Source of the DNA: a virus
DNA: 64,000 bases
Reading direction: 5' to 3' (one strand)
IMG/VR virus record: IMGVR_UViG_3300032050_000044
Coordinates: 1-64,000 of that record
Of this stretch, positions 1 through 64,000 are shown piece by piece. The notes below the pieces were generated by a model, which ran no database searches, was not told the origin of the DNA, and saw nothing but the letters and a program-made list of their open reading frames with translations. Positions within the stretch are counted from its first letter, which is position 1; every line of letters begins with the position of its first letter. The position numbers and the translations under genes were made by a program.

Positions 1-2
1 GA

Positions 3-263
3 CTTAAAAAAGAACTACAAAATTTAGTAGAAGATTTACCTGAGATAAAAGAAGATAAAGCAAACCATTTTATTTATGGTTTGCTTATTTATTTTATAAT
101 AACTTTGTTCTTCGGAGATTTAATCGGAATGATTATTTGCTTTCTTTCGGCAATTCTAAAGGAAGTATATGACCATTACAGCCCAAATCACCGTTTCGAT
201 TGGTGGGATTTCATTTGGACTGTAATGGGTGGTTTAGTTGGATTATTAATCCATTTATCTTAG
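3..263 (+). CDS. Small inner-membrane protein, 5' end outside window
   Basis: The frame is open from the left edge, so the start lies outside the window; the TTG at 81 is not needed as a start. The visible 86 residues have a charged N-terminal stretch, a DKANHFIYG motif, two hydrophobic segments, a KEVYDHY motif and a WWDF segment before the second hydrophobic helix. The order DKxxHF, then KExxD, then an acidic residue before a glycine-rich helix is typical of small YfiM/VanZ-like membrane proteins found in phages and bacteria. The role is unknown; lysis-associated is only a guess. It converges on the next gene, with a 4-nt overlap of the stop codons. Confidence 0.6.
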   Translation, partial: LKKELQNLVEDLPEIKEDKANHFIYGLLIYFIITLFFGDLIGMIICFLSAILKEVYDHYSPNHRFDWWDFIWTVMGGLVGLLIHLS

Positions 264-610
264 GACTTAGATAAGTATCTATCTACAAGGTGAATTAACA
301 AACCTAAGATGAATGAGAAACCTAAACCAGATAATACTAATACTGGACTATCTTTAATAGCTCCTAATACACAAGCTGTTAAGAATGGTATAAAAATAAC
401 AAATCCAATAATAACAGCTGTCAATTTAGTATGAACTCTTTCGTTCCAAACTAAACGAGAAATTGCGTCTTGCATATCTTTACCATAAGCTGGTACAGTA
501 TGTCTTGTTCCATCTACTTCTTCAATCTCAACATTATATCTAAAGTAACCTGGGTTATCTTTTGATTCTCTCACCAACTCAGCTGAAATAGCTTTTCTTC
601 TTGCTTTCAT
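260..610 (-). CDS. Hypothetical membrane protein, 116 aa
   Basis: The N-terminal half is soluble and polar (about residues 1-62) and is followed by two hydrophobic segments (about 65-85 and 90-108), so it is predicted to sit in the inner membrane. I recognise no family. It is transcribed leftwards from the 611-704 intergenic region it shares with the divergent primase gene, and it ends in a tail-to-tail 4-nt overlap with the partial gene to its left. The ATG at 610 is preceded by an A/T-rich leader without a Shine-Dalgarno site, as elsewhere in this genome. Confidence 0.6.
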   Translation of the reverse strand: MKARRKAISAELVRESKDNPGYFRYNVEIEEVDGTRHTVPAYGKDMQDAISRLVWNERVHTKLTAVIIGFVIFIPFLTACVLGAIKDSPVLVLSGLGFSFILGLLIHLVDRYLSKS

Positions 611-704
611 AATTTATATTTAATTTTAGTTATATATCTAATTTGAGATACAAAATTAGTAATAATTTTTAGTTATACAAACAATATTGATAATTTTTTA
701 TATC

Positions 705-1901
705 ATGTGTATGGATAAGTCGTATATAAAAGATTTAGTTCAGAAAATACTGAATAAAGAGTTTTCAAATACAAATAAAAGAAGAGTTGTCGATTATCAT
801 GATCGATTAAACTTTGCTTGTCCGTATTGTGGTGACTCCAAGAATCAATATAAAAAAAGAGGTAATCTTTACTTTAATAGATTAATTTTTATTTGTTTTA
901 ACTGTGATAAGAAAGCTTCATTTGATAAAATGTGTAAACATTTTAATGAACAAGTTGATCCTGATAAAAAATTAGAAATGATTGAACACTTAAATAGTGT
1001 TATGACTTATTCTGATTATGAGTCAAATGTATCAGATGCTAAGTTTGAAAACTTAATAAACTTAGAAGATTTGGAAAAAGTATTTTCAATGGATCTAACA
1101 CCTATATCAGATTTTAAACCTATACAGGTTAATAGTGGTGTTTATAAATACTTAGTTGGTCGTGGAATTGATCCATACTATCATAAAAACATTTATCAAG
1201 CCAAATGGTGGAAAAATGATGATGAAAGTGAGTGGATAATTGTTATGTTAAATCGAAGAGATGATAAGGTTCTTGGTATTCAATTAAGAAACTTAAAATC
1301 TGGTAAACGTAGGATGTTTAAAATTTTTAACTATGAAAATTTACTTGAGTGGGTTAATTTAATAAAAGAAGAACCTATTGAAATTGATATAAATGAGATG
1401 GTTATTTATAATAAGTTGTCTTATTATTTTAATATATTGAATATTGATTTTACTGAGAAAGTAACAGTATTTGAGGGATATTTAGATTCTCTATTCTATC
1501 CTAATTCTATTGGTTTGGTAGGTGTTAATACTGATTATAAATTAATTGAAAGTAGTGGAATGGAACTGCAATACTTTTTTGATAATGATGAGGCTGGATT
1601 TATAAAATCTGAACAAAAGATAAAAGATGGATTTCCGGTATTTCTTTGGAAAAAACTATTTGAAGATATTGTAGATAAAAAGAAATCTGATGACCCTTAT
1701 AAGTTATTACATAGAATATCCAAAGTTAAAGATATTAATAAATTAGCTGAACTTGTTCCAAATCCATATAAAAAATTAGAGCTATTTAACTTTTTTAGTC
1801 ACGATGAATTAGATATCAAATGGATACCTAAGAGAATTAAAAAGTTAAAATCTGAAGATGTTGATTATAATAAAAAATTCAATAACATAAAATATTTATG
1901 A
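705..1901 (+). CDS. 61: DNA primase, T4 gp61-like (zinc finger plus Toprim)
   Basis: Predicted primase that makes RNA primers at the replication fork. The N-terminus has a CPYCGDS...CFNC zinc finger (Cys about residues 39, 42, 64, 67), as in DnaG/gp61 primases. A Toprim-like core follows: VTVFEGYLDSLF carries the conserved Glu and LQYFFDNDEAG the DxD-type motif. The length of about 398 residues is somewhat above T4 gp61 (342). I chose the ATG at 705 (711 is equally possible) rather than the upstream TTG at 687, because the usual A-rich leader precedes it and the finger domain begins soon after. Product confidence is high; the exact start is less sure. Confidence 0.85.
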   Translation: MCMDKSYIKDLVQKILNKEFSNTNKRRVVDYHDRLNFACPYCGDSKNQYKKRGNLYFNRLIFICFNCDKKASFDKMCKHFNEQVDPDKKLEMIEHLNSVMTYSDYESNVSDAKFENLINLEDLEKVFSMDLTPISDFKPIQVNSGVYKYLVGRGIDPYYHKNIYQAKWWKNDDESEWIIVMLNRRDDKVLGIQLRNLKSGKRRMFKIFNYENLLEWVNLIKEEPIEIDINEMVIYNKLSYYFNILNIDFTEKVTVFEGYLDSLFYPNSIGLVGVNTDYKLIESSGMELQYFFDNDEAGFIKSEQKIKDGFPVFLWKKLFEDIVDKKKSDDPYKLLHRISKVKDINKLAELVPNPYKKLELFNFFSHDELDIKWIPKRIKKLKSEDVDYNKKFNNIKYL

Positions 1902-1934
1902 TTTTTCCATTTTATATATAAAAATAAAAACTAA

Positions 1935-2267
1935 ATGGAAAAAAACAAAAAAATGTTCTTTGGTTGGAGTAATTTCAAATGGATTTTAACCGAATTATTG
2001 AACATCTATTCAACTAAAAACTCTTACTTTTCTAAGAAAAGAATTGAATCTGGTATAGCATTCATCATTGCTCAATGGGGAATGATATTCTTCCTTTTAC
2101 AGAAATATGATAAATTAACTATGGGTGAGTTTATCTTATGGGCAGCTGCTGAGTTTGCAGTTTCTGGATATATCATAAATAAGATACAAAAAGAGAAAAC
2201 ATCTGTTAATGATCAAATTACGGATAGTGTAACTCAGTCAAATCCTGATAGTGAGGAAAGTAATTAA
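1935..2267 (+). CDS. Small two-helix membrane protein, possible holin-like
   Basis: 110 residues with two likely membrane segments (about 43-60 and 70-85) and a charged C-terminal tail ending in a Ser/Glu/Asp-rich stretch. Small proteins of this layout occur in Bacteroidota phages, and some are annotated as holin-like. Nothing here proves that role, and the endolysin is 19 kb away. It follows the primase gene by 33 nt, with a TTTTATATATA element just upstream at 1910-1920, and is closed by a strong terminator. Confidence 0.6.
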   Translation: MEKNKKMFFGWSNFKWILTELLNIYSTKNSYFSKKRIESGIAFIIAQWGMIFFLLQKYDKLTMGEFILWAAAEFAVSGYIINKIQKEKTSVNDQITDSVTQSNPDSEESN

Positions 2268-2268
2268 T

Positions 2269-2301
2269 AAAAAAAACCACTCTTTTGAGTGGTTTTTTTT
2301 A
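2269..2301. terminator. Bidirectional hairpin terminator
   Basis: Stem ACCACTC / GAGTGGT with a TTTT loop, flanked by an A-run on the left and a T-run on the right, so it can stop transcription from both convergent genes (1935-2267 and 2303-3025). Confidence 0.85.
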
Positions 2302-2302
2302 T

Positions 2303-3025
2303 TTAGAATTTATATCTAGTTTTTCTATATGATTTAGATTCTCTAAGTCCTGTTTTTTCAACATCAACTTTTTCACCTGCTAAAGCTTCAGCTTCTGGAT
2401 CTTTACCAGTTTGTGTTTCAAACTCCATTTGATCTTTATCTGGGTCAAAAGGTGGTCTATTTACTTCATCTTCAACTTCATCATCAAAATGCTCATCTTC
2501 CATATCCTCTGATTGGAAATTTTCATATTGACCTTGTACTTGAGCCTGTCCTTGTCCTTGAGCTCGTTGAGCCTGTGCTTGAAGTCTTTTTGATTGAGCT
2601 CCTTGAGCCTCAGCTTGAGCTTCAGGATTTTCTAAATACTCAATTACATCTTCTGCTGATGAAGTAGGAACTAATTTATTTCCTTCTTTTTTAATTTTTC
2701 TAACACCATCAACTTCAAATTGATTTGTTTCAGAAGGTAATGTAATTTCATGTCCTTTATATTTAAGAATATTACCCATTAATTGAGAACCTTCTAAAGT
2801 ATCGTGTAAATACTCTAAATTATCTTCAACACCTTCTTCGCCACTTGCTAATGGATCTGGATTTACAGAAGGAGCATCTCTTCTCCATCTTTCTCTTCTC
2901 GGATCTGGTGTTGTTGTTGGAGCTGGAGCTGGTTGAACTTCTGGTTTAACTTCTGGTTTAACAGGAGCTTCTAATTCTTCAGCTTCATTTACTTTTTTAA
3001 TAAATTGATTATATCTTTTAATCAT
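2303..3025 (-). CDS. Acidic/Gln-rich low-complexity protein with capsid-targeting-like N-terminus
   Basis: Begins MIKRYNQFIKKVNEAE, which fits the shared N-terminal peptide of this window (aromatic-x-x-F then VNE before Ala) and resembles the T4 internal-protein targeting peptide MKTYQEFIAE. The rest is low complexity: a Pro/Glu repeat (KPEVKPEV), an Arg-rich patch, a Gln/Ala-rich stretch around residues 140-170 and an acidic C-terminal half. This composition fits a scaffold or packaged head protein, but no domain is recognised. It is transcribed from a TTAATATATA element 16 nt upstream. Confidence 0.65.
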   Translation of the reverse strand: MIKRYNQFIKKVNEAEELEAPVKPEVKPEVQPAPAPTTTPDPRRERWRRDAPSVNPDPLASGEEGVEDNLEYLHDTLEGSQLMGNILKYKGHEITLPSETNQFEVDGVRKIKKEGNKLVPTSSAEDVIEYLENPEAQAEAQGAQSKRLQAQAQRAQGQGQAQVQGQYENFQSEDMEDEHFDDEVEDEVNRPPFDPDKDQMEFETQTGKDPEAEALAGEKVDVEKTGLRESKSYRKTRYKF

Positions 3026-3040
3026 ATTCTTTTTTATTTT

Positions 3041-3054
3041 TTAGTATATATTAA
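3041..3054 (-). promoter_or_regulatory. TTAATATATA-type phage promoter for 2303-3025
   Basis: On the minus strand this reads TTAATATATACTAA. The same core precedes many operons on both strands in this window and resembles the T4 late promoter box TATAAATA. The assignment as a promoter is inferred from recurrence and position. Confidence 0.5.
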
Positions 3055-3058
3055 TTTT

Positions 3059-3556
3059 TTATTCTTGATTTTCGATTTCCGAAACAACATAATCTATAAA
3101 AGAATCTAACTCATATTCAATTCCTTCACAAAAATCAAAAACTTCGTAAGTTTTACCACTTGATGTTTGATGATAAAACTCAGGTGATGTTACTCCACTT
3201 TCATGAAAATAACTTATATAACCGTGTAGTTCACCTTTTAGTACTTTACCATTTGGTAATTTTAAATCTGGTACATATAAAATTCCATGATATTGCCATT
3301 CTTCACCTAAATCATCACAAGAATCAAATTCAAATCTAAAAAAGCCTGCATCATCAACAAATACTGTTTCACTTTCTTTCTTTGCTAACTTTTTATGAAC
3401 TTCTTCTTGATTGCCTAATTTATGTGCATCTAAAAACTCTTTCTCAAGTGTAGTTAAAGAATTAATACCATACTTTGAAATTTTATCAAGTAAGTCATCA
3501 ACTCTTTGTTGAGTTGTATATCCCTCATATCTCATTAAGTGTTTCATAATTTTCAT
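3059..3556 (-). CDS. Hypothetical protein with Bacteroidota DKIxxxGxxSL module
   Basis: 165 residues. The N-terminus MKIMKHLMRYEGYT loosely resembles the targeting peptide seen in neighbours. Residues about 20-45 contain LLDKISKYGINSLTTLEKEF, a short helical module found at four places in this window and at C-termini of Bacteroidota rhomboid-family proteins (DUF6576-like, as I recall). The C-terminal 100 residues are rich in aromatic and acidic residues and form an unrecognised domain. A TTTTAATATATAA element lies 5 nt upstream of the ATG (3561-3573, minus strand). Function unknown. Confidence 0.6.
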   Translation of the reverse strand: MKIMKHLMRYEGYTTQQRVDDLLDKISKYGINSLTTLEKEFLDAHKLGNQEEVHKKLAKKESETVFVDDAGFFRFEFDSCDDLGEEWQYHGILYVPDLKLPNGKVLKGELHGYISYFHESGVTSPEFYHQTSSGKTYEVFDFCEGIEYELDSFIDYVVSEIENQE

Positions 3557-3586
3557 TATGTTATATATTAAAAGTTGATATACTTT

Positions 3587-3943
3587 TTATGCTAAACCCT
3601 TTAAATTCCAAGCTAATGGTTCATAATTGGACTTAAAAATTTTATCTTTTATAACTTTATAAGTTTCCATAACATAACCATTTGTATGGTATATACATAT
3701 TGTATTTTTATCAATTGAATTTGGATCAAAGTCATTATTTACATCATCTAATAGTTTATTTAATTTCTGGTCTCTTTTCCATTTTTTTACTTCGTCATCC
3801 CAAGAATAAATAAAGAATATTAAAAAATCTCCAGAGGTATCTTTATGATCTCTAATCATATTAAAATCTATTCCATCATAAAAAAAGATATTATAATTAT
3901 TATACTCTATTTTATCAATCAAGGTCATCGAATATATCATCAA
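3587..3943 (-). CDS. Hypothetical protein, 118 aa
   Basis: Unrecognised protein rich in Asp, Lys and aromatic residues. It contains KRDQKLNKLLDD at about residues 55-66, an internal copy of the RDxKhxxIh motif that ends several other small proteins here. Its start overlaps the end of the upstream gene (3915-4133) by 29 nt, so the two are probably translationally coupled. Confidence 0.55.
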   Translation of the reverse strand: MMIYSMTLIDKIEYNNYNIFFYDGIDFNMIRDHKDTSGDFLIFFIYSWDDEVKKWKRDQKLNKLLDDVNNDFDPNSIDKNTICIYHTNGYVMETYKVIKDKIFKSNYEPLAWNLKGLA

Positions 3944-4133
3944 TTTTTTTATCTCTTGTGATTTTTATCATCTCTCCTTCAAAAAGTTCGTCTTTTTCTA
4001 CTTTATTCTTAAACTGTTCAAAAGCTGATTGACTAATCTTTTTAAGAGCATAAGAACCTTTATTTAATTTACCATTTTTCAATTGTTCATCTAACCAAGA
4101 TAAATACAATGGATATTTTACATCATTTTTCAT
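3915..4133 (-). CDS. Small hypothetical protein ending in RDKKIDDIFDD
   Basis: 72 residues, highly charged, largely helical by composition. The last residues, TRDKKIDDIFDDLD, are a clear copy of the C-terminal motif R-D-x-K-hydrophobic-x-x-I shared with genes at 15514, 15950, 22733 and 23044. It is the first gene of a leftward two-gene unit and overlaps the downstream gene. No family is recognised. Confidence 0.55.
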   Translation of the reverse strand: MKNDVKYPLYLSWLDEQLKNGKLNKGSYALKKISQSAFEQFKNKVEKDELFEGEMIKITRDKKIDDIFDDLD

Positions 4134-4150
4134 AATTTTATATATCCGTT

Positions 4151-4165
4151 TTTTATATATACATT
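4151..4165 (+). promoter_or_regulatory. TATATATA element 4 nt before the ATG
   Basis: TTTTATATATACATT directly abuts the ATG at 4166. If it acts as a T4-late-type -10 box, transcription would start at or next to the A of the ATG, giving a leaderless mRNA. The same string occurs upstream of 12550 (plus) and 20185 (minus). Confidence 0.5.
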
Positions 4166-5083
4166 ATGAAAATTTTTAAATATGGACAATTTGTAAATGA
4201 GGCCGATCTTTTTACCGGGAGTGGTATAGAAGGATATGATTCTAATAAAATTGGAATAGCAGCTAAAACTCAATTTTGTAGAAATGTTGCTAACCTAAAG
4301 TCATGGATTTATAAAAATGACGGTCTTGGATTCCAAAGTGCTGTTGAGGAAATATTATCTTCTATGTCTGAAGTTATTGATTTTAATAAAGATCCTAAGT
4401 ATCAAATACCACTTAAATACCTGAAGGATACCGGTAGATTTGATAATAAAAGTGATTTTAAATTCATTGATAAATTACCAGACGGTACTTACTATGCTAA
4501 ATCAATAAGTAACTTTAATCAAGTTTTAGATTCCAATGGTAATTATGATCCTGTTAATAAGTTAAATACTAACTACTCTGATTTAGCGGAGTTAATTTTT
4601 GATATTATCTCTAAAGAGGATACTTCGATTATATCGAAATCTCTTAAACTTGATGATAAATCTCTTAAAGTTGAGTTGTCTAATTTTTTTAGTGGGAAAA
4701 ATTTAGTTGAACTAATTAATAAAAACGTAAGTGATATAAGATATTATGTGTCAAATAATAGAAGAATGTCATCAATAGGTGATAATGTGGAAGTTTTTGT
4801 TAAAAACAAATTTGAATCTATTGAAAAGAATGGTGAGAAGGTTTATAAGTGTGTATATCAAGGTGGTGATGGAGATCCAGTTGACATGGTTTATGGAGTT
4901 GATTTAATAATCGAGAAGTTAAGTTCCGATGAATTTAAATTAGTGCAGGTTAAATCTAGTCCGATGGTGGCTAAGTCATCATCAACAGAGTGGAGGTATT
5001 CTAATATTGATTTATTTTGTTCTAAAATTGGTGATAAAGTTATTATATACACAAAAAAGGATCAAGAAGGTAAAACATTTTAA
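4166..5083 (+). CDS. Putative PD-(D/E)XK-type nuclease with capsid-targeting-like N-terminus
   Basis: Starts MKIFKYGQFVNEAD, one of the best matches to the shared N-terminal peptide (F-V-N-E then Ala). The C-terminal third has YGVDLI (Asp about 246), then a strand LVQVKSS (Gln about 261, Lys about 263). This is the D...(E/Q)xK arrangement of PD-(D/E)XK endonucleases, with an upstream helix carrying Glu (NVEVFVKNKFE). The middle is unrecognised. If both readings hold, it is a nuclease packaged in the head and delivered with the DNA. The family is inferred from the motif pattern only; confidence in the gene is high, in the function moderate. Confidence 0.6.
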   Translation: MKIFKYGQFVNEADLFTGSGIEGYDSNKIGIAAKTQFCRNVANLKSWIYKNDGLGFQSAVEEILSSMSEVIDFNKDPKYQIPLKYLKDTGRFDNKSDFKFIDKLPDGTYYAKSISNFNQVLDSNGNYDPVNKLNTNYSDLAELIFDIISKEDTSIISKSLKLDDKSLKVELSNFFSGKNLVELINKNVSDIRYYVSNNRRMSSIGDNVEVFVKNKFESIEKNGEKVYKCVYQGGDGDPVDMVYGVDLIIEKLSSDEFKLVQVKSSPMVAKSSSTEWRYSNIDLFCSKIGDKVIIYTKKDQEGKTF

Positions 5084-5084
5084 T

Positions 5085-5119
5085 AAAAAAAACCACTCAT
5101 CAAGAGTGGTTTTTTTTAT
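5085..5119. terminator. Hairpin terminator
   Basis: Stem ACCACTC / GAGTGGT with loop ATCAA, preceded by A8 and followed by T8. It closes the 4166-5083 gene and has the same stem as the terminator at 2269. Confidence 0.85.
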
Positions 5120-5141
5120 GGATATATTTTCCGGTTTTTTA

Positions 5142-5157
5142 TTTTAATATATAAATA
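5142..5157 (+). promoter_or_regulatory. TTAATATATA-type promoter before HNH gene
   Basis: TTTTAATATATAAATA lies 13 nt upstream of the ATG at 5170. It matches the recurrent phage element and so gives the endonuclease its own promoter. Confidence 0.45.
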
Positions 5158-5169
5158 AAAAATATTATT

Positions 5170-5850
5170 ATGAAAAAATGTACAAAATGTAAAAAAGAAA
5201 AAGAAATATCAGATTTTCATAAACATAAAAAAACAAAGGATGGTCTATGTTGTAGATGTAAAGAATGTTCTTTAGAAGATAAGAGAGAATATTATAAAAA
5301 TAATAAAGATAAGGTAAAGGATGGTGTTAAAAAATATAGAGAAGAAAATATTGATAAAGTAAAAGAACGTGTTAAAAATCATTACGAAAAAAATAGAGAT
5401 TCTTTATTGGAATATAAGAAAAAATACCACATTGATAATGATGAAAGAAGAAGAGATTTAAATTATAAGTGGCGAGAGAAAAATAAAGATAAGATTAGAG
5501 AATATGCTAAAGATTATATTTCAGAAAAGAGGAAGAATGATATACTTTTTAAGATAAAAGATAGTATATCTGGTTTAATACGTAGTTCGATTGTGAGTAA
5601 GGGATATAAAAAGTTGTATAGAACTGAATCTATATTAGGTTGTACAATAGATGAATTTAAAGATTATATACAAAGTAAATTCTTAGATGGTATGACCTGG
5701 GAAAATCATGGTGAGTGGCATTTGGATCATAAAACTCCGGTTTCATGGGCTATAAGTGAATCTGAAGTATATGAGTTAAACCATTATAAAAATTTTCAGC
5801 CTCTTTGGAAGACTGAAAATTTAATTAAGGGTAATAGATGGTCTGATTAG
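5170..5850 (+). CDS. HNH homing endonuclease (next to split DNA polymerase)
   Basis: The N-terminal zinc-ribbon-like part has four Cys pairs (CTKCKKEKE...CCRCKEC). A long Lys/Asn-rich DNA-binding region follows, and then a C-terminal HNH nuclease: WHLDHKTPVS, later NHYKNFQPLW and ENLIKGNR. This is the common layout of free-standing phage HNH endonucleases. It converges on the polymerase C-terminal gene, and the two stop codons overlap by 3 nt. Together with the endonuclease at 7395 it brackets that gene, which suggests that endonuclease insertion split the polymerase. Confidence 0.85.
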   Translation: MKKCTKCKKEKEISDFHKHKKTKDGLCCRCKECSLEDKREYYKNNKDKVKDGVKKYREENIDKVKERVKNHYEKNRDSLLEYKKKYHIDNDERRRDLNYKWREKNKDKIREYAKDYISEKRKNDILFKIKDSISGLIRSSIVSKGYKKLYRTESILGCTIDEFKDYIQSKFLDGMTWENHGEWHLDHKTPVSWAISESEVYELNHYKNFQPLWKTENLIKGNRWSD

Positions 5851-7178
5851 TATTTCATACCAAATCCTGAAAATATGTCTAATACAACTGATAATCTTTC
5901 TGTAATCTCTGGCATTCCTAATGGTTCAATAATTGAGTTTATAGGTGATAGAATTGCTTTATAAAATTGAGTTGTATAATCGACTTGCGGAGCGAACTCG
6001 ATTGGATAAGAACCTCTAATATAAGCAAAGATATCACCGTTTGATTTATTCTTACAATAGTAATACTTAATCTTAGTACCTGACTTAATCATCTCATACT
6101 TATCAGCAAATTGCTTATTAGTGTGTAATAAGTAGTTGTAAAGAGCTGATGCTTTAACAGCAAAGTGAGCTCCTGTTACAAACTCTAATGGTAAAGCTTT
6201 ATCATTAATAACTTTAGTATCATAGTTAGAACAAGAAGATTGCATTGCAATATCATCAATATCAGCTAACTCAAACTCTTTTCTTAAATCTTTAACTAAT
6301 TTTAATAACTCTTTTATGTTAAATGTATTTGAGTTTTCAAATAAGTATTTAACGATGTTGATAATTTTCTCTCTTGCAAAAAGAGGTGTTGATGATCTAA
6401 CTAACTCAACTCCTTTAGGGAATAAGTAAGTTAATCTATCATAAGGAATACCATCTTCAAATACAACGTGTTGAATATATTTCTTTTTAGCGATTGATAT
6501 AATTGATTCTGAAACTCGTTCTAACTCAAAGTCTTCTTTATTTTCAACTCCAAAAGATCCGGCGTATTCTTCTAAACAAGTCTTGAAATAATCAGCATAT
6601 CTAAAATGATCAATACCATGTATATAATCCAATTCGTTAGACCAATTCCAAATGGGTTCACAAGTAAGAGATCCAAAATTTATTAGTTTATTCAAATCTC
6701 TATTTTTAGCAAAATGTCCGTCAATGATTATCATTTCATAATCGGTTGATAATAAATTTTCAAAGTCATTATACTTATCTACATATCCTAAACAATTAGG
6801 GTTATTAAAATTGACATCTTCTTTAGATAATACAATAAACTTTTTGTCAATACTTTCAAGATTACTTTTATTAATAAAGATATTTTTCCATTCAGAGTGT
6901 TCAATTGCTGGTAAGAAAGAAACAAATAATGAGTCAGTATCTGCATAAATACTTACCGGTTCTGAATTAGGTATTTGAGTTACATTTCTAATTCCTAATT
7001 TATTATGTAGTTCAAAGTCTAAGTGCCATTGATTATACCAATAGTCTTCATTAACTCTATCCATTGTCTTTGTTAAATCTCTACCTTGTGCAGTGATGGT
7101 ACCAGCCACATGATTGTTAAACAAGATAAAGTATGGTGTTGCGAATGCTCCGTAAGATCCATTCAAAACTAATTTTAG
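5847..7178 (-). CDS. 43: B-family DNA polymerase, C-terminal subunit (gp43B-like), main reading frame
   Basis: Carries the polymerase palm and thumb: motif B KLVLNGSYGAF at the very start, motif C YADTDSLFV (catalytic Asp pair) about 75 residues later, and a KKKYIQHVV segment matching the KKRY element of T4 gp43. The C-terminal end, PLGMPEITERLSVVLDIF, resembles the T4 gp43 tail that contacts the clamp. The exonuclease domain and motif A are absent from the window, so the N-terminal half is encoded elsewhere. The frame begins at CTA 7178 immediately after a TGA and has no normal start; a TTG at 7166 lies inside motif B and would delete its Lys. The preceding coding segment is 7210-7317, across a 40-nt gap. 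If joined, the product has about 476 residues. Confidence 0.85.
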   Translation of the reverse strand, partial: LKLVLNGSYGAFATPYFILFNNHVAGTITAQGRDLTKTMDRVNEDYWYNQWHLDFELHNKLGIRNVTQIPNSEPVSIYADTDSLFVSFLPAIEHSEWKNIFINKSNLESIDKKFIVLSKEDVNFNNPNCLGYVDKYNDFENLLSTDYEMIIIDGHFAKNRDLNKLINFGSLTCEPIWNWSNELDYIHGIDHFRYADYFKTCLEEYAGSFGVENKEDFELERVSESIISIAKKKYIQHVVFEDGIPYDRLTYLFPKGVELVRSSTPLFAREKIINIVKYLFENSNTFNIKELLKLVKDLRKEFELADIDDIAMQSSCSNYDTKVINDKALPLEFVTGAHFAVKASALYNYLLHTNKQFADKYEMIKSGTKIKYYYCKNKSNGDIFAYIRGSYPIEFAPQVDYTTQFYKAILSPINSIIEPLGMPEITERLSVVLDIFSGFGMKY

Positions 7179-7215
7179 TCATCACCCCCTCAAAATAAAT
7201 TTGAGGGGGTTAAAA
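7176..7215 (-). other. 40-nt hairpin interruption in polymerase: candidate translational bypass site
   Basis: On the minus strand the segment separates CTT (7218-7216) from AAA (7175-7173). It holds a TAA in the upstream frame, an 11-bp stem ACCCCCTCAAA / TTTGAGGGGGT with loop TTTAT, a TGA in the downstream frame, and ends in CTA. Removing exactly these 40 nt gives ...NALQLAL-KLVLNGSYG, restoring the Q-x3-K-x3-N spacing of polymerase motif B. The Leu codons CTT and CTA would be take-off and landing. A 13-bp perfect inverted repeat (7218-7230 with 7255-7267) lies immediately upstream. It is too short for an intron, and no U-tract follows the hairpin on either strand, so it is not a normal terminator. 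Confidence 0.7.
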
Positions 7216-7317
7216 AAGAGCGAGTTGAAGTGCGTTGTAGTAGTCTACCTCTTTCTTCAACTCGCTCGCTTTATTTTTTAATGACTCTAGTTCTTTAATT
7301 TTTTCTTCCCTAGTCAT
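7210..7317 (-). CDS. 43: Short 5' coding segment of polymerase C-terminal subunit
   Basis: Encodes 35 residues ending ...EVDYYNALQLALF then TAA. The Lys/Glu-rich helix and the final YNALQLAL match the region just upstream of motif B in B-family polymerases, where a helix leads into Q-x3-K-x3-N-x-x-Y-G. It starts at ATG 7317 (MTREEKIKEL), with an in-frame TAA upstream at 7341, so the subunit truly begins here and not further left. The continuation is in another frame 40 nt downstream. Its upstream leader carries a small AGTCC/GGACT hairpin (7341-7356) and it is divergent from the endonuclease gene at 7395. Confidence 0.75.
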   Translation of the reverse strand: MTREEKIKELESLKNKASELKKEVDYYNALQLALF

Positions 7318-7394
7318 ATTTTTTAATTTTTTTTCAATTTAGTCCTAATGGGGACTTATAGTTTTTATATATAATAAAAATTTATATAGTTTAT

Positions 7395-8498
7395 ATGATT
7401 AAAGAAGACAAAGTTTTAGTTAAAATAAATATTAGAAATAAATCTCACTATTCTGAGTTGGGATATTTAATTGATAATGAAATAATTGTTGATGTTGAAC
7501 ATTTACCAAGTGGATCTAAAACCAAAGTAACTGCTATATGTGATATATGTAAATCCGAAAGTTCAATATCATATTCAAAATATCTAATAAATATGAATAG
7601 GAATAACAAAGGATATTATTCTTGCTTTAATTGTAAAAATCATGTTAAAGAAAAGACATGTTTAGAGAAGTATGGTGTTAGATCATATTCGATGACAAGT
7701 GAATTTAAATCAACTGAAAGTGAAAAATGGAAAGGTATTAAAAAGGGATCCGAAAAAGGTAAAAAGACTATGATGGAAAGATATGGTGTTGATTCCTATT
7801 TTAAGACTGATATAATGCGTATTAAAAATCGAGAGTGGATGTCATCAGATGAATTTCGTAATAAGTCAAAGGAGACTTTAATTAGTAGATATGGAGTGGA
7901 CTCTTATTCAAAAACAGATGAGTTTAAAAGATTATTATTTGATAATAAAGATATTATCTTAGATAAGATTAAGAGTACTTTTAAAGAAAAATATGGAAAT
8001 GAATATTTATCAAAGACTGATTATTGGAAGTCAATATTTAATAATAAAAAGAGTGAGATGGTCGATAAAACAAAAAATACTTGTTTAGAGAAGTATGGTG
8101 TTGATAATGTCAGTAAGGTTGAGTCTATTAAAAGTAAAGTTAAATTAACTAAGGAATTAAATGGACTTATTATACCAGAAAGTGAATTAAGTGATTGGGT
8201 TACTTATAAAAAAGTAGTTAGAAACACAACAAAATTAAATAAAAAGTTTTTATACGAAAATTGGGATGGTTTTGACTACTATGATAATGAGTTTATAAAA
8301 GGATATGCTTCATATACACATACGCATAGATTTTACCCTACAATAGATCATAAAATTTCTGTTTATTATGGATATGTTAATAAAATAGATCCAATTACAA
8401 TTGGATCTATTGATAATCTTTGTATTACGAAAAGATTTATTAATTCTATAAAAAATTCTTTAATTGAAGAAGAATTTATCTCAAAGTATCAACTATAA
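7395..8498 (+). CDS. Homing endonuclease with EKYGV repeats
   Basis: 367 residues. After an N-terminal zinc-finger-like region (CDICKS...CFNCK) there are five spaced repeats of the type CLEKYGVxxxSxTxExK (about residues 93-250), typical of a class of phage endonucleases annotated DUF7487-like. The C-terminal domain contains THRFYPTIDHKISVYYG and IDNLCITKRFINSIKN, an HNH-like active-site pattern. A TTTTTATATATAA element lies about 20 nt upstream. It is divergent from the split polymerase gene and may be the element responsible for the split. It overlaps the end of the next convergent gene by 23 nt. Confidence 0.75.
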   Translation: MIKEDKVLVKINIRNKSHYSELGYLIDNEIIVDVEHLPSGSKTKVTAICDICKSESSISYSKYLINMNRNNKGYYSCFNCKNHVKEKTCLEKYGVRSYSMTSEFKSTESEKWKGIKKGSEKGKKTMMERYGVDSYFKTDIMRIKNREWMSSDEFRNKSKETLISRYGVDSYSKTDEFKRLLFDNKDIILDKIKSTFKEKYGNEYLSKTDYWKSIFNNKKSEMVDKTKNTCLEKYGVDNVSKVESIKSKVKLTKELNGLIIPESELSDWVTYKKVVRNTTKLNKKFLYENWDGFDYYDNEFIKGYASYTHTHRFYPTIDHKISVYYGYVNKIDPITIGSIDNLCITKRFINSIKNSLIEEEFISKYQL

Positions 8499-8832
8499 CT
8501 GTTGGAGTTTTAGTTGTACTTGTATCTAATTTTTCTTTTGTTTTTGGTTTAAAGAACTTAACTTCTTTTTTTGGTTGAACAATAATAACTGGTTTTGTTA
8601 AACTATCATTCTCCTCTTTTAATTCTTTTATTCTACAAGTGTTATCACTAATTTCTTGTAAATTAGAAAGGTTTTCATCTTCTAAACCATTAATAGTTTC
8701 TCTTTGATAATTTAAAAAATAAAGTAAAACACCAATAACAATTATTAGTATTGTTATTACTCTATTCTTTTTATCAATAGCCGCATTTTTATTATAATAT
8801 GGTCTTCGTTGGTATCTATTATTCATCTTCAT
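8476..8832 (-). CDS. Single-pass membrane protein with coiled coil
   Basis: 118 residues: a basic, Tyr/Arg/Asn-rich N-terminus, one membrane segment (about 26-43), a Glu/Asn-rich coiled-coil stretch (about 44-80), then a Lys/Thr-rich tail. The topology (cytoplasmic N-terminus, periplasmic coiled coil) is compatible with an i-spanin or an anchoring protein, but no family is recognised. It lies downstream of the clamp gene on the same strand. Confidence 0.55.
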   Translation of the reverse strand: MKMNNRYQRRPYYNKNAAIDKKNRVITILIIVIGVLLYFLNYQRETINGLEDENLSNLQEISDNTCRIKELKEENDSLTKPVIIVQPKKEVKFFKPKTKEKLDTSTTKTPTVIVDTLR

Positions 8833-8855
8833 TAAAATATTGTTTGTAATAAATA

Positions 8856-9635
8856 TTAAACATCATCATCAGACCAGTCTTGTTCGAATGAAAGCATTAA
8901 GTTTGATTCCTCGTCTTTTATTAGCATAAATGTTTCAAATATGTGAAATGTTATTTCTTCTTTACTATCATTTATACAAGAAAGGAATTTTTTATTTAAG
9001 ATAAAACTAGCATTTCTATCTTCAATTTCATCAATTTCTAGTTCCCAAGCTGATGTCTCAGTCATTTTAACTAAACCTTTAACTACGTTTATATTTAATA
9101 GTTTAGTACCGTTAATAGAAGATAACTTTTTAATATCTAAATAATCATTTCTTTTTATTGAGAAACTCCATTTTTTGTTTTTAAGATCTAAACCTTTAGA
9201 TAAAGATGTTTTATTCATATCTCTAATCTCATAATGTTCACCAGCGATCAAATTAATCTTTAGTTTACCACCAACTAATTGAATAGCTCTTGCATCCATA
9301 ACAGTATCATCATCATGATTTTGTTTATATGAGATTTCAAATGTAATTTTCTCATTACTTTGTAGAAACTCTAAGTTTTTAACAAACTTTTTACCTTCTA
9401 AAATAACGATATCAAATGTATTTTCTAATTCATCTTTCATTTCAAATAAATCAGATGTTTTAAACATATAGTTTTTGAATGCTAAAACAGCAGCTTTACC
9501 TAAAACAGAATAGATTAAGATATCATCATTATCAATTTTTAGTTTTATTGTAGGTGATATTTTAGTTAGGTCTTCTAGTTTCTTCAAGAAGTCACCAAAC
9601 TTTTCTGTTTTTACTTTAAATTTTATTTTATCCAT
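8856..9635 (-). CDS. 45: Sliding clamp, T4 gp45-like (probable)
   Basis: 259 residues, slightly above T4 gp45 (228). The N-terminus KFGDFLKKLEDLTKISPTI has the clamp layout of a helix followed by strands ILIYSVLGKAAVLAF. The C-terminal half has SFILNKKFLSCIN followed by alternating strands ITFHIFETFMLIKD and NLMLSFEQDW, again the second clamp repeat. Clamps tether polymerase to DNA and, in T4, also activate late transcription. It lies close to the polymerase fragment. Sequence similarity is weak, as is usual for phage clamps, so a structure prediction would be the real test. Confidence 0.6.
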   Translation of the reverse strand: MDKIKFKVKTEKFGDFLKKLEDLTKISPTIKLKIDNDDILIYSVLGKAAVLAFKNYMFKTSDLFEMKDELENTFDIVILEGKKFVKNLEFLQSNEKITFEISYKQNHDDDTVMDARAIQLVGGKLKINLIAGEHYEIRDMNKTSLSKGLDLKNKKWSFSIKRNDYLDIKKLSSINGTKLLNINVVKGLVKMTETSAWELEIDEIEDRNASFILNKKFLSCINDSKEEITFHIFETFMLIKDEESNLMLSFEQDWSDDDV

Positions 9636-9686
9636 TTTACAGATTTAATTTCTACATGATATATTATCAAAAATGAGTTTTGTTTA

Positions 9687-9700
9687 TTAATATATAAATC
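9687..9700 (+). promoter_or_regulatory. TTAATATATA element 4 nt before the ATG
   Basis: TTAATATATAAATC directly precedes the ATG at 9701. Placed this close, it predicts a leaderless transcript if it is a -10 box. Confidence 0.5.
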
Positions 9701-10264
9701 ATGATTAAAAAGTGGTTAGAATTTATTAATGAGGAATTTATAGACAATTCTGAAAGCTTAGTTGATGTTAAAATGCAAGAGTTATATGATTTAATTCAAA
9801 GTATTTCTGATGAGAGTGGACAGAATTTAATTTATGAATGGGAAAATAAAAATGATCATCAATTGGTTGTAAATTTTAAAAAAGATGATTTACAATTAAG
9901 ATGGGAGTTTGATATTGATGATCTACAAATAAAAAAGTTCGCTGGTGATAGTTTAGACTTCGAAAGTGAAGTTGAATCGGTTGACGAAGGTCTTGATATG
10001 ATTGAGAAAGATATACAAATGATACTAAATATATCTGAACGTGTTAAGGCTCAGAGATATAAAGGTCGTAAAATACCGGGTAAATACTTAACTAAAAATC
10101 CAGGTAAGATGAAAAAAGAGATTGATACTTTTAGAGGTAAAAAAGAATATAAAAAAGATTGGGATGCTGACTATACATCTGGTAAAGGTGGAGTTGGAAA
10201 AAGAGTAAAAACTAAAAAGTCGGCTGCTACAAAAGCCTACCAAAGAATGTTTGGTGATAAATAA
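9701..10264 (+). CDS. Putative head-packaged protein with basic C-terminus
   Basis: Begins MIKKWLEFINEEF, matching the shared targeting-like peptide (F-I-N-E then Glu). Residues 15-110 are acidic and probably alpha/beta. The last 70 residues are strongly basic (KGRKIPGKYLTKNP, GKKEYKKDWDADY, KRVKTKKSAATKAYQR), as expected for a protein that contacts DNA inside a capsid. It is the first gene of a rightward run of four small proteins, three of them with the same N-terminal peptide. The function is inferred from these features only. Confidence 0.6.
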   Translation: MIKKWLEFINEEFIDNSESLVDVKMQELYDLIQSISDESGQNLIYEWENKNDHQLVVNFKKDDLQLRWEFDIDDLQIKKFAGDSLDFESEVESVDEGLDMIEKDIQMILNISERVKAQRYKGRKIPGKYLTKNPGKMKKEIDTFRGKKEYKKDWDADYTSGKGGVGKRVKTKKSAATKAYQRMFGDK

Positions 10265-10283
10265 AAAATAAAAAATAAAGATT

Positions 10284-10592
10284 ATGAAATACTTAAAATT
10301 ATTTGAAAACTTTGATGAGTCACAAAATGACGAATATTATGATGATGATGCTAGAACAACTGATGAAGTTGCTGAGAAATGGTATAAATTATTAGATAAT
10401 GATTTCTTTCATGAGTTCTTAGAAGCTTATCCTACAAATGATGAGTTTATTGATAGATTAAACAATTATAAAAATATGATGGATGAGTCAGAAGCTGAAA
10501 TCTACATGTTAGAAACTGAGTTTCCTAATTCTTTTCCAGGTGAAGACGATTGGAATGAGTTCTGTGATGAATTATGTAACGCTGGTTGGTAA
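10284..10592 (+). CDS. Small acidic protein with capsid-targeting-like N-terminus
   Basis: 102 residues, starts MKYLKLFENFDESQND, nearly identical over the first 10 residues to the next gene. The remainder is strongly acidic (DDDARTTDEV..., EFCDELCNAGW) with no recognised domain. It is 19 nt downstream of the previous gene. The A-rich leader and the first 35 or so coding bases are nearly the same as those of 10615, pointing to cassette duplication of leader plus targeting peptide. Confidence 0.6.
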   Translation: MKYLKLFENFDESQNDEYYDDDARTTDEVAEKWYKLLDNDFFHEFLEAYPTNDEFIDRLNNYKNMMDESEAEIYMLETEFPNSFPGEDDWNEFCDELCNAGW

Positions 10593-10614
10593 TTAAAAAA
10601 TAAAATAAAGATTA

Positions 10615-11109
10615 ATGAAATATTTAAAATTATTTGAAAACTTTGAATCTGAAGAAGAATTTAGTGATAGAAAAACTATGTTTGGTACTCGAATCAATCC
10701 TGAAGGAGATGAGTATTTTGACGATGAAGAAGAATATGATCCTTATTCTTATGAAGGATGTGGATGTTGTCCAGTGTGTACCGGTGAAAAAGACTGTGAG
10801 TGTGGATGTCCTGAGTGTAATTATCCAGACGAGTTAGAGGAATTAGAAGAATCTAAAAAATCAGGAGTTACTGCTTCTTTGAAAAAGAAATCAAAAGCCT
10901 CTGGAATACCAATGGGTATTTTAAGAAAAGTTTTTGCTAAAGGAATGCAAGCTTGGAATGCTGGTCATAGACCAGGTGTTGCTCAACATCAATGGGGAAT
11001 GGGTAGAGTAAACTCATTTATTACGGGTGCTGGTGGTGCTCGTAAAGCCGATGCTGCGTTATGGGCTAAAGCAAAGGCGGCTAAAGCTAGAAAAAAGAAA
11101 AGAAAATAA
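10615..11109 (+). CDS. Cys-rich putative head protein with DUF5824-like C-terminus
   Basis: 164 residues. The N-terminus MKYLKLFENFESEEEF is the shared peptide. Residues 43-68 are a Cys cluster (GCGCCPVCTGEK, CECGCPEC), probably zinc binding. The C-terminal 80 residues contain SGIPMGILRKVFAKGM, AWNAGHRPGVAQHQWGMGRVN and a Lys/Ala-rich tail, a pattern seen in virion-associated phage proteins (DUF5824-like). It overlaps the next gene by 1 nt (TAATG). Interpreted as a capsid-internal or core protein. Confidence 0.6.
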   Translation: MKYLKLFENFESEEEFSDRKTMFGTRINPEGDEYFDDEEEYDPYSYEGCGCCPVCTGEKDCECGCPECNYPDELEELEESKKSGVTASLKKKSKASGIPMGILRKVFAKGMQAWNAGHRPGVAQHQWGMGRVNSFITGAGGARKADAALWAKAKAAKARKKKRK

Positions 11110-11345
11110 TGAAGAAGTTAAGTTATTTAAAAGAATTTAAAAACTTTAATCCACATCCAGAAGATAAATTTCCTTATCTAGATGATGTTAAATCTAATAA
11201 TGATGAATTGGATAGAGAGGAAATGGAAGAGCCACTAGAAGTTATATCTGGTTTTGAAGATGATGATTTGGAAGAAATGGATGATACTGAATTGGAAAGA
11301 ATGTATGCTGCTCTTGAAAAGGATGTAGAAAAAAGAAATAAATAA
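11109..11345 (+). CDS. Small acidic protein
   Basis: 78 residues, very acidic (EEMEEPLEV, DDDLEEMDDTELERMY), starting MKKLSYLKEFKNFNPHPED, a looser version of the shared N-terminal peptide. It is translationally coupled to the preceding gene through TAATG and is the last gene of the rightward run. No family is recognised. Confidence 0.6.
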   Translation: MKKLSYLKEFKNFNPHPEDKFPYLDDVKSNNDELDREEMEEPLEVISGFEDDDLEEMDDTELERMYAALEKDVEKRNK

Positions 11346-11378
11346 AAAAACCTCTCAAATGAGAGGTTTTTCTTTTAA
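11346..11378. terminator. Bidirectional hairpin terminator
   Basis: Stem CCTCTC / GAGAGG with loop AAAT, with A-run and T-run flanks. It separates the rightward small-protein run from the leftward peptidase gene. Confidence 0.85.
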
Positions 11379-12464
11379 TTAAGCATTGTATTTAAAATTA
11401 TGATTTTCTTCAATGTTTAATAAAGTATGATAAATCAACTTAATAACATTTTTAACATCATCTTTGTGACAAGTTTCAACCGTTGTGTGCATGTATTTCA
11501 ATGGCATTGAAATCAATACTGATGGTACACCACCATTTGAGAATGCGAAAGCATCTGTATCGGTACCAGTTGATCTTGAAGAAGCCGCTAATTGGAAAGG
11601 AATTTCTTTTTTAGTTGCTACATCCAATACTAACTTTCTTAATTTGTTATGTACAGCTGGGGCTCTTGTAATAACACCACCTTTACCAGCTACATTTTCA
11701 CCTTCTTTAGATGCGTTGTAACAAGGTGCTGATGTTTCGTGACAAACATCGGTGATGATTGCTACGTTTGGTTTAATAGTTTCTGTAATCATAGAAGCTC
11801 CACATAAACCAACTTCTTCTTGAACAGAGTTCACGATATAAAGTTTGAATGGTAATTCTTTACCCTTCTCTTTTAATCTACGAGCAACTTCAGCAATCAT
11901 AAACCCACCAATACGGTTGTCTAATGCTCTACCTGTATAGTAGTCTTTTCCTAACTTCATAAACCCATCAGTGAATGTTGCTACTGTACCAATATTAATA
12001 CCCATATCTAAAACATCTTGTTTAGAAGATGCACCAACATCGATGAAGATAGAATCTAAATCTACTTCTTTTTTACGATAAGAAATATGAATTGCTGGGT
12101 GTCCAAAAATACCTTCAACTGGACCATTATCACCCCATAGGGTAACTCTCATTGATGGTGCTATTTGAGAATCTGAACCACCATTTCTGATTACTTTGAT
12201 GTAACCTTTAGAATCAATGTGTTTAACAAACCAACTGATTTCGTCGCAATGGCTTTCAATTACAACTTTGAAATCAGAATCCAAATTACCAGTAATACCA
12301 TAAGCAGTTCCGTAGTTATCAATCTCTACTTTATCAACATATTTTGAGATATACTCCATCCATAATTTTTGTGTAGTTTTTTCACAACCATCGAGTTCAT
12401 ACTCAAAGCCAACAGGACCATTTGAATTTAGATAATCTTTTAAAAAATCTTCGTTTATTTTCAT
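11379..12464 (-). CDS. M42-family metallo-aminopeptidase
   Basis: 361 residues, the normal length for M42 (FrvX/glutamyl aminopeptidase-like) enzymes, which are cytosolic di-metal peptidases. All expected ligands are visible: His72 and Asp74 in ESHCDEI, Asp182 in GRALDNRIG, the Glu216-Glu217 pair in VQEEVG, Asp239 in ITDVCHET and His326 in KYMHTTVE. It therefore looks catalytically intact. Codon use and base composition look less AT-rich than in neighbours, suggesting capture from a bacterial host. The N-terminus MKINEDF is a minimal match to the targeting-like peptide and may be chance. The role in infection is unknown; peptide recycling or degradation of a host peptide is possible. Confidence 0.9.
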   Translation of the reverse strand: MKINEDFLKDYLNSNGPVGFEYELDGCEKTTQKLWMEYISKYVDKVEIDNYGTAYGITGNLDSDFKVVIESHCDEISWFVKHIDSKGYIKVIRNGGSDSQIAPSMRVTLWGDNGPVEGIFGHPAIHISYRKKEVDLDSIFIDVGASSKQDVLDMGINIGTVATFTDGFMKLGKDYYTGRALDNRIGGFMIAEVARRLKEKGKELPFKLYIVNSVQEEVGLCGASMITETIKPNVAIITDVCHETSAPCYNASKEGENVAGKGGVITRAPAVHNKLRKLVLDVATKKEIPFQLAASSRSTGTDTDAFAFSNGGVPSVLISMPLKYMHTTVETCHKDDVKNVIKLIYHTLLNIEENHNFKYNA

Positions 12465-12486
12465 GTTTATATTTTAATTTATTTAA

Positions 12487-12520
12487 CAAATATATACAAA
12501 AATGTTTAAAAATATACAAA
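12487..12520 (-). promoter_or_regulatory. Host-type promoter for M42 peptidase (imperfect spacing)
   Basis: The minus strand reads TTTG (12520-12517), a 22-nt spacer, then TATATTTG (12494-12487). The -7 box matches the Bacteroidota consensus TAnnTTTG; the spacer is longer than the usual 19. Confidence 0.4.
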
Positions 12521-12533
12521 AAGAGTAAAAATA

Positions 12534-12549
12534 TTTTAATATATACATT
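12534..12549 (+). promoter_or_regulatory. TTTTAATATATACATT element abutting ATG
   Basis: Directly precedes the ATG at 12550 and matches the strings before 4166 (plus) and 20185 (minus). It predicts a leaderless mRNA if it is a promoter. Confidence 0.5.
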
Positions 12550-12699
12550 ATGAAAGCTAAAGAAATAATGGAGAAATATAAAATTACTAGAAATACATTG
12601 AGTAATTGGGTTAAAAGAGGATGGATAGAAGTTGAGATTTTACCATCCGGTAGATATATCTATCATGAGGTAAAAATTATTAAAAATAATGAGTGTTAA
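12550..12699 (+). CDS. Small helix-turn-helix protein (MerR/excisionase-like)
   Basis: 49 residues starting MKAKEIMEKYKITRNTL. The sequence KEIMEKYKITRNTLSNWVKR, followed by a short wing with PSGRYIY, is the compact HTH of MerR/excisionase-type proteins. The stop overlaps the start of the downstream endonuclease gene by 11 nt, so the two are co-translated. It could regulate the endonuclease or give it DNA specificity as a separate subunit. Confidence 0.65.
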   Translation: MKAKEIMEKYKITRNTLSNWVKRGWIEVEILPSGRYIYHEVKIIKNNEC

Positions 12700-13561
12700 A
12701 TTCGATAATAATGATTTTATAAGAGAATCTATAAAAATACATGGTGATAAATATGACTATTCTTTAGTTAATTATACTAAATCATCTGAAAAGATTATTA
12801 TTAATTGTATGATACATAGACCTTTTGAACAAAGAGCATCTAATCATCTCAGAGGGCGAGGTTGTTATTTTTGTAAAAAATCTAAAAAATATGATTCTGA
12901 TAAATTTATAGAACTATCTAAGAAAGTACATGGTGATAAATATTTATACAAAAATACAATATATACTGGATCTCATAAAAATGTTGTAATAACTTGTAGA
13001 ATACACGGTGATTTTAACCAATCACCAACTAATCATCTAAGTGGTAAAGGTTGTTCTTTTTGTGCCACTGAAAAAAATAGATTAAGTCAAGACTATTTTA
13101 TCGAAAGATGTAATTTGGTGCATAACTATAAATATGATTATAGTTTGGTTCGGTATAAAAATTTAAGGTCAAAAATATTAATAATTTGCAAACATCATGA
13201 TTCATTTGAACAAAGAGCTAAAAATCATTTATTTGGTCAAGGTTGTCCGGAATGTGGTGATAATTTTGGTGTAAAGGAAAATAAATGGTTAGATTCTCTA
13301 AATATATCAGAGAGACAAGTTAGAATAGGTGAGTATATAGTTGATGGATATGATCCTGAAACTAAAACTGTTTATGAATTCAATGGTGATTTTTGGCATG
13401 GCAATCCAGATGTTTTTAAACAAAATGATTATAATAATGTTTTGAAAAAGACATTTGGTGAATTATATAAAAAAACATTAAATAAAGAAAATAATCTAGT
13501 TAAGATGGGTTTTAATATTATCTCTATTTGGGAAAATGATTTTAATAAACTATTTTTGTGA
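12689..13561 (+). CDS. Homing-type endonuclease: DUF723-like zinc repeats plus Vsr-like nuclease
   Basis: 290 residues. Three tandem repeats of about 60 residues (starts near 8, 72 and 135) carry HGDKYDYSLVNY, then C-x-x-H and HL-x-G-x-GCxxC, the DUF723-type zinc module. The C-terminal domain has IVDGYDPETKTVYEFNGDFW followed by HGNP, then ISIWENDF near the end, the D...E-x-(N/D)...W-x-x-D pattern of Vsr/EDxHD-type homing nucleases. It is coupled to the HTH gene just upstream. No split target gene is obvious on either side. Confidence 0.75.
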   Translation: MSVKFDNNDFIRESIKIHGDKYDYSLVNYTKSSEKIIINCMIHRPFEQRASNHLRGRGCYFCKKSKKYDSDKFIELSKKVHGDKYLYKNTIYTGSHKNVVITCRIHGDFNQSPTNHLSGKGCSFCATEKNRLSQDYFIERCNLVHNYKYDYSLVRYKNLRSKILIICKHHDSFEQRAKNHLFGQGCPECGDNFGVKENKWLDSLNISERQVRIGEYIVDGYDPETKTVYEFNGDFWHGNPDVFKQNDYNNVLKKTFGELYKKTLNKENNLVKMGFNIISIWENDFNKLFL

Positions 13562-13579
13562 AAAAAATATATAATCAGT

Positions 13580-13933
13580 ATGAAATTTCGATTAAAAAAA
13601 GATTGGTTTATCAATGATTTTTTAGACAAAGTTAAAATCTATGATAAAGGTCACATCTTCACACCAGATGAGTCGGGTAATTATCATATAACTGGGGTTA
13701 ATGGATCAGATCATTTTATGACTTTTGATAATATGTTAAACTTAAAATCTGATGATGAATTGTTATTCGAGCCGGTTAACGATCAAGAGTTGAATTTAGT
13801 TGTTGAGGAAATGCCTATTAATGTTGATGATGAGGTAAAGAAGTGGAGAATCCAATTAGATGTTAATACATCATTAAATAAATTAAAAGAAATTAAAAAA
13901 TTTTTAGAAGAAAATATACCTGACTTATTATGA
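13580..13933 (+). CDS. Hypothetical protein upstream of aminotransferase
   Basis: 117 residues. The N-terminal part (MKFRLKKDWFINDFLDKVKIYDKG) looks like a small beta domain, and the C-terminal 35 residues are helical and charged. No family is recognised. Its stop overlaps the start of the aminotransferase by 4 nt (ATGA), so the two are made together and may work together. Confidence 0.6.
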   Translation: MKFRLKKDWFINDFLDKVKIYDKGHIFTPDESGNYHITGVNGSDHFMTFDNMLNLKSDDELLFEPVNDQELNLVVEEMPINVDDEVKKWRIQLDVNTSLNKLKEIKKFLEENIPDLL

Positions 13934-15018
13934 GAATAAACGAAGCAAATGTAACCTATTCATCAATCGTTAAAATTGGTGAAGATGTCCAAAAGTTAGA
14001 AAACGAATCTGGACTTAAATATCTAAAACTCCACAGAGGTGTGATGGATGTTACAAACATAGATATTGAATCTGTTAATTTAAATCTAAACCTAAATAAT
14101 CCAAAATTACAACAATACTCTGGTAATGATGGTTATCCTGATTTAATTCAAAAAGTAAAGTCTAAATTTAATTTAGATAAACATGAGGTTATTATAACAC
14201 CTGGTGGAATGGCAGCTCTTGATTTGATTATAAATTCATTAGCTGAAGAAAATGTTTATATACCAAATTTTCATTGGGGATCTTGGAACAAGATATTAAA
14301 AACACATAATAAAAATATATTAACTTTTGATGATTTTGATTTAGACAAATTTAATCAGACTAATGGTATTGTTATGTTGTGCTATCCTTCAAATCCAACT
14401 GGTTATACACCAGACTTAGATACAATTAAAAGATTTTTAAATTGGTCAAAATCTCAAAATGTTACTGTTATTTTAGATTTACCTTATTATTACTTATTTA
14501 ATAATCCAAATAATGGATTATCCGATTCGTTACATGATAATATTGTTGTTGTTAGTTCATTTTCAAAATCTGTTGGATTATCAGGTTATAGAGTTGGTTA
14601 TTTAGCAACTAAAAATGAGAATTTGTATAAAACTTTAAAAATAAAAGCTTTATATAAATGGAATTCAACATCTGTTTTACCTCAGTATATTATTTCTAAG
14701 TTATTAGATAATGATAAAATCATAAATGAGTATCAAGAAATTACTAAAGATAATATTAAGAAAAATATTGATTATTTAGTAGGTCATAATCTTTTATTTG
14801 ATGATTATACTAAATGTCCTATTGGTCCATTCGCGGTTATTAATTTAGCATATGAAAGATTATTAAGAAATAGAATTTCAAGTGTTCCTCTTAATAACTT
14901 CTCTTTGATAAAAAATCGAGTTTATGATAATTGTAGTAGAATATCTGTTGCTGTAGATCATAAAATATTCAAAGAATATTTTGATAAAATGTTATTAAAT
15001 GAAAAAACCACTATTTAA
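13930..15018 (+). CDS. PLP-dependent aminotransferase, class I/II
   Basis: 362 residues, fold type I. Visible landmarks: VIITPGGMAALDLI (cofactor phosphate region), CYPSNPTGYTP (Asn155 and the SNPTG motif), ILDLPYYYLF (Asp183 pairing with the pyridine nitrogen, Tyr186) and SSFSKSVGLSGYRVGYL (Schiff-base Lys213, Arg222). It is therefore likely active; the substrate is unknown. It is slightly shorter than bacterial aspartate aminotransferases (about 390). The start is ATG 13930 because of the ATGA overlap. The N-terminus MRINEANV is compatible with, but too short to prove, the packaging peptide. It is an unusual auxiliary metabolic gene for a phage. Confidence 0.85.
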   Translation: MRINEANVTYSSIVKIGEDVQKLENESGLKYLKLHRGVMDVTNIDIESVNLNLNLNNPKLQQYSGNDGYPDLIQKVKSKFNLDKHEVIITPGGMAALDLIINSLAEENVYIPNFHWGSWNKILKTHNKNILTFDDFDLDKFNQTNGIVMLCYPSNPTGYTPDLDTIKRFLNWSKSQNVTVILDLPYYYLFNNPNNGLSDSLHDNIVVVSSFSKSVGLSGYRVGYLATKNENLYKTLKIKALYKWNSTSVLPQYIISKLLDNDKIINEYQEITKDNIKKNIDYLVGHNLLFDDYTKCPIGPFAVINLAYERLLRNRISSVPLNNFSLIKNRVYDNCSRISVAVDHKIFKEYFDKMLLNEKTTI

Positions 15019-15035
15019 AATAGTGGTTTTTTTTA
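15003..15035. terminator. Bidirectional hairpin terminator
   Basis: Stem ACCACTAT / ATAGTGGT with loop TTAA and A/T runs on both sides. It overlaps the last codons of the aminotransferase and separates it from the convergent UvsY-like gene. Confidence 0.8.
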
Positions 15036-15536
15036 TCTACCTAAATAATTTAATAATTCAGTCATATTTTTTATTGTAAATCCAAAAGCTTCTAAGTTTT
15101 TAACTGTATCTCGTAGAAAGGTTATATAACTTTCAATTAATTCTAAACAACGATCATTTTCAGCTAAGTGAGCATCTATCAAGATGGCTTTTTCGCCCAT
15201 ATTTGTTTTGACACCAAAATTTGTTGCGTAAAAGATAAATTTATCTTGTCTTATTTTCTTTATTTTTGTAGTTTCTCTACTTCTCTTATTTAAAAAGTAG
15301 TTAATATTTTCATTTATCATTTGTTTAAATGATAATGAAATCGCTTGAGCATCTAATATTTCTTTAAAGTTAGTTGGATTTGAAATATCAATATTCAAAA
15401 CTTTAAAAAGTGGTTCAACATTCTTATTCCATTCTGCTCTTTTTTCGTTAAAAAACTCTTCTAATTTATCGTTTGTTTCTCTTACTTTTTGAATTCTATC
15501 TAATTCTTCTTGGTTATAAAGATTCATCTCTATCAT
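15033..15536 (-). CDS. uvsY: UvsY-like recombination mediator (probable)
   Basis: 167 residues (T4 UvsY: 137). The N-terminal half is a charged helix (NDKLEEFFNEKRAEWNKN). The C-terminal half, EKAILIDAHLAENDRCLELI followed by a helix ending AFGFTIKNMTELLNY, has the same order as the C-terminus of T4 UvsY (a VLKVDTSL-type segment, then a helix ending GFAIKHIQDM). UvsY loads the UvsX recombinase onto gp32-coated single-stranded DNA. The gene is the last of three overlapping leftward genes. Identification rests on pattern and size, so it is moderate. Confidence 0.6.
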   Translation of the reverse strand: MIEMNLYNQEELDRIQKVRETNDKLEEFFNEKRAEWNKNVEPLFKVLNIDISNPTNFKEILDAQAISLSFKQMINENINYFLNKRSRETTKIKKIRQDKFIFYATNFGVKTNMGEKAILIDAHLAENDRCLELIESYITFLRDTVKNLEAFGFTIKNMTELLNYLGR

Positions 15537-15963
15537 CTAATATTTTTTTCATTTTCCATTCTCTTATAATATCTTTTTTATAACAACTAGAAAATGTATC
15601 ATCTATAATACTATCTATTTCAGAATTGAATTTATCTTTTAAATATTTATCTAAAATATCAACCCATTTATTTAAAAGTTCTATATCTTCCACAATATAG
15701 TTATTTCTTCTTTGTACTATAATACACTCATTTCTTAAATCAAAGTGAATTGTTAGTCCGTTATAACCACCAAAACCAAAAACTCCTTTCATTGAAGAAA
15801 AAGGACTTTGAGTATTTAAGTTATTTGTATCTTCTGGTTCTTGATCTGGGTGAAACTTGATGTAAAAGTTTTTATGTCCATATTTTTTATCAATTGTTAT
15901 CTCAACTCGTTCATCATCTTTTCTTTCAAAGAGAAATTCTATCAAATCACTAATCTTTTCCAT
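15514..15963 (-). CDS. Hypothetical protein ending in REWKMKKILDD
   Basis: 149 residues, start in VFGFGGYNGLTIHFDLRNEC-type beta segments and a helical C-terminus. Ends IIREWKMKKILDDRDESL, a copy of the C-terminal RDxKhxxIh motif. It overlaps the UvsY-like gene downstream by 23 nt and the upstream gene by 14 nt, so the three are coupled. No family is recognised. Confidence 0.55.
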   Translation of the reverse strand: MEKISDLIEFLFERKDDERVEITIDKKYGHKNFYIKFHPDQEPEDTNNLNTQSPFSSMKGVFGFGGYNGLTIHFDLRNECIIVQRRNNYIVEDIELLNKWVDILDKYLKDKFNSEIDSIIDDTFSSCYKKDIIREWKMKKILDDRDESL

Positions 15964-16195
15964 CTTTTAATAATTTATTTAATTTAAAATCTCTAACATA
16001 TTCTCTAAGATCTAAATCGGTTGGTGTTTTAAACTCAATTGAATTGAGTATTATATTCATAGACTCAGATATTTTATCAATTTCTTCCATTATATCATAT
16101 TTAAATGATTCTGTTGATTTTGATAGCTCGTAAAATTGAATATATCTTTCTAAAAGATACTCAATATATATTTTTATTTCTTCAGTTTTATCCAT
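15950..16195 (-). CDS. Small helical protein ending in RDFKLNKLL
   Basis: About 81 residues, probably all helical, ending YVRDFKLNKLLKDGKD, again the shared C-terminal motif. I chose the ATG at 16195 (MDKTEEIKIY) instead of an in-frame ATG at 16252, because codons between 16239 and 16252 would lie inside the upstream terminator hairpin. It is the first gene of the leftward unit with 15514 and the UvsY-like gene. Confidence 0.5.
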   Translation of the reverse strand: MDKTEEIKIYIEYLLERYIQFYELSKSTESFKYDIMEEIDKISESMNIILNSIEFKTPTDLDLREYVRDFKLNKLLKDGKD

Positions 16196-16237
16196 AAGTA
16201 TTTTATATGGATGTTTGTCAAATGTTTTTTGTGATAA

Positions 16238-16268
16238 TAAAAAAACCCTCATTTCGAGGGTTTTTATT
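16238..16268. terminator. Hairpin terminator
   Basis: Stem ACCCTC / GAGGGT with loop ATTTC, flanked by an A-run on the left and T5 on the right. It closes the leftward 16267-16869 gene. Confidence 0.8.
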
Positions 16269-16869
16269 ATTTAATATCTGTTGATTCGATTAGTGTGTAT
16301 GAGAACTTATTCCCATGTATTTTAGACGCTTTTTTACAGATAGACATAAATACGTCAAAATCTTTAACTCTCTTAAATACTTGACATCCTTCTGACCAAT
16401 TTTCTACCCAAGTTGAGTCTAATCCTGATTTGTGAATATTTATTCCGAAAATTCCTTCATCTACAACCTTTTCTTCAAAAATAAGATCTTTATTAGCATC
16501 TCTCCAAACTTTAACATTTCCATTTCTTTGACATAATGCATCATATTTACCTTGGTGTTTTGCAATTGACCAAACACTTCTATATTGATTAGGAATAAGT
16601 CTAGCAACACCTTTTTTATTATGAAATTGTTGAACTCCTTTTTTACCTGGATCTGTTGTTGCATTCCAAATGAAAAATTTCCAAACTCCATTTTCTTTGT
16701 ATGAAATTGTAAGAAAATCATCAAATACATTTGTTACTTTATCAGCTACTGAAGGTGCGTTGTTTCTAACACCAACTATATTCACATCAAATCCTTTGTT
16801 TGAACTATCTTCAAACCAAACATATCCTTTTGCTTTTACAGCTGCTTCTATTTGTTCTCTTGTGTACAT
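16267..16869 (-). CDS. Putative L,D-transpeptidase-like cell-wall protein
   Basis: 200 residues. The N-terminus MYTREQIEAAVKAKGYVWFE is a small helical module seen at the front of cell-wall-active proteins. Near the C-terminus GINIHKSG...NWSEGCQVF gives His, then S-x-G-C, the catalytic arrangement of L,D-transpeptidase (YkuD-like) enzymes, followed by a DFDVFM segment. Such a domain could modify or cleave host peptidoglycan. No signal peptide is visible. It is the main candidate, besides the GH19 enzyme at 21051, for wall remodelling or lysis. The family call is tentative. Confidence 0.5.
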   Translation of the reverse strand: MYTREQIEAAVKAKGYVWFEDSSNKGFDVNIVGVRNNAPSVADKVTNVFDDFLTISYKENGVWKFFIWNATTDPGKKGVQQFHNKKGVARLIPNQYRSVWSIAKHQGKYDALCQRNGNVKVWRDANKDLIFEEKVVDEGIFGINIHKSGLDSTWVENWSEGCQVFKRVKDFDVFMSICKKASKIHGNKFSYTLIESTDIK

Positions 16870-16884
16870 ATTTTAAATTATTTT

Positions 16885-17457
16885 TTACATTGGTGGTTCA
16901 CCTTGTGTAGTCCAATCACCTCTAAAATTTTTAGCCGTTCTATCATGAACTGTGTGTGATGATTCTGGTCCACCTAATAATGGTTTTTCCTCAGCAGATT
17001 TTGGTGACTCATGTCCAGCTAAAAAATTGAAAACTTCTTCAACATCATCTTTGGAAGTTGCGATGTGATCTAAAGCCCAGTTATGTTCAGAAAGAATTGC
17101 GTCTAATTCTGTTTCATCCATTTCTAACATCTCATCAACCAATCTTTTGATTGTTTGAAGATTTCCAAAGAACATATAGTTATTAGTTTCTTTATGTTCT
17201 TTAAGACTTCTTAAAGTTTTAGCTAATTCTAATCTTCTTTTTTTAGTAGCATCCTTTTTACCAAGTTGTGTACCTGGTTTTTCTTTATCTTTATCCTTAG
17301 CTTTAAGCTTTTTCAATTCTGAATCAATTTCAGATTTAGTCAATTTATCATCTTCTCCTTTACCTAAAGATTTTTTTAAAGCTCCTGGATTTTTAATCGC
17401 ATCTTTAATCCATTTTTTCTCTTCGTTGAATGAATCAAAACTCTTAATATTACCCAT
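16885..17457 (-). CDS. Putative head-packaged protein with KWI-AIKNPGAL module
   Basis: 190 residues. Starts MGNIKSFDSFNEEKKW, a good targeting-like peptide (SFNE then Glu). Residues about 15-85 hold KWIKDAIKNPGALKKSLGKG followed by a Lys-rich part and KKRRLELAKTLRSL, a small module recurrent in proteins of large dsDNA viruses. Residues about 92-147 (NNYMFFGNLQTIKRLVDEML, then WALDHIATSKDDVEEVFNF) form a second domain known from T4-like phages. The two-domain build fits a virion-internal protein. A TTAATATATA element lies 20 nt upstream. Confidence 0.6.
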   Translation of the reverse strand: MGNIKSFDSFNEEKKWIKDAIKNPGALKKSLGKGEDDKLTKSEIDSELKKLKAKDKDKEKPGTQLGKKDATKKRRLELAKTLRSLKEHKETNNYMFFGNLQTIKRLVDEMLEMDETELDAILSEHNWALDHIATSKDDVEEVFNFLAGHESPKSAEEKPLLGGPESSHTVHDRTAKNFRGDWTTQGEPPM

Positions 17458-17486
17458 ATTTTATTTTATTTTTTTTATATATTAAT

Positions 17487-17516
17487 TTTGATATTTAAAA
17501 AAATGTATTATATTTG
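17487..17516 (+). promoter_or_regulatory. Host-type promoter, TTTG-N18-TATATTTG
   Basis: TTTG (17487-17490), 18-nt spacer, TATATTTG (17509-17516). It matches the Bacteroidota -33/-7 consensus and stands 25 nt before the ATG at 17542. Likely recognised by unmodified host RNA polymerase, hence early expression. Confidence 0.55.
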
Positions 17517-17541
17517 TAAAACATCTTCTAAAAACAAAGTT

Positions 17542-17931
17542 ATGAACGTATATAAAATCAACACCGGTTTAACACAAGATCAAATTGATAAATTAAATGA
17601 TTCTTTAGATAGTTCTGATATGACATTAATTGAAACTTTGGAAGACCAAGTTTTAAACGTGGATGTTGTAGAAAATGGTTTAGTTTCATCTTACATGATT
17701 TGTAGTGAAAGAGTTTTGGAGGCAGTTTGTTCTTTGTTTTATAAATATGAAGTGAAATTTAAAGTACAAGATATTACAAAGTTGTTTTTATATGGTCAAG
17801 TTAGTATTGAAGATGATGATTTTCAAAAATACTTAACAGAAAATTTAGATATCGATACTATCCTAGATAAAATTAATGAAGTTGGAATTAACTCTTTATC
17901 TTCTTTAGATAAAGAAATTTTATCAAAATAA
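17542..17931 (+). CDS. Hypothetical early protein with C-terminal DKIxxxGxxSL module
   Basis: About 129 residues from ATG 17542 (MNVYKINTG); an upstream in-frame ATG at 17488 would place the promoter inside the gene and is rejected. The N-terminal 95 residues form an alpha/beta domain (LTQDQIDKLNDSL, CSERVLEAVCSLF). The C-terminus TILDKINEVGINSLSSLDKE is the short Bacteroidota-type helical module shared with 3059, 23948 and 28495. The host-type promoter predicts early expression. Role unknown. Confidence 0.6.
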   Translation: MNVYKINTGLTQDQIDKLNDSLDSSDMTLIETLEDQVLNVDVVENGLVSSYMICSERVLEAVCSLFYKYEVKFKVQDITKLFLYGQVSIEDDDFQKYLTENLDIDTILDKINEVGINSLSSLDKEILSK

Positions 17932-17962
17932 AAAAGAGATACAATTTGTATCTCTTTTTTAA
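17928..17962. terminator. Bidirectional hairpin terminator
   Basis: Long stem AAAAAGAGATACAA / TTGTATCTCTTTTT. It overlaps the stop of 17542-17931 and faces the convergent gene at 17977. Confidence 0.8.
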
Positions 17963-17976
17963 TGTTTTTTCAGTTT

Positions 17977-18303
17977 CTAGCTTCCAGAACCAAATGTGTG
18001 TCCGCTCATCCCAGCAGAACCCCATTTAATTGAACTTTCTGGTCTATAAGCTAAATCAGCTGGAAATTTTCTTGAAGATAAACCAGGTAATCCTTTATAT
18101 CCATCAGCTTTAGCATCAGCCCAAAATTTATCTAAAACTTCTGGTGTTGGTTTATTAACAGCGCCTTTTCTTGACCATGCTTTTAACATTTTATCTAACT
18201 CACCTTGAAGTTTAGCTTTTTTAGATTCTTCTCTTTCTCCTTTTGAAAGTCCAAAAATCTCTTCGTTCACTGAATAATTTTCAAATGTTTTTAAATGTTT
18301 CAT
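17977..18303 (-). CDS. Small putative head-packaged protein
   Basis: 108 residues. MKHLKTFENYSVNEEIFG is an excellent match to the shared N-terminal peptide (SVNE then Glu). The rest is basic and helical to residue about 60, then Gly/Ser/Pro-rich, ending SGHTFGSGS. No domain is recognised. It is transcribed leftwards from a TTAATATATA element at about 18331-18343. Confidence 0.6.
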   Translation of the reverse strand: MKHLKTFENYSVNEEIFGLSKGEREESKKAKLQGELDKMLKAWSRKGAVNKPTPEVLDKFWADAKADGYKGLPGLSSRKFPADLAYRPESSIKWGSAGMSGHTFGSGS

Positions 18304-18357
18304 TTTTATTATTAGTTTTTTTTTTATTATTTATATATTAATATAAAAAAATCATTT

Positions 18358-19260
18358 TTATAACTTTTTATCAAATAAATAAAGATCATAAATTGAATTT
18401 CCTTTTACGTTTTTAATACTTTTTAAAACTTGTCCTGTTATAGAGTCCATTACTTTAAAATTACCTAACTCTTCACCTTTATCAGTTTTAACTTTAACAG
18501 TGTTTCCTGGTTGACCCATAGCACCTAAAACAGCAATAAACTTATTCCCATAGATACTTTTTAGGAACGATAATCTAAGAGTTGATTGATCTTTTGTATT
18601 CTTGATATATTCATTTTCCATTGCTTTAGTTAAATCTAATTGAGTATCTGTATTCTTTACTATAATAGACGCAAAAGTTCTTTCTGGTGTACCCAAGCTC
18701 ACTTCCTCTCTGTTTACAATTTTGTTTTGGTTAACAAGATTTTGTTGGTTTCTTCTAATTTCATTAAAGTCAGCTCTTGCTATAATACCACCTCTCATTC
18801 CTTTATCGTACATATTATAACCAGCTGGTGCTAATCTATAAAATGAACCTGTAAAAGTCATTGACAAAATTCTATCTGTTCTAAAAAGTCTCCAAATTTT
18901 ATTTATATGTCTATTATTTGAAACAGACCATCCATTTAAATGCCATGCTCTTAATAATGTTTTTCCTTTTGACGAACGACCTAAAACCATTCCATATATA
19001 ACTCTCTCATGGCCGGCGAAATGTGTATCTTCTTCACCTTTATAGTTTATTAAAAATATCATACCATATTTAATAGCTTTTATCATAACATCATCTGAGT
19101 ATTTAATAGGCTCATTAATAGGTATATTAGCTATATCTTTAACATTCTTTAGTGAAAATCTAGGAATGAATTCATTATCCTCAATAAGATTGTAATTTTC
19201 CCTAACTACAAATTCTACTGGTTTCAAGTTGAAGAAGTCTCTAGTTTGTTTTAAATTCAT
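18358..19260 (-). CDS. Hypothetical virion-type protein with WYL/SH3-like core
   Basis: 300 residues. The central region YGMIFLINYKGEED, HERVIYGMVLGRSSKGKTLL and WRLFRTDRILSM follows the order of a WYL-like beta-barrel domain (strands ending in an FRxDRI element). The C-terminal part has ADFNEIRRNQQNL and a beta-rich end. Phage proteins of this type are usually annotated as structural or unknown; no enzymatic motif is visible. Its first 20 nt are overlapped by the end of the GIY-YIG gene upstream, which supplies its translation context. Confidence 0.5.
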   Translation of the reverse strand: MNLKQTRDFFNLKPVEFVVRENYNLIEDNEFIPRFSLKNVKDIANIPINEPIKYSDDVMIKAIKYGMIFLINYKGEEDTHFAGHERVIYGMVLGRSSKGKTLLRAWHLNGWSVSNNRHINKIWRLFRTDRILSMTFTGSFYRLAPAGYNMYDKGMRGGIIARADFNEIRRNQQNLVNQNKIVNREEVSLGTPERTFASIIVKNTDTQLDLTKAMENEYIKNTKDQSTLRLSFLKSIYGNKFIAVLGAMGQPGNTVKVKTDKGEELGNFKVMDSITGQVLKSIKNVKGNSIYDLYLFDKKL

Positions 19261-20185
19261 AATATTTATATATTTTATTATCGGTGTTATTTATATACTT
19301 CATTAAATTTGTTATTCTGATTTTTTTTTCTTTTAATACGTGTAATAGATTTTTGTAAATTATACCGTCTATATTTATTTTTTTATTCAAAAGTTTTAAA
19401 TATTCTCCAAAATTATCTTCTATCTTTTTTGTATATTCATTTATGTTAGTATGATTTTTATATCTATAAAGAAATCCACCTGTATGAAATCTATCTCCCA
19501 TGCAAACTGAGTTTATCCTAGATAGTGTGGTTTTATTGTCAATTGCAGCATCTGTAACCGATTTATATTCTTTCATATTATTGTTATAATCTATTCTTAT
19601 AACTGGGTATTCCTTCTTATCTCTTTTTCTCTTTTCAAAAGCATCTCCTTTATATAAAAAAATAAAATTACTTTTATGTAACTTTATTCTACCTGAACAT
19701 ATTTGACTAATTGTTTGTGGTTGTATATTATTTCTTTCACCAGCTTCACCAACTGATTTATATTCTTCAATATAATTACCATCTAAATCATATTTAACAA
19801 CTGGTTTATATAATTTTTCTAAATAGTCTTCTTGATGTTTATAACCAATATATGTTTCACCACCAGGTGAATAATTTGTTAGAGGTCCTTCATTTTTACA
19901 AAGCCTACCTATTAATTTTATTAATTCCTTTTCTATTTTTAAAGACTCTTCATTACTTATATTATCTATTATTTTAAGTAATATAGGATCATGTCCAGAT
20001 GTTCTAATACTTTTAATCTTATTTAATTTTATAGGGTTTCTATTTTCATTTTTAAGGTGTCTAAGTATTCTTGATTTTGTTCCCTTTCCTATGTAAAATG
20101 GCTCATGATCAAATTTATAATCATCATATTCATATTTTCCTGGTTTTCTTGGATCTAAATAAGCATATACATAATAAACATTCAT
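19241..20185 (-). CDS. GIY-YIG homing endonuclease with NUMOD1-like repeats
   Basis: 314 residues. The N-terminal GIY-YIG domain reads YYVYAYLDP ... FYIGKGTKSRILRH, with a Glu-containing helix (IEKELIKLIGR) and NYSPGGE at its end. Two NUMOD1-like DNA-binding repeats follow: YDLDGNYIEEYKSVGEAGE and IDYNNNMKEYKSVTDAA. It is a free-standing mobile endonuclease. Its last codons run 20 nt into the start of 18358-19260, where that gene's own sequence supplies the stop, a sign of insertion just before that gene's start codon. Confidence 0.85.
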   Translation of the reverse strand: MNVYYVYAYLDPRKPGKYEYDDYKFDHEPFYIGKGTKSRILRHLKNENRNPIKLNKIKSIRTSGHDPILLKIIDNISNEESLKIEKELIKLIGRLCKNEGPLTNYSPGGETYIGYKHQEDYLEKLYKPVVKYDLDGNYIEEYKSVGEAGERNNIQPQTISQICSGRIKLHKSNFIFLYKGDAFEKRKRDKKEYPVIRIDYNNNMKEYKSVTDAAIDNKTTLSRINSVCMGDRFHTGGFLYRYKNHTNINEYTKKIEDNFGEYLKLLNKKINIDGIIYKNLLHVLKEKKIRITNLMKYINNTDNKIYKYYEFKTN

Positions 20186-20186
20186 A

Positions 20187-20201
20187 ATGTATATATTAAA
20201 T
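20187..20201 (-). promoter_or_regulatory. TTTAATATATACATT element abutting the ATG of the GIY-YIG gene
   Basis: The minus strand reads TTTAATATATACATT immediately before ATG 20185, the same string as at 12534-12549. It gives the endonuclease its own promoter-like element. Confidence 0.45.
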
Positions 20202-20247
20202 AATGATTTTATATTTTAATATATATAACAAAAAATAGCCTATAATT

Positions 20248-20973
20248 ATGTCTATAAATAATAGAGAAGATGCTAATAAATATTATCAACAAATAAATGA
20301 GTTGATTGATGATTACATGGATAAGTGGAAGATAAGACCTTCTAACTTAAAAAGATATTTACAACCCGGTTCAGAAAGATTTACAAAATTTCTACACAGA
20401 AATAACTTAAAAGAAGTAAATGGTATTGATAGAGTTTTATCAGATGTTATTGAAGATCGAGTAAATATGGAATCAGATGGTGTTTTAACATTTGAAAGTT
20501 TCAAATATTTTGAATCTAATGAGTTTAAAACAGCTAGTTTAAAGGAATGCTTATACAAGGGTATTGAGAAGGCTGATATCAACTTAGAAAAGACTTTAGC
20601 TGATGTTTTTGATACAAATTTGGGTTCAATTGATGTTGTTGATTCTGATAAACATATTTTCAAAATAAATGATTGGAATAATAGTGATGTGAATGTTCTT
20701 ATTTACTCAAAAGAAGATTTAGATATCATTAAAAATAATATGGTTGATTTCTTATTTGAAGAACTTAAAACTAAAAATATTTTATTAGGTGGACTTGTTG
20801 AACTTTCTTTGAGTAGTATTACTAGTGATGTTGGTTATATAAGATTTGAAATCGGTAAGCAATTAAAATTAGTAGAAGCTATTGATTTTCTATTAGAAAT
20901 GGAACATTATGAATCATTTAATGGATATGAAATCTGGATTGAGAAAAAGGCAACTTTAGAAGATTATCAATAA
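20248..20973 (+). CDS. Hypothetical protein, 241 aa
   Basis: Begins with a helical domain (KYYQQINELIDDYMDKWKI, RPSNLKRYL, RFTKFLHRNNL) and has an internal LTFESFKYFESNE at about residues 80-92, which resembles the shared targeting-like peptide but is not N-terminal. The C-terminal half is alpha/beta. No family is recognised. Transcribed from a TTTTAATATATA element (20214-20225). It precedes the endolysin gene by 77 nt. Confidence 0.55.
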   Translation: MSINNREDANKYYQQINELIDDYMDKWKIRPSNLKRYLQPGSERFTKFLHRNNLKEVNGIDRVLSDVIEDRVNMESDGVLTFESFKYFESNEFKTASLKECLYKGIEKADINLEKTLADVFDTNLGSIDVVDSDKHIFKINDWNNSDVNVLIYSKEDLDIIKNNMVDFLFEELKTKNILLGGLVELSLSSITSDVGYIRFEIGKQLKLVEAIDFLLEMEHYESFNGYEIWIEKKATLEDYQ

Positions 20974-21050
20974 AAACATGTAACATCATGATATATAATA
21001 ACTATAATTTGGTTTTTTACTTGAATATATAAGAAAATTAATTAATTATT

Positions 21051-21770
21051 ATGTTACTTAAATTAGGTTCAAATGGTGAAGATGTTAAAAAACTTCAAAC
21101 AAAATTAGGTTTAAAACCTGATGGAGACTTTGGTAAAAATACCGAAACTGCTGTTAAGAAATGGCAAAAAGATAATGGTCTTAAAGATGATGGTGTTGTA
21201 GGTGATGTAACTTGGAGTAAATTATTTCCAACTACTCAAACTTCCACTGTTACTCATCCTGTATTAAAGTTAGAAAAATTAAAAGGTATTATTCCTGATA
21301 ATGTAATTTCTCAGATACCAGATACTGCTGCTAGATTTAATATAACTACAAATTTAAGATTAGCTCATTTTCTTTCACAATGTGCTCATGAGAGTGGTAA
21401 TTTTAAATGGGTTGTGGAGTTTGCTTCAGGGAAGGCATATGAAGGAAGAAAAGATTTGGGTAATACTCAACCAGGTGATGGTGTTAAATTTAAAGGAAGA
21501 GGATATATACAATTAACGGGTAGAGCAAATTATGATAAGTTTTCTAAGTTTGTTAATGAAGATTGTGTTTCTAATCCTGATTTAGTATCTACTAAATATC
21601 CTATGCTTTCAGCAGCTTATTTCTTTGATAAAAATAATCTATGGAAAATATGTGATTTAGGTTCAACTGATGATGTTGTTGAAAAGGTTAGTAGAAGAGT
21701 TAACGGAGGTCTGAATGGTTATATTGATAGGTTAGAAAAGTTCATTAATATTTGGAATGTCTTGAAGTAG
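21051..21770 (+). CDS. Endolysin: peptidoglycan-binding domain plus GH19 chitinase-like lysozyme
   Basis: 239 residues. Residues 1-58 are a PG_binding_1 repeat domain (LKLGSNGEDVKKLQTKLGL, DGDFGKNTETAVKKWQK, DGVVGDVTWSKLF). Residues 70-239 are GH19-type: LAHFLSQCAHESGNF with catalytic Glu114, then KFKGRGYIQLTGRANY and AAYFFDKNNLW. GH19 endolysins cleave the glycan strands of peptidoglycan. There is no signal peptide, so release probably needs a holin. A TTGAATATATAAG element lies about 20 nt upstream. Confidence 0.92.
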   Translation: MLLKLGSNGEDVKKLQTKLGLKPDGDFGKNTETAVKKWQKDNGLKDDGVVGDVTWSKLFPTTQTSTVTHPVLKLEKLKGIIPDNVISQIPDTAARFNITTNLRLAHFLSQCAHESGNFKWVVEFASGKAYEGRKDLGNTQPGDGVKFKGRGYIQLTGRANYDKFSKFVNEDCVSNPDLVSTKYPMLSAAYFFDKNNLWKICDLGSTDDVVEKVSRRVNGGLNGYIDRLEKFINIWNVLK

Positions 21771-21803
21771 TCTATCTAAAAGTCCAAAAAAAGGTTATTC
21801 ACA

Positions 21804-21818
21804 TTTAATATATAATAT
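21804..21818 (+). promoter_or_regulatory. TTTAATATATAATAT element abutting HNH gene start
   Basis: Precedes ATG 21819 directly; member of the recurrent TTAATATATA family. Confidence 0.45.
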
Positions 21819-22568
21819 ATGGATAAAAGAAGTGAACAGTTGGAAAAAATAATTGATATTTTTAGATTGAAGGGTTTTAGTAAAAGTGATTTTAATGACT
21901 ATGAAAATACAAAATCTTATATATCTTTCATTTGTGATAATGGACATGAGTGTTTAACACAAGCTAGAAATATACTATATAGTAATGTTGGTTGTAAAAC
22001 ATGTCAATATGAAAAAAGAAAATCTATTTTAAATATAGATCTAAAAGATACTGAATTTAAAATATGTAATTCTTGTTTTGAAAATAAAAGTAGATCTTGT
22101 TATGGTAAATTAAAAAGTAGCGAGGATGGTCTAAGAAATACTTGTAAATTATGTAGAAGAAAAAAAACACTATCAGAAGATATAGATGTAAAAAAAGTAA
22201 GAGAAGAGAGATCACTAAAATATTTTAGAGAAAAACCATTTCGTGTTTTAATTAGTAGATGTAAAAGTAATCATAATAAAAAAGGAATGATTGATTTTAA
22301 TATAACTGAAGATTATTTAAAGGATTTATATTATAAACAGAATTGTGAATGTTATTGGTCTGGTATAAAATTACCAATTGATAATATTGGATTAGGTGAT
22401 TTGAATTCAATTTCAATTGATAGGTTGGATTGTAACTTAGGGTATATTATAGGTAATGTAGTAATATCTAGTAAATTTTATAACATTGGTAGAGGTAATA
22501 TGGGAGCTGATGAATTTAAAAAATTTTTAATAGATAATGATATAAAAATATCACATAAATTAAAATAA
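21819..22568 (+). CDS. HNH homing endonuclease
   Basis: 249 residues. There are two zinc-finger-like parts: ICDNGHECLTQ...CKTCQ and CNSCFENKSRS...CKLCRR. The C-terminal nuclease domain has NCECYWSGIKLP, then SISIDRLDCNLGYIIGNVVI and NIGRG, the HNH layout in which an Asp replaces the first His. It is free-standing between the endolysin gene and a terminator. The nearest likely target site is the endolysin region or the intergenic region, since no coding gene is split. Confidence 0.8.
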   Translation: MDKRSEQLEKIIDIFRLKGFSKSDFNDYENTKSYISFICDNGHECLTQARNILYSNVGCKTCQYEKRKSILNIDLKDTEFKICNSCFENKSRSCYGKLKSSEDGLRNTCKLCRRKKTLSEDIDVKKVREERSLKYFREKPFRVLISRCKSNHNKKGMIDFNITEDYLKDLYYKQNCECYWSGIKLPIDNIGLGDLNSISIDRLDCNLGYIIGNVVISSKFYNIGRGNMGADEFKKFLIDNDIKISHKLK

Positions 22569-22600
22569 AAAAAACCCTACTTTAGAGTAGGGTTTTTAGT
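22566..22600. terminator. Bidirectional hairpin terminator
   Basis: Stem ACCCTACT / AGTAGGGT with loop TTAG, A8 to the left and T5 to the right. It ends the HNH gene and, on the minus strand, would end the candidate small RNA starting near 22692. Confidence 0.85.
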
Positions 22601-22692
22601 TTGGTTAAAACTACATAATCTTTGTAGTCATTTCCTTTAGTTATGAAAAATCTGAAAGAGTTAAAAAACATCCATTTTGTGTTTCATTTCTC
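22567..22692 (-). ncRNA. Candidate small RNA, about 125 nt
   Basis: A near-perfect host-type promoter (22698-22728, minus strand) points leftwards into a stretch with no ORF longer than 8 codons and ends at a strong terminator, the usual signature of a small RNA. A local hairpin CTACA / TGTAG lies near 22608-22626. Minute ORFs (MKHKMDVF, MTTKIM) exist but are unlikely genes. It is antisense to nothing except the last bases of the HNH gene. No homology is recognised. Confidence 0.45.
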
Positions 22693-22697
22693 TTATA

Positions 22698-22728
22698 CAA
22701 ATATACAAATAATATTTATATTACCAAA
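22698..22728 (-). promoter_or_regulatory. Host-type promoter, TTTG-N19-TATATTTG, with no downstream ORF
   Basis: The minus strand has TTTG (22728-22725), exactly 19 nt, then TATATTTG (22705-22698). This is the ideal Bacteroidota spacing. The predicted start is near 22692. Confidence 0.6.
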
Positions 22729-22732
22729 AAAA

Positions 22733-23047
22733 TTAATCAATTATTTTATTTATTTTCCAATCTCTTAAAAATGAGGTATAACAACTTAGAAAATCCTCAC
22801 TATTTCTAATCATAGAGATTAACTGTATTTGATAATCTAATGGATCTGAATTAAAGTTATATTTTACTTTTTTATCACCATATTCGAATATAACACATCT
22901 TTCTTCTATTTTTATGTGATTATATAAAAATGATGTTTTCTTCAGCATTTCTATCTCTTCTTTATTGTTGAAATTTTCATCCCAATCACCATTCATTATT
23001 TTATTGAGATTTTCTTTTATGTATATGTCGGTATCGTTTAGTATCAT
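22733..23047 (-). CDS. Small hypothetical protein ending in RDWKINKIID
   Basis: 104 residues. FNNKEEIEMLKKTSFLYNHI is helical and ERCVIFEYGDKKVKYNF is beta. The C-terminus SFLRDWKINKIID is the shared R-D-x-K motif. It overlaps the upstream gene by 4 nt (ATGA). It is the last gene of a leftward run of five from 25780. No family is recognised. Confidence 0.55.
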   Translation of the reverse strand: MILNDTDIYIKENLNKIMNGDWDENFNNKEEIEMLKKTSFLYNHIKIEERCVIFEYGDKKVKYNFNSDPLDYQIQLISMIRNSEDFLSCYTSFLRDWKINKIID

Positions 23048-23727
23048 GATAGTATATCATTGATTTTTTTATCTCTTATAAGTTCTTTATATTTATTTTC
23101 ATCTATAACCTTTTTAAAAAATGTATAAATACCTTCTTTTGAAAAGATACCATTATATGTGTGATTATAAAATTCTTTATGACAACTTATATTTATAATA
23201 AGATTTGGTTTAATTCTTAAAATTATATTAATATCTTGATCTTTTAAATGAAATGATTGTTCAAACTCTGGTCCTAAGTTTGAGAAACCTGGTTCAAATC
23301 CTAAATCTTTAAAGAAACTTAAAACTCTATCATAACGATTATATCTACCTACTGTTTTTGTTTCTGTGTCATAGTAAGCAAATCTTGATGGCATTTCATT
23401 ATATTCATTCTCAGAACCTATATAAAATTTATCACCATCATCTAGTATATCATCAAGTGTTATGTCTCTTTTTTCCTCAGTTGATAGATTTGATTTGTTT
23501 TTATCTATAACATTTTTTATATGTTTATCGAAGATAAAATATACTATACCATTTTCTTCTGATAGTTTTTCACATTCATCAATTAGACTTTGTGGTATTT
23601 CAGATCTTTCATATTTAAAAGTAGATAAATCTTCAACATGACCTGTTGGTTTTGAACCGTCGTTTATTTCAATACCTGTTGTTCCATCGGGTAATGTAAC
23701 AGTGTTTATTTGTATTTGATTACTCAT
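23044..23727 (-). CDS. Hypothetical protein ending in RDKKINDILS
   Basis: 227 residues. The N-terminus is beta-rich (NTVTLPDGTTGIEINDGSKP). The middle is acidic and aromatic, and the C-terminus LIRDKKINDILS carries the shared motif at the very end. It overlaps both neighbours by 4 nt, indicating coupled translation. Function unknown. Confidence 0.55.
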   Translation of the reverse strand: MSNQIQINTVTLPDGTTGIEINDGSKPTGHVEDLSTFKYERSEIPQSLIDECEKLSEENGIVYFIFDKHIKNVIDKNKSNLSTEEKRDITLDDILDDGDKFYIGSENEYNEMPSRFAYYDTETKTVGRYNRYDRVLSFFKDLGFEPGFSNLGPEFEQSFHLKDQDINIILRIKPNLIINISCHKEFYNHTYNGIFSKEGIYTFFKKVIDENKYKELIRDKKINDILS

Positions 23728-23945
23728 TTAGATAAATAATTTTTTTCATGATCAAATCTTTTGGAATTATATTCTTTTAAGAATTGACATTTCTCATACT
23801 CTTCTCTTAATAGAAAGTATTCTATCATTTCTTTTATGAAATCTTGAGTATAAGGTTGGAAATTTTCATCAAAATGTTTACCTTCAAAAATTCGTTTATA
23901 ACTATTGTTAATTAAATAGTCAAAACTTTTTAATACTAAGCTCAT
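23724..23945 (-). CDS. Small UVR-like helical protein
   Basis: 73 residues. The segment FIKEMIEYFLLREEYEKCQF, followed by LKEYNSKRFDHEKNY, resembles the UVR-type helical hairpin (a helix with E-x-Y-E-K-x-x-x-L-K). A similar motif ends the gene at 55519. It lies between the membrane protein upstream and the 227-residue protein downstream. It might be an adaptor for protein-protein contacts. Confidence 0.55.
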   Translation of the reverse strand: MSLVLKSFDYLINNSYKRIFEGKHFDENFQPYTQDFIKEMIEYFLLREEYEKCQFLKEYNSKRFDHEKNYLSK

Positions 23946-23947
23946 GA

Positions 23948-24568
23948 TTATTTATTTAAATTATCAAGGAAATCTTTTTCTTCTTTTGTTATGGAATTTA
24001 TTCCATGTTTAGAAATTTTATCTAAGATTGAATCAACATCAAACTTTTTATTATTTTCTTCAACTATATCATTTATAGTATTTTTATTTAAATCAAGATC
24101 TATATTTAGAGAGTTAGGATCGGATTTAAGTATATCTTGAATATCCTGCATTCTCTTATTAAACTCTTCTTTTGAAATTGTCATACCCATGATATTTACA
24201 ACATCATTTATTTGGTTACTAAACTCTCTATTAATTTCAATAAGTAAGTCTGATTTTATATTATTATCTAAACTATCAGATGTATAAATACAGTTATTAT
24301 CTTTGAATATACAAACAATTTGTTTATCCATCAAATAGACTATGTTTACAACATCTAAATTTTGAATTTTGGTGTCAAACATAACTGTATGGTTAACTCT
24401 ACTAACAAATACAGTTTTTTTGTTTTTAATATTACTTAATACCTCTTTAAATTTAGAGTTTATCTCATTGATGATTTTTTTATTTTTAGCTTTTTCTTTC
24501 ACTTGTAAAGCTATGTGATAAGTAACAAATCCCCAAATAATTCCTAAAATAAACGTAGTTGTTGCCAT
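23948..24568 (-). CDS. Membrane-anchored protein with C-terminal DKIxxxGxxS module
   Basis: 206 residues: one N-terminal membrane segment (about 5-23), a Lys-rich linker, a beta-rich domain (KTVFVSRVNHTVMFD, VVNIVYLMDKQIVCIF), helical stretches, and the terminal module SILDKISKHGINSITKEEKD. This module is one of four copies in the window and is known from C-termini of Bacteroidota proteins. It is 3 nt downstream of the nucleotidyltransferase gene. Function unknown. Confidence 0.6.
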   Translation of the reverse strand: MATTTFILGIIWGFVTYHIALQVKEKAKNKKIINEINSKFKEVLSNIKNKKTVFVSRVNHTVMFDTKIQNLDVVNIVYLMDKQIVCIFKDNNCIYTSDSLDNNIKSDLLIEINREFSNQINDVVNIMGMTISKEEFNKRMQDIQDILKSDPNSLNIDLDLNKNTINDIVEENNKKFDVDSILDKISKHGINSITKEEKDFLDNLNK

Positions 24569-24571
24569 ATT

Positions 24572-25780
24572 TTATATATTATAAATATTTTTTCTAATTT
24601 TTACTAATAGTTCATTTACAAATGTTTTATCAACTTTATCGGGTAAAGTTGAGTTTTTGAATAGTTCATCAATCTCTTTAATCTCATTCTCAACATCATC
24701 AATTAAAGTTTGAAGATCAACTTTACCTCTTCTGATATTGAGTAATTCTTCAGCATCTGGTCTTCTAACAATAATACCAAGACCTTCAGCAATCTCTCTA
24801 CTCATTTGAGTTAGACGCTTACAATGCATCATGTTTTTACCATCAATTTTTTGACCATGAGATTCAACATCTACCCATCTTTGAGTATTTCTATTCTCTA
24901 ACCATTCTTCATATTCTTTGTATTCTCTACAATGTTGTGAATAACCATCTTTATTATAAATAATGTTACAGATCGGTGTTTCGCCTTTAGGAATTGAAGA
25001 AAGTCTAAGTTGATTTGACTCTGATAAATTATCACCTTCACCAACTTTAATAAGACCTTTATATCCTAAAGCAAGTGGTTTTGATTTTAATTCACCATTT
25101 TCATCTTTATAAAGTCTGGATTCGAACATATAACTTCTCATTCTACTTGTTAGTTTAGTTGAGAAAAGAGATCGAGCTTCATCATCATAATAAACTGCGT
25201 AAACATCTCTGGCGTTCGGTACATTACATACACCACAGAATTTTTCTTCATATCCTTTAGTTTCATTCCAAACTTTCCAAGGAATAGATTTCTCACCTTC
25301 GATTACATAAACAAAGTCAAGTACATCTTTACGAGTAACTCTATCTCTTTCCCAGTTTTGTTTTTTATTTTGACCTTTTGCTTTTTGAATTTGTTGAACT
25401 GCGTATCCACCAAAAGATTTAGCACATATTTTAGTAATAAACTTATCTTTATTATTTAATATTTCATCAAAGATGGGATCTTTATAAACAATACAATCTT
25501 CTGGTGTATTAAGTAGTTCTAATACAGTTGGATTATTACTTTCTAATAGTTGAAGAAATCTTCTAATTTCATAGATAACAATATCATTTTTATCATCATT
25601 GATTTGTTCAACGTAATTAAAACCTAAAATATCTTCCATGGATTGTATAAAGACACCTGAGAAATCGGTATCCGAAGTTTCAATATTTGTTCCATATGCG
25701 TGAGATCCTCTAATAACTAAGAGTAAAGGTTTAGCACCTGGTGATTTTTCTTGTATTAAATTTAATAGTTCTTGTTTCAT
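24572..25780 (-). CDS. RlaP-like nucleotidyltransferase (Pol beta superfamily)
   Basis: 402 residues. The N-terminal motif LVIRGSHAYGTNIETSDTDF gives the G-S and D-x-D (Asp37, Asp39) of the Pol beta fold, in the form typical of the RlaP family (Pfam PF10127), which is linked to RNA repair. The next segment, DIVIYEIRRFLQLLESNNPT VLELL in two parts, also fits. The C-terminal half includes a helical region with HCKRLTQMSREIAEG and RRGKVDLQTLIDDVE. Possible roles are repair of tRNAs cut by host defence nucleases, or nucleotidylation of RNA. It has its own host-type promoter, so it is probably expressed early. No RNA ligase partner is seen nearby. Confidence 0.85.
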   Translation of the reverse strand: MKQELLNLIQEKSPGAKPLLLVIRGSHAYGTNIETSDTDFSGVFIQSMEDILGFNYVEQINDDKNDIVIYEIRRFLQLLESNNPTVLELLNTPEDCIVYKDPIFDEILNNKDKFITKICAKSFGGYAVQQIQKAKGQNKKQNWERDRVTRKDVLDFVYVIEGEKSIPWKVWNETKGYEEKFCGVCNVPNARDVYAVYYDDEARSLFSTKLTSRMRSYMFESRLYKDENGELKSKPLALGYKGLIKVGEGDNLSESNQLRLSSIPKGETPICNIIYNKDGYSQHCREYKEYEEWLENRNTQRWVDVESHGQKIDGKNMMHCKRLTQMSREIAEGLGIIVRRPDAEELLNIRRGKVDLQTLIDDVENEIKEIDELFKNSTLPDKVDKTFVNELLVKIRKNIYNI

Positions 25781-25796
25781 AATTCTTAATTATCTA

Positions 25797-25828
25797 CAAA
25801 TATAGATAAAGTTTTTAAAAAAATCAAA
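25797..25828 (-). promoter_or_regulatory. Host-type promoter for RlaP-like gene
   Basis: The minus strand has TTTG (25828-25825), 20-nt spacer, TATATTTG (25804-25797), 16 nt before ATG 25780. It matches the Bacteroidota consensus. Confidence 0.55.
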
Positions 25829-25872
25829 ATAAAGTATTAAGAAATTAATATATAACAAAAAAGAATAATTAT

Positions 25873-26862
25873 ATGGCAGGAACTTCAAGTTATGTAAATC
25901 CTCCTATTTCAGCTGATTATAGGTTCACAGTAGAAGAATTACTAACTGTGTTACCTGATAACGCTGCTAATTTAATTGACGCTAAAGATGTTAGAGATTC
26001 TGTTTGGACTCTTTGGAATAGAATTGATGATATTGAAATAACAGCTTCTCAATCATTAACAACAAATACAGATTATATTAGAGCTACTCCAACTCAAATA
26101 GCTGTTGGTGGTGCTTCTATTGGAAGTACATTTTCAGGTACAATTCAAGATGCTTTGGATAAAATTTTATATCCTTATGTTGCTCAAACTCATGTTTTTT
26201 CAGCTTCGAGTGCGTCAAGACAATTTGGATCATCTACTTCTGTTACTTTAAGTTGGACAGTTATTAAAAATAGTAACTCAATTACGTCAATAACTGTTGA
26301 TGGTACAAGTGTTTCACCAACCGGTGCTAGTCAATCTGGTACAAAAGCTACTACAGCTACACACAGTTCATCACCAAGTGGAGTTAGTCAAGTTCAATTG
26401 TTTACTTTCTCTACATCTGATGGTACCACAACATTGAGTACTACTGCTTCAGTTACTTGGTCTAATAAGAGATATTGGGGATTTATTGATTTAACTTCTT
26501 GTGTACCATCAAATCCAGATTTAACACTTACTCCTGGTTCAAGTGCTGCTGTTGGTTCATTTATCACAGATGCTAAAGTTAAAGGTCTTACTGGTGCTGG
26601 TGTTGGTAGTGGTAGTGAATTAGCTACAAGTTTATCAAGAACTTTTACTAATATGGATGGTTCGGGATATTATTTATGTTTTGCATGGCCTACTTTATTT
26701 GGTACTCCAACATTTGTTGTTGGTGGTTTTACCAATACAGCATTTACAAAAGTTAGATCTAATAGTACATTTTCAAATGATTATGGGTTTAGTGGAACGA
26801 ATTATGATGTTTGGATAAGTAATACTGCTTATAATTCATCTACAACAATAGTTATAAGTTAA
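25873..26862 (+). CDS. Tail fibre / adhesin-type protein
   Basis: 329 residues, Ser/Thr/Gly-rich and beta-rich with few charges. The N-terminal region LTVLPDNAANLIDAKDVRDS VWTLWNRI (read in two parts) and the motif GTIQDALDKILYPYVAQTH recur in phage fibre proteins. The rest looks like Ig-like or carbohydrate-binding beta domains (TSVTLSWTVIKNSNSITSIT). Probably a receptor-binding or fibre subunit. A TTAATATATAACA element lies 15 nt upstream. It is in an operon with the next fibre gene (15-nt gap). Confidence 0.65.
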   Translation: MAGTSSYVNPPISADYRFTVEELLTVLPDNAANLIDAKDVRDSVWTLWNRIDDIEITASQSLTTNTDYIRATPTQIAVGGASIGSTFSGTIQDALDKILYPYVAQTHVFSASSASRQFGSSTSVTLSWTVIKNSNSITSITVDGTSVSPTGASQSGTKATTATHSSSPSGVSQVQLFTFSTSDGTTTLSTTASVTWSNKRYWGFIDLTSCVPSNPDLTLTPGSSAAVGSFITDAKVKGLTGAGVGSGSELATSLSRTFTNMDGSGYYLCFAWPTLFGTPTFVVGGFTNTAFTKVRSNSTFSNDYGFSGTNYDVWISNTAYNSSTTIVIS

Positions 26863-26877
26863 AATTAAGAAAATAAT

Positions 26878-28197
26878 ATGAGTAAAAATACAGGTACATT
26901 AGTAGGAGCGGCAATTAGACCGATAGATTCAAACGACTTAATTTCTACTGCGTATGAAAATGAGATTAGAGGTGGTCATCATGGTTATGAGACTTTATCA
27001 GAAAGAAATTCAATTATTATACAAAGAAGAAGTTGGGGTATGTTATGTACTGTTTATAATGATGGTTCTAATAATGGTACTTACCAATTAAAATATGGTT
27101 ATAGTAGTACTACAATAACTGATAATAGTAATTGGATTTTATTTAGTGGTGGTTCAGGTGCGGCTGGTAGTGAGTATTGGTTAGATCCTGTTATATCAGT
27201 ATCTACATCTGAGCCAGGTTCTCCGTCAAATGGAGATAGATATATTGCTGGTTTAGATAATACGGCTACTTTGAGTGGTTCTAATTGGTCATCATATACT
27301 GGTGGTTATATTGTTACTTGGAATAATACTTTATCTGATTGGGATAAAACATCTCCAAAAAATGGATATACATTAAGAGTTCAGAATGAAGATGACTCTC
27401 TTTATAGATATGAAGGTACTTATTCAAGTGGTAAGTGGGTTAAAGAGTATGTTAATCAAGTAATGAGTTTAACAGCTAGTACATCAAATGGATACACATA
27501 TACTTCAACATCTTTGCCTAATTTATTCTCATATAATACAAATCAAGTATATCTAACTAGGTTTTCAGCTACTAACTCTGGTACATCATCTGTTACTTTA
27601 AATATAAATAGTTTAGGTGCCAAATCTATTAAAAAACAAACATCTAATGGATTGGATGATTTATTAGTTAGTGAGTTAAATCCTAATATAACATATACAT
27701 TGATGTATGATGGTACTTACTTTAGATTAAATAAACCTTTTAGTAATGCTCCATTTGATATAAAATGGAGAATTAGAAGTAATGAGATTGTTCAAGTTCC
27801 TGATTATAATGAATATTTAATTTATGGTGATTTAACTGTTGAAGGTAGATTGGATATTGATACTTATGGTAAAGTTGTTATATTGGATGGTGGATTGATA
27901 TTAAATGGTGGTACTGTATCAAATTCTGGTAATGTTCAATTGGTTGATTTGGCTTTAGGTCCTAATAGTGGTGGTGGAACAAGTTCTATTACTAAGTTTA
28001 CAACACTTCAATCTATGAGTGCCGGTGTTACATATTCCATAACACATGGTTTATCTACACCTGCTATTATAGTTAATACTTGGGATGAAACAACTGGTGA
28101 GCAGTTAAATTTAAGTGTTGCTAAAACATCAAATGATGCTATAGATATTAATTCTGTTAACACGATATCTTCAGTTAGAATTGTAGTTATGGGATAA
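26878..28197 (+). CDS. Tail fibre protein with DUF2793-like segment
   Basis: 439 residues, Ser/Thr/Asn/Gly-rich. Residues about 100-185 (STSEPGSPSNGDRYIAG ... YIVTWNNTLSDWDKTSP ... YRYEGTY) match the DUF2793-type module of fibre proteins. The region SVTLNINSLGAKSI ... YTLMYDGTYFRL is another common fibre module. The C-terminal part has an RGD-less beta tip with ITHGLSTPAIIVNTWDETTG. It follows the 25873 gene and is closed by a terminator. Confidence 0.7.
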   Translation: MSKNTGTLVGAAIRPIDSNDLISTAYENEIRGGHHGYETLSERNSIIIQRRSWGMLCTVYNDGSNNGTYQLKYGYSSTTITDNSNWILFSGGSGAAGSEYWLDPVISVSTSEPGSPSNGDRYIAGLDNTATLSGSNWSSYTGGYIVTWNNTLSDWDKTSPKNGYTLRVQNEDDSLYRYEGTYSSGKWVKEYVNQVMSLTASTSNGYTYTSTSLPNLFSYNTNQVYLTRFSATNSGTSSVTLNINSLGAKSIKKQTSNGLDDLLVSELNPNITYTLMYDGTYFRLNKPFSNAPFDIKWRIRSNEIVQVPDYNEYLIYGDLTVEGRLDIDTYGKVVILDGGLILNGGTVSNSGNVQLVDLALGPNSGGGTSSITKFTTLQSMSAGVTYSITHGLSTPAIIVNTWDETTGEQLNLSVAKTSNDAIDINSVNTISSVRIVVMG

Positions 28198-28199
28198 AA

Positions 28200-28237
28200 A
28201 TAAAAATCCTCTATGAAAATAGAGGATTTTTTTTATT
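28200..28237. terminator. Bidirectional hairpin terminator
   Basis: Stem AATCCTCTAT / ATAGAGGATT with loop GAAA and flanking A- and T-runs. It lies between the fibre operon and the convergent gene at 28233. Confidence 0.85.
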
Positions 28238-28502
28238 TTGATAATATTCTTTCTATATTTTTTAATGAAAAAGAAGGATTTGGTATTGGTTTTCCACCAT
28301 CCTTTAGATAATTATTATATAGTTCATTATAGTCATCCTCTGTGTAGAATTTACTATCTAAATCACAAAAAATTACATTTGTATCACTTGATGATATTGT
28401 TTTATTTTGTAGTCTGGTTTCTCCATAAGCTGGTCCAACCGGTCCAACTAATTCTGTTCCTGACACTTCTTCTTTAATAAATTCTTTAAATCTTTTAATC
28501 AT
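28233..28502 (-). CDS. Small putative head-packaged protein with GPVGP motif
   Basis: About 89 residues from the second ATG (MIKRFKEFIKEEVSGTE). The start fits the shared targeting-like peptide (FIKE then Glu). It then has ELVGPVGPAYGE, a short Gly/Pro motif, and an unrecognised C-terminal helical half. The ATG at 28508 is also possible. It overlaps the 3' end of the upstream gene by 8 nt. Confidence 0.55.
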   Translation of the reverse strand: MIKRFKEFIKEEVSGTELVGPVGPAYGETRLQNKTISSSDTNVIFCDLDSKFYTEDDYNELYNNYLKDGGKPIPNPSFSLKNIERILSK

Positions 28503-28950
28503 TATCATCTTCTATTTTTTCAAAATATTCATCTTGTTCTTGTAAAGAATATTCATCCTTCTTAGTGTTATATATTAAATTATAAAGATATTTATCTTCT
28601 AATGTAAATGTTTCATCACCTTTTAGAAATAAAACACACTCATCATCTTCAAAATCATTTTCTACGTTTATAATTCTAAGACCAATTTTACCATCTCTAT
28701 CATGTAGATCACAGATTACTTTTTTATTTTTATCTAAGAGATCTTTTATTCTACTATATGTTGAATTTTTAGAAAGAAACATAAAGTCTTTCATGTCTTC
28801 CTCTCTCGTATCTTGGTATAGATTTAGGAAACTAATCTCTTTATCAGATAGTTTTTTTTTACTATTGATTTTATCCAAAATCCTATTAAGTTCTATTTCT
28901 TTAATAGACTCACCTAATAAGTAATACTTAATCAGTTTTTTAATTTTCAT
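28495..28950 (-). CDS. Hypothetical protein with DKI...LSDKE module
   Basis: About 151 residues from MKIKKLIKYY (an ATG at 28965 is an alternative). Residues about 15-45 carry GESIKEIELNRILDKINSKK KLSDKEISFL in two parts, a variant of the short Bacteroidota-type module found in three other genes here. The C-terminal two thirds are alpha/beta and acidic. The N-terminus is a weak match to the shared targeting peptide. Function unknown. Confidence 0.55.
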   Translation of the reverse strand: MKIKKLIKYYLLGESIKEIELNRILDKINSKKKLSDKEISFLNLYQDTREEDMKDFMFLSKNSTYSRIKDLLDKNKKVICDLHDRDGKIGLRIINVENDFEDDECVLFLKGDETFTLEDKYLYNLIYNTKKDEYSLQEQDEYFEKIEDDND

Positions 28951-29027
28951 ATTCTTTGCCTCCATTATTATATATTAAAGACGAGTTTTAATTTTATATA
29001 TAGTATAAGTAAAATTTATATAAAATA

Positions 29028-29804
29028 ATGGATCAAAAGTTATGTAAAAAGTGCGATACTAAGAAGCCTTTGAACTTTTTCAATAAGGATAAATCAAAAA
29101 AAGATGGTTATAGGAATTCTTGTAAAGAGTGTCAAAAAGATTATAGTAGAAACTTTTATATTAAAAATAAAGAAAGTATATGTGAGTCTAGTAATGAATA
29201 TTATAAAAGTATTTGCAATAATATTAATTATAAAACTAATAGAAGTGAATATATGAATATTTATAAAATTGAAAATAGTGAAAAAATAAAAAAATATAAT
29301 AGAGAGTATAATTTATTGAATAAAGAGGAAATCTCTATTTCCAAACGAATATATCGAGAGAATAATAAAGAGAAAATAAAAAAATATAAATCTGATAATA
29401 GAGATATGATAAATAGTAGAGCTATCAATTATTATCATAATAGGATTAAGAAAGATGAAGTTTATCATCTTTCGTATAGAATTAGAAGTTTAGTGAGTAT
29501 ATCTATTAAAAAAAGAGGGTATTCTAAAAAATCAAAAACAAATGAGATATTAGGATGTTCTTTTGAAGAGTTCAAGACTTACTTAGAATCTAAATTTGAA
29601 GATTGGATGACTTGGGATAACAAGGGATTGTATAATGGTGAATTAAATTATGGATGGGATATTGATCATATTATACCAATCTCAAGTGCTGAGACGGAAG
29701 AGGATGTTATTAAATTAAATCATTATACAAATTTACAACCACTTTGTTCTTTTGTTAATAGGGTTATAAAAAGAGATAATATGTCATGGATCAACGTTTA
29801 TTAG
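29028..29804 (+). CDS. HNH homing endonuclease inserted at start of 29786 gene
   Basis: 258 residues. N-terminal Cys pairs (CKKCDTKKPLNFF, CKECQK), a Lys/Asn/Tyr-rich DNA-binding middle, and C-terminal HNH motifs: WDIDHIIPIS, NHYTNLQPL and VNRVIKRDN. Close relative in layout of the 5170 enzyme. Its end runs 19 nt into the next gene, whose first bases supply the stop. Both genes begin ATGGATCAA, suggesting that insertion duplicated or reused the original start region. Confidence 0.85.
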   Translation: MDQKLCKKCDTKKPLNFFNKDKSKKDGYRNSCKECQKDYSRNFYIKNKESICESSNEYYKSICNNINYKTNRSEYMNIYKIENSEKIKKYNREYNLLNKEEISISKRIYRENNKEKIKKYKSDNRDMINSRAINYYHNRIKKDEVYHLSYRIRSLVSISIKKRGYSKKSKTNEILGCSFEEFKTYLESKFEDWMTWDNKGLYNGELNYGWDIDHIIPISSAETEEDVIKLNHYTNLQPLCSFVNRVIKRDNMSWINVY

Positions 29805-32800
29805 ACGCACTGAATAATTTATCATTCGCCTTAGAAGAAATATCTGATGCTCTTAAAGATAAGAAAGGATCAAAATCCGATACAACTGCTGCTTTGCAGT
29901 CTGGTAATTTTTCTAAAACAATTAATGAAATTAATGTTGGTATTAAATCTATTAAAAAGGATACTGAAAAGATATTAAAACAACAAAAAACTATTTTAGA
30001 GTTATCTAAAAAGAAGCAAGCTGATAAAAAGATGGATGCTTTTGATGGTGATGATGATAAAAAACAAGGTTCTATTAAAAAAGGTGTAACTTCTATTTTA
30101 TTAATCGCTGCTGGTGTTTTAGCGATAGGATTGGCATTTAAATTAGTTGGTAAAGTTGACTTTTTCTCTGTTATTGCATTAGGTATTGGTATTTATGCTG
30201 TTTCTGTCGCATTTGATAAGATTGGTAGGCTAAAAGATTTAAGTTATAGAAAAGTATTTATGATATCATCTGTTATGCCTTTAATGGGTATGGGTATTTG
30301 GTTGGCATCTAAATTTTTAGCAAGAGTTTCTCCGATGAGTATTGGTCAGATTGTAACATCAATTGGTGTTGCTACTGCATTTTATTTTATAGCACCTGTT
30401 ATAACATCTATGATGGATGCGATGATGAATACAAAAGAAGTAACATTACCTGGTGGTAAGAAAATTAAAACTTCTAAGTTTGATTTCGGAAGACTTAAAG
30501 CAACAATTGTCGCTCTACCTATTTTAATGGTTGCTATGGCTCTGGGTATCACTGCTTCATCTTGGATATTATCTAAAGTTAAACCAATGGGTCTTGGCCA
30601 GATTATAACAGCTATTGCTATATCTGGTATGTTTGCTATTGCTGCTATGGGTATTAAAGGATTAATACAAGCGTTGACTGAGGAAAATGAGGTTAAGGGT
30701 AAGAATGGCTTTAAGACTAAATCCATGGATATGAGTAAATTATCAAAGATTGCTGTATTCTTACCTATTGTAATGTTAGCTATTGCAGTTGGTATTACTT
30801 TATCATCATATGTTTTGCAATTGATTAAACCTATAACTTTAGGAAAAGCAATAACCGCTATTTTAATAGCTGGTATGTTTGCTGTTGTATCTTGGGGTAT
30901 TGGTACTATGTTGACTGCTTTATCTAAAATAAAGGGTGCTGATATTGCCAAATCAGCTATGTTGTTACCTCTTCTTTTGCCAGCAATGGCTTTAGCTATC
31001 GCTGCTTCATCTTGGGTATTAGCACTGGTCAACCCTATTAGTCTAGCTCAATTTTTAACATCACTTGCAATTTCAATTTTATTTATAGCATTTAGTGTTA
31101 CTTTATTAGTTTTAGCAAAAGCTAATGTTTTTGGAAAAATTGGTTTAAAAGATATAGTTAAAATTCCAGCGATGTTTGTCGCTTTATCTTTAGCTATAAT
31201 GTTATCATCTTGGATATTATCAGCTTCTGCTGAAATAACATTTGGTAGATCTCTTGAGATACTAGCTTTTTCTGTTGTTTTATGTATTGCGGTTATAGTG
31301 GTTGCGTTAACAGCCTTATTAGTTACTAAAATAGGTGATGTTAAAATGTATGCTAAAGCTGGTATATCAATATCAATATTAGCAGCAACTATTATGTTGG
31401 CTTCTTTACTTATAGATAAGGGTACATATAAAAAATATCCTGGTTGGAAGTGGTCTTTATCGGTTGGATTATCACTTGTTATTTTTGGTGGTGTTTCATG
31501 GGCTCTTATGAAAATTGGTAGTGTTACAACTTATATAAAAGGAGCGGTTGCTATTTTAGTTGTCGCTGCTACAATTATGGCGACTTCACATATATTAAAT
31601 CTTGGTAAATATACAAAGTATCCAAGTGTTAAGTGGGCTATTGGTGTTGGTCTCTCATTAGCTATATTTGGAGCTGGCGCGGTTTTATTGGGAACTCAAG
31701 TATTGAATCCATTTTTCTATGGTGGTCTTGGTGCTGTTTTATTGGTTGCTGGTGTTGTGGTTGCTGCTTCACATCTTTTAGCGTTGGGTAATTATAAAAA
31801 ATATCCAACTGTTGCTTGGGGTGCTGGTGTTGGACTGGCTTTGGGAGCTTTTGGAGCTGGTGCGGTTTTATTGGGAACTCAGGTATTGAATCCATTCTTC
31901 TATGCTGGATTAGGTGAAATATTACTAGTTGCTGGTACAATAGTGACTGCTTCACATATTTTAAATAAAGGAAATTATAAAAAATATCCAACTGTTGCTT
32001 GGTCTGGTGGTGTTGGACTTGCATTAGCTGGATTTGGTCTTGGTGCGGTTCTATTAGGTTTTAATGTATTAAATCCTTTCTTCGGTAGTGGTCTTAAAAT
32101 GATTAAGAAAGTTGCACAAACAATAGTTGATGTTTCTCATATTCTTACTAAAGGTGCTTGGAATAAATATCCTGATATTAAATGGGCTATGGGTATATCA
32201 AATTTATTCAAACATATGGATCCTGCTTTTGATATTATATCTAAATATGATGGATTCATGAGTAGTTTTGATGATGTTATTAAGAATATGATGAAGATTG
32301 GTAAAGGTATGGTCAAATTGGCTGGATTATTTGCTAATTCTGCTTCTTGGAAATACCCACCATTATCTTGGTCTGAAGGAGTTGCCAAAAATATTGTTGG
32401 TTTTGTTAATTTATCAAATTATATTTCTAATAAGCTTGATTTCTTCGCAGAAGATAATATTAGAGATTTAGTTATTGAAATGGCTATTACTGCGAAAATT
32501 ATCAAAAATAACAAATCTAATTTCTCAGCAGTTATACCTGCTAATTTTATGAAAAATGTTGCTTCTAATATTTTATCATACGCTTTGTTATCAAGACAAT
32601 TAGATGCAATTTTAACAATTGATGAAAAGAAATCTATTGGAAATGGAGTATTGGGTAGTTTTGAATATAAAACTAAGAGAGCTGTTGATTTATCAAATAT
32701 TAATAGAATTGCTCATCAAATGGCTATTACTGCGAGAATTATATCATCATCTTCTAAATATATGAAGGATACTATAAATCCTAATTATATGAAGAGTGTT

Positions 32801-33361
32801 TCTTCTAATATATTATATTATGCTGCTTTATCAAGAAAGTTAAGTAAAGAACAATCACTTGGTGGACTAATTAAAAATGCTGTGTTTGGTGATCCTATAT
32901 CTAATGTAGCAAATGGTATGGTTAAATTGGCTAAAGCTTATGATAAATTATCTGTTTCTATTAAAAAGTTAGGCGGTGCTATGAAGACATTAGATTCTAA
33001 AAAGTTAAAAGAGTTTAATAACCTAACCGCTAATGTTGCTGTTTTATCAGCTTTAAATAGTAGTATGTTTGATAACATGTTACAAGTTCTTGAATCAAGA
33101 TCTAGTGTATTTTCTAAATTATTGAAAGAGCAATCTGGTGTTAAAGGTGTTGAGTCTTCAAGAAGACCTCAGGTTGGAGCAGGTAAAAGTGTTGATAAGT
33201 CAAAAGAGAAAAAGGGTAAACATGGTGATTTGAACAGACAAATGGATATACTTATTGAGTTAATGGCTGGTCTTATCAAAACTGTTGGTGATGGATCTAC
33301 TTTAGATAATGTTCTAAAAAGATCACTTTCTTCTAAAGGTAAGAAAAAAGAGAAAGAATAA
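29786..33361 (+). CDS. Large repeat-rich membrane-type protein, probable tail tape measure
   Basis: 1191 residues. The N-terminal part is a coiled coil (about 1-95). Then come many hydrophobic Gly/Ala-rich helices (about 100-790) and a Lys-rich C-terminal part ending in KGKKKEKE. Residues 548-791 contain four 61-residue repeats beginning YKKYP (x-K-Y-P...W...GVGL...GAVLLG...LNPFF). Length, coiled coil, hydrophobic segments and location next to fibre and tail genes fit a tape-measure protein that forms the channel for DNA entry, although a true membrane protein cannot be excluded. Confidence 0.6.
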   Translation: MDQRLLDALNNLSFALEEISDALKDKKGSKSDTTAALQSGNFSKTINEINVGIKSIKKDTEKILKQQKTILELSKKKQADKKMDAFDGDDDKKQGSIKKGVTSILLIAAGVLAIGLAFKLVGKVDFFSVIALGIGIYAVSVAFDKIGRLKDLSYRKVFMISSVMPLMGMGIWLASKFLARVSPMSIGQIVTSIGVATAFYFIAPVITSMMDAMMNTKEVTLPGGKKIKTSKFDFGRLKATIVALPILMVAMALGITASSWILSKVKPMGLGQIITAIAISGMFAIAAMGIKGLIQALTEENEVKGKNGFKTKSMDMSKLSKIAVFLPIVMLAIAVGITLSSYVLQLIKPITLGKAITAILIAGMFAVVSWGIGTMLTALSKIKGADIAKSAMLLPLLLPAMALAIAASSWVLALVNPISLAQFLTSLAISILFIAFSVTLLVLAKANVFGKIGLKDIVKIPAMFVALSLAIMLSSWILSASAEITFGRSLEILAFSVVLCIAVIVVALTALLVTKIGDVKMYAKAGISISILAATIMLASLLIDKGTYKKYPGWKWSLSVGLSLVIFGGVSWALMKIGSVTTYIKGAVAILVVAATIMATSHILNLGKYTKYPSVKWAIGVGLSLAIFGAGAVLLGTQVLNPFFYGGLGAVLLVAGVVVAASHLLALGNYKKYPTVAWGAGVGLALGAFGAGAVLLGTQVLNPFFYAGLGEILLVAGTIVTASHILNKGNYKKYPTVAWSGGVGLALAGFGLGAVLLGFNVLNPFFGSGLKMIKKVAQTIVDVSHILTKGAWNKYPDIKWAMGISNLFKHMDPAFDIISKYDGFMSSFDDVIKNMMKIGKGMVKLAGLFANSASWKYPPLSWSEGVAKNIVGFVNLSNYISNKLDFFAEDNIRDLVIEMAITAKIIKNNKSNFSAVIPANFMKNVASNILSYALLSRQLDAILTIDEKKSIGNGVLGSFEYKTKRAVDLSNINRIAHQMAITARIISSSSKYMKDTINPNYMKSVSSNILYYAALSRKLSKEQSLGGLIKNAVFGDPISNVANGMVKLAKAYDKLSVSIKKLGGAMKTLDSKKLKEFNNLTANVAVLSALNSSMFDNMLQVLESRSSVFSKLLKEQSGVKGVESSRRPQVGAGKSVDKSKEKKGKHGDLNRQMDILIELMAGLIKTVGDGSTLDNVLKRSLSSKGKKKEKE
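31427..32158 (+). repeat. Four tandem 183-bp coding repeats in tape-measure-like gene
   Basis: Units start at 31427, 31610, 31793 and 31976, each encoding 61 residues that begin with an aromatic-x-KYP motif. A degenerate fifth begins at 32159. Units 2 and 3 share a stretch of about 49 bases with only a few differences (around 31675-31721 and 31858-31904), so at least one duplication is recent. Confidence 0.8.
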
Positions 33362-33392
33362 AAACTTTTAAATATTATAAGATATAAAAAAC

Positions 33393-33827
33393 ATGAAAAA
33401 GATATCATTTTTTAAACGCTATCAATTATTTAGAGCCTTCAAAAAGGCTATTAAAGAGAATAGAAATGAATTAGAACAAAAATTTGGTGTTAGAGTTGAT
33501 AGAGCTTATAGATTATACACTATTTTAAATATTCCAGAGGAATTGATTGGGGAAGCCTTCACACTTAGAAAATCTGATATTGATAGGATTTCCGAACCTT
33601 TGATTAGAGAATACACCTCTGAGTTATCTAACTATTTAAACTCTATTGGATTGAGTGAGATTTATGACTTCTATGAGTTGAGAAAAGAAGAAAAGTTAGC
33701 TTGGAAAATAGTTATTGGTTATAAATTTTTTAGATCAAATGAATGGTATGATACTTTATATTTTAGAGTTTTACCTATATCTCTATTATTTTCTTTAATT
33801 ATCTCTTTAATAATCATTTTTTCTTAA
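33393..33827 (+). CDS. Small protein with C-terminal membrane anchor
   Basis: 144 residues. The N-terminal 110 are helical and charged (KKISFFKRYQLFRAFKKAI), followed by a single C-terminal hydrophobic segment (about 124-143). A tail-anchored topology is likely. No family is recognised. It follows the tape-measure-like gene by 31 nt. Confidence 0.6.
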   Translation: MKKISFFKRYQLFRAFKKAIKENRNELEQKFGVRVDRAYRLYTILNIPEELIGEAFTLRKSDIDRISEPLIREYTSELSNYLNSIGLSEIYDFYELRKEEKLAWKIVIGYKFFRSNEWYDTLYFRVLPISLLFSLIISLIIIFS

Positions 33828-33875
33828 ACTTTTACATATTTTATTTTTATAAATAAAAACATAAAATTTTAAAAT

Positions 33876-34322
33876 ATGGCAAAAGAAGTTAAGGAAACCT
33901 ATTATGAAGTAGATTCTTCAACTGAAGAATTATTCTTAGAAATCTTTAATAAGAAATCATTTCCTGTGAATGTTAGATTTCTTTTTCAAGGAAATTCAAA
34001 ACAAAAACAATTAATCAAAGTTTCAAAAATTCCAGATCAGTATGCTTTTTCTTTAGGAAAAGAGTTATTGATTTCTATTAATGAAGATCTATTAAATGTT
34101 TTTGATGACGAATCAATTACTATCTTAATTGAACAAGAGATTGATAAAATCAATATCAATTTCGAAAGTGGTAAAATTAAATTAGTTGGTACTGATTTAA
34201 ATACATTTTCATCTATTGTTAATAAATACGGTGTTGAAAAAGTTGCAAGAGCAAATAAAGTAGAAGAGTTATATCACGAGCAAAAAGCTGATGCTAAAAG
34301 TGACGAAGAATTTATTATTTAA
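33876..34322 (+). CDS. Phage metallopeptidase-like conserved protein
   Basis: 148 residues. IPDQYAFSLGKELLISINED, then DDESITILIEQEIDKININ and VEKVARANKVEELYHEQK, match a conserved protein of T4-like phages usually annotated as putative metallopeptidase. The zincin HExxH motif is not intact here: EQEID occupies the expected place, so it is probably not an active peptidase. The ATG at 33876 is preceded by an A/T-rich leader. It starts a run of three small genes. Confidence 0.6.
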   Translation: MAKEVKETYYEVDSSTEELFLEIFNKKSFPVNVRFLFQGNSKQKQLIKVSKIPDQYAFSLGKELLISINEDLLNVFDDESITILIEQEIDKININFESGKIKLVGTDLNTFSSIVNKYGVEKVARANKVEELYHEQKADAKSDEEFII

Positions 34323-34324
34323 TT

Positions 34325-34561
34325 ATGAGAAGAAACGAAAAGTATATTAAAGCACTTAAACTGAGATATGAATCTCAAATGGCTGAAGCTGAAGCTAATT
34401 TAGAATTATATTTAAGTGAAAATAATTTAGCCGCTATCGGTGAACACTCTGATTTGTTGGAAGAACAAGATAAATGGATAACTAAATATTCAGAGGCTAA
34501 AGACAAATTAGAAAACTTAAATGCTATAATTGAATATCCAAAACCACATATAAAAAGCTAA
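34325..34561 (+). CDS. Small coiled-coil protein
   Basis: 78 residues, almost entirely helical with heptad-like spacing (ALKLRYESQMAEAEANLELY, KWITKYSEAKDKLENL). It begins 2 nt after the previous stop, so it is translationally coupled. No family is recognised. Confidence 0.6.
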   Translation: MRRNEKYIKALKLRYESQMAEAEANLELYLSENNLAAIGEHSDLLEEQDKWITKYSEAKDKLENLNAIIEYPKPHIKS

Positions 34562-34594
34562 CAGATATAATCTGTAAAAAAATAAAAATAAACA

Positions 34595-35248
34595 ATGAAT
34601 ATCGAAACTAATGTTGTAAAACCTGAAATTTCATTTTTTGAAAATGAAACAGAAAACTTATTAATCACTCCTTTTTATGAGGCTGAATTAGATTCAAAAA
34701 TTCAGAACATTGAAAGTTTTATTTCTAATAATAACGGTTCTGGTTTAACTGAAGATGAAAAAGACTCACTTTATAAAGGAGCTCAAGAATTATGGATGGC
34801 TTATGCTAACTCTTTAAGAGATGCTAAATATAACTTCCATTTAAATAGACCACAGTGGAAATTCGTTACTGATTTAGTTCTTTCTAAATTAGAATATGAT
34901 GTAAATACTGTATTCTTTGCAATTGAATTAACAGAACTTTTAGGTTCTATGAGAGATGCTAAATTTGCTGATGATAATCAATTAGTTGCTTTTCCAGTTA
35001 ATGCTACTGAGATTACTTATATCTATCACTTAATTGCTAAACATAAAGTTAAAGGTCTTACTAAAGAAGCTTATATGTTTGCTGAAGTTTTAAAAAGAAT
35101 TGGATCTATTTCTAAAGTATTTAACTATTATGATACTTATGGTAAAAATTTATCAACTGATATCCAAAATTGGGTAACTACTTTTGAAGAAGGTGTTTCT
35201 TTTGAAAATAGAGTTAACGAAACTTCTAGTGAAGAAATTTCTGAATAA
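34595..35248 (+). CDS. Hypothetical protein, 217 aa
   Basis: Mostly helical protein (LYKGAQELWMAYANSLRDA, FVTDLVLSKLEYDVNTVFF, VFFAIELTELLGSM). The acidic C-terminus is rich in Glu/Ser. A clean-looking, less AT-extreme coding sequence suggests high expression, as for structural genes. No family is recognised. It is the last gene of the run ending at the terminator. Confidence 0.6.
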   Translation: MNIETNVVKPEISFFENETENLLITPFYEAELDSKIQNIESFISNNNGSGLTEDEKDSLYKGAQELWMAYANSLRDAKYNFHLNRPQWKFVTDLVLSKLEYDVNTVFFAIELTELLGSMRDAKFADDNQLVAFPVNATEITYIYHLIAKHKVKGLTKEAYMFAEVLKRIGSISKVFNYYDTYGKNLSTDIQNWVTTFEEGVSFENRVNETSSEEISE

Positions 35249-35261
35249 GAAAATCACAAAA

Positions 35262-35298
35262 ATAAAAAAACCTCTTAATTTTAAGAGGTTTTTTTGTT
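35262..35298. terminator. Bidirectional hairpin terminator
   Basis: Stem AACCTCTTAA / TTAAGAGGTT with A- and T-runs on each side. It separates the 34595 gene from the giant leftward tail gene. Confidence 0.85.
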
Positions 35299-35299
35299 T

Positions 35300-38200
35300 T
35301 TAATATATTGGTGTGATTGGACTAAAAGGTCCTATTGTTTCAATGTATTTAATCGAATCTGATAAATCTTTAAGAGTTCTTATCTCATAATTTTTCTTAT
35401 CTCTATATACAGCGCCATATCCGTTATCAGATGTTACTTCTATAACAACAAATGGATCTATATTAGCATCTATCGTAAAATTAAATGGTAATAAATTATC
35501 ACCTTTTCTAAATTCATCCAAAACTTGTACAGGTTCAAAATCTATCATTTTCCATTCGGTTACATTCACCCAATTTGCATTATCACCTTGGTCTATTAAT
35601 GGTGGGTTAGTTGATTGTGTTGATCCTAAACCACTATATGAATAATATTCTCTATTATATTCAATTATAGTTGCTACTTCATATTCATCATTTGCGCTCC
35701 AAGATATAACATCTTCATATTTTCTAGGATTAAAAACTTTGTTATTATCTATAAATGATTCGTATATTTTTCCATAATAGATAACTTTATCTCCTTTAGA
35801 GTATGTTGTAAATGGTTGCCATTCTTTATAAGTTTTATAAGTTCTGACTTTCACATTGAAATAATCAGGAGTTTGTAGTAAGTTTATATATTCGTTATTA
35901 GGTTTTGGTGGTACTGATAATCCAAATGGATTTTTATCAGCTCCCAATCCCTCTATTATTGAATAGAAATCAATCACGCAGTTATAGACAGTCGATCCAC
36001 TATTAACTGGCATTAGATATGCTTCATTTAATTTGAATGTAACTGGTGTCATATTTTGTTTCATGTTAAATATAATCATATCGTTTACTTTATGAGTAAT
36101 TTGATTACCACCTGTAAAATATGCTTTACCTGTTATATCTAAGATTTTGTGTGTTAATGGAATTATGTTTCTTTTTAACCAGTGTTTTAAGCCTTGTAGT
36201 TTTATTGTTATCTCGTCTAAGCTATAGTTTAATACATTATTCCCATCTTTATCTGTTATTGAAAAAGTTAAATTGAATAAGTTTGTATATTCATATTTAT
36301 CATTTGGAAGAGTATGTTTTATAAAATCATTTTCATTCCAACCTTCTACTGTGTTGTCAAATATATCTGGAATCTCAACCTTAAATAACTTTAAAAAGTT
36401 AGCTGATGTTTGATCAATATTCCTATAATATTCATTTAATGTTAACTCATTATAACCAAAGAAATTTATAGCGTTTATTATTGATTTATAAGCTCCTATA
36501 TATGGAAATATAACATTTTTAGTTAGAAGTAACTCTTTTCTTTTCCTATTTAAAAATCCCCAATCTATACCACCCTCTAATATATCATAGTCTTTAAAAA
36601 TAAATATTTCATTTGGTCCAATATTTTTACCTATATTAGAAAGTTCAGTTTTATAACGGATATCCTCAATCTCTGTTTGTGCATAAGTTGTTAATCTAGC
36701 TATTTCTCTATCAACAACTTGAAAAGTCGCTTTTAGATATGTTGTGTTACCCACCTTAGGATAATCACTTATAACTGTTGATTCGTTTACTATAAAGTCA
36801 TTTTCTATATCTATGAAGTCTAATATAAGTGTCTTACTAAAAACTTGTCTTATTTTAAATAAACTACCATTGTTGTAAGATATATACTGATTTTTAGTAT
36901 TTGATGTATCTTTTAGATAGATAGCAATTCTCTGACCAGGTGATAATTCTTTATCATTGAAATACTCACCTGATTCTGTGTTTAGTGTTATTACTGCTCT
37001 TTTATCTGTATCAAATTGAGATGCAGTTCCTAACATTTGAAACGTGACAACATTATTATTAGTTGATGTACTGGTTATACTAAACTCTATTTCTTCTTGT
37101 TTATATAGTTGTAAAACAGATCTTAATGGTCCTTCTTCTTCCGATTTATATCCTAAGAATAGTTCTAAAGATCTTGGTTTTGTTGATATTGATACCTCGT
37201 CATCTATATATTCTAATGTATATTCAACTCTATCAAAAACAGTTTGTTGATGTTGTGGTGAATTTACCTTTGTTATATCTCTATTTGGTTTTTTATTTAT
37301 AGGAGCTTCAAGAAGTGGTTTTGGTCCTGTATAAGCATATGATCCGGTTTTTTCTAATTGTTCTCCTGATATATCATACATAAAAAATTCAGGTGCGTTA
37401 TCAGATAACCACTCATAATAGTAAACAACTGGAGTTTGACCAGTGAATTTTTCTCTTGGTCTTCTAACATACTCTCTTGTCTTTAACCAAAGATTATCTC
37501 TTTTTATATAGTTTGGATCTAAAGTACCATACATATTTTCGGTGAAAGCTTCATTCGTTTCTGATGAGTAGTTTATTTCACTTAAAACGGTTGGTAAAAT
37601 TTCCACTAAAGAGTTTATAGATGGTTGAATAGCCCAAACTGACTTTCTTTCCGGGTTATAAATTATTTTAGTTGTTCTCGTTCCAACTGGTTGGTTGTGT
37701 ATAACTTGTCCATTTATTGGATCTATAACAAAAATAGAGTTTAATACTTGTGATGATACATAAAGACTAGCATCAAATTGATTTAATGCTAAATATCCAT
37801 ATGATCCAATATCAATGTTTGTTGTTAATGTATCCGTTGATAAATCTAATGATAAAAATCTCTTACTAGGATCTGTTAAATTCATCTCACCTGTTAGATT
37901 ATTGTATAATATATCAGTAAATGAACTATTTGTAACTGATGTTATTGAATAAGTAACTCCATTATCAATTTTGTATAAATTCTCACCATATACATAAATC
38001 GACTCTCTTACAGGTTCGTAAAATATTGAATGTGTTAATCCTGGTACTGTGTATGATGTTTGATATGTTCTTGTTGTTCCATCAATTCTCAATACTAAGT
38101 TAGCATCGGTTGTGACATACATATCCTTTTCAAAGTCGTTAAATACCATTTTACCCGTCATAGTATCTAATGTAGATGGTGTTGTTATTGTTTTTACGAA

Positions 38201-41062
38201 AGTATTTAAATAATCATATATGTCTATTGTAGCACTATTTGAGTAAGTTATATAAATATCTCCATTATATGGATTGATAGCCATATCTTTAGCATTATAT
38301 GTTAAAGTTATAGATTTGACAATGCTATTTAATAGAGGATCGATAATCCATATTTTATTTTGTGATAAACAATATAGATAATTATTATATGTGTTAAAAT
38401 CCATTTTAATTGGATTTGCATTACCTGATAGTGTTATTGTTTTTACATGCATATATAGATAAGCATCCATTACAATCACGTTATCACCAAATAAATAAAC
38501 ATAATTAGATAATTGAATATATTTCAAATCTACTAAATTAGTAGCTCCTAAATCAGTTCCTAGTAAAAGAGAATTTGAATCATATGTTGTTGGATTGTAA
38601 GATAATCCAAACATTACTTGATCAAATTGACTAGAATTAAAAGGTCCTCCGCTACCTGTTACACCTGGTATGTAACATGCTGTTGCTCCAAATCCTAAAT
38701 CAAATGCCAAAGTTACATAAGCTGATGAGTTACAAATAGAACTTGTTAATCCCCAGAATGGTCCTTGGTAACTTAAATTCATTACTTGTGGATCTAAAAA
38801 CTCTATATTATATTCTTGATTATTATAAGGGAAATTTGTATTATGTACCGCTACAACCATCCCGGTAGCAAACCCAAGTTCTTCAAAAGAAGCTGTTGCT
38901 GTTGATGGTAATGCTATTTCATTTGATGAAATTAAAGATCCTCGATTACCTTTCATTTTTTTGGTTATAGTGTAATCTTCAGATCCAGGTATTTCTACTT
39001 TACCCGTGCTTATAGAGTATTGAAAAATTCTATCTAATCTATTAAGATCGAATTTGAGTAGGTTGTTTATATTTGTTACAATTATACCCATTTCTAAAAG
39101 GTTTTCCGAGTGAGTATCTACCCATTCACTTAACGTAGATGGTATATCAACCGGTTTATATGTTGATTGTGTTGCTGAATATGTCGCATATATAGTTTCT
39201 TGGTCATATTTCTTATTATTTATATCAATAGATAAATAAGGACCAAAAGAGGCTGATGATCCAAATAAAACTCTTGAATGTTCTATAAAGAAATTAGCGG
39301 TTGTTCCAACCTCAACTCTTTCCAAATCAAATGGTACGTTTGGATAGAAACTTTTTAAAACAATTCCATTGTAAAATGGTGATGTGAAGCTTCCTAAGTA
39401 TGCTAATTCAGCTACAATACCTAATGTGTATAATTTGACATAGTTTCTTGTTAACCATGCTCTTAAAGTTCTATCAATAGTTCTTTCCATATCAGGTGAT
39501 CCACCTGAATATACCCAAGCAACTTCTTCTTCGTAAGTTTGTTTGTTGATTATTAATTTAATTCCATATTCATCAATGTCAGTAAAAACGACATTATATT
39601 TATAGTTTTCTGAATAATCATAATTTAACTCATAGTTTAGTTTTTCTTTTACTTCGACTAATCTTTCGTTTGTTTGTGTCTCATTACCTATTGAGTAAGT
39701 GGCACCTAATTTGGTGTGATAGAAGTTTACTATTGCATATTTACTTGGATATATAAGATCCGCCTTTAAATAACCATTTTTATAATATAGATCTATATTA
39801 AAAGCTTTTAAATCATCTTTAAATTTCTGAGCAGCTGATGCAAAAGTTGTTTTGGTACTTTGTGTCCATCCATACTCAAAATAATTTCGATCAGTTGTTA
39901 AATAAAGTTGACAAAGAGGTAGTTGTTCTGTTGTAGTTGAACTATCAACCTTTATATAAGTTTGTTTCCCCCAATTTGGTGAATTATCTGGTGCTATAAA
40001 GTTTAACGAACCTGCAAAACTCTGAGTATATCCAATTAAGCATTCATATACTTTATTATTATAAATAACCTGTGATTGTGTTGCGTAATAAGTCATTTGT
40101 GAATTTCCAACAAATGTTGGTATTGTCGCAACTCTTAAAAAGTTTGTATTCTCAACAGATCCTTCAATTTTAAATTCTCTTCCTGGTTTTAATATTTTTG
40201 GTATTTCTTTATCATCATCAAAATACAATCTACTTTGATTATCGATTAACAGACCACCTTGATATATTATTTGTAAATCAGTTCTTGATATAACTTCTAT
40301 TATTAACTTTGAACTATCTGGTATTTCTGATGTTGAGTACTCAAAATGAATAGCATCTGTTAAATTATCTTGTAATACAGTTATTACACCATCATTTTTT
40401 TCAGTACCTACTATATTTAACTTTTTACCTGGATAGTATCTGTCATAAAAATTCGGTTCAGACCAATCAGATATATTATTATTGAATTTTGAATCTATAT
40501 AATTATAAACACCAACCGTATTTATACCTCTTATAGTAACATCTTGATAAGATGAGGTTGCTGAGTAAATAGAGTAATAATCATTTTCAAATGTAGCGTT
40601 ATCAACAGATGATAAAATCATTATAGCATTTTTCTTTGAACCAACAACTACATAAGTTTTTTTCTTATCAGTAAATTCCAAAAAGTTAGAATTAAATACT
40701 ATAAATGTTCCTATTGGATATAAATTATCAAAATTATCACCATAAATCCATTTTGAATAGAAGTTATAATCATTATTTATTGGTTCTATTGCAGTTATAG
40801 ATTGTGTTGATCCATTGGTTCCATAAAAATGTAAACCATATTCGTTAAATAATTGAAATTTATTTAAAGTTAATTCACCTGGTAATTCATATTCAAATGA
40901 TGGAACTCTCTCCATCATATACAACCCGTATGTTTTGTATATATCTGATGAACTTTGGTGAAATAGAATATCACCTTCAAATCTATCTGTTGTTTCGTTA
41001 TACTGAAAATTTAAACTTCCACCCTCTTTATCGAAGAATATTAGATTCTTATGATTAGACAT
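35300..41062 (-). CDS. Giant tail/baseplate protein with internal beta-propeller-like region
   Basis: 1920 residues. The N-terminal 850 are beta-rich. Residues about 870-1170 contain repeated blades of the form hydrophobic-x-I-D-P...V...I...(IWIIDPLLNSIVKSITL, MAINPYNGDIYITYSNS, IFVIDPINGQVIHNQPVGT), like a YVTN-type beta-propeller. The C-terminal third has a conserved-looking segment (GIDWGFLNRKRKELLLTK, KHWLKRNIIPLTHKILD), then a small W-x-x-F-T-x-Y-x-x-G-D-x-V carbohydrate-binding-like module (YSKGDKVIYYGKIYES). Best guess is a baseplate wedge or fibre-connecting protein. It is larger than any T4 baseplate protein. Confidence 0.65.
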   Translation of the reverse strand: MSNHKNLIFFDKEGGSLNFQYNETTDRFEGDILFHQSSSDIYKTYGLYMMERVPSFEYELPGELTLNKFQLFNEYGLHFYGTNGSTQSITAIEPINNDYNFYSKWIYGDNFDNLYPIGTFIVFNSNFLEFTDKKKTYVVVGSKKNAIMILSSVDNATFENDYYSIYSATSSYQDVTIRGINTVGVYNYIDSKFNNNISDWSEPNFYDRYYPGKKLNIVGTEKNDGVITVLQDNLTDAIHFEYSTSEIPDSSKLIIEVISRTDLQIIYQGGLLIDNQSRLYFDDDKEIPKILKPGREFKIEGSVENTNFLRVATIPTFVGNSQMTYYATQSQVIYNNKVYECLIGYTQSFAGSLNFIAPDNSPNWGKQTYIKVDSSTTTEQLPLCQLYLTTDRNYFEYGWTQSTKTTFASAAQKFKDDLKAFNIDLYYKNGYLKADLIYPSKYAIVNFYHTKLGATYSIGNETQTNERLVEVKEKLNYELNYDYSENYKYNVVFTDIDEYGIKLIINKQTYEEEVAWVYSGGSPDMERTIDRTLRAWLTRNYVKLYTLGIVAELAYLGSFTSPFYNGIVLKSFYPNVPFDLERVEVGTTANFFIEHSRVLFGSSASFGPYLSIDINNKKYDQETIYATYSATQSTYKPVDIPSTLSEWVDTHSENLLEMGIIVTNINNLLKFDLNRLDRIFQYSISTGKVEIPGSEDYTITKKMKGNRGSLISSNEIALPSTATASFEELGFATGMVVAVHNTNFPYNNQEYNIEFLDPQVMNLSYQGPFWGLTSSICNSSAYVTLAFDLGFGATACYIPGVTGSGGPFNSSQFDQVMFGLSYNPTTYDSNSLLLGTDLGATNLVDLKYIQLSNYVYLFGDNVIVMDAYLYMHVKTITLSGNANPIKMDFNTYNNYLYCLSQNKIWIIDPLLNSIVKSITLTYNAKDMAINPYNGDIYITYSNSATIDIYDYLNTFVKTITTPSTLDTMTGKMVFNDFEKDMYVTTDANLVLRIDGTTRTYQTSYTVPGLTHSIFYEPVRESIYVYGENLYKIDNGVTYSITSVTNSSFTDILYNNLTGEMNLTDPSKRFLSLDLSTDTLTTNIDIGSYGYLALNQFDASLYVSSQVLNSIFVIDPINGQVIHNQPVGTRTTKIIYNPERKSVWAIQPSINSLVEILPTVLSEINYSSETNEAFTENMYGTLDPNYIKRDNLWLKTREYVRRPREKFTGQTPVVYYYEWLSDNAPEFFMYDISGEQLEKTGSYAYTGPKPLLEAPINKKPNRDITKVNSPQHQQTVFDRVEYTLEYIDDEVSISTKPRSLELFLGYKSEEEGPLRSVLQLYKQEEIEFSITSTSTNNNVVTFQMLGTASQFDTDKRAVITLNTESGEYFNDKELSPGQRIAIYLKDTSNTKNQYISYNNGSLFKIRQVFSKTLILDFIDIENDFIVNESTVISDYPKVGNTTYLKATFQVVDREIARLTTYAQTEIEDIRYKTELSNIGKNIGPNEIFIFKDYDILEGGIDWGFLNRKRKELLLTKNVIFPYIGAYKSIINAINFFGYNELTLNEYYRNIDQTSANFLKLFKVEIPDIFDNTVEGWNENDFIKHTLPNDKYEYTNLFNLTFSITDKDGNNVLNYSLDEITIKLQGLKHWLKRNIIPLTHKILDITGKAYFTGGNQITHKVNDMIIFNMKQNMTPVTFKLNEAYLMPVNSGSTVYNCVIDFYSIIEGLGADKNPFGLSVPPKPNNEYINLLQTPDYFNVKVRTYKTYKEWQPFTTYSKGDKVIYYGKIYESFIDNNKVFNPRKYEDVISWSANDEYEVATIIEYNREYYSYSGLGSTQSTNPPLIDQGDNANWVNVTEWKMIDFEPVQVLDEFRKGDNLLPFNFTIDANIDPFVVIEVTSDNGYGAVYRDKKNYEIRTLKDLSDSIKYIETIGPFSPITPIY

Positions 41063-41081
41063 TTATATTTAATACTTTTTG

Positions 41082-41096
41082 GTATATATTAAAAAA
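41082..41096 (-). promoter_or_regulatory. TTTTTTAATATATACC element for giant tail gene
   Basis: The minus strand places the TTAATATATA core about 20 nt upstream of ATG 41062. Same family as the elements at 3041 and 20187. Confidence 0.45.
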
Positions 41097-41152
41097 TCAT
41101 TTCTTTGATAATCAATTTTAATATATACAATTATAAAATTAATTTATTATAT

Positions 41153-42355
41153 ATGAAAATATTGAAATATAACGAACATAACCATAGTGATTTAGAAGTT
41201 GGTGGTTTAAAGTGTGATAATCCTAATTGTGATTATTCTGATATGACAGTTCCATTTGAAGATTATGAAAGTTCTGTTAATAAGCCTTGTCCAAAATGTG
41301 GTGAGAATCTTTTAACACAAGAAGATTATGATCAAATAGTTCAACTTAGAAATGCTGTTGATATTTTAAACAGTTTTTCTCCGGAAGAATTGGAAAAAAT
41401 CAGTGCGAACCTTTCTCCGGAAGAAATAGATTCAGCTTTAGATATGATGAATTTACTTAAAGTTAAAAGTAAAGGTCAAGATGAAGAAGGTAATCATGTT
41501 TGGAGTCTTGGTGAATCTAAAAAAGAAAAGGATTCGGAAGAAGTTAAGTTTGATGTTAAATCTTTTGAACCTAAAAAAGATGACTTAGTTGGATTTAAAT
41601 CTGAGTTTGAGGAAACTCCGGAAAAAGAAGTTAAGAAAACTAAAAAAGAAATTCAAAATGATGGTAACACACCTGGTTTGAAAAAAGCTATTAAAAAGTT
41701 TGAAGATTTTAGAATTTCAATTTCTGTTGATGAAGTAGAACCAGAGGAAGATTTTTTTGATACTAATGATGTTTGTTCGGATTGTGAATGTGAACCTTGT
41801 GAATGTGAAGAAAATCCTACTCAAGAATTACAATATCACTTAATGAATTCATTACCTGTTACTGAGAATGTTTTTAGACCTGGTTCTAAAAAGTTTTTTG
41901 CTTTGTTAAAAGAAGCTAGAAATCTTTATGATTCTGGACTTTTAGAATTAAAAGGTATTGATAAAGAATTATATGAATCAACTGAGATTGGAAAATTTGC
42001 TATGTTTAAAGGTGAGATGGTGGCTTTGGATATTCCGATGGAGATAATTGAGGATTTAAATGAGGCTGAATATCATGGGAAAGAAGTTAAGTTAAACTAC
42101 CCAATGAGAGGTGGAACTAAAAAGTATTATGTATATGTTAAAAATCCTAAAACTGGTAAAGTTAAAAAGATTGCTTTTGGTGATGTTCATGGTGGTTTAA
42201 CTGCTAAAGTTAGTAACCCTGAGGCTAGAAAATCTTTTGCTGCTCGTCATAAATGTTCAACTAAGAAAGATAAAACTAAGGCAGGCTACTGGGCATGTAG
42301 AATAAATCGATATGGTCATTTGTGGAACAATATGACCTATCCCGGCTTCTGGTAA
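41153..42355 (+). CDS. Putative prohead core / packaged protein with zinc ribbon
   Basis: About 400 residues from ATG 41153 (MKILKYNEHN); an in-frame ATG at 41105 is upstream of the A-rich leader and less likely. Residues 19-50 are a zinc ribbon (CDNPNCDYSD...CPKCGENL). A highly charged linker follows, then a Cys-rich CSDCECEPCECEE. The C-terminal 100 residues (YYVYVKNPKTGKVKKIAFGD, ARHKCSTKKDKTKAGYWACR) are a domain common in T4-like and cyanophage head or scaffold proteins. The N-terminus is a weak version of the shared targeting peptide. Confidence 0.6.
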   Translation: MKILKYNEHNHSDLEVGGLKCDNPNCDYSDMTVPFEDYESSVNKPCPKCGENLLTQEDYDQIVQLRNAVDILNSFSPEELEKISANLSPEEIDSALDMMNLLKVKSKGQDEEGNHVWSLGESKKEKDSEEVKFDVKSFEPKKDDLVGFKSEFEETPEKEVKKTKKEIQNDGNTPGLKKAIKKFEDFRISISVDEVEPEEDFFDTNDVCSDCECEPCECEENPTQELQYHLMNSLPVTENVFRPGSKKFFALLKEARNLYDSGLLELKGIDKELYESTEIGKFAMFKGEMVALDIPMEIIEDLNEAEYHGKEVKLNYPMRGGTKKYYVYVKNPKTGKVKKIAFGDVHGGLTAKVSNPEARKSFAARHKCSTKKDKTKAGYWACRINRYGHLWNNMTYPGFW

Positions 42356-42406
42356 TCTAATGGAGGGTAAAACATATAATATATAATGGTAAATAAAATT
42401 ATCATT

Positions 42407-43744
42407 ATGCAAATATATAAAATTACCAATCTAATAAATAATAAAATTTATATAGGTAAAGATACTACATCAGATCCAAATTATTTTGGATCTGGTTTAC
42501 TTATTAAACGTGCCATAAGTAAATATGGAATCAACAATTTTATCAAAGAGGTTATTGATGAGACTGATGATTATCTGGAATTGTCTAAAAAAGAAATTTA
42601 TTGGATATCTGAGTATGATTCAACTAAAAGAGATATAGGATATAATATTTCTCCTGGTGGAGATGGTGGTGATACACTTTCAAATCATCCAGATTTGGAT
42701 TTAATAAAAGAGAAGATATCCAAAAGTAGTAAAACTAAAGGAAGAACATATGAAGAGTCTTTTGGTGAAGTAAGAGCTACTGAATATAAAGAAAAACTCA
42801 AAGTAAATATTAATAAGAATATTTTATCAATTAATTCTATATTAAAAAATAAACAGAGGTGGGAGGAATTTAATGATAAATTCAAAGAAAGGTGTGAATT
42901 TATTAAGAATGAAATAAATCAAGGTAGGTTTGATGAATATGTGAATGAAATTAAATTGATTAAAAAAAGAGTTTATAATAATTTTCTTAAAAACACTGAT
43001 GGATTCTATGATTTTTTTGGACATGAATTAAAATATTTTTTTGGAAAATATAAAATTAGAGAAGATTTGGAATTTGATAAGATTGATAAGTTAATTTTTG
43101 AAAAAAATATAGATGGTCTAATTTCTTATCTCGATTGTGTTCCAAATAGGTTTTTCAAAAGAAGATATAAATTCTATGAATATCTTGGTCAAGATTTAAA
43201 ATTAAAAATAAAGATTAGACTTAATGAAAAAAGAAAACGATTTGACCAAGAAACTAAAATAAAAATAATAATAGATGGCGTTGAATATGATTCAATTTCA
43301 GATGCTGTGAGTAAAATAGATATTGATAGGTCATTAATTCGATTTAGACTTAGATCACCACGCTTTAAAAACTATCTTTTTGTTGATAATGATTTGAATA
43401 TAAAGTATAATAAATTTGTTGAAGTTGATCCTCATTTATCAAAAAAAGAGAGAGTGTCAATAGACGGTGTTGAATATGGTTCTATAACCGATGCTACAAA
43501 GATTCTTAATAAAGAATATGATTATATAAGTTGGAGACTTAATTCTAAATCATATCCAGAATGGTTTTACTTAGATAAAGTAGTTGAACTAAAGGAAACT
43601 GGTGTACCGAAGTTAAAACCAGTTTCTATAAATGGTGTTGAATATGAATCTATATCAATGGCTGTTGAGAAGAGTGGTATTGATAGACAAATAATGAGAT
43701 ATAGATTAAAATCAAATAATTATCCTGAATATTTTTATATATAG
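42407..43744 (+). CDS. GIY-YIG homing endonuclease with three C-terminal repeats
   Basis: About 445 residues from ATG 42407 (MQIYKITNLINNKIYIGKD). The GIY-YIG core reads YKITNLINNKIYIGKDT, FGSGLLIKRAISKYG and a Glu-containing LSKKEIYWISEY. After a long helical linker come three repeats of about 45-55 residues with (I/V)xG(V)EYxSIxxA and a WRL/RFRL/RYRL element, each ending in a short hydrophobic strand, typical of NUMOD-type DNA-binding modules. It lies between the prohead-core-like gene and a small cupin-like gene. Confidence 0.8.
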   Translation: MQIYKITNLINNKIYIGKDTTSDPNYFGSGLLIKRAISKYGINNFIKEVIDETDDYLELSKKEIYWISEYDSTKRDIGYNISPGGDGGDTLSNHPDLDLIKEKISKSSKTKGRTYEESFGEVRATEYKEKLKVNINKNILSINSILKNKQRWEEFNDKFKERCEFIKNEINQGRFDEYVNEIKLIKKRVYNNFLKNTDGFYDFFGHELKYFFGKYKIREDLEFDKIDKLIFEKNIDGLISYLDCVPNRFFKRRYKFYEYLGQDLKLKIKIRLNEKRKRFDQETKIKIIIDGVEYDSISDAVSKIDIDRSLIRFRLRSPRFKNYLFVDNDLNIKYNKFVEVDPHLSKKERVSIDGVEYGSITDATKILNKEYDYISWRLNSKSYPEWFYLDKVVELKETGVPKLKPVSINGVEYESISMAVEKSGIDRQIMRYRLKSNNYPEYFYI

Positions 43745-43747
43745 AAT

Positions 43748-44017
43748 ATGAAACTACCATTCAAAGAAATAGAGCTAGAAGAAAACATTTTTATTAGAGA
43801 GTTTAAACAAGATACTGACTCTGGTGAATTTACTTGGCATAGAGACCGAGAAGATCGTATTATAGAGTCATTAGAAGAGACTGATTGGTTGATACAATTG
43901 GATGATGAGTTACCTAAAAAAATTGAAGGTAAAGTATTTATACCAATGGGTGTTTATCATCGTGTTATAAAAGGTACTGGTGATTTAAAAATAAAACTAA
44001 TAAAAAACCCATCTTAA
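43748..44017 (+). CDS. Small cupin-like protein
   Basis: 89 residues, beta-rich: FTWHRDREDRIIESLEETDW, then KVFIPMGVYHRVIKGTGDLK. The pattern H-x-D/E...P-x-x-x-x-H is typical of small cupin-fold proteins found in phages as hypothetical proteins. The ligand and reaction are unknown. It begins 3 nt after the GIY-YIG gene. Confidence 0.6.
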   Translation: MKLPFKEIELEENIFIREFKQDTDSGEFTWHRDREDRIIESLEETDWLIQLDDELPKKIEGKVFIPMGVYHRVIKGTGDLKIKLIKNPS

Positions 44018-44034
44018 AGATGGGTTTTGTTTTT
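44001..44034. terminator. Bidirectional hairpin terminator
   Basis: Stem ACCCATCTT / AAGATGGGT with flanking A- and T-runs, overlapping the end of 43748-44017 and facing the convergent gp47 gene. Confidence 0.8.
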
Positions 44035-45154
44035 AATCTATATTTGATTTATAATTTTCTCCGTATATTTTGATGATTTCGTCGTATTCATTTAACATAC
44101 CACTTTTGAAATCTTCATTCTCATACTTTTGTTTAAGAATATATTCTTTTATATAACTCTCATATTCTAACTTAATAGAGATATCCATAGTTTCTTCGTT
44201 TATTTCAACTGCTTCTGATATTTCTTCACCATCTTCATTTTTTTGAACAATATCATCAATATATTCAACTGAAGCAAAGTTACCTCTTTCTAACATCACT
44301 TCTAACTTTCTACGAAGCTTTCTGTTGTTGATTAGGAGGTTATTTGATATAGATATATCAATATAGTCTTTAGTGTCTCTTAAATCATCTAATCTATCAA
44401 TATCCTCTTCTGTGATAACTCTAAACTTTCTAAAGATAGGTGAATAGTTATTTGGGTAAAATTCAACTTCTCCAGTCTCTAAATCAAGAGATGTTATCCC
44501 TTTTTGGTCACCGGTGTCATTTCTATCCATTTGCCATAAACTACCAATAAATCTAAAATTCTTATTACGTTGACAAATATGCACGTGTCCGCTAAATACT
44601 TCTTTATATCCAACAAACTCTTCAACATCTATTTTATCAACATTTCTGTGAGCTACGGAGTTTAGATGCATTACACATCCATTTAAATCTGAATGGCAGA
44701 ATAGGTAATCACCTTGGTTATCCTTAATCACCTTTATTAAATCAATTCTTTTTTCCACCCATGGTATTAAGACTAAATTCTTATTCATTACTTTTATATT
44801 TGTTGGTTCCTCATATACGGTTATATTATCATTTATATAACTATATAACCTAACCGAGTTTATTGAATTGGATCCTTTGTTGAATAAATCATGATTACCA
44901 ACCATTATATGCATCGGTATTATATTCGATATATCTTTTAATATTTTTTCAACTTTATTTAAAACGTTAATTGGTATTGATGTTCTATTATCAAATAAAT
45001 CTCCTAAATGTATGAGTATATCACCATCTTTCACATTTTTTTTTAAAAATGGTATTAAAAAATTATAGATAGTATTTTCCATCATATTTAACCATTTATC
45101 TAAGTTGTTTAAATAGATACCAAAATGAGTATCAGTTATCATATAAACCTTCAT
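44033..45154 (-). CDS. 47: Recombination nuclease subunit gp47 (Mre11/SbcD-like)
   Basis: 373 residues (T4 gp47: 339). All calcineurin-like phosphoesterase motifs are present: DTHFG (Asp8, His10), GDLFDNR (Asp52), GNHDLF (Asn87, His88), CHSDLNG and SGHVHICQ. In T4, gp46-gp47 processes DNA ends for recombination-dependent replication and degrades host DNA. The gp46 partner is not in this window. Transcribed leftwards from the 45155-45220 intergenic region. Confidence 0.9.
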   Translation of the reverse strand: MKVYMITDTHFGIYLNNLDKWLNMMENTIYNFLIPFLKKNVKDGDILIHLGDLFDNRTSIPINVLNKVEKILKDISNIIPMHIMVGNHDLFNKGSNSINSVRLYSYINDNITVYEEPTNIKVMNKNLVLIPWVEKRIDLIKVIKDNQGDYLFCHSDLNGCVMHLNSVAHRNVDKIDVEEFVGYKEVFSGHVHICQRNKNFRFIGSLWQMDRNDTGDQKGITSLDLETGEVEFYPNNYSPIFRKFRVITEEDIDRLDDLRDTKDYIDISISNNLLINNRKLRRKLEVMLERGNFASVEYIDDIVQKNEDGEEISEAVEINEETMDISIKLEYESYIKEYILKQKYENEDFKSGMLNEYDEIIKIYGENYKSNID

Positions 45155-45220
45155 AATAAATTTTATTTTTTTTTTTTACAAATATGTATAGGGACATAAC
45201 ACTTTTGTATATATAATTAT

Positions 45221-46030
45221 ATGGAATATGTGAATATAGTTTATAATAAATATTTTATCTATTTTTTGGGATTTTTATGGTCTGATGGATTTATAGAAAG
45301 AAAAAGAGTTGGTGTAGAAATATTAGAAAATGATGCAATTGAAATATTAGAAGATATTAAAAAAATAGATTTTTTAAAGATATGTACTATGAATAGACAT
45401 CGTGAGAATAGAAGACCACAGATGACTATTTACTTCTGTGATGTTAAATTTTATGATTTTTTTATATCTAAATATTTTTTAAATAAAAGTACTAAATCAC
45501 CATTGGATTTAATAAATGATATACCAAATGATTTGGTTAGATATTTCTATCTTGGGTTGATTGATGGTGATGGTTGTTTTTATTTTAATTTGAAAAATAA
45601 AAATAGGCAATTTTATGTAACATCATCATATGAACAAGATTGGACTCATATTGAGAGTTTATTTAAATCATTAAATATATCTCAATATGAAATAAGAAGA
45701 GTTATTAGTAATAATGGTAATAAGTCATCTTATATAAGAATTAAGAAGTATAGTGAAATAGAATCTTTATATAATTATTTATATCCGTGTGGATATGAGA
45801 TGGGTTTAAAAAGAAAGTATAATAAGTGTTTAGAGATTATTAATAACCCACCTATACGTAGTTCCAATAAAGCCAAAATTGATTTAAATGAATTAATTCT
45901 TAAAATTAATGAGAATTTAAATATTGTTGAATTATCTAAAATATATGATTGTAATTGGAGAAAAATATACAATTTATGTAAAAAAAATGATGTCTCTTAT
46001 CCAAAAGGATTCTTCTCCGGTATTGTGTGA
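45221..46030 (+). CDS. LAGLIDADG homing endonuclease
   Basis: 269 residues with two LAGLIDADG helices: YFLGFLWSDGF (about residues 12-22) and RYFYLGLIDGDGCF (about 108-121), each ending in the catalytic acidic residue. The C-terminal part has a helix-turn-helix-like end (NIVELSKIYDCNWRKIYNL). It is a free-standing monomeric enzyme between gp47 and the tail tube gene. Confidence 0.85.
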   Translation: MEYVNIVYNKYFIYFLGFLWSDGFIERKRVGVEILENDAIEILEDIKKIDFLKICTMNRHRENRRPQMTIYFCDVKFYDFFISKYFLNKSTKSPLDLINDIPNDLVRYFYLGLIDGDGCFYFNLKNKNRQFYVTSSYEQDWTHIESLFKSLNISQYEIRRVISNNGNKSSYIRIKKYSEIESLYNYLYPCGYEMGLKRKYNKCLEIINNPPIRSSNKAKIDLNELILKINENLNIVELSKIYDCNWRKIYNLCKKNDVSYPKGFFSGIV

Positions 46031-46154
46031 AAATGGAAAAAAATTAGTTTTTATAATTAATATATACTAAGAAAAGTATAGAAAAAACAAGAGAAAAAAA
46101 AATAAAAATATATACTTTATAATTGGATACAATTAGAAAAAATAATTAAAAAAT

Positions 46155-46775
46155 ATGCCACTTCCTCATTACACACAAATCTCGAATGTTGGTTCACCAG
46201 GGGGGCCAGGTACTCTTCCTGATGAGATTGTTTACTTAAATTTGTTTGAGATAACATTTGTATTACCAAACATCTTAACAGCACAAGGTAGAAATACTCT
46301 ACTTTTATTAGAGAATGCTACTAATATTGATATGAACTTAACACAATTTGATGTTGGTCAAAAAGAACAAAGATTTAAGTATTCAACAAGAGTATTTAAT
46401 ACAACTCCTACTAAGACTAGTGGTGACTTTAACATTAAATTTCAAGTTAATGTTAATCAAGCTGGTTCAATGGAGACTTGGAATACACTTAAAGCTTGGT
46501 ATGATTTAGTATTTAACTCTCAAAATGGTTCTATGCACTATAAATCAGATTGTATTGGTACTGTTATTGTTAACCAACATGATAAAAAAGGTGTTGTTTT
46601 AAGACGTGTAACTTTCCAAAACGTTCAAATTAAACAAATAGCTGGTTACTCTTTAGATTGGAATGGTAACAACACAATTGAAACAGTTCAAGCTGACTTT
46701 ATTTATGATTACTTTGTTGATGAGTACATTGATCAAAACTTCTCAATTACTCCTCCACTTATCACTGGATATTAA
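46155..46775 (+). CDS. 19: Tail tube protein, gp19-like
   Basis: 206 residues (T4 gp19: 163). The sequence NLFEITFVLPN, then TSGDFNIKFQVNVNQAGSME and YKSDCIGTVIVNQHDKKGVV, LRRVTFQNVQIKQIAGYSLD is the tube-protein pattern of contractile tails. It polymerises inside the sheath to form the DNA channel. A TTAATATATACTAA element at 46057-46070 lies 85 nt upstream, leaving an unusually long A-rich leader. It lies next to the baseplate and sheath genes on the opposite strand. Confidence 0.8.
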   Translation: MPLPHYTQISNVGSPGGPGTLPDEIVYLNLFEITFVLPNILTAQGRNTLLLLENATNIDMNLTQFDVGQKEQRFKYSTRVFNTTPTKTSGDFNIKFQVNVNQAGSMETWNTLKAWYDLVFNSQNGSMHYKSDCIGTVIVNQHDKKGVVLRRVTFQNVQIKQIAGYSLDWNGNNTIETVQADFIYDYFVDEYIDQNFSITPPLITGY

Positions 46776-46786
46776 TACTTATGATA

Positions 46787-46824
46787 ATAAAAAAAAACCA
46801 CTCAAAAGAGTGGTTTTTTTTTAT
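46787..46824. terminator. Bidirectional hairpin terminator
   Basis: Stem ACCACTC / GAGTGGT with loop AAAA, with long A- and T-runs, between the tail tube gene and the leftward baseplate-chaperone genes. Same stem as the terminators at 2269 and 5085. Confidence 0.85.
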
Positions 46825-46825
46825 T

Positions 46826-47065
46826 TTAGAATTTTGGCATATTACTTGTCATATTTCTCATTATTGATCCTGTATCTGGAAGGTTCGCATTTTGTCCACC
46901 CTCTTGATCTTTTCTTTGTTTTTCTTCATCTTCAATAATTTCATTGACTAATTTAATATTTTCTTCAAACATCCAGAAGGGCCAATTATCCATAGCCCAC
47001 TCTTGTGTGTGAAAGTGCTTTTGAAGTAATAACTTATTCTTTAATATATGCTTCAAAGGCATCAT
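46826..47065 (-). CDS. Downstream frame of gp26-like gene: possible frameshift-made chaperone extension
   Basis: From the in-gene ATGATG (47065/47062) it encodes about 79 residues containing LLLQKHFHTQEWAMDNWPFW, MFEENIKLVNEII and a Gln/Glu/Lys-rich stretch. The aromatic-acidic build (WPFWMFEENIKLVN) is like the C-terminal parts of tail assembly chaperones, which in many phages are made by frameshifting from the upstream ORF. It overlaps the 47034-47981 frame by 32 nt in the +1 frame. Independent starts at 47065, 47062 or 46993 are alternatives. Confidence 0.55.
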   Translation of the reverse strand: MMPLKHILKNKLLLQKHFHTQEWAMDNWPFWMFEENIKLVNEIIEDEEKQRKDQEGGQNANLPDTGSIMRNMTSNMPKF

Positions 47066-47981
47066 GAATAACGAAAATACCTGAGGCTCCGTTGGGAAAC
47101 TGCATATCTGTGTGGACCTCCTCACCACACGAACAAGTCTTTTTTAATTCTTTAATTCCGAAAGTCATTTTACCAACAGCTGCGTTTAAGAATTGGAATG
47201 AAATATCATCCATACCTTCAAACTCTGTTAATTTTGATTTAATTCCTTCGTATGTAATATGACTTCTACCATTTAACATGAATGGGATGATTTTTAAGAA
47301 AGCTAAATTAGGACTTCTTTTTTCGTTATTTTCTTTGAGTATATAATCACTGAAAGCTTTTTGTAAACCAATATTTGGTGGTGTTAAATCAAAATGTTTA
47401 CCGTGTATAGTTGAGAAATTATAAGATCCAGTTCCTTTGTTATAAAACTTCATTAATTTTTCATCGATATCATAGTAAACAAAGTTACCTCTTTTTAATT
47501 CAATTGAATTCTCTTGACCACATGAACATCTAACATTATTTACAGATAAACCATTTCCTTGTTGGAAAGTTAATTCTCTGATTAAAAATATTAAGAACAA
47601 TCTATCTTGGTCTTTGATATCTAAATATGATGCAATTTTACCATCTGGATATTTAATTCTAACACAAGCTTGTAACATATCGTTCATTTTTTCTACAATA
47701 TCATAGAAGTTTTGATCGTCCACCATAGAGTATGCTTGTATTTCTTTTACTTGAGCTGGTCTAACCATAAAAAGAGTTCCTGCTGGATAGAATTGCCCAC
47801 AAGGTAATTCTCTAATATCAAAGTTAAAGTATTGTAAATCTGATACTCTAGCATTATCAACTGCTTGAAATGGTATATCACTATTCATTTGTTTTTGTTC
47901 AACTACTTTTTTACCTTCATCTAAATCTTGAAGATGTCTTTTTAAGTAGTCTTCTTCACTCATTCCTTCGTTTTGTGACAT
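47034..47981 (-). CDS. Baseplate hub assembly protein, T4 gp26/gp51-like
   Basis: 315 residues. RELPCGQFYPAGTLFMVRPA, IKDQDRLFLIFLIRELTF and a Cys pair (RCSCGQEN) plus KKTCSCGEEV near the end fit the T4 base-plate protein family (PF12322-like, gp26). The first 40 residues are a charged helix. It converges with the tail tube gene. The frame ends HDAFEAYIKE then TAA, while a second ORF in the +1 frame continues, hence the frameshift idea in the neighbouring entry. Confidence 0.65.
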   Translation of the reverse strand: MSQNEGMSEEDYLKRHLQDLDEGKKVVEQKQMNSDIPFQAVDNARVSDLQYFNFDIRELPCGQFYPAGTLFMVRPAQVKEIQAYSMVDDQNFYDIVEKMNDMLQACVRIKYPDGKIASYLDIKDQDRLFLIFLIRELTFQQGNGLSVNNVRCSCGQENSIELKRGNFVYYDIDEKLMKFYNKGTGSYNFSTIHGKHFDLTPPNIGLQKAFSDYILKENNEKRSPNLAFLKIIPFMLNGRSHITYEGIKSKLTEFEGMDDISFQFLNAAVGKMTFGIKELKKTCSCGEEVHTDMQFPNGASGIFVIHDAFEAYIKE

Positions 47982-48068
47982 ATAAATTAATTATTTTTTG
48001 ATATATATTTGAGAATTTATCTCCTCTATTATATAATTTGATAATAATTAAGTTTATACGTTATAAAA

Positions 48069-48107
48069 TAAAAAAACCTCAGATTTCTCTGAGGTTTTTT
48101 TAAGTTT
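48069..48107. terminator. Hairpin terminator after sheath gene
   Basis: Stem AACCTCAGA / TCTGAGGTT with loop TTTC, followed on each strand by a T-run. It terminates the leftward sheath transcript just past the stop at 48114. Confidence 0.85.
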
Positions 48108-48113
48108 TTATTT

Positions 48114-51100
48114 TTATAGGAAACCACCTGCGTCAATTGCTCCAGTTCTAAGAATTGTAACATTGTTAACAATGATACCCATACCTTTGATTGGTTCAAC
48201 ATATGTATCAAGAACACCAATTTGGTTGTCAATGATTTCAGGAGTGTTGTTTTCCTCATCCATTTTATTGAAGTAGTTGTATAAACCATTTCTACTAACA
48301 TAAGTTTCACAGATTAAGTCAGCTCTAAGTTTAATCTCAGCTCTGATATCTGGAGTGTTAAACTGCCATTGGAAGTCTAATAACATTCTAGATAATTCTC
48401 TTTCTAACTCAATTAATACCTCTCTAACGTGAATGTAAGAAAGAGCTGATCTATAAAGAGTTTGAGCTGTATTCTCAGTCTCGATGATATTACCTCTATT
48501 TCTCTTAAATACGATAGGGTTCATTTGAGCTTGGTTTAAGAATTCGATATCTTCAAGTGTGAAATCTTGTTCTAATCCAGCGATGTTAGTAATTCTACCA
48601 TTTGTAACACCAGCAGCGATAGTCCAAGGAGTTATTCCACCTAAGTTAGAGATATGTTTTCTCATATAAGTAGTAGCTACGTGAGATGCTGGTGGCATAT
48701 CTAATGGTCTACCATTATCATTTACTGTTAAGTAAGGTAAGAAATAACCTACACAAGTTGTTCCTGCTCCGTCACCGAATGAGTAAAGGAATGCTGGTCC
48801 ACTTTCAGGATCACCACCTTTAGCGATGAATTCTGTTTGTAAAACACCTTCAGAGTTAACGAATGTTGGAGATGATGAGTTTTTAAATGACTTCATTGAA
48901 GGCATATTTAAGAAACCAAATGCGTCTTTTCTATCTCCACAGATATCAACATATTGTTGTTTAGATCTTTCTGTTAATCCTAATCCAAATGAGTCAATTA
49001 AGTATCTAAAATCTAATGCCTCTTTGTTAGTTAACGCTTTGAATAAAGGAGTTCCTCTACCAACTAAGTTAAGAATAGCATTTTGTCTAGTTTCAGTTCC
49101 ATCAGGAAGTGAAGCTTCTCTTACTCTAAATCCTTTTAACGAGATTGCTTTATAAGTTGAAGCGTAAACATCAACAGATTTATATCTTGTTGTTTGGTAG
49201 TCACCTTCGAAGTTTACTTTCTTGATAGCTGCATCACAAGTAATTTCTACTAAAGAAGTATCACCAGCGTAAGCTCTTTTACTTAAAACTCTTGTAAGTT
49301 TTCTTGGATATTCACCGATCTTTAATAAAGAAGAGTCATATTCAGCTTCTAAGAAGTCACCAATCATAACTTCGGTATATCTTTCACCTTTAACAAGTAT
49401 TTTGTTAGGTACTGGTGTATAACCATTAGCACTTTCAATTTCTAAAGTTTGTTTATAGTTAGAATCTTGACTATTTACATAGAAAGTAGATGCTACTCTA
49501 AAGTCTTCTGATGGAGTTGAGTTATTATATAAATGTAGTCTCTCATCAGATGTTAGAGAAGAATCTTTAAAGTCAACAGTAAGATTAGAACCAGTTAAAT
49601 ACATTTTTAAGTAATGTACGTAATCGGAGTGGTCGTTTATAAATGTAACATTGTTAACTACTTCATAAGAAGTTTCTTCAACAACTCTATATACATAATA
49701 GTTATCTGGTAAATTACTTCCACTTGATAATTTAAAATCACCAGTTCCATTTCCAGTGTTAGGAGCTCCTAAGTTATCAGAATCAATTGTAAATGTTCCT
49801 GTGTTTGTCTCAGCTCCTCTGATTGATATAACTTTACCAATTTCTAATCCTAAATCTTGATTACTTCCTAAAGATGTAGATATAGCTGATGTATCAATTA
49901 AGATATAATCATATCCAGCGAATGATGAAGTTACACCAGTGTTAAATCCAGTGATAGATGATAAAGTTTCACCGTCGAAGAAAGTAACACTCACTGTACC
50001 ACCCGCAACAAGAATATCTTCAGTCATTCTGTTGTTATAGAAATAATCAGATGTATTGATATTACCATTAAAGTATTGAGTATAGAATTTGGTGTAAGGT
50101 GATACAATACCAAATGATTGAGTTGCTGAAGTCATTCTTGTATTGAAACCTTCTGTTCCTAAGATAAACTCATTATCTACTGTATAAAAACATAAGAAAC
50201 CATTTAATACATATGATAAATCAGCTGTAGTTAAACCAGTGTTTAAAACGAATGATTTGTTTTGAGTTGAACTAGTTACAATATCAGTAATAGTCATTCC
50301 TGATAAACTATATTTATCATTTCCAACACCGGTTACTGGATCTATTGATATACTTGATGGTTTTAAAACCATAACAACTTTATCTTTATTAGCACTATCT
50401 AATATAGAAACCAATTTATTAAATAATTTAATTCTTCTATAAACCTCGTAGTTTGATGTACTTGGTGAAGAATTAGTATTATTAAAGCTTACTTTTATTG
50501 ATCCTGATCCTAAATCTGAGATGTAGTAATCTTTTCCAGATGCTGTTCCGTGTACTAAATCTAAGTATGAATCATCACCACCAGCTCCGGTGTTATTTAA
50601 TGTAACATTTGATTGTGTATAACCACTTGTTAAAATAGAACCATATCTTGTTTTAAAGAAAACGTATGAAAGAACTGTATCAGTAGCAGCAACTGTTGGT
50701 TTAGTATTTTGAGCAGTTGTTTTGTAAACTTTAAAAGCTCCTGATGAATCTAGTACATAAGTTGCGTAGTAAGAAGCTGTTACTGTTGAATATGTGTAAT
50801 CAGTAGAATTAACAACAAGTGATCCAGTAGCAGTAACCGGTACGTAGTTATTACCAACAACTAAATATGAACTATCGGTAATACTATAAGTAATTGATAT
50901 AGAAGATGTTCCAACTGAAGCAGTTCCTGTTGACATAACATCATAAACATATCCTTCTGAGAACCATGCGGTTCTATTATTGAATCCTGTATTACTTCTA
51001 CCACCTTGAACTCCACTTGGTTCAACTGGAAAAGTTGATACATTATCATATGAACTAACACCACCAAAGAAGTGAGTACCATTTGAATAAGTACCCATTA

Positions 51101-52148
51101 AAGCAGTTACGTTACCTGGTAAATCAAGTGGAGTTGCTACAAATTCAACTTCTTCTGCTATTGTTTCGTTATAGGATAAGAAGTTAATAGTTGTTTCATT
51201 CTTACCTGCTATTGTGTGACCAATTAAGTCGATTTTACCATTAAAGAAATCAGCTTCTGCTAAATCAGCATTAAAAGAACAGAATATACCAGTTCTATCA
51301 GTATCTCTATTTAATGTAGTTTCAATAAATATATTTCTACCATTAGCATCTCTAAAATATGGAATTAAAGAAAGACCTTCATAGTAACCTAATAAGGTAA
51401 CATTTCTATCATTGGCAAAGTTTCTAATTTGAGATTTTCTAAGACCACTTGCGTTGAAGTAAGCACTCCATCTAGAGTCTACCGCTAATGTTTTGTAATC
51501 AGACCAATCACCTGCTACTACTACCACATCAACCATGTAGTCTGATGCCCAATCGTTAGAATTCACATAAGCAGGTATTTTATCAATAGATCCATACCAT
51601 TCTACTAATGTTCTATCAAATCCAGTTAAAGAAGATTTGAATATGAAAACGGTTGCGAATCTATCAGATAAGTTAGTTATGTTTAATAATCTATCAGCAT
51701 AACCAGTATTTGATTTTGTTAAATTAATAAAAGACTCTGTATCTCTTTTCCAGAAACCAGTTGTGTCAAAAAATCTTCTATATGCTCCTTCTCTTTCGAT
51801 ATCATTTGCATAATCAGATGATACTGATAAAGATTGATATTCAATTTTATCTAAATTATCATCAGTTAATAACAAATTCATTGCGAAAACTGGAGCAGTT
51901 TCCAACATTTTTGCAACAGTTCTGTGGAAGAAAGATCCTTTTCTTTCTAGACTTCTGTCTAATGTACCAAAAATATTTTCGAAATCCGTAACATTAGTTA
52001 TTCTAATAGGAGTATTAACTGGTCCTTTTTTGGACACACCCATAACCATATTAGTTATTCCCTCCACTAAAGGAGTGGCGATAACCGAGTTATCAAATTC
52101 TTCTAAAAAGATTCCTGGTCTTTTGTATTTTCCAATTTGAATTGCCAT
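48114..52148 (-). CDS. 18: Tail sheath protein, gp18-like, with very large central insertion
   Basis: 1344 residues, about twice T4 gp18 (659). The N-terminus has the sheath start: YKRPGIFLEEFDNSVIATPL, then NMVMGVSKKGPVNTPIRITN. The C-terminus has the conserved polymerising domain: TPWTIAAGVTNGRITN, DIEFLNQAQMNPIVFKRNRG and FQWQFNTPDIRAEIKLRADL, ending in a small barrel with VNNVTILRTGAIDAGGF. Between roughly residues 400 and 930 lies a Ser/Thr/Asn/Gly-rich beta region absent from T4, probably surface domains. Coding sequence is less AT-rich than its neighbours, as expected for high expression. Confidence 0.85.
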   Translation of the reverse strand: MAIQIGKYKRPGIFLEEFDNSVIATPLVEGITNMVMGVSKKGPVNTPIRITNVTDFENIFGTLDRSLERKGSFFHRTVAKMLETAPVFAMNLLLTDDNLDKIEYQSLSVSSDYANDIEREGAYRRFFDTTGFWKRDTESFINLTKSNTGYADRLLNITNLSDRFATVFIFKSSLTGFDRTLVEWYGSIDKIPAYVNSNDWASDYMVDVVVVAGDWSDYKTLAVDSRWSAYFNASGLRKSQIRNFANDRNVTLLGYYEGLSLIPYFRDANGRNIFIETTLNRDTDRTGIFCSFNADLAEADFFNGKIDLIGHTIAGKNETTINFLSYNETIAEEVEFVATPLDLPGNVTALMGTYSNGTHFFGGVSSYDNVSTFPVEPSGVQGGRSNTGFNNRTAWFSEGYVYDVMSTGTASVGTSSISITYSITDSSYLVVGNNYVPVTATGSLVVNSTDYTYSTVTASYYATYVLDSSGAFKVYKTTAQNTKPTVAATDTVLSYVFFKTRYGSILTSGYTQSNVTLNNTGAGGDDSYLDLVHGTASGKDYYISDLGSGSIKVSFNNTNSSPSTSNYEVYRRIKLFNKLVSILDSANKDKVVMVLKPSSISIDPVTGVGNDKYSLSGMTITDIVTSSTQNKSFVLNTGLTTADLSYVLNGFLCFYTVDNEFILGTEGFNTRMTSATQSFGIVSPYTKFYTQYFNGNINTSDYFYNNRMTEDILVAGGTVSVTFFDGETLSSITGFNTGVTSSFAGYDYILIDTSAISTSLGSNQDLGLEIGKVISIRGAETNTGTFTIDSDNLGAPNTGNGTGDFKLSSGSNLPDNYYVYRVVEETSYEVVNNVTFINDHSDYVHYLKMYLTGSNLTVDFKDSSLTSDERLHLYNNSTPSEDFRVASTFYVNSQDSNYKQTLEIESANGYTPVPNKILVKGERYTEVMIGDFLEAEYDSSLLKIGEYPRKLTRVLSKRAYAGDTSLVEITCDAAIKKVNFEGDYQTTRYKSVDVYASTYKAISLKGFRVREASLPDGTETRQNAILNLVGRGTPLFKALTNKEALDFRYLIDSFGLGLTERSKQQYVDICGDRKDAFGFLNMPSMKSFKNSSSPTFVNSEGVLQTEFIAKGGDPESGPAFLYSFGDGAGTTCVGYFLPYLTVNDNGRPLDMPPASHVATTYMRKHISNLGGITPWTIAAGVTNGRITNIAGLEQDFTLEDIEFLNQAQMNPIVFKRNRGNIIETENTAQTLYRSALSYIHVREVLIELERELSRMLLDFQWQFNTPDIRAEIKLRADLICETYVSRNGLYNYFNKMDEENNTPEIIDNQIGVLDTYVEPIKGMGIIVNNVTILRTGAIDAGGFL

Positions 52149-52207
52149 ATTTTTATTTTAATTTTTTATACTTAGTGTATATATAAAATGTAAAAAACGA
52201 TATTTTT

Positions 52208-52768
52208 CTATTTTTTTTCTTTAATTTCAATTTTCTTGATAAATTCCATTAAATCTTTTTCTCTTTTACTCATCTCTTTTTGAATTTGAGTTATTTGTAG
52301 ATTAATATCCTTTTCGTTATTTTTTATTTTTTCTTTTGACGTATTTATCTTTTTTTGAATAGATGGTATAACGTCTTTTGTATATCTGTTTTTTATTTCA
52401 TTATCAGTTGTTGCTGTTAAAATATCTTTAGATCTTATTAAATCAGCATTGCTTGATGCTATATTATTTGTGTTGTTTTCAATCTCTCTTCTTTTTTTAG
52501 CTATATTTAGATATCTAACTAAAAATTCATTTCTATCTGGTCCATTTTTTACATCGGTATTACCAAAGAGAGCTTTTTCCATATCATCAATTTTTTTCTG
52601 ATCATTAGTTTTATAAGCAGCATCAATAGTTTTGTACTTATTATTGAACTCATCAATCTGACTTCTAAGAGTGTTTAATTTCTCTTTAGCCTTCTTAATA
52701 TCCGATGTGTCAGTAACATTTACTTCAAAGTCTTCAAGATATAAAGACCAATTCTTTAAATATTTCAT
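52208..52768 (-). CDS. Coiled-coil protein with capsid-targeting-like N-terminus
   Basis: 186 residues. Starts MKYLKNWSLYLEDFEVN, a variant of the shared peptide. The rest is a long charged coiled coil (KAKEKLNTLRSQIDEFNNKY ... KKINTSKEKIKNNEKDINLQ), a common build for scaffolding or internal core proteins. The start overlaps the stop of the 887-residue gene by 1 nt (TAATG), so the two are co-translated. Confidence 0.6.
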   Translation of the reverse strand: MKYLKNWSLYLEDFEVNVTDTSDIKKAKEKLNTLRSQIDEFNNKYKTIDAAYKTNDQKKIDDMEKALFGNTDVKNGPDRNEFLVRYLNIAKKRREIENNTNNIASSNADLIRSKDILTATTDNEIKNRYTKDVIPSIQKKINTSKEKIKNNEKDINLQITQIQKEMSKREKDLMEFIKKIEIKEKK

Positions 52769-55431
52769 TATTTAGTATATCTTTTTACTATTGCACTATT
52801 ATCAATATTTGGCATCCAAGTAGAACCTCTATCAAATGATTGTTGAGCTCTTGTTAAACTATCCCCTTCTAAATTAAAAGGTTTCTTTTTACCATCAACT
52901 GTTTTAGATAACCAATAAATACTACTTATTTTTATGTTATCTTTTTTCAATGTGTTATAATTAGGACTTACTACATGATTTAAAGAAATTTGTGAATCTT
53001 TTTTGAACAAATTAACAAAATCTTCTTTTTTAATTTTTGTGTAGTGTTTCAATAGCTTGTTTCCGTTATTAGATGCTATATAAACATTAAGTCCTTGGAA
53101 GTCACCTTTAATATTTGTTCTTTTGATATTACCAGCATTTTGGAACATTGGGAAAAGACCACCAATACTACTAAAATAAAGTAATCTTATATAACCATCT
53201 TTTACTCCAGTTACAATGAAAGTATATTGTGTACTGTTATCAGAAGCTTCTTCATTTATTGTTTCGGATGTTATCGTGAATACATAACCAACTCCTGGTG
53301 TTAAAATACGCATATTATCTCTTGACATTGAAACTTCAACAGCTGCATCGTTTATATCACTTTGCATTGCCGCTGCTTCACCAGCACCGTCTTCACCTTC
53401 GTTGATTTCGGTTACCGAATTTTTAGCTTTATCATCAACTTCACCAAAATATTCTTCTAAAAATTTAGATTGAATACCTGTACTTGTTCCACCATCTTCT
53501 CTACCATATAGTTTACTACCATCTAGAAGATCAAATATAAATCTTCTTAAAGCAACTCCTTTTTCTGGTCTAATTTCATCACCAACACGAAGACCAGTTT
53601 TCTTATCAAATATCTCTTGATATTCTCTATTTCCTAAAATATCAAAAACAGCATCTTCCCAAATATTAAATGTTTTTATGTGTCTGTATGGTTCTCCACC
53701 ACCATTACCTAGTGGCATATATTCCATCGCTGTTCCAGCACTTGGACCAGAGGTACCTCCCGTCACTTTTTGACTTCTTTTTGATATTATTCTAGTTGTG
53801 TAGATTTTATAAGCTCTGTTGAATATTCTTATTATTTCAATAATTGGATCAAATCCATCAATAACAAAATCAGTTGATTTAACCTTATCAAATTCAACTC
53901 TTAGTCTTTTTGCCTCAGCTTCTTCAATTGTGAACGAAATAACACCTTTACAATTTTTATTAAACCATTCTCTTACTCTTTGTGATACACCAGATCCTCC
54001 TTCATTTTGATTAGATTGACTTTCTACTTCGTTATCATCATCTTGGTTATCATCATTATCACCATCAGCTTCTTTTAATAACGTTGTAAACGTATCATAT
54101 TTAAATAATCTATTTTCTTCAATTTTAATTTTAGATTTTAATATTTCATCTAATGATGATATGAAGTCTTTAAGAGGAACTTTTAAATCACCTAAACCAC
54201 CTTCAAGATTGGTTCCTTTGAACTGTAAAGCTCTCTTAGCAAATCTAGCAATTTTTTCAGCAATAATAACTCTTTCTTTTGGAACAGAAATATTTAAACT
54301 TTCTTTATAAAGAGCATCTTTGTCTTGTAGAGTTCCTTTTTTGTCTCCGACTAAATATCTTTTAATCTCTGAGTATAAAGATTTTATATTATTTTTAGTC
54401 TTGGAATCATTAGCATTTTTCAATAAATCACTAAGTGAATTATAATCAACTCCTATACCTTTTTCTTTGGCTGAAATTAAAACTTCTATATCCTTTTTAA
54501 GTTTGTTATAAGCTTGTGTTAAGTGATCTTCTCCTGATTTAATAACACCTCTTTCAACACCAGATCCATCACCAATAGTATTTTCAAACAAAAAGTTTTC
54601 CATTACTAATTGTAATCCAGGTTGTAACTCTTGATTATCTTTTGGATATTTTTGAGATATTTTTAGATTTCTACTTCTTAAAGTTTTTATATCCAATTTT
54701 CTTTTATTTACTTGTGGATTAGATTGTATTTTTTGAAAAGTGTCACCTTTTTGTGTTGTATATGCTTCTTTACTTTTAAAAGTAACTTTTTTATAATTTA
54801 ATAAAATTAAAGATAGAGATTTTAAGTTTTTGACCATAGTTCCATAAGAAGCTTCGGATTCGGAACCTTCACCTTCTTCTTGACCTTCTTCTTGACCTTC
54901 TCTTTTATCAGTACTTCCTTCTTTATCACCAAATTGTTCTAAGAATTTCAAGAATTCTTCTAATTCATTCATTAAATCATCTTTTTTTTCAAAATCTTCA
55001 GTTGATTTTAAAGCAGACATAGCTGATTTTGTAAGTTTTTTTAGAACTACTATATTTTCACCATCATTAACCCCTTGTATTAATTCATGAAAGAAGGCAT
55101 AAACTTGAAGTTTTATTATTTGTAAACGATCTTCGTTACTCATAGCGGATACTCTACCTCTACTTATTATTTCATCAAAAGTAGATTTTAACTGTCTTAT
55201 AAGACCTTTTAATCTCATTTTACCAATTGCGATCTTAGCTTTTCTTACTAAATGATTAATAAATCTACCTAATAGTGAATCATTCCATCCGATATCATTT
55301 ACAAATGGACCTGCATTTTCATTTTCATATAATTTAAATTCTTCACCAGAATATGGAGTTTTTTCGTATTTTTGTAAACCAGTAAATTTTGATTCCTTTA
55401 AAAATTGATCTCTGTTACTAAGGTATCTCAT
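52768..55431 (-). CDS. Large head-type protein with targeting-like N-terminus and LysM-like segment
   Basis: 887 residues. Starts MRYLSNRDQFLKESKF, a good match (FLKE then Ser), and has a second similar peptide, EEFKLYENENAG, at about residues 30-41, so two cleavage sites are possible. Residues about 215-275 resemble a LysM module (AYTTQKGDTFQKIQSN ... LQPGLQLVMEN). The middle and C-terminal parts are rich in Asp/Glu/Lys, with long helical stretches. A capsid-internal or core protein is the likeliest reading. No portal or protease motif is seen. Confidence 0.55.
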   Translation of the reverse strand: MRYLSNRDQFLKESKFTGLQKYEKTPYSGEEFKLYENENAGPFVNDIGWNDSLLGRFINHLVRKAKIAIGKMRLKGLIRQLKSTFDEIISRGRVSAMSNEDRLQIIKLQVYAFFHELIQGVNDGENIVVLKKLTKSAMSALKSTEDFEKKDDLMNELEEFLKFLEQFGDKEGSTDKREGQEEGQEEGEGSESEASYGTMVKNLKSLSLILLNYKKVTFKSKEAYTTQKGDTFQKIQSNPQVNKRKLDIKTLRSRNLKISQKYPKDNQELQPGLQLVMENFLFENTIGDGSGVERGVIKSGEDHLTQAYNKLKKDIEVLISAKEKGIGVDYNSLSDLLKNANDSKTKNNIKSLYSEIKRYLVGDKKGTLQDKDALYKESLNISVPKERVIIAEKIARFAKRALQFKGTNLEGGLGDLKVPLKDFISSLDEILKSKIKIEENRLFKYDTFTTLLKEADGDNDDNQDDDNEVESQSNQNEGGSGVSQRVREWFNKNCKGVISFTIEEAEAKRLRVEFDKVKSTDFVIDGFDPIIEIIRIFNRAYKIYTTRIISKRSQKVTGGTSGPSAGTAMEYMPLGNGGGEPYRHIKTFNIWEDAVFDILGNREYQEIFDKKTGLRVGDEIRPEKGVALRRFIFDLLDGSKLYGREDGGTSTGIQSKFLEEYFGEVDDKAKNSVTEINEGEDGAGEAAAMQSDINDAAVEVSMSRDNMRILTPGVGYVFTITSETINEEASDNSTQYTFIVTGVKDGYIRLLYFSSIGGLFPMFQNAGNIKRTNIKGDFQGLNVYIASNNGNKLLKHYTKIKKEDFVNLFKKDSQISLNHVVSPNYNTLKKDNIKISSIYWLSKTVDGKKKPFNLEGDSLTRAQQSFDRGSTWMPNIDNSAIVKRYTK

Positions 55432-55449
55432 TATAAAATAATATTTTTT

Positions 55450-55464
55450 GAATATATATTAAAT
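55450..55464 (-). promoter_or_regulatory. TTAATATATA-type element for 52768-55431 gene
   Basis: The minus strand reads TTTAATATATATTC about 20-30 nt before ATG 55431. Confidence 0.4.
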
Positions 55465-55470
55465 AATAAT

Positions 55471-55501
55471 TTTGTAAAAAAGAAAAACTTTATTATATTT
55501 G
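55471..55501 (+). promoter_or_regulatory. Host-type promoter, TTTG-N19-TATATTTG
   Basis: TTTG (55471-55474), exactly 19 nt, TATATTTG (55494-55501), 17 nt before ATG 55519. Ideal Bacteroidota spacing. Confidence 0.6.
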
Positions 55502-55518
55502 TATAAATAACTAATGAT

Positions 55519-56052
55519 ATGAACATAAAAGATTTAAATATTAAATTGATTGATTTGAGAATGTATAATGATCAACAATTATCAGTTGTAACTGAGAAGT
55601 TAAATCTAGTTGATGGTTGTCTTCAAAAGTTAAAAAAAGATGGATTTGCTAAATTGTGGTTAGATGATGTAAATGGTATTGATGTTGGTTATATGCTTAA
55701 ATCTGATATGGGAGTTAATAATGCGTTTACTTATAAAGGATTGGTCATCAATGATGGTATTATTCTTTCTAAAAAAGAAAAGGATAGTTTGTTGAAAATG
55801 AAACCAACTGTTTTCGATACTAAGAAACCAAAAAATAGATCAGATGTTAAAGTAACTGATAAAGTAGTAGAATCTAAAGAATCTAAAGATGAAACATTTG
55901 ATGTTGATTCACTTATCAAAGAAAAACAATTATTAGATTCTAAAATATCTAAACTGTTAAAACAAATGGAATCTGAATTGATTTTATGTTTAGAAAATGA
56001 AGATTATGAAAAAGCTGCCATTTTAAGAGATAAAATAAATAAATTGAAATAA
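55519..56052 (+). CDS. Hypothetical early protein with C-terminal UVR-like helices
   Basis: 177 residues. The N-terminal part is alpha/beta (MNIKDLNIKLIDLRMYND), with a Lys/Asp/Ser-rich linker (about 100-128). The C-terminal helices KISKLLKQMESELILCLENE plus DYEKAAILRDKINKLK match the UVR-type motif (E-x-Y-E-K-A-A-x-L-R-D-x-I) used by UvrB/ClpC-type proteins for partner contacts. An ideal host-type promoter upstream predicts early expression. Function unknown. Confidence 0.6.
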   Translation: MNIKDLNIKLIDLRMYNDQQLSVVTEKLNLVDGCLQKLKKDGFAKLWLDDVNGIDVGYMLKSDMGVNNAFTYKGLVINDGIILSKKEKDSLLKMKPTVFDTKKPKNRSDVKVTDKVVESKESKDETFDVDSLIKEKQLLDSKISKLLKQMESELILCLENEDYEKAAILRDKINKLK

Positions 56053-56080
56053 AAAAGACCTCAAATGAGGTCTTTTTTAT
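56046..56080. terminator. Bidirectional hairpin terminator
   Basis: Stem AAGACCTCA / TGAGGTCTT with A- and T-runs, between the convergent genes 55519-56052 and 56080-56676. Confidence 0.85.
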
Positions 56081-56676
56081 TAAACAAGTTCTTCAGCGTC
56101 TGCTGGGAGAGTAATTCTCACTAATTGTCTTTCAATATCTTCTTCGATTGGAAGAGACTCGTGAATGAAAGTACTGTTACCCCAATATAAAGTATTTGGT
56201 TTAAGATTGTAACTTTCTAATTTAGAAAGATCAATATGTGAGCAATCACCACCTTGGTTTGGTTCACCTTCAAACTCACCATTCCAAGCTTTACAAGCTT
56301 CATAAGAAGAAATGATTAACATACCTCCTTTATCAGAACAATATTGTTGTATGTGTTTTTCTCTTGGTAAAACTCTACCATCTTCACCAGTTAACCAGCC
56401 GCCTCCGCCACCCCAACCAAATAGGTAGTTACCATCAACGTGTGCACCACCTCTTCTATGAGATTCACCAGCTTTAACTAATTTTTCATCAATAGTGATA
56501 TAAGCTTTACCAGTTTTCTTAGGTGAGTGAGCTACAATATTTTTTAATGTTTCGTTCCATCTTTCGTATCCTGCTGGCATTTTAGGATCTTCAATAAGGA
56601 ATTCATGCATATAAACTCTATCTCCTTTATATTCTGGTAATTTAATTTTAGCAATTTCTTTAGATTTACTTATCAT
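56080..56676 (-). CDS. Putative 2OG-Fe(II) oxygenase-like double-stranded beta-helix protein
   Basis: 198 residues. HRRGGAHVDGNYLFGWGGGG supplies an H-x-D pair (His79, Asp81). NSTFIHESLP supplies a distal His (172) and IERQLVRITLP an Arg, in the order His-x-Asp...His...Arg of 2-oxoglutarate/Fe(II) oxygenases. The five-glycine run after the first motif is unusual. The substrate is unknown; nucleic acid or protein hydroxylation is possible. Base composition is less AT-rich than flanking genes. It is last in a leftward run after 56691 and 56894. Confidence 0.6.
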   Translation of the reverse strand: MISKSKEIAKIKLPEYKGDRVYMHEFLIEDPKMPAGYERWNETLKNIVAHSPKKTGKAYITIDEKLVKAGESHRRGGAHVDGNYLFGWGGGGGWLTGEDGRVLPREKHIQQYCSDKGGMLIISSYEACKAWNGEFEGEPNQGGDCSHIDLSKLESYNLKPNTLYWGNSTFIHESLPIEEDIERQLVRITLPADAEELV

Positions 56677-56690
56677 AATTTTAATTTATT

Positions 56691-56867
56691 TTAATAGTTA
56701 TCATGGAAGTATTTTTTCAAATCTTTCTCAGAAAAATCATTTCTCAATTCTTTATACATCTCGTAAGATGATTTGTTTTTCTTATTCTTCTCGATATAAG
56801 ATTCAATTTTCTCAACTTTGTCTTCCTTCTTAGCTTCGTTGATTTCACTAAATTTCTTAATGTTCAT
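56691..56867 (-). CDS. Small protein with capsid-targeting-like N-terminus
   Basis: 58 residues, starting MNIKKFSEINEAKKED, one of the best matches to the shared peptide (E-I-N-E then Ala). The rest is a charged helix (VEKIESYIEKNKKNKSSYEM) ending KKYFHDNY. It sits between two genes on the same strand. If the peptide is cleaved, about 47 residues remain. Confidence 0.6.
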   Translation of the reverse strand: MNIKKFSEINEAKKEDKVEKIESYIEKNKKNKSSYEMYKELRNDFSEKDLKKYFHDNY

Positions 56868-56893
56868 AGTTATAGTTTATTTTTATTTTGGAT

Positions 56894-57610
56894 TTATGAT
56901 CCAATTTTTTTAATTTCTTCAGCAATTGCTTCCATCGTAATACCTGTATCACCAGATACAACAGGTATTACAACTTCTTCGAATAACTCATAGAAATATT
57001 CATAATCTGTATATCCAGACGGATAATTTAATGTTGGGTTATTGAATAAGTCAATTATTAATTTCTTAACTCTTTTTGAAGAAGGAGCATCAGCAATTTT
57101 AAATACAGAATCACCATAATCAAAGAATTCTATTTTTTCAAATTTATATGTTCCAGACTCAATAGAAAATTTAATATTTAAAATTGATGCCCAAAAGAAC
57201 CCATTTCCAAAATCATCAAATTCATCCATAAACTTATCTTTAGTAGATTCATCAACTGGTATTAAACCAATAAAGAAACCAATATTAAGTTCTGAACCTT
57301 CTGTATCTTCATATTGATCTAAAGTGGCATCTCTATCAAATGTTAGGTTTAGATAAAAATCTCCAACTTTACCATTTATATTAGCTTTTATTTTACCATA
57401 TTTTTTAAACTCCTCAATATTTTTATGCCATTTTACGATAGTTTCATCATCTTCTCTTTTAGAAGCCCAATTTCTTAGTTCTTCAGCACTTGCTTTAGCA
57501 GTTTCCATATCATAAAAAGGATCCTTTTCAGCTCTTTTTATGATTTTAGCAGCTGCTCTTCTATAAGTCATTGGATCTAACTCTTCATTAAATTTTTTTA
57601 AATATTTCAT
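56894..57610 (-). CDS. Putative head-packaged protein
   Basis: 238 residues. MKYLKKFNEELDPMTYRRAA fits the shared peptide in its short form (F-N-E then Glu). A helical segment (AAAKIIKRAEKDPFYDMETA) is followed by an alpha/beta acidic domain (IGFFIGLIPVDESTKDKFMD, FGNGFFWASILNIKFSI). No family is recognised. Transcribed from a TTTAATATATAAA element at 57628-57639. Confidence 0.6.
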   Translation of the reverse strand: MKYLKKFNEELDPMTYRRAAAKIIKRAEKDPFYDMETAKASAEELRNWASKREDDETIVKWHKNIEEFKKYGKIKANINGKVGDFYLNLTFDRDATLDQYEDTEGSELNIGFFIGLIPVDESTKDKFMDEFDDFGNGFFWASILNIKFSIESGTYKFEKIEFFDYGDSVFKIADAPSSKRVKKLIIDLFNNPTLNYPSGYTDYEYFYELFEEVVIPVVSGDTGITMEAIAEEIKKIGS

Positions 57611-57756
57611 ATTATAATATATTTTTTTTATATATTAAATTCTTGCTTTAAAATTTAAACTTTTTAATCATTAAAAATAGAACTATTGTTATTCGCGATG
57701 ACCGTTTGACATTAATCGTTAAAGTGTCTGGTTTATTACCACCATGAGAGTAAATA

Positions 57757-58911
57757 ATGTTATATAAAAAATTTATGAAAAAATTTAAATTAAAATTCCA
57801 CTCAATTGTGGAAATTCCTAGTAATTCTACAAAGGGTAGAAGTTATTCAGCTGTTGTTCAATTAAAACAATTAGTGGATACACATAAAATGTTTAATGGT
57901 CAGATTTATGATGTTAATGTAAGAGGACTATTAACAAATTCTAAAAATTCTAAAAAAAATAAAGTACATGTTGGTATAAATGATACTTTAGTTAGTATTT
58001 CAAATGGTTCATTAGATTCTATAAACTTCTATAATAGAAATGGTGGTGGTTTGTTAATATGTGGGTCTATAAATGAAATTCAAAATAATGAGTATGAGAT
58101 TATTTTATCTGAAAGATATCATGGATTTGGGAATGGTCAACAAACAATATCAATTTCAAGTTTTGTTGATAACAAATTTCCTATTAGTGATGATGTTTAC
58201 ATACAATTACAGATAATGGTTGGTTATGATGAAGATGATTCTTATAACTCTTGTAGTTCTCATAACACTTCTAATAAAATCGGTAACAAAGATACAATTT
58301 CAAATGATTGGAATGACATGAAAGATGAATTGGATAAACTAGGTTATATTTTAAATAATAAAAAGGATATCACTATAGCTGGTGATAATGTTATAAATTT
58401 ATGGTCGCAAAACTATTATAATATTATTAATGCTTATTTTAATGAAACTCCTTGGGTAACTGCAAGTGAGGCAATTGAAAACTTTGAAGGTAATGTTATT
58501 GACTTTATTTCACCAAGTGATATGATATCAGTGTTTGAGTTATCTAAAGAAATTGATAACTGGTTTGATATTAATTATAAGTCTTATCATGATAATAATT
58601 TTTATGATACTGGAAGACCTGGTTATGCTAAGAATGTTTTAGTATTAGCTTATAAAAGATACTATAATCAATATAAAGATATTACAAATGATTCATCATA
58701 TGGATTCTTTAAATTATTTATGGATAATGTTTGGAAAATTGCTAAATCTGGTGATAAAAAGTTAGACTCTCAATATTATGGATCTAAGTCAAATTGTAAT
58801 ACTATATTCTCAAATATAGAGAATGAATTAAACTCAATGAACAGTCACAAAAAAGATATGGAATTAAAAAGATTGAAAGAAATTCTCGAAAAGAATTCCA
58901 TTATGGTTTAG
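57757..58911 (+). CDS. AIPR-family (abortive infection) protein
   Basis: 384 residues. The N-terminal half follows the AIPR family (PF10592) in order: IYDVNVRGLL (about 51-60), VGINDTLVSISNGSLDSINF, YNRNGGGLLICGSI (about 92-105), then GFGNGQQTISISSF (about 123-136), corresponding to the IVNGxQT element, and VYIQLQIMVG. Bacterial AIPR proteins are typically near 600 residues, so this one lacks N-terminal parts or is a short form. AIPR is known from bacterial anti-phage systems. In a phage it could exclude competing phages or counter a host system. The in-frame ATG at 57775 is an alternative start. Confidence 0.6.
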   Translation: MLYKKFMKKFKLKFHSIVEIPSNSTKGRSYSAVVQLKQLVDTHKMFNGQIYDVNVRGLLTNSKNSKKNKVHVGINDTLVSISNGSLDSINFYNRNGGGLLICGSINEIQNNEYEIILSERYHGFGNGQQTISISSFVDNKFPISDDVYIQLQIMVGYDEDDSYNSCSSHNTSNKIGNKDTISNDWNDMKDELDKLGYILNNKKDITIAGDNVINLWSQNYYNIINAYFNETPWVTASEAIENFEGNVIDFISPSDMISVFELSKEIDNWFDINYKSYHDNNFYDTGRPGYAKNVLVLAYKRYYNQYKDITNDSSYGFFKLFMDNVWKIAKSGDKKLDSQYYGSKSNCNTIFSNIENELNSMNSHKKDMELKRLKEILEKNSIMV

Positions 58912-58932
58912 TAAGTTATTGAAAATGAATAT

Positions 58933-58966
58933 AAAAGAGAGACTTTTTTAAGTCTCTCTTTTTTTA
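58933..58966. terminator. Hairpin terminator
   Basis: Stem AGAGAGACTT / AAGTCTCTCT with loop TTTT and a following T-run; ends the AIPR-like gene. Confidence 0.85.
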
Positions 58967-58977
58967 TTTAAAAAATT

Positions 58978-59030
58978 TTTTTTAAGACTTGAAAAAACTA
59001 TGGATTTTTTAAGACTTGAAAAATTGATGG
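58978..59030 (+). repeat. Two 27-nt tandem repeats upstream of 59071
   Basis: TTTTTTAAGACTTGAAAAA occurs at 58978-58996 and again at 59005-59023, each followed by three variable bases and ATGGA. The spacing is 27 nt. It lies between a terminator and the next gene, so a regulatory site is likely. No known operator is recognised. Confidence 0.6.
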
Positions 59031-59070
59031 AAAAAAATCTAAATATATATGTTAAAATAATATCTTAGAT

Positions 59071-59370
59071 ATGAGATATAGTGAATTGAAATATGATAAT
59101 AAGACTTATACAACAGAGTCTCAAATAATCAAAATACTCAAAGATAATAAATTTTATTGGCTTTTAGATTCTGAAATAGAAAATGCTGAAATAGAAATTA
59201 AAAAAGATACTCTTATTTGGAAAAATGGTGAGTATATTTCTGGAAATTGGCATTATGGAATATTCAAAAATGGTAAATTCTACGGTGTGTGGGAAAATGG
59301 AATTTTTGAAAATGGTATGTTCTATGGTAAATGGTTAAGTGGTATTAATTTACTTACTTATCAATCATAA
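59071..59370 (+). CDS. Small MORN-repeat-like protein
   Basis: 99 residues. The C-terminal 50 contain repeated W-x-x-G and F-x-x-G-x-F-x-G units (GEYISGNWHYGIFKNGKFYG, VWENGIFENGMFYGKWLSG), like MORN repeats. The N-terminal half is charged. Function unknown. It follows the 27-nt tandem repeats and an AAATATATATG element. Confidence 0.6.
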   Translation: MRYSELKYDNKTYTTESQIIKILKDNKFYWLLDSEIENAEIEIKKDTLIWKNGEYISGNWHYGIFKNGKFYGVWENGIFENGMFYGKWLSGINLLTYQS

Positions 59371-59386
59371 AAAATAAGAAACAATT

Positions 59387-59839
59387 ATGAAAAAGAGAAA
59401 AGTTGGTTTAAAGCCAATTGGAAAAAACATCTACAATAAAGGAATTGTTAGTGTTTCCAAAGAGGAAAAAGAATACTTCTTTGAAATTGGTAAAGAGTTA
59501 ACAAGTGATGTGGCAGAAGCTGTGGCTATTTTAATGAGAAATGTGGATTCTAATGAGGCAATTTGGGACTTGGAAATTAATGATATAGTTTATGAAAACT
59601 TATCACCTGGTAAATCACTTTTTTGGTTAACTGGTGGATACTTAGAATGGAGAACATTGGAAAATTATAATAAACCTTGGTCTGAGTTATATTTAGATTT
59701 TCAAGAGGAGTTTGGTTATCTAATTTTAAATATAGTTAAAAAGTCTAAAACCTTAAACGATATAAAAGAAAATTTTTTAAAGTATTTAAATCTTCCTATT
59801 TTGTATGATTTTGCTTTAAGTAAGAATATGATAAAATAA
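59387..59839 (+). CDS. Hypothetical protein, 150 aa
   Basis: Begins MKKRKVGLKPIGKNIY. It has a helical region (EEKEYFFEIGKELTSDVAEA), a W-rich segment (WDLEINDIVYENLSPGKSLF) and a helical C-terminus. No family is recognised. It is 16 nt after the previous gene and followed by a terminator. Confidence 0.6.
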   Translation: MKKRKVGLKPIGKNIYNKGIVSVSKEEKEYFFEIGKELTSDVAEAVAILMRNVDSNEAIWDLEINDIVYENLSPGKSLFWLTGGYLEWRTLENYNKPWSELYLDFQEEFGYLILNIVKKSKTLNDIKENFLKYLNLPILYDFALSKNMIK

Positions 59840-59842
59840 AAT

Positions 59843-59876
59843 TAAACCCATCACAAGATGGGTTTTTTATTTTAAT
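59843..59876. terminator. Hairpin terminator
   Basis: Stem AACCCATC / GATGGGTT with loop ACAA and a T-run on the right. Confidence 0.8.
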
Positions 59877-59885
59877 ATATAAAAT

Positions 59886-60125
59886 ATGGAAACAAAATAT
59901 GAGATATGTCAAAGTCCTTGGTGTAAAGCCAGATTTGAATATAAAGAACATGAAATGGTTAAAAATGAAAACGGTGATTTAGTTCCACCTAAAAATTGTT
60001 CTAAGTGTAGAAGTTTTGAGAATGAACTAAGTGGTGGTATCGAATGGAAGGATAAAGAATATGAAGGTTCTAGATTTGATGGTATGCCACATGAAATAAA
60101 ATATAAAATTAATAAATATTATTAA
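59886..60125 (+). CDS. Zinc-ribbon-like small protein
   Basis: 79 residues with two Cys pairs (CQSPWC...CSKC, about residues 8-13 and 38-41) and a conserved-looking C-terminal half (ELSGGIEWKDKEYEGSRFDG). A small zinc-binding phage protein of unknown role. A TTTAATATATAAAAT element directly precedes the ATG, again predicting a leaderless mRNA. It ends 1 nt into the next gene (TAATG). Confidence 0.6.
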   Translation: METKYEICQSPWCKARFEYKEHEMVKNENGDLVPPKNCSKCRSFENELSGGIEWKDKEYEGSRFDGMPHEIKYKINKYY

Positions 60126-60970
60126 TGAAAGCACATTTTTTTGATTTAGATACAATAGTTAATATTGATAATAAAGTTTGGATTATTGATAAAAATAATC
60201 CAAATAATCCTATAATAAAGATTTCACAATCAGACTTTAATCTAATTAGAAATGGTGTTTATAGAAGTCAAAATCAAAGATTATCTTTAAACGGAACCAA
60301 TTATTGGTTTCCAGAAGATTTGATGAATCAAATAAAAATAAAAAGTAAGAGAATAAAATTCGATTTGAGTAATTTGGGATTTTCTATGCAGGAATTTTCA
60401 AACTCTGAAATAATAAAAGAATTGGATTATGAGATAAATATGGATTTATTTCATAATATAAAAAATACAACAGATCATATTTATATTATTTGTTCTAAAA
60501 ACAATAAAAAGAACTATGAAATAATAATTGATAAAATAGAAGATAAACTTTATAAATTAGGTTTAGAAATTAAAGATTATTATTTTATATCAGAGACATT
60601 TTATAATAGAGATTTAGATGAAATTTTATATAAAAAGATTAGAATTATATTACAACACTTAGTTGGTTATAAAACAGAAGGTGATAAATTCATAGATAAT
60701 GAGATTGAAAGATATGATGAGGTTCACTATTATGATACTGATTTGCAGAATACTAATATAAAAGTTAATGATTTTCTAAAAACTATTCTGGATAATACAG
60801 AGGATTTTCTTAAAAAGACAATCATATCTGAAATAAATTCAATTCAAAAATTTGTTTATATAAACTGGGTTAGTCCAAATAAAGTTAATCGAATTCAAAG
60901 TAAAAAGACCTTATTAGAATACTCTAAACTTATAAGAACATTTGAAAGTTTTAAATATTATAGAAAGTAA
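60125..60970 (+). CDS. HAD-like phosphatase/nucleotidase-type protein
   Basis: 281 residues. The N-terminus MKAHFFDLDTIV is a HAD motif I (D-x-D-x-x). A later strand with IYIICSKNN fits motif II, and YDEVHYYDTDL (about residues 200-210) fits motif IV. The order and spacing suit a HAD-fold phosphatase, although the cap region is unrecognised. The C-terminus ends LIRTFESFKYYRK, similar to the internal element of 20248. Coupled to the zinc-ribbon gene by TAATG. Confidence 0.6.
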   Translation: MKAHFFDLDTIVNIDNKVWIIDKNNPNNPIIKISQSDFNLIRNGVYRSQNQRLSLNGTNYWFPEDLMNQIKIKSKRIKFDLSNLGFSMQEFSNSEIIKELDYEINMDLFHNIKNTTDHIYIICSKNNKKNYEIIIDKIEDKLYKLGLEIKDYYFISETFYNRDLDEILYKKIRIILQHLVGYKTEGDKFIDNEIERYDEVHYYDTDLQNTNIKVNDFLKTILDNTEDFLKKTIISEINSIQKFVYINWVSPNKVNRIQSKKTLLEYSKLIRTFESFKYYRK

Positions 60971-61609
60971 TTAACCTTTTTTCTTTTTATCATCCATATT
61001 CAACATGGCATTTTTGATTAAATCATTTAAATCTCTACTGCTAGTAATCATTCCATCATTTGTAGTTGGTTCTTCATCAGTTCCAATTTCTTCAATTTTT
61101 GGAGTTGAATTGTCAATTTCTTCATAACCTAAATCTTTTCTAAGAGTTTTATAGAATTTTTCAAGTTCTGTTCTTTGTCCACTTAGAAACTTAGCATTTT
61201 CTCTAATTTGACCAATTGTTTGATTGACAACTTCATGCATTCTAGCTGAGTTATCACCATTATCAACCTGTCTTAATTGATTTAAGAAATTTTTTCTAGT
61301 CATTTTTGATAAAAAGATAGCTTCTGCGTAAACAGTAGCATCTTCTTTCATTTTGTTGGCGATATAAGGATGTTCCTTTAACTTAGGAACATCTCCTAAA
61401 TAAAGATCTACTAATGATTCTAATACATCCATTGATTGTTGAGAAGCCACCGTTAGATCTGAATCATAGTCATATATTTCAATTTCACCTAAATCTGGTA
61501 AATCTTCTGGTCTTGCTAAATGTGTTGATATATCAAAATCTATTGACTCTGATTGTATTTGTTCAAACTCATCTTTTATTCTATTTCTTTCTTTATCAGC
61601 TTTAGACAT
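60971..61609 (-). CDS. Possible terminase small subunit (gp16-like) or head-assembly protein
   Basis: 212 residues, mostly helical: MDVLESLVDLYLGDVPKLKE, then helices around IGQIRENAKFLSGQR and KFYKTLRKDLGYEE. This size, helical composition and position just upstream of the divergent large terminase fit a small terminase subunit, but no DNA-binding HTH is clear and the strand is opposite to gp17. It follows the ribbon-helix-helix gene by 1 nt. Confidence 0.5.
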   Translation of the reverse strand: MSKADKERNRIKDEFEQIQSESIDFDISTHLARPEDLPDLGEIEIYDYDSDLTVASQQSMDVLESLVDLYLGDVPKLKEHPYIANKMKEDATVYAEAIFLSKMTRKNFLNQLRQVDNGDNSARMHEVVNQTIGQIRENAKFLSGQRTELEKFYKTLRKDLGYEEIDNSTPKIEEIGTDEEPTTNDGMITSSRDLNDLIKNAMLNMDDKKKKG

Positions 61610-61610
61610 C

Positions 61611-61778
61611 TTATTCTACTTTACTTTTTTGTTTTTTTAGAAAATCTTTCAATATCTTATCCATTAGTTTTGACTTGTTTATAAAATTATCTTCACAATA
61701 CTTTTCAAACTCTTGATAAGTATCTATATCAACTGAAAATCCAACTTTCAATTTACTAATACCTGATTTTCTTCCCAT
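61611..61778 (-). CDS. Ribbon-helix-helix DNA-binding protein
   Basis: 55 residues. MGRKSGISKLKVGFSVDIDT has the ribbon strand, followed by YQEFEKYCEDNFINKSKLMD and a second helix, the CopG/Arc arrangement. Basic C-terminus. It is immediately upstream of the small-terminase-like gene and divergent from the large terminase, so it could repress either operon. Confidence 0.65.
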   Translation of the reverse strand: MGRKSGISKLKVGFSVDIDTYQEFEKYCEDNFINKSKLMDKILKDFLKKQKSKVE

Positions 61779-61868
61779 AATGTATATATTATTTCAAAAA
61801 AGTGTAAAATTTCCACTTTTTCTACTTTATATATAAAAAAATTATCACTATAAAAAATAATTAAAAAT

Positions 61869-64000
61869 ATGGCAAAAAAACACGTAGAAGAAGAAAGACA
61901 GATGGTCTTTACCACTAGACTTGTTGATGATGCTACTGATAAAATAAACGACGGTATAGTCCTTAAAAGGTATCAAAACCCTTGGCTAAAAGGTGAAGTT
62001 GGTATTAAACGATCAGGTGTTTCTTTTAGAATGACTCCTGAGGAACAACAAGAATATATTAGATGTGCTTTAGATATACATTACTTTACAGAGCAATATT
62101 GTAAAACCAAAAGAGAAGATGGTAGTATTGGTTCTATAAAACTTAGAGATTATCAGGAAGAGATATTGGATAATTTTGTTAGTAATAGATTCAATATTCT
62201 AATGGCTTCTCGTCAGGTTGGTAAAACTGTATCATCAGCTATTTTTATTTTACACACTATTCTCTTTAATAATGATAAAAACGTAATGATTGTAGCGAAC
62301 AAAGGTGATACTGCGGTTGAGATTGTTGATAAAGTAAAATCTATTTATACTCTATTACCATTCTATCTAAAGCCTGGGGTTAAAACTTGGAACCAAAAAT
62401 CATTAACATTTGAGAATGGTTGTAGAATTAAAACATCGGCAAGAACAAAGACACCAGCAATTGGTTTTACCATTGACTTACTTTACTTAGATGAGTTCGC
62501 TCATATCCCATCAAATATCATTGAACCTTACTATACAGCGGCTTTTCCAACTGTATCAGCCGTGCAAAACTCAAAGATTATCATCACATCAACTCCTAAT
62601 GGTATGAATTTATTCCATAAGTTATTAACTGATGCTGAAAGACCAGATGGTGATCCACAGAAAAATAACTATAAACCATTTAGAGTTTATTGGTATCAAG
62701 TACCTGGTCGTTTTGTTACTTATATACGATTAAATCCACATAAGATGTATGAGTATGGTGTTACTGCTGATGATATACATAATTTGTGTAAAGAAACTTG
62801 GGGTGATTTAACAAAGGTTGAAATGAACTTTAATATTGATCTTCAAAAGGATGTGATACACATATTTAATAATGATAAGTGTACTGATGAAATGGTTAAA
62901 TCATTGAGTTTTGTTGATAAAAATGGATTGGATACCTCAATTTTAGCAATTTCTGAAATAACAACTTGGAAAGATGAAGCTGTTAAGGATATTGGTGGTG
63001 AAGATGCTTTCAACCAAGAGTATGGACTAAGATTTATTAATGGTAGTAAATCACTTTTAAATGAGGCTATCATAGAAGATTTATTAAGAGGTAAAAAACA
63101 TTTCGCTTTTACTGAATTAGATGAACTTAGAAGATTGAGATTTAGTTATACTGATTTAAAATGGATAGAAGATGATGATACTTTTATACCAATACGAAGA
63201 AAGGAATATAAAATTGTACTATCGGTAGATATATCAGAAGGTTTAGGACAAGACTATTCTGTTATTAACATATTTAAAGTTGGTGAGAAATCAACTGATT
63301 TAATAGAAGAACAAAAATTTAAGTATAAATCAATTGTTGATTTTTTCCGATTAGAACAAATAGGTATTTATAGAAATAATTTCATTTCAGTTAAGCAATT
63401 GGCTGAACTTTTATATCTCATTGCTTTTGAATATTTTAATCCGGAGAATGTTAAAATAGTATTGGAGCTAAATAACTATGGTAATACATTATTGGCGGAG
63501 ATGCCACATGTTTTTGATGGTAATAATCAATATGGATCTTCAATTTTTGTTAGATATAAACATAGAGTTGATTCAACAGAAGAGAAAGTTGGATTAAAAG
63601 TTGGTGATAATAAAAATATGATGGTTAAAGATTATCAAGAATTAATGCAGAATAAAGGATTGGTTATTACCAATGAAGATAATATTAGAGAGATAACAAC
63701 TTTTGTTAAACATACAACAACTTCTGGTAATGTTAGATATGCGGCTGATGTTGGTCATGATGATACCGTTATGACTTTGGTTAACATGAGTTCTATCTTT
63801 AATAAAAATGAATTCAAAGAGATGGTTGAAGAGTGGGGTAATAAAACCAATAAACAATTCATGACTTACATTGAAAAATGTATGAATGAAGGAGATTATA
63901 TGGAAGGACTTGATTATGGTCAAGTTCTTAAAGCTAGAAGACAGTTTATAAATAGAAGATCGAACTATTCACAAGGTAGTAATTGGTTTGGTAGAAACTA
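61869..64000 (+). CDS. 17: Terminase large subunit, gp17-like, 3' end outside window
   Basis: At least 710 residues, still open at the right edge. The ATPase has a Walker A ASRQVGKT (about 113-120), a Walker B LLYLDEF (Asp208-Glu209) and motif III STPNG (241-245). The nuclease domain has LSVDISEG (Asp454), LELNNYG (Glu533) and AADVGHDDTVM (Asp627, Asp631), the RNase H-like acidic triad. It cuts and pumps DNA into proheads. It is longer than T4 gp17 (610) even before its end. ATG 61869 follows an A-rich leader. Confidence 0.93.
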   Translation, partial: MAKKHVEEERQMVFTTRLVDDATDKINDGIVLKRYQNPWLKGEVGIKRSGVSFRMTPEEQQEYIRCALDIHYFTEQYCKTKREDGSIGSIKLRDYQEEILDNFVSNRFNILMASRQVGKTVSSAIFILHTILFNNDKNVMIVANKGDTAVEIVDKVKSIYTLLPFYLKPGVKTWNQKSLTFENGCRIKTSARTKTPAIGFTIDLLYLDEFAHIPSNIIEPYYTAAFPTVSAVQNSKIIITSTPNGMNLFHKLLTDAERPDGDPQKNNYKPFRVYWYQVPGRFVTYIRLNPHKMYEYGVTADDIHNLCKETWGDLTKVEMNFNIDLQKDVIHIFNNDKCTDEMVKSLSFVDKNGLDTSILAISEITTWKDEAVKDIGGEDAFNQEYGLRFINGSKSLLNEAIIEDLLRGKKHFAFTELDELRRLRFSYTDLKWIEDDDTFIPIRRKEYKIVLSVDISEGLGQDYSVINIFKVGEKSTDLIEEQKFKYKSIVDFFRLEQIGIYRNNFISVKQLAELLYLIAFEYFNPENVKIVLELNNYGNTLLAEMPHVFDGNNQYGSSIFVRYKHRVDSTEEKVGLKVGDNKNMMVKDYQELMQNKGLVITNEDNIREITTFVKHTTTSGNVRYAADVGHDDTVMTLVNMSSIFNKNEFKEMVEEWGNKTNKQFMTYIEKCMNEGDYMEGLDYGQVLKARRQFINRRSNYSQGSNWFGRN

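Follow-up and report, generated by a model that had tools for sequence, protein, structure and literature searches.

Our comparative analysis indicated that a DNA polymerase gene of giant phages has been repeatedly interrupted at a catalytic motif by a hairpin of 36–48 bases, over which ribosomes most likely jump. The gene lies in the window, the 64,000-nucleotide stretch analyzed here, which belongs to a virus record of 101,185 bases. Its 40-nt insert is best read as a programmed translational-bypass element that would be mobile as a cassette together with the adjoining EKYG endonuclease gene, a reading to which we give a probability of roughly 0.6. The relevant features are as follows:

5170 to 5850, plus strand: EndoVII-like HNH endonuclease gene (PHROG 1035, E 7e-22)
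5847 to 7317, minus strand: interrupted gene for the C-terminal half of a PolB DNA polymerase (gp43B-like), with its ATG at 7317 and its stop at 5847–5849
7216 to 7317, minus strand: first coding segment, 34 codons, MTREEKIKELESLKNKASELKKEVDYYNALQLAL, delimited by sequence comparison
7281 to 7286, minus strand: 5′ strand of helix P1, AGTCAT, coding
7255 to 7267, minus strand: 5′ strand of helix P2, GAGCGAGTTGAAG, coding
7218 to 7230, minus strand: 3′ strand of helix P2, CTTCAACTCGCTC, coding, ending at the take-off codon
7216 to 7218, minus strand: proposed take-off codon CTT (Leu)
7176 to 7215, minus strand: 40-nt noncoding insert, TTTTAACCCCCTCAAATTTATTTTGAGGGGGTGATGACTA, missing from uninterrupted relatives
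7210 to 7212, minus strand: in-frame stop TAA, the second codon after take-off
7184 to 7210, minus strand: hairpin P3 (ACCCCCTCAAA / TTTGAGGGGGT)
7177 to 7182, minus strand: 3′ strand of helix P1, ATGACT, overlapping the landing codon
7176 to 7178, minus strand: proposed landing codon CTA (Leu), after which decoding would resume at AAA (7175–7173)
5847 to 7175, minus strand: second coding segment (442 codons), opening with motif B and its lysine (KLVLNGSYG) and running to the end of the gene
7395 to 8498, plus strand: EKYG-repeat (DUF7487) endonuclease gene, a PHROG homing endonuclease with the C-terminus DHK...NLCITKR.INS.K

The data were entirely metagenomic, and all of the evidence is comparative. 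Inserts were recognized by comparison with uninterrupted genes in about 32 distinct related lineages and were lacking in 21 others, these counts being those obtained after we had collapsed near-identical contigs. The nearest annotated relatives, LR745206 and LR756502, are uncultured huge phages of 635–642 kb; no relatives were found among the plasmids or the GTDB genomes searched.

The interrupted gene was identified as a polymerase C-half by Pfam (DNA_pol_B) and by its PHROG DNA polymerase match (E 1.3e-42), in agreement with the sequence-only reading that the window holds this half alone. The in-frame stop which that reading had placed upstream, TAA at 7341–7339, does share a frame with the polymerase ATG at 7317, as read from the sequence. 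In uninterrupted relatives the C-half starts MTKEEK...YYNALQLALKLVLNGSYGAF with no gap, the opening MTKEEK...KKEVDYYNALQLALKLVLNGSYGAF being followed by an unbroken reading frame, and it is uninterrupted in the GenBank huge phages examined (LR756500, LR756501, LR756502, LR756504, and LR745206). The N-half, which had been expected elsewhere in the genome, was not found in the 101-kb record, where Pfam HMMs revealed no exonuclease or N-terminal domain and tblastn with seven N-halves as queries gave a best E of 0.03, probably because the record is a fragment of a genome whose relatives reach about 640 kb. In relatives the N-half is encoded separately, by a gene of about 500–520 aa that holds motif A (DFASLYP), ends after it at the fingers tip, and lies about 40–134 kb from the C-half (linear coordinates; records containing both). 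The split is also common to distant relatives such as the 735-kb LR756501.

The sequence-only reading had tied this split to the endonucleases on both sides, by analogy with T4-like phages. Two flanking endonuclease genes are indeed present, and a parallel with T4 itself is apt, as described below; the gp43A/gp43B model did not hold. In Aeromonas phages 25 and 44RR, PolB is likewise encoded by two genes acting together, gp43A and gp43B, with an endonuclease near the junction in phage 25 (PMC2988022), whereas here the halves lie tens of kilobases apart, the split is common without an endonuclease, and the insert sits inside the C-half gene. The 21 uninterrupted lineages carry the same C-half with no adjoining EKYG gene, and the N-half was a separate gene tens of kilobases away where it was sought, both of which argue that the endonucleases did not make the split. 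Relatives that share the split but lack such a neighbor are the very outcome that the sequence-only reading had named in advance as counting against it. By its distribution, the A/B split is ancestral, and a gp43A/gp43B-type origin by endonuclease insertion was rejected.

The insert lies after codon 34 and before motif B, between QLAL and KLVLNG (KLVLNGSYGAF reads from 7175). The hairpin gap, which the sequence-only reading had pointed out without interpreting it, is real, and its presence in this gene is not due to chance. The pattern CCCCC-N5..24-GGGGG matched only this hairpin in the 101-kb record, occurred in the polymerase gene of each of eight other interrupted records, and was absent from three uninterrupted genomes of 436–642 kb. 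One further match to the pattern, in G004, was situated at a gene end and was left out of the element count. No further copies of the insert were found in the 101-kb record, and each record examined carried one copy.

Across lineages, the gaps measured 36–48 nt, fell in all three phases, and occupied six codon boundaries within the 11 codons A-L-K-L-V-L-N-G-S-Y-G (after A, L, V, G, S, or Y), with one conserved reading frame broken by a noncoding gap, as bypassing would require. These lengths and phases rule out readthrough or a single fixed frameshift, both of which were considered and rejected. The peptide upstream of take-off was similar in uninterrupted genes. That the interrupted genes reflect pseudogene decay or faulty assembly, a reading that draws on the metagenomic nature of the data, is hardly credible. 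The inserts recur in about 32 lineages, identical sequence was present in two assemblies from other metagenomes (L005 and L011), and the helices show compensating changes. Beyond the insert, dN/dS was 0.03–0.08 in most interrupted pairs (0.28 in L068/L071), and this excess of synonymous over amino-acid change 3′ of the insert indicates that the interrupted C-half gene still works. A scheme in which the insert is a real end, with termination followed by re-initiation yielding the C-half as two proteins, was also judged very unlikely and rejected: in the window, TTG at 7166 could start a second piece, but relatives do not conserve this start (they have CTG, CTA, CTT, and other codons there), and a protein begun at it would lack the motif-B lysine, a conserved residue encoded just before.

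The codons bordering the gaps and the stops within them are what peptidyl-tRNA release and re-pairing would need. Take-off and landing codons were synonymous at five of the six sites (Leu, Ala, Val, Ser, and Gly), with wobble-only differences at most: CTT (once CTG)/CTA, GCT/GCT or GCA, GTT/GTT or GTA, TCT/TCA, and GGT/GGT. The window's pair, CTT/CTA, is thus synonymous and not identical. Other triplets within the same gaps matched the take-off codon in 0–17% of cases. At the Tyr site (eight lineages), no Tyr landing codon was present at the resume position, the triplet there being AAC, AGC, TAA, CAA, or GAC. An in-frame stop occurred within two codons of take-off in 28/32 elements (27/31 before L194 was added), the four lacking it being L024, L067, L068, and L071; among the 31 elements, frames +1 and +2 had 0 and 1 such early stops, and shuffling gave a mean of 5.7 and a maximum of 15. 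The stop is the first codon after take-off in L028, L034, L035, and L110. As it is the second codon in the window, an ordinary sense codon would occupy the A site at take-off, unlike in gene 60 of T4. The matched-codon sites may represent as few as five independent events, given that the elements may be kin through transfer.

A hairpin was present in every insert, separated from the take-off codon by a spacer of 5–7 nt, nearly always 6 nt, as read from the sequences. The folded region had a z of −8.8 in the window, whereas uninterrupted relatives scored about 0 to −1.3. Covarying extra helices accompanied the hairpin at the two upstream sites (Leu and Ala), to which P2 and P1 were specific. 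The fold predicted there consists of P2 in the coding sequence, P3 as the GC-rich hairpin of the insert, and P1, which pairs coding sequence about 65 nt upstream with bases at the landing codon. Pairing in P2 was maintained in 90.8% of cells, compared with 28–44% when the strands were slid, and six of its pairs showed double changes. Leu/Ala-site genes kept on average 11.4 of the 13 P2 pairs, versus 5.9 in genes without an insert and 5.5 in those with an insert at another site (p 3e-7, with lineages treated as independent). P1 pairing reached 76%, versus at most 47% when slid, and was supported in most lineages and weak in several. A stem-loop 5′ of take-off together with a hairpin in the gap is the arrangement expected of a bypass site. 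Uninterrupted L031, the sister of an interrupted gene, retains 10 of the 13 P2 pairs, possibly a relic of a lost insert.

Programmed bypassing is the best supported of the mechanisms and probably the one that operates. The ribosome would read codons 1–34 until Leu-tRNA occupied CTT in the P site, at which point P2 re-forming behind it, with the P3 hairpin and the stop codon ahead, would favor release of the mRNA. The peptidyl-tRNA would then skip 37 nt and re-pair on the synonymous CTA, which P1 would keep close to the take-off site, and decoding would resume at AAA, restoring motif B (KLVLNGSYG). According to the title of one bypassing study, minimal pairing is enough for landing in some cases, which might cover the unmatched Tyr site.

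Alternatively, the inserts could be tiny introns, 36–48 nt being removed from the mRNA before translation through a self-acting structure or the combined action of a nuclease and an RNA ligase, which we regard as rather unlikely. Removal from RNA would leave the phase of the gap free, the helices bring the insert's two ends close to each other, and the Tyr-site inserts lack a matched landing codon, several of them folding with their ends close. However, splicing offers no obvious role for synonymous codon pairs with wobble-only differences at five sites or for a frame-0 stop immediately following take-off, and every site can be interpreted as a codon boundary. No group I or II intron catalytic core was found, as a scan of the window matched no Rfam family and the insert spans only 40 nt. 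To our knowledge, the insert is far smaller than any known class of self-splicing intron, and we know of no splicing class of 36–48 nt described in bacteria or their phages. That the inserts are mobile mini-introns of this kind, self-acting or cut and ligated, is likewise doubtful, with the Tyr-site elements fitting best. Group I introns with homing endonucleases resemble the present case in being inserted at a conserved catalytic motif and paired with an endonuclease, yet 40 nt leaves no room for an intron core.

The mobility of the putative bypass element was examined through the neighboring endonuclease genes, both of which are arranged as the sequence-only reading described. The EndoVII-like HNH gene converges on the polymerase 3′ end with overlapping stops (5847–5850); it has a homologue (65%) in the same place in L025 and is not tied to the insert. 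The EKYG gene diverges from the polymerase, 77 nt upstream of its ATG. An EKYG gene in this directly upstream, divergent position was found in 19/32 interrupted and 0/21 uninterrupted lineages (Fisher 3.8e-6, with lineages treated as independent though the phages are related), a linkage expected of a mobile cassette. By this distribution, the EKYG endonuclease goes with the 40-nt hairpin insert and not with the split. The EKYG product appears to be a homing-type endonuclease, with its activity and target inferred from motifs, position, and family names; it had no solved relative by sequence or fold, its model (pTM 0.37) giving no meaningful PDB match. In the endonuclease tree, one EKYG group was associated mainly with the upstream sites (A, L, V) and the other mainly with the downstream sites (G, S, Y), the exceptions being L025 (Tyr) in the upstream group and L067 (Leu) in the downstream group.

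We therefore propose the EKYG gene as the mobility partner of the insert, in a cassette that would operate in the manner of T4 MobA/gene 60. The endonuclease would nick or cut uninterrupted motif-B DNA, the insert would destroy this target, and repair would co-convert the endonuclease gene and the insert into the recipient; target protection is suggested by the endonuclease groups following insert position. That a hairpin is bypassed or spliced with no tie to the endonuclease, both merely favoring the same spot, seems distinctly improbable. Such independence would account for the 13/32 interrupted lineages without an adjoining EKYG gene, among them L053 with a GIY-YIG-like gene there, but is at odds with the absence of EKYG genes from all uninterrupted lineages and with the tracking of insert position, which has few exceptions. 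An unrelated GIY-YIG-like gene was found beside the C-half of uninterrupted L044.

Comparison of closely related phages showed that inserts were gained and lost among them, often along with the endonuclease gene. On the polymerase tree, the label 'uninterrupted' required 16 changes, 13 of which were forced by well-supported branches, and shuffled labels gave as many. L022 and L024 have near-identical polymerases with inserts at different sites, and the insert region is exactly where their close DNA identity starts. Empty L018 and filled L021, the latter with the endonuclease, share about 95% identity along most of their length; what sets them apart is the endonuclease gene, the insert, and, immediately ahead of the insert, a stretch where similarity drops locally (84%).

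The bypass reading draws on the match in parts and order with T4 gene 60: a split replication gene, an endonuclease gene, and an early gap in the second gene. In the T4 system (gene 39/mobA/gene 60), a replication protein is likewise split, and a gap of about 40–50 nt lies early in its 3′ gene, with an HNH-type endonuclease gene close by (PMC3014915, PMC5009743, PMC2988022). Further likenesses are a stop near take-off, a stem-loop upstream of take-off, a hairpin in the gap, a G-rich tract a few nucleotides before landing, and the gap position (codon 34 in the window gene, 46 in gene 60). In contrast to gene 60, the polymerase inserts occur in a different gene and different phages, at six sites and several amino acids, with shorter gaps, a stop usually one codon later, and a three-helix structure at the Leu/Ala sites; the polymerase split is also ancestral and not endonuclease-caused. 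Programmed bypassing appeared unique to gene 60 in a 2010 review (PMC3014915), and few other cases, in yeast mitochondria and probably a Streptomyces phage, were listed in 2016 (PMC5009743). The polymerase inserts, as putative bypass elements, are instead polymorphic among many lineages. The byp elements of Magnusiomyces capitatus mitochondria are also short inserts skipped by translation, some with imperfect codon matching, but they number 81 instances and their bypassing seems independent of mRNA context (PMC5009743), unlike the single-copy, strongly structured polymerase inserts.

In the open-licence literature searched, bypassing in phages has so far been tied essentially to one T4 gene. 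Such elements would be easily overlooked, since gene callers would split the genes that carry them. The same polymerase gene now offers about 32 natural variants at six codon positions, some accompanied by the endonuclease and some not, beside 21 empty sites, which allows direct tests of the rules governing take-off, landing, the stop codon, and the mRNA helices. Collectively, these findings support the idea that bypass elements may arise and spread as endonuclease-resistance cassettes.

In the uninterrupted polymerase C-half gene of L031, which has no short hairpin insert, 10 of the 13 pairs of P2, the helix formed by the coding sequence up to the insert's take-off codon, were found within the first 110 nt, possibly as a footprint left by a lost insert. 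At motif C (YADTD^S), intein-like C-terminal ends (...THTFIANDILVHN, followed by S) were inserted in four loci, indicating a second insert type within the same polymerase gene:

directly upstream of locus position 6001, C-terminal end resembling that of an intein (L035, L054, L060, L068)

A GIY-YIG-like gene occupied the upstream, divergent position of the EKYG-repeat endonuclease gene in two lineages:

-983..-219 from motif B, GIY-YIG-like gene (L053; polymerase gene interrupted)
-942..-181 from motif B, GIY-YIG-like gene (L044; polymerase gene uninterrupted)

A homologue (65%) of the window's EndoVII-like HNH gene likewise converges on the 3' end of the polymerase gene in L025 (+1295..1924 from the polymerase match); none was seen there among the remaining searched loci. 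The small gene at window 8476-8832, upstream of the polymerase, weakly matched an Rz-like spanin (PHROG 739, E 3e-4), an odd location adjoining a replication gene. Window 12689-13561, with DUF4379/DUF723 treble-clef repeats, may be another endonuclease-type gene, and related copies are present elsewhere in relatives.

Follow-up and report, generated by a model that had tools for sequence, protein, structure and literature searches.

The window, the 64,000-nt stretch of viral DNA analysed here, belongs to a 101-kb record and carries on its minus strand a polymerase gene whose coding sequence lies in two ORFs separated by a gap (Table 1). The upstream ORF (7317-7210, 35 codons) is translated as MTREEKIKELESLKNKASELKKEVDYYNALQLALF, followed by a stop codon. 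In relatives without the insert its peptide MTREEKIKELESLKNKASELKKEVDYYNALQLAL is conserved and continues directly into the remainder of the polymerase. The downstream ORF resumes at the AAA codon at 7175 (KLVLNGSYGAF...). It matched PF00136 (E=7.6e-13) and phrog_262, DNA polymerase (E=1.3e-42), on 7166-5850, and with NGSYG and YADTDS both present it was identified as a family-B DNA polymerase. A preliminary description of this DNA had reported a 35-codon minus-strand ORF ending in YNALQLALF-stop, with the polymerase resuming at KLVLNGSYG 40 nt further on. These coordinates were correct, base for base. The short ORF is real, but it is actually the beginning of a gene for a C-terminal half-polymerase.

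Table 1. Features of the interrupted polymerase locus and adjoining genes (positions within the window)
Feature	Position	Strand	Remarks
ORF1 of the C-terminal half-polymerase gene	7210..7317	-	34 codons to take-off, then TTT and stop TAA
5' arm of the upstream stem-loop (5' SL)	7255..7267	-	codons for (A)SELK; 13-bp perfect pairing with 7218-7230
3' arm of the 5' SL	7218..7230	-	codons LQLA and first base of the take-off codon
Putative take-off codon CTT (Leu34)	7216..7218	-	position preserves motif B spacing
Putatively untranslated insert, 40 nt	7176..7215	-	gap 7215-7179 plus landing codon 7178-7176
Gap hairpin, 11 bp, 5-nt loop	7184..7210 (arms 7210-7200/7194-7184)	-	begins 5 nt past the take-off codon
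Putative landing codon CTA	7176..7178	-	5 nt past the gap hairpin
ORF2, rest of the family-B DNA polymerase C-terminal half	5847..7175	-	motif B K-L-V-L-N-G-S-Y-G, motif C YADTDS, thumb
Divergent homing-endonuclease gene (DUF7487 type)	7395..8498	+	phrog_3339 E=8e-11, phrog_12131 E=7e-7 ('homing endonuclease')
HNH/endonuclease VII-like gene	5170..5850	+	adjoins polymerase 3' end; phrog_1035 E=2.7e-21

The structural features proposed in the same description were also present in the sequence: the 11-bp stem with its 5-nt loop, the stop codons and other features of the gap, and a 13-bp inverted repeat ending at the take-off codon, the last pair of which falls on the first base of CTT. The gap hairpin has a predicted dG of -19.9, and a G-run in its 3' arm is Shine-Dalgarno-like. 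Since the upstream segment folds at z ~ -5.5 relative to synonymous-codon shuffles, its structure is not a product of chance. The divergent endonuclease gene is likely to be the mobility partner of the insert. The endonuclease VII-like gene is probably not required, because few of the relatives have it. The 64 kb contain at least four endonuclease-like genes (5170-5850, 7395-8498, 12689-13561 and 42386-43744), three of them matched to PHROGs and one GIY-YIG-like by eye, and the genome is rich in such mobile genes. An RlaP-type nucleotidyltransferase, related to RNA repair, is encoded on the minus strand at 24572-25780 (PF10127, E=1.3e-19). No tRNA genes were found in the 101-kb record.

Comparison with relatives lacking the insert had been suggested as a check, and such relatives exist. 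Tblastn-confirmed IMG/VR loci and two huge-phage genomes of ~640 kb (LR756502 and LR745206) yielded 54 distinct junctions. Twenty of these are insert-free, measure exactly 54 nt from YYN to GAF, are open throughout motif B and encode one protein. The other 34 contain 36-48 nt extra in 10 different lengths, namely 36 (2 junctions), 38 (4), 39 (3), 40 (12), 41 (4), 42 (4) and 43 nt (2), and 44, 46 and 48 nt (one each); the length modulo 3 is 0 in 10, 1 in 15 and 2 in 9. When 7215-7176 is deleted from the window, the junction reads YYNALQLAL-KLVLNGSYG, the uninterrupted peptide of 26 relatives (20 distinct sequences). An assembly error, named earlier as a possible refutation, was not borne out, because identical inserts occur in separately assembled contigs (L003 and L009 with the window; L025 and L026 with L027) and differing ones at the polymerase site in dozens of other contigs.

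The inserts occupy six points within ten codons of motif B, every one at a codon boundary. In YYNALQLALKLVLNGSYG (first Y = 0) they follow A7, L8, V11, G14, S15 or Y16. Class A (after A7, 5 loci) has the putative take-off codon GCU and lands on GCU or GCA. Class B (after L8, 17 loci including the window) takes off from CTT in 16 loci and CTG in one, and the landing codon CTA is constant (17/17) despite a variable spacer in front of it. One locus after V11 (class C, GUU-GUU), two after G14 (class D, GGU-GGU) and one after S15 (class E, UCU-UCA) complete the matched classes. The landing codon falls in the box of the take-off codon in 26/26 loci of classes A-E, in favour of the CTT take-off and CTA landing proposed for the window. 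Class F (after Y16, UAU/UAC; L019, L020, L022, L024, L028, L031, L039 and L064) sits directly behind the motif B tyrosine. Its landing triplets (AAC, UAA, AGC, CAA and GAC) do not match UAU or UAC and in L024 and L039 are the stop codon TAA, so that re-pairing in this class must be partial or dispensable. Nearly all take-off codons end in U (CUU 16, UAU 7, GCU 5, GGU 2, one GUU and one UCU), the exceptions being CUG and UAC.

Pattern searches did not extend the family beyond the polymerase. A scan of all collected loci for similar C-run/G-run hairpins between open frames returned polymerase sites only, and genome-wide in 26 related records a C5N8-26G5 hairpin occurs about once per genome, at the polymerase site. 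Four additional C5N8-26G5 sites in these records were inspected and were not bypass-like. Scanning IMG/VR with the class B signature added two more polymerase cases (L215 and L218); the remaining hits were unrelated. No relatives were found in bacterial genome contigs, nor was a cultured carrier found in the collections searched.

These data bear on several explanations of the interruption. Recoding or read-through of the stop codon, or codon reassignment, does not fit, because TAA, TAG and TGA are all used, four loci lack an early stop codon in the gap, and the frames differ. An intrinsic terminator (stem and U-run) would suit some class B loci only, the other classes having no U-run. Excision of the 40 nt from RNA or DNA before translation, in the manner of a minimal intron, was also weighed: the protein is restored exactly once the insert is deleted, the hairpin layout might act as a processing signal, and the unmatched landing triplets of class F would be of no consequence. 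However, no Rfam intron was matched between 4 and 10 kb of the window, nor any other RNA family over the site, and a self-splicing core would not fit into 36-48 nt (40 nt here). Each of the six sites falls on a codon boundary, the letters shared in classes A-E are codon-aligned and differ at the wobble position only (CUU/CUA, GCU/GCA, UCU/UCA), and the hairpin keeps a fixed distance from an in-frame codon. The ends of the class F inserts are moreover precise and unambiguous, leaving no repeats for recombination. We consider excision very unlikely.

The polymerase is split in the fingers domain in insert-bearing and insert-free phages alike (G004, G008, G009, G011, G012, G015, G016 and G020). 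In large records the N-terminal half, which comprises the exonuclease and N-palm in ~510 codons, is encoded at a distance of tens of kb or more from the C-terminal half, and each large record with both has one N-half and one C-half, including the insert-bearing G008, G009, G011 and G020. No N-terminal half was found in the 101-kb record of the window, probably because this record is a fragment. In comparisons between relatives with the insert, dN is much lower than dS on either side of the gap (downstream in L020/L022, 0.099 versus 0.738), and both flanking frames are under purifying selection. A degenerate gene, disabled by the insert and replaced by another polymerase, would account for the stop codon and frame change and could draw on the missing N-half. 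It is nevertheless scarcely credible given this selection, the retention of the layout in 34 distinct sequences and the conservation of RNA structure around the site by compensatory change. A separately encoded complete polymerase, which would have marked the gene as a dead fragment, was not found among family-B polymerases in the large records with both halves; other families were not covered.

The existing division into N and C halves also raises the question of a polymerase in three pieces, the 35-residue peptide and the downstream part being made by termination and re-initiation and then assembling. The G-run in the hairpin 3' arm resembles a ribosome-binding site, and the window has a TTG (7166) just before NGSYG. 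This TTG refines the earlier statement that no usable start exists above motif B. In most relatives, though, the resumed frame offers no ATG, GTG or TTG ahead of motif B and no start within it, and in all loci but one the first ATG comes 30-39 codons past the landing site. In L024 and L039, furthermore, the triplet ahead of the resumed frame is TAA. Assembly of an active site from pieces broken at six varying places in the motif B helix and catalytic Tyr-Gly is very hard to envisage, and we judge the three-piece enzyme highly improbable.

RNA structure was compared across the family. Every insert has a G/C gap hairpin of at least 9 bp that starts 5-6 nt past the take-off codon (a few have extra extending pairs) and usually ends 4-8 nt from the landing codon (range to 10). 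Its inner pairs (4-9) are kept in 162/162 cases, compared with a maximum of 126 when the 3' arms were shuffled among loci; the pairs of the gap hairpin covary. A second stem-loop lies upstream, within the coding sequence, and stops 0-4 nt from where the take-off codon ends. In classes A and B, 204/228 of its pairs are kept versus at most 202 in 5,000 shuffles, while at the same positions in insert-free relatives only 112/240 are. Compensatory changes in this stem include GC/CG/AT at pair 33-74 and AT/CG at 39-68. The upstream stem shifts with the take-off site and is absent from insert-free genes. When folding was evaluated to codon 9, the mean z was -4.2 in classes A/B, ~ -0.8 in D/E, -0.35 in F and ~0 in insert-free genes; to codon 17, it was -4.2 in D/E, -3.4 in F, -8.4 in C and again ~0 in insert-free genes. 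Insert-bearing genes at their own sites differed from insert-free ones with p=4e-9. The stem is weak in two class F loci (L019 and L024), and restricting the arm-shuffle test to classes D-F gives only weak support (p=0.032, 11 sequences). Both arms are coding, so codon choice has been pulled towards RNA structure, as apparently have the amino acids in D-F. The p-values are optimistic, since the compared sequences are related and their independence is overstated.

A further sequence, GAGTCAT (ESL codons, window 7287-7279), was seen to be nearly confined to insert-bearing genes. In class B it could pair with the landing site AUGACUA (window 7182-7176) as a third helix, for which the evidence is suggestive (permutation p=0.0075, few independent sequences). 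In classes D-F it can instead pair with the LNGS codons ahead of take-off.

An endonuclease gene occupies the cassette position in 20/32 insert-bearing loci (one a remnant) and in 0/20 insert-free loci (Fisher p=3e-6). The endonuclease ORF is divergent and in 19/32 insert-bearing loci has its start ~80-180 nt ahead of the YYN codons of the polymerase ORF. Most of these endonucleases match homing-endonuclease PHROGs; that of L052, in the same place, is instead GIY-YIG with NUMOD3. A homing-endonuclease gene thus adjoins most inserts, as the analogy drawn earlier with T4 gene 60 and its neighbouring mobile endonuclease implied. The endonuclease stands beside the insert and is missing from empty sites, as in a homing-endonuclease mobile cassette; cleavage, the target of the endonuclease and homing itself are inferred. 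Insert-bearing loci without an endonuclease are readily explained as later losses. In L025, the class B insert of which is intact, a short endonuclease-like remnant was observed ~280-550 nt upstream of the junction, as would be seen if the endonuclease were decaying after fixation.

The distribution of the insert is patchy. On a maximum-likelihood tree of the C-half the insert-free state needs 17 changes, at least 13 of them forced by well-supported branches, which is no better than shuffled labels; the inserts are scattered. Across most of the 17 kb compared, L016 (an empty site) and L020 (with a class F insert) share 93-95% identity in their flanks, and L020 has in addition an endonuclease gene of ~860 bp and a 39-nt insert. 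Around these two the identity drops to 84% (-110 to +26). This tract can be read as the footprint expected of gene conversion after homing, and on this comparison we regard the pair as decisive.

Taken together, we interpret the insert, with a probability of about 0.9, as an element for programmed translational bypass that most likely spread in a cassette with the homing endonuclease beside it. This reading is strongly supported by comparison; it has no transcript, peptide or reporter evidence behind it. Nonetheless, bypass is the only reading found that jointly explains the placement at codon boundaries, the fixed spacing, the codon match in five classes, the travelling stem and the selection. 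According to the proposed mechanism, ribosomes would translate 34 codons of the C-terminal half gene and halt with peptidyl-tRNA-Leu on CTT, where the gap hairpin, 5-6 nt downstream, would block the A site or entry channel. Once the tRNA leaves CTT, the upstream stem-loop could fold behind the ribosome and either pull the mRNA or keep it moving. The ribosome would then slide across 37 nt, the anticodon would re-pair at CTA just beyond the G-run of the hairpin, and decoding would restart at AAA to give an intact motif B. Ribosome sliding and the efficiency of bypass are inferred. A further inference is that in classes A, B and E, where a U-ending codon is exchanged for an A-ending one of the same box, a single tRNA would give up a weaker pair in favour of a stronger one. 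By interrupting the motif B sequence, the insert would also protect its carrier from the endonuclease, and bypass would keep the polymerase working meanwhile.

In T4 gene 60, a stem-loop in the A site, a 5' stem-loop behind the ribosome and a Shine-Dalgarno-like stretch before landing drive sliding over 50 nt (PMC11194080, PMC5009743), and a 2010 review considered that the process appeared unique to that gene (PMC3014915). Gene 60 with its MobA endonuclease resembles the polymerase element in many respects (PMC5009743, PMC3014915, PMC11194080). Both are in a split DNA-replication gene and have a homing endonuclease nearby; the C-terminal piece of the gene begins with an ORF1 that is short, with 46 codons in T4 and 34 in the window. 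Both have a gap of tens of nucleotides, inferred in the polymerase to be untranslated, with, in most cases, a stop right past take-off, a stem-loop near the A site and a 5' stem-loop in the coding sequence, matched take-off and landing codons (in most loci here) and a purine-rich Shine-Dalgarno-like stretch before landing. Apart from a demonstrable insert-specific nascent peptide, the elements that are known to matter for T4 bypass are present. The ORF1 peptide is lysine-rich, but no such signal is evident, because it is equally conserved in insert-free relatives, and there is no insert-specific peptide of the KKYK type.

Other properties differ. The interrupted gene is a topoisomerase in T4 and here a polymerase at motif B, in unrelated phages; the gap is 50 nt in T4 and 36-48 nt here; and GGA-GGA corresponds to CUU-CUA in the window. 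The T4 hairpin includes the take-off codon, whereas the polymerase hairpin starts 5-6 nt past it and fills most of the gap. In the polymerase there are dozens of variants at six sites, and the endonuclease, in contrast to MobA, is divergently transcribed and of two kinds (DUF7487-type or GIY-YIG). Descent from the gene 60/MobA cassette finds no support, the host gene and the sequence and length of the gap being different. By any sign here, the polymerase element would work like gene 60 without being derived from it, and the bypass proposed in the preliminary description, with its gap hairpin, its upstream stem and its independence of gene 60, gains from the intact insert-free versions, the recurrence, the covariation and the site-following upstream stem. 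That description had not recognised what the comparison points to, namely a split gene, a widespread mobile family and one class with an unmatched landing codon.

The literature searched contained no description of bypass in polymerases of huge phages. Long-distance bypass in phages previously rested on one gene of one phage. The polymerase inserts would represent a second phage bypass system, a diversified one with the build of the gene 60/MobA cassette in a different gene, and apparently the first widespread, evolving bypass family, found in many very large uncultured phages, for a trick proven in phages only for T4 gene 60. With 34 distinct elements, empty-site controls and varied gaps, codons and sites, rules of take-off and landing become readable by comparison and directly testable. 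The data support the view that bypass arises because it makes tolerable an insert which gives protection against a homing endonuclease, and they warn that in huge phages the polymerase genes will be wrongly annotated as broken. It is quite probable, though less firmly grounded than the bypass itself, that bypass elements borne by homing-endonuclease genes form a general mobile class in huge phages, which invade many codon positions of motif B, remodel the coding sequence upstream into a matching stem-loop on landing or shifting, and outlast their endonuclease. For class F, it may be RNA structure that determines landing, and not a match between codon and anticodon.

Among other systems, the Streptomyces phage Hau3 terminase is likewise a proposed phage bypass, but with a far shorter gap, as a single candidate and with no endonuclease link stated in the available part of the source (PMC5009743). 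The byp elements of Magnusiomyces capitatus mitochondria are also numerous, mobile-looking, short bypassed inserts that tolerate an imperfect codon match; they are reported at 81 sites in 12/15 genes and as independent of mRNA context (PMC5009743), whereas the polymerase inserts are confined to one gene and have strong local structure. Inteins and group I introns are similarly endonuclease-bearing parasitic elements in invariant polymerase motifs, but the polymerase insert has neither a splicing domain nor catalytic RNA, and its product would be restored by translational skipping. Insertions at motif C (YADTD/S), several with the intein-like ending ...THTFIxNDILVHN/S, were observed in L037, L053, L059, L066-L068, L142, L179 and L180 (Lak-A1), and several genes carry both a motif C insertion and a bypass insert.
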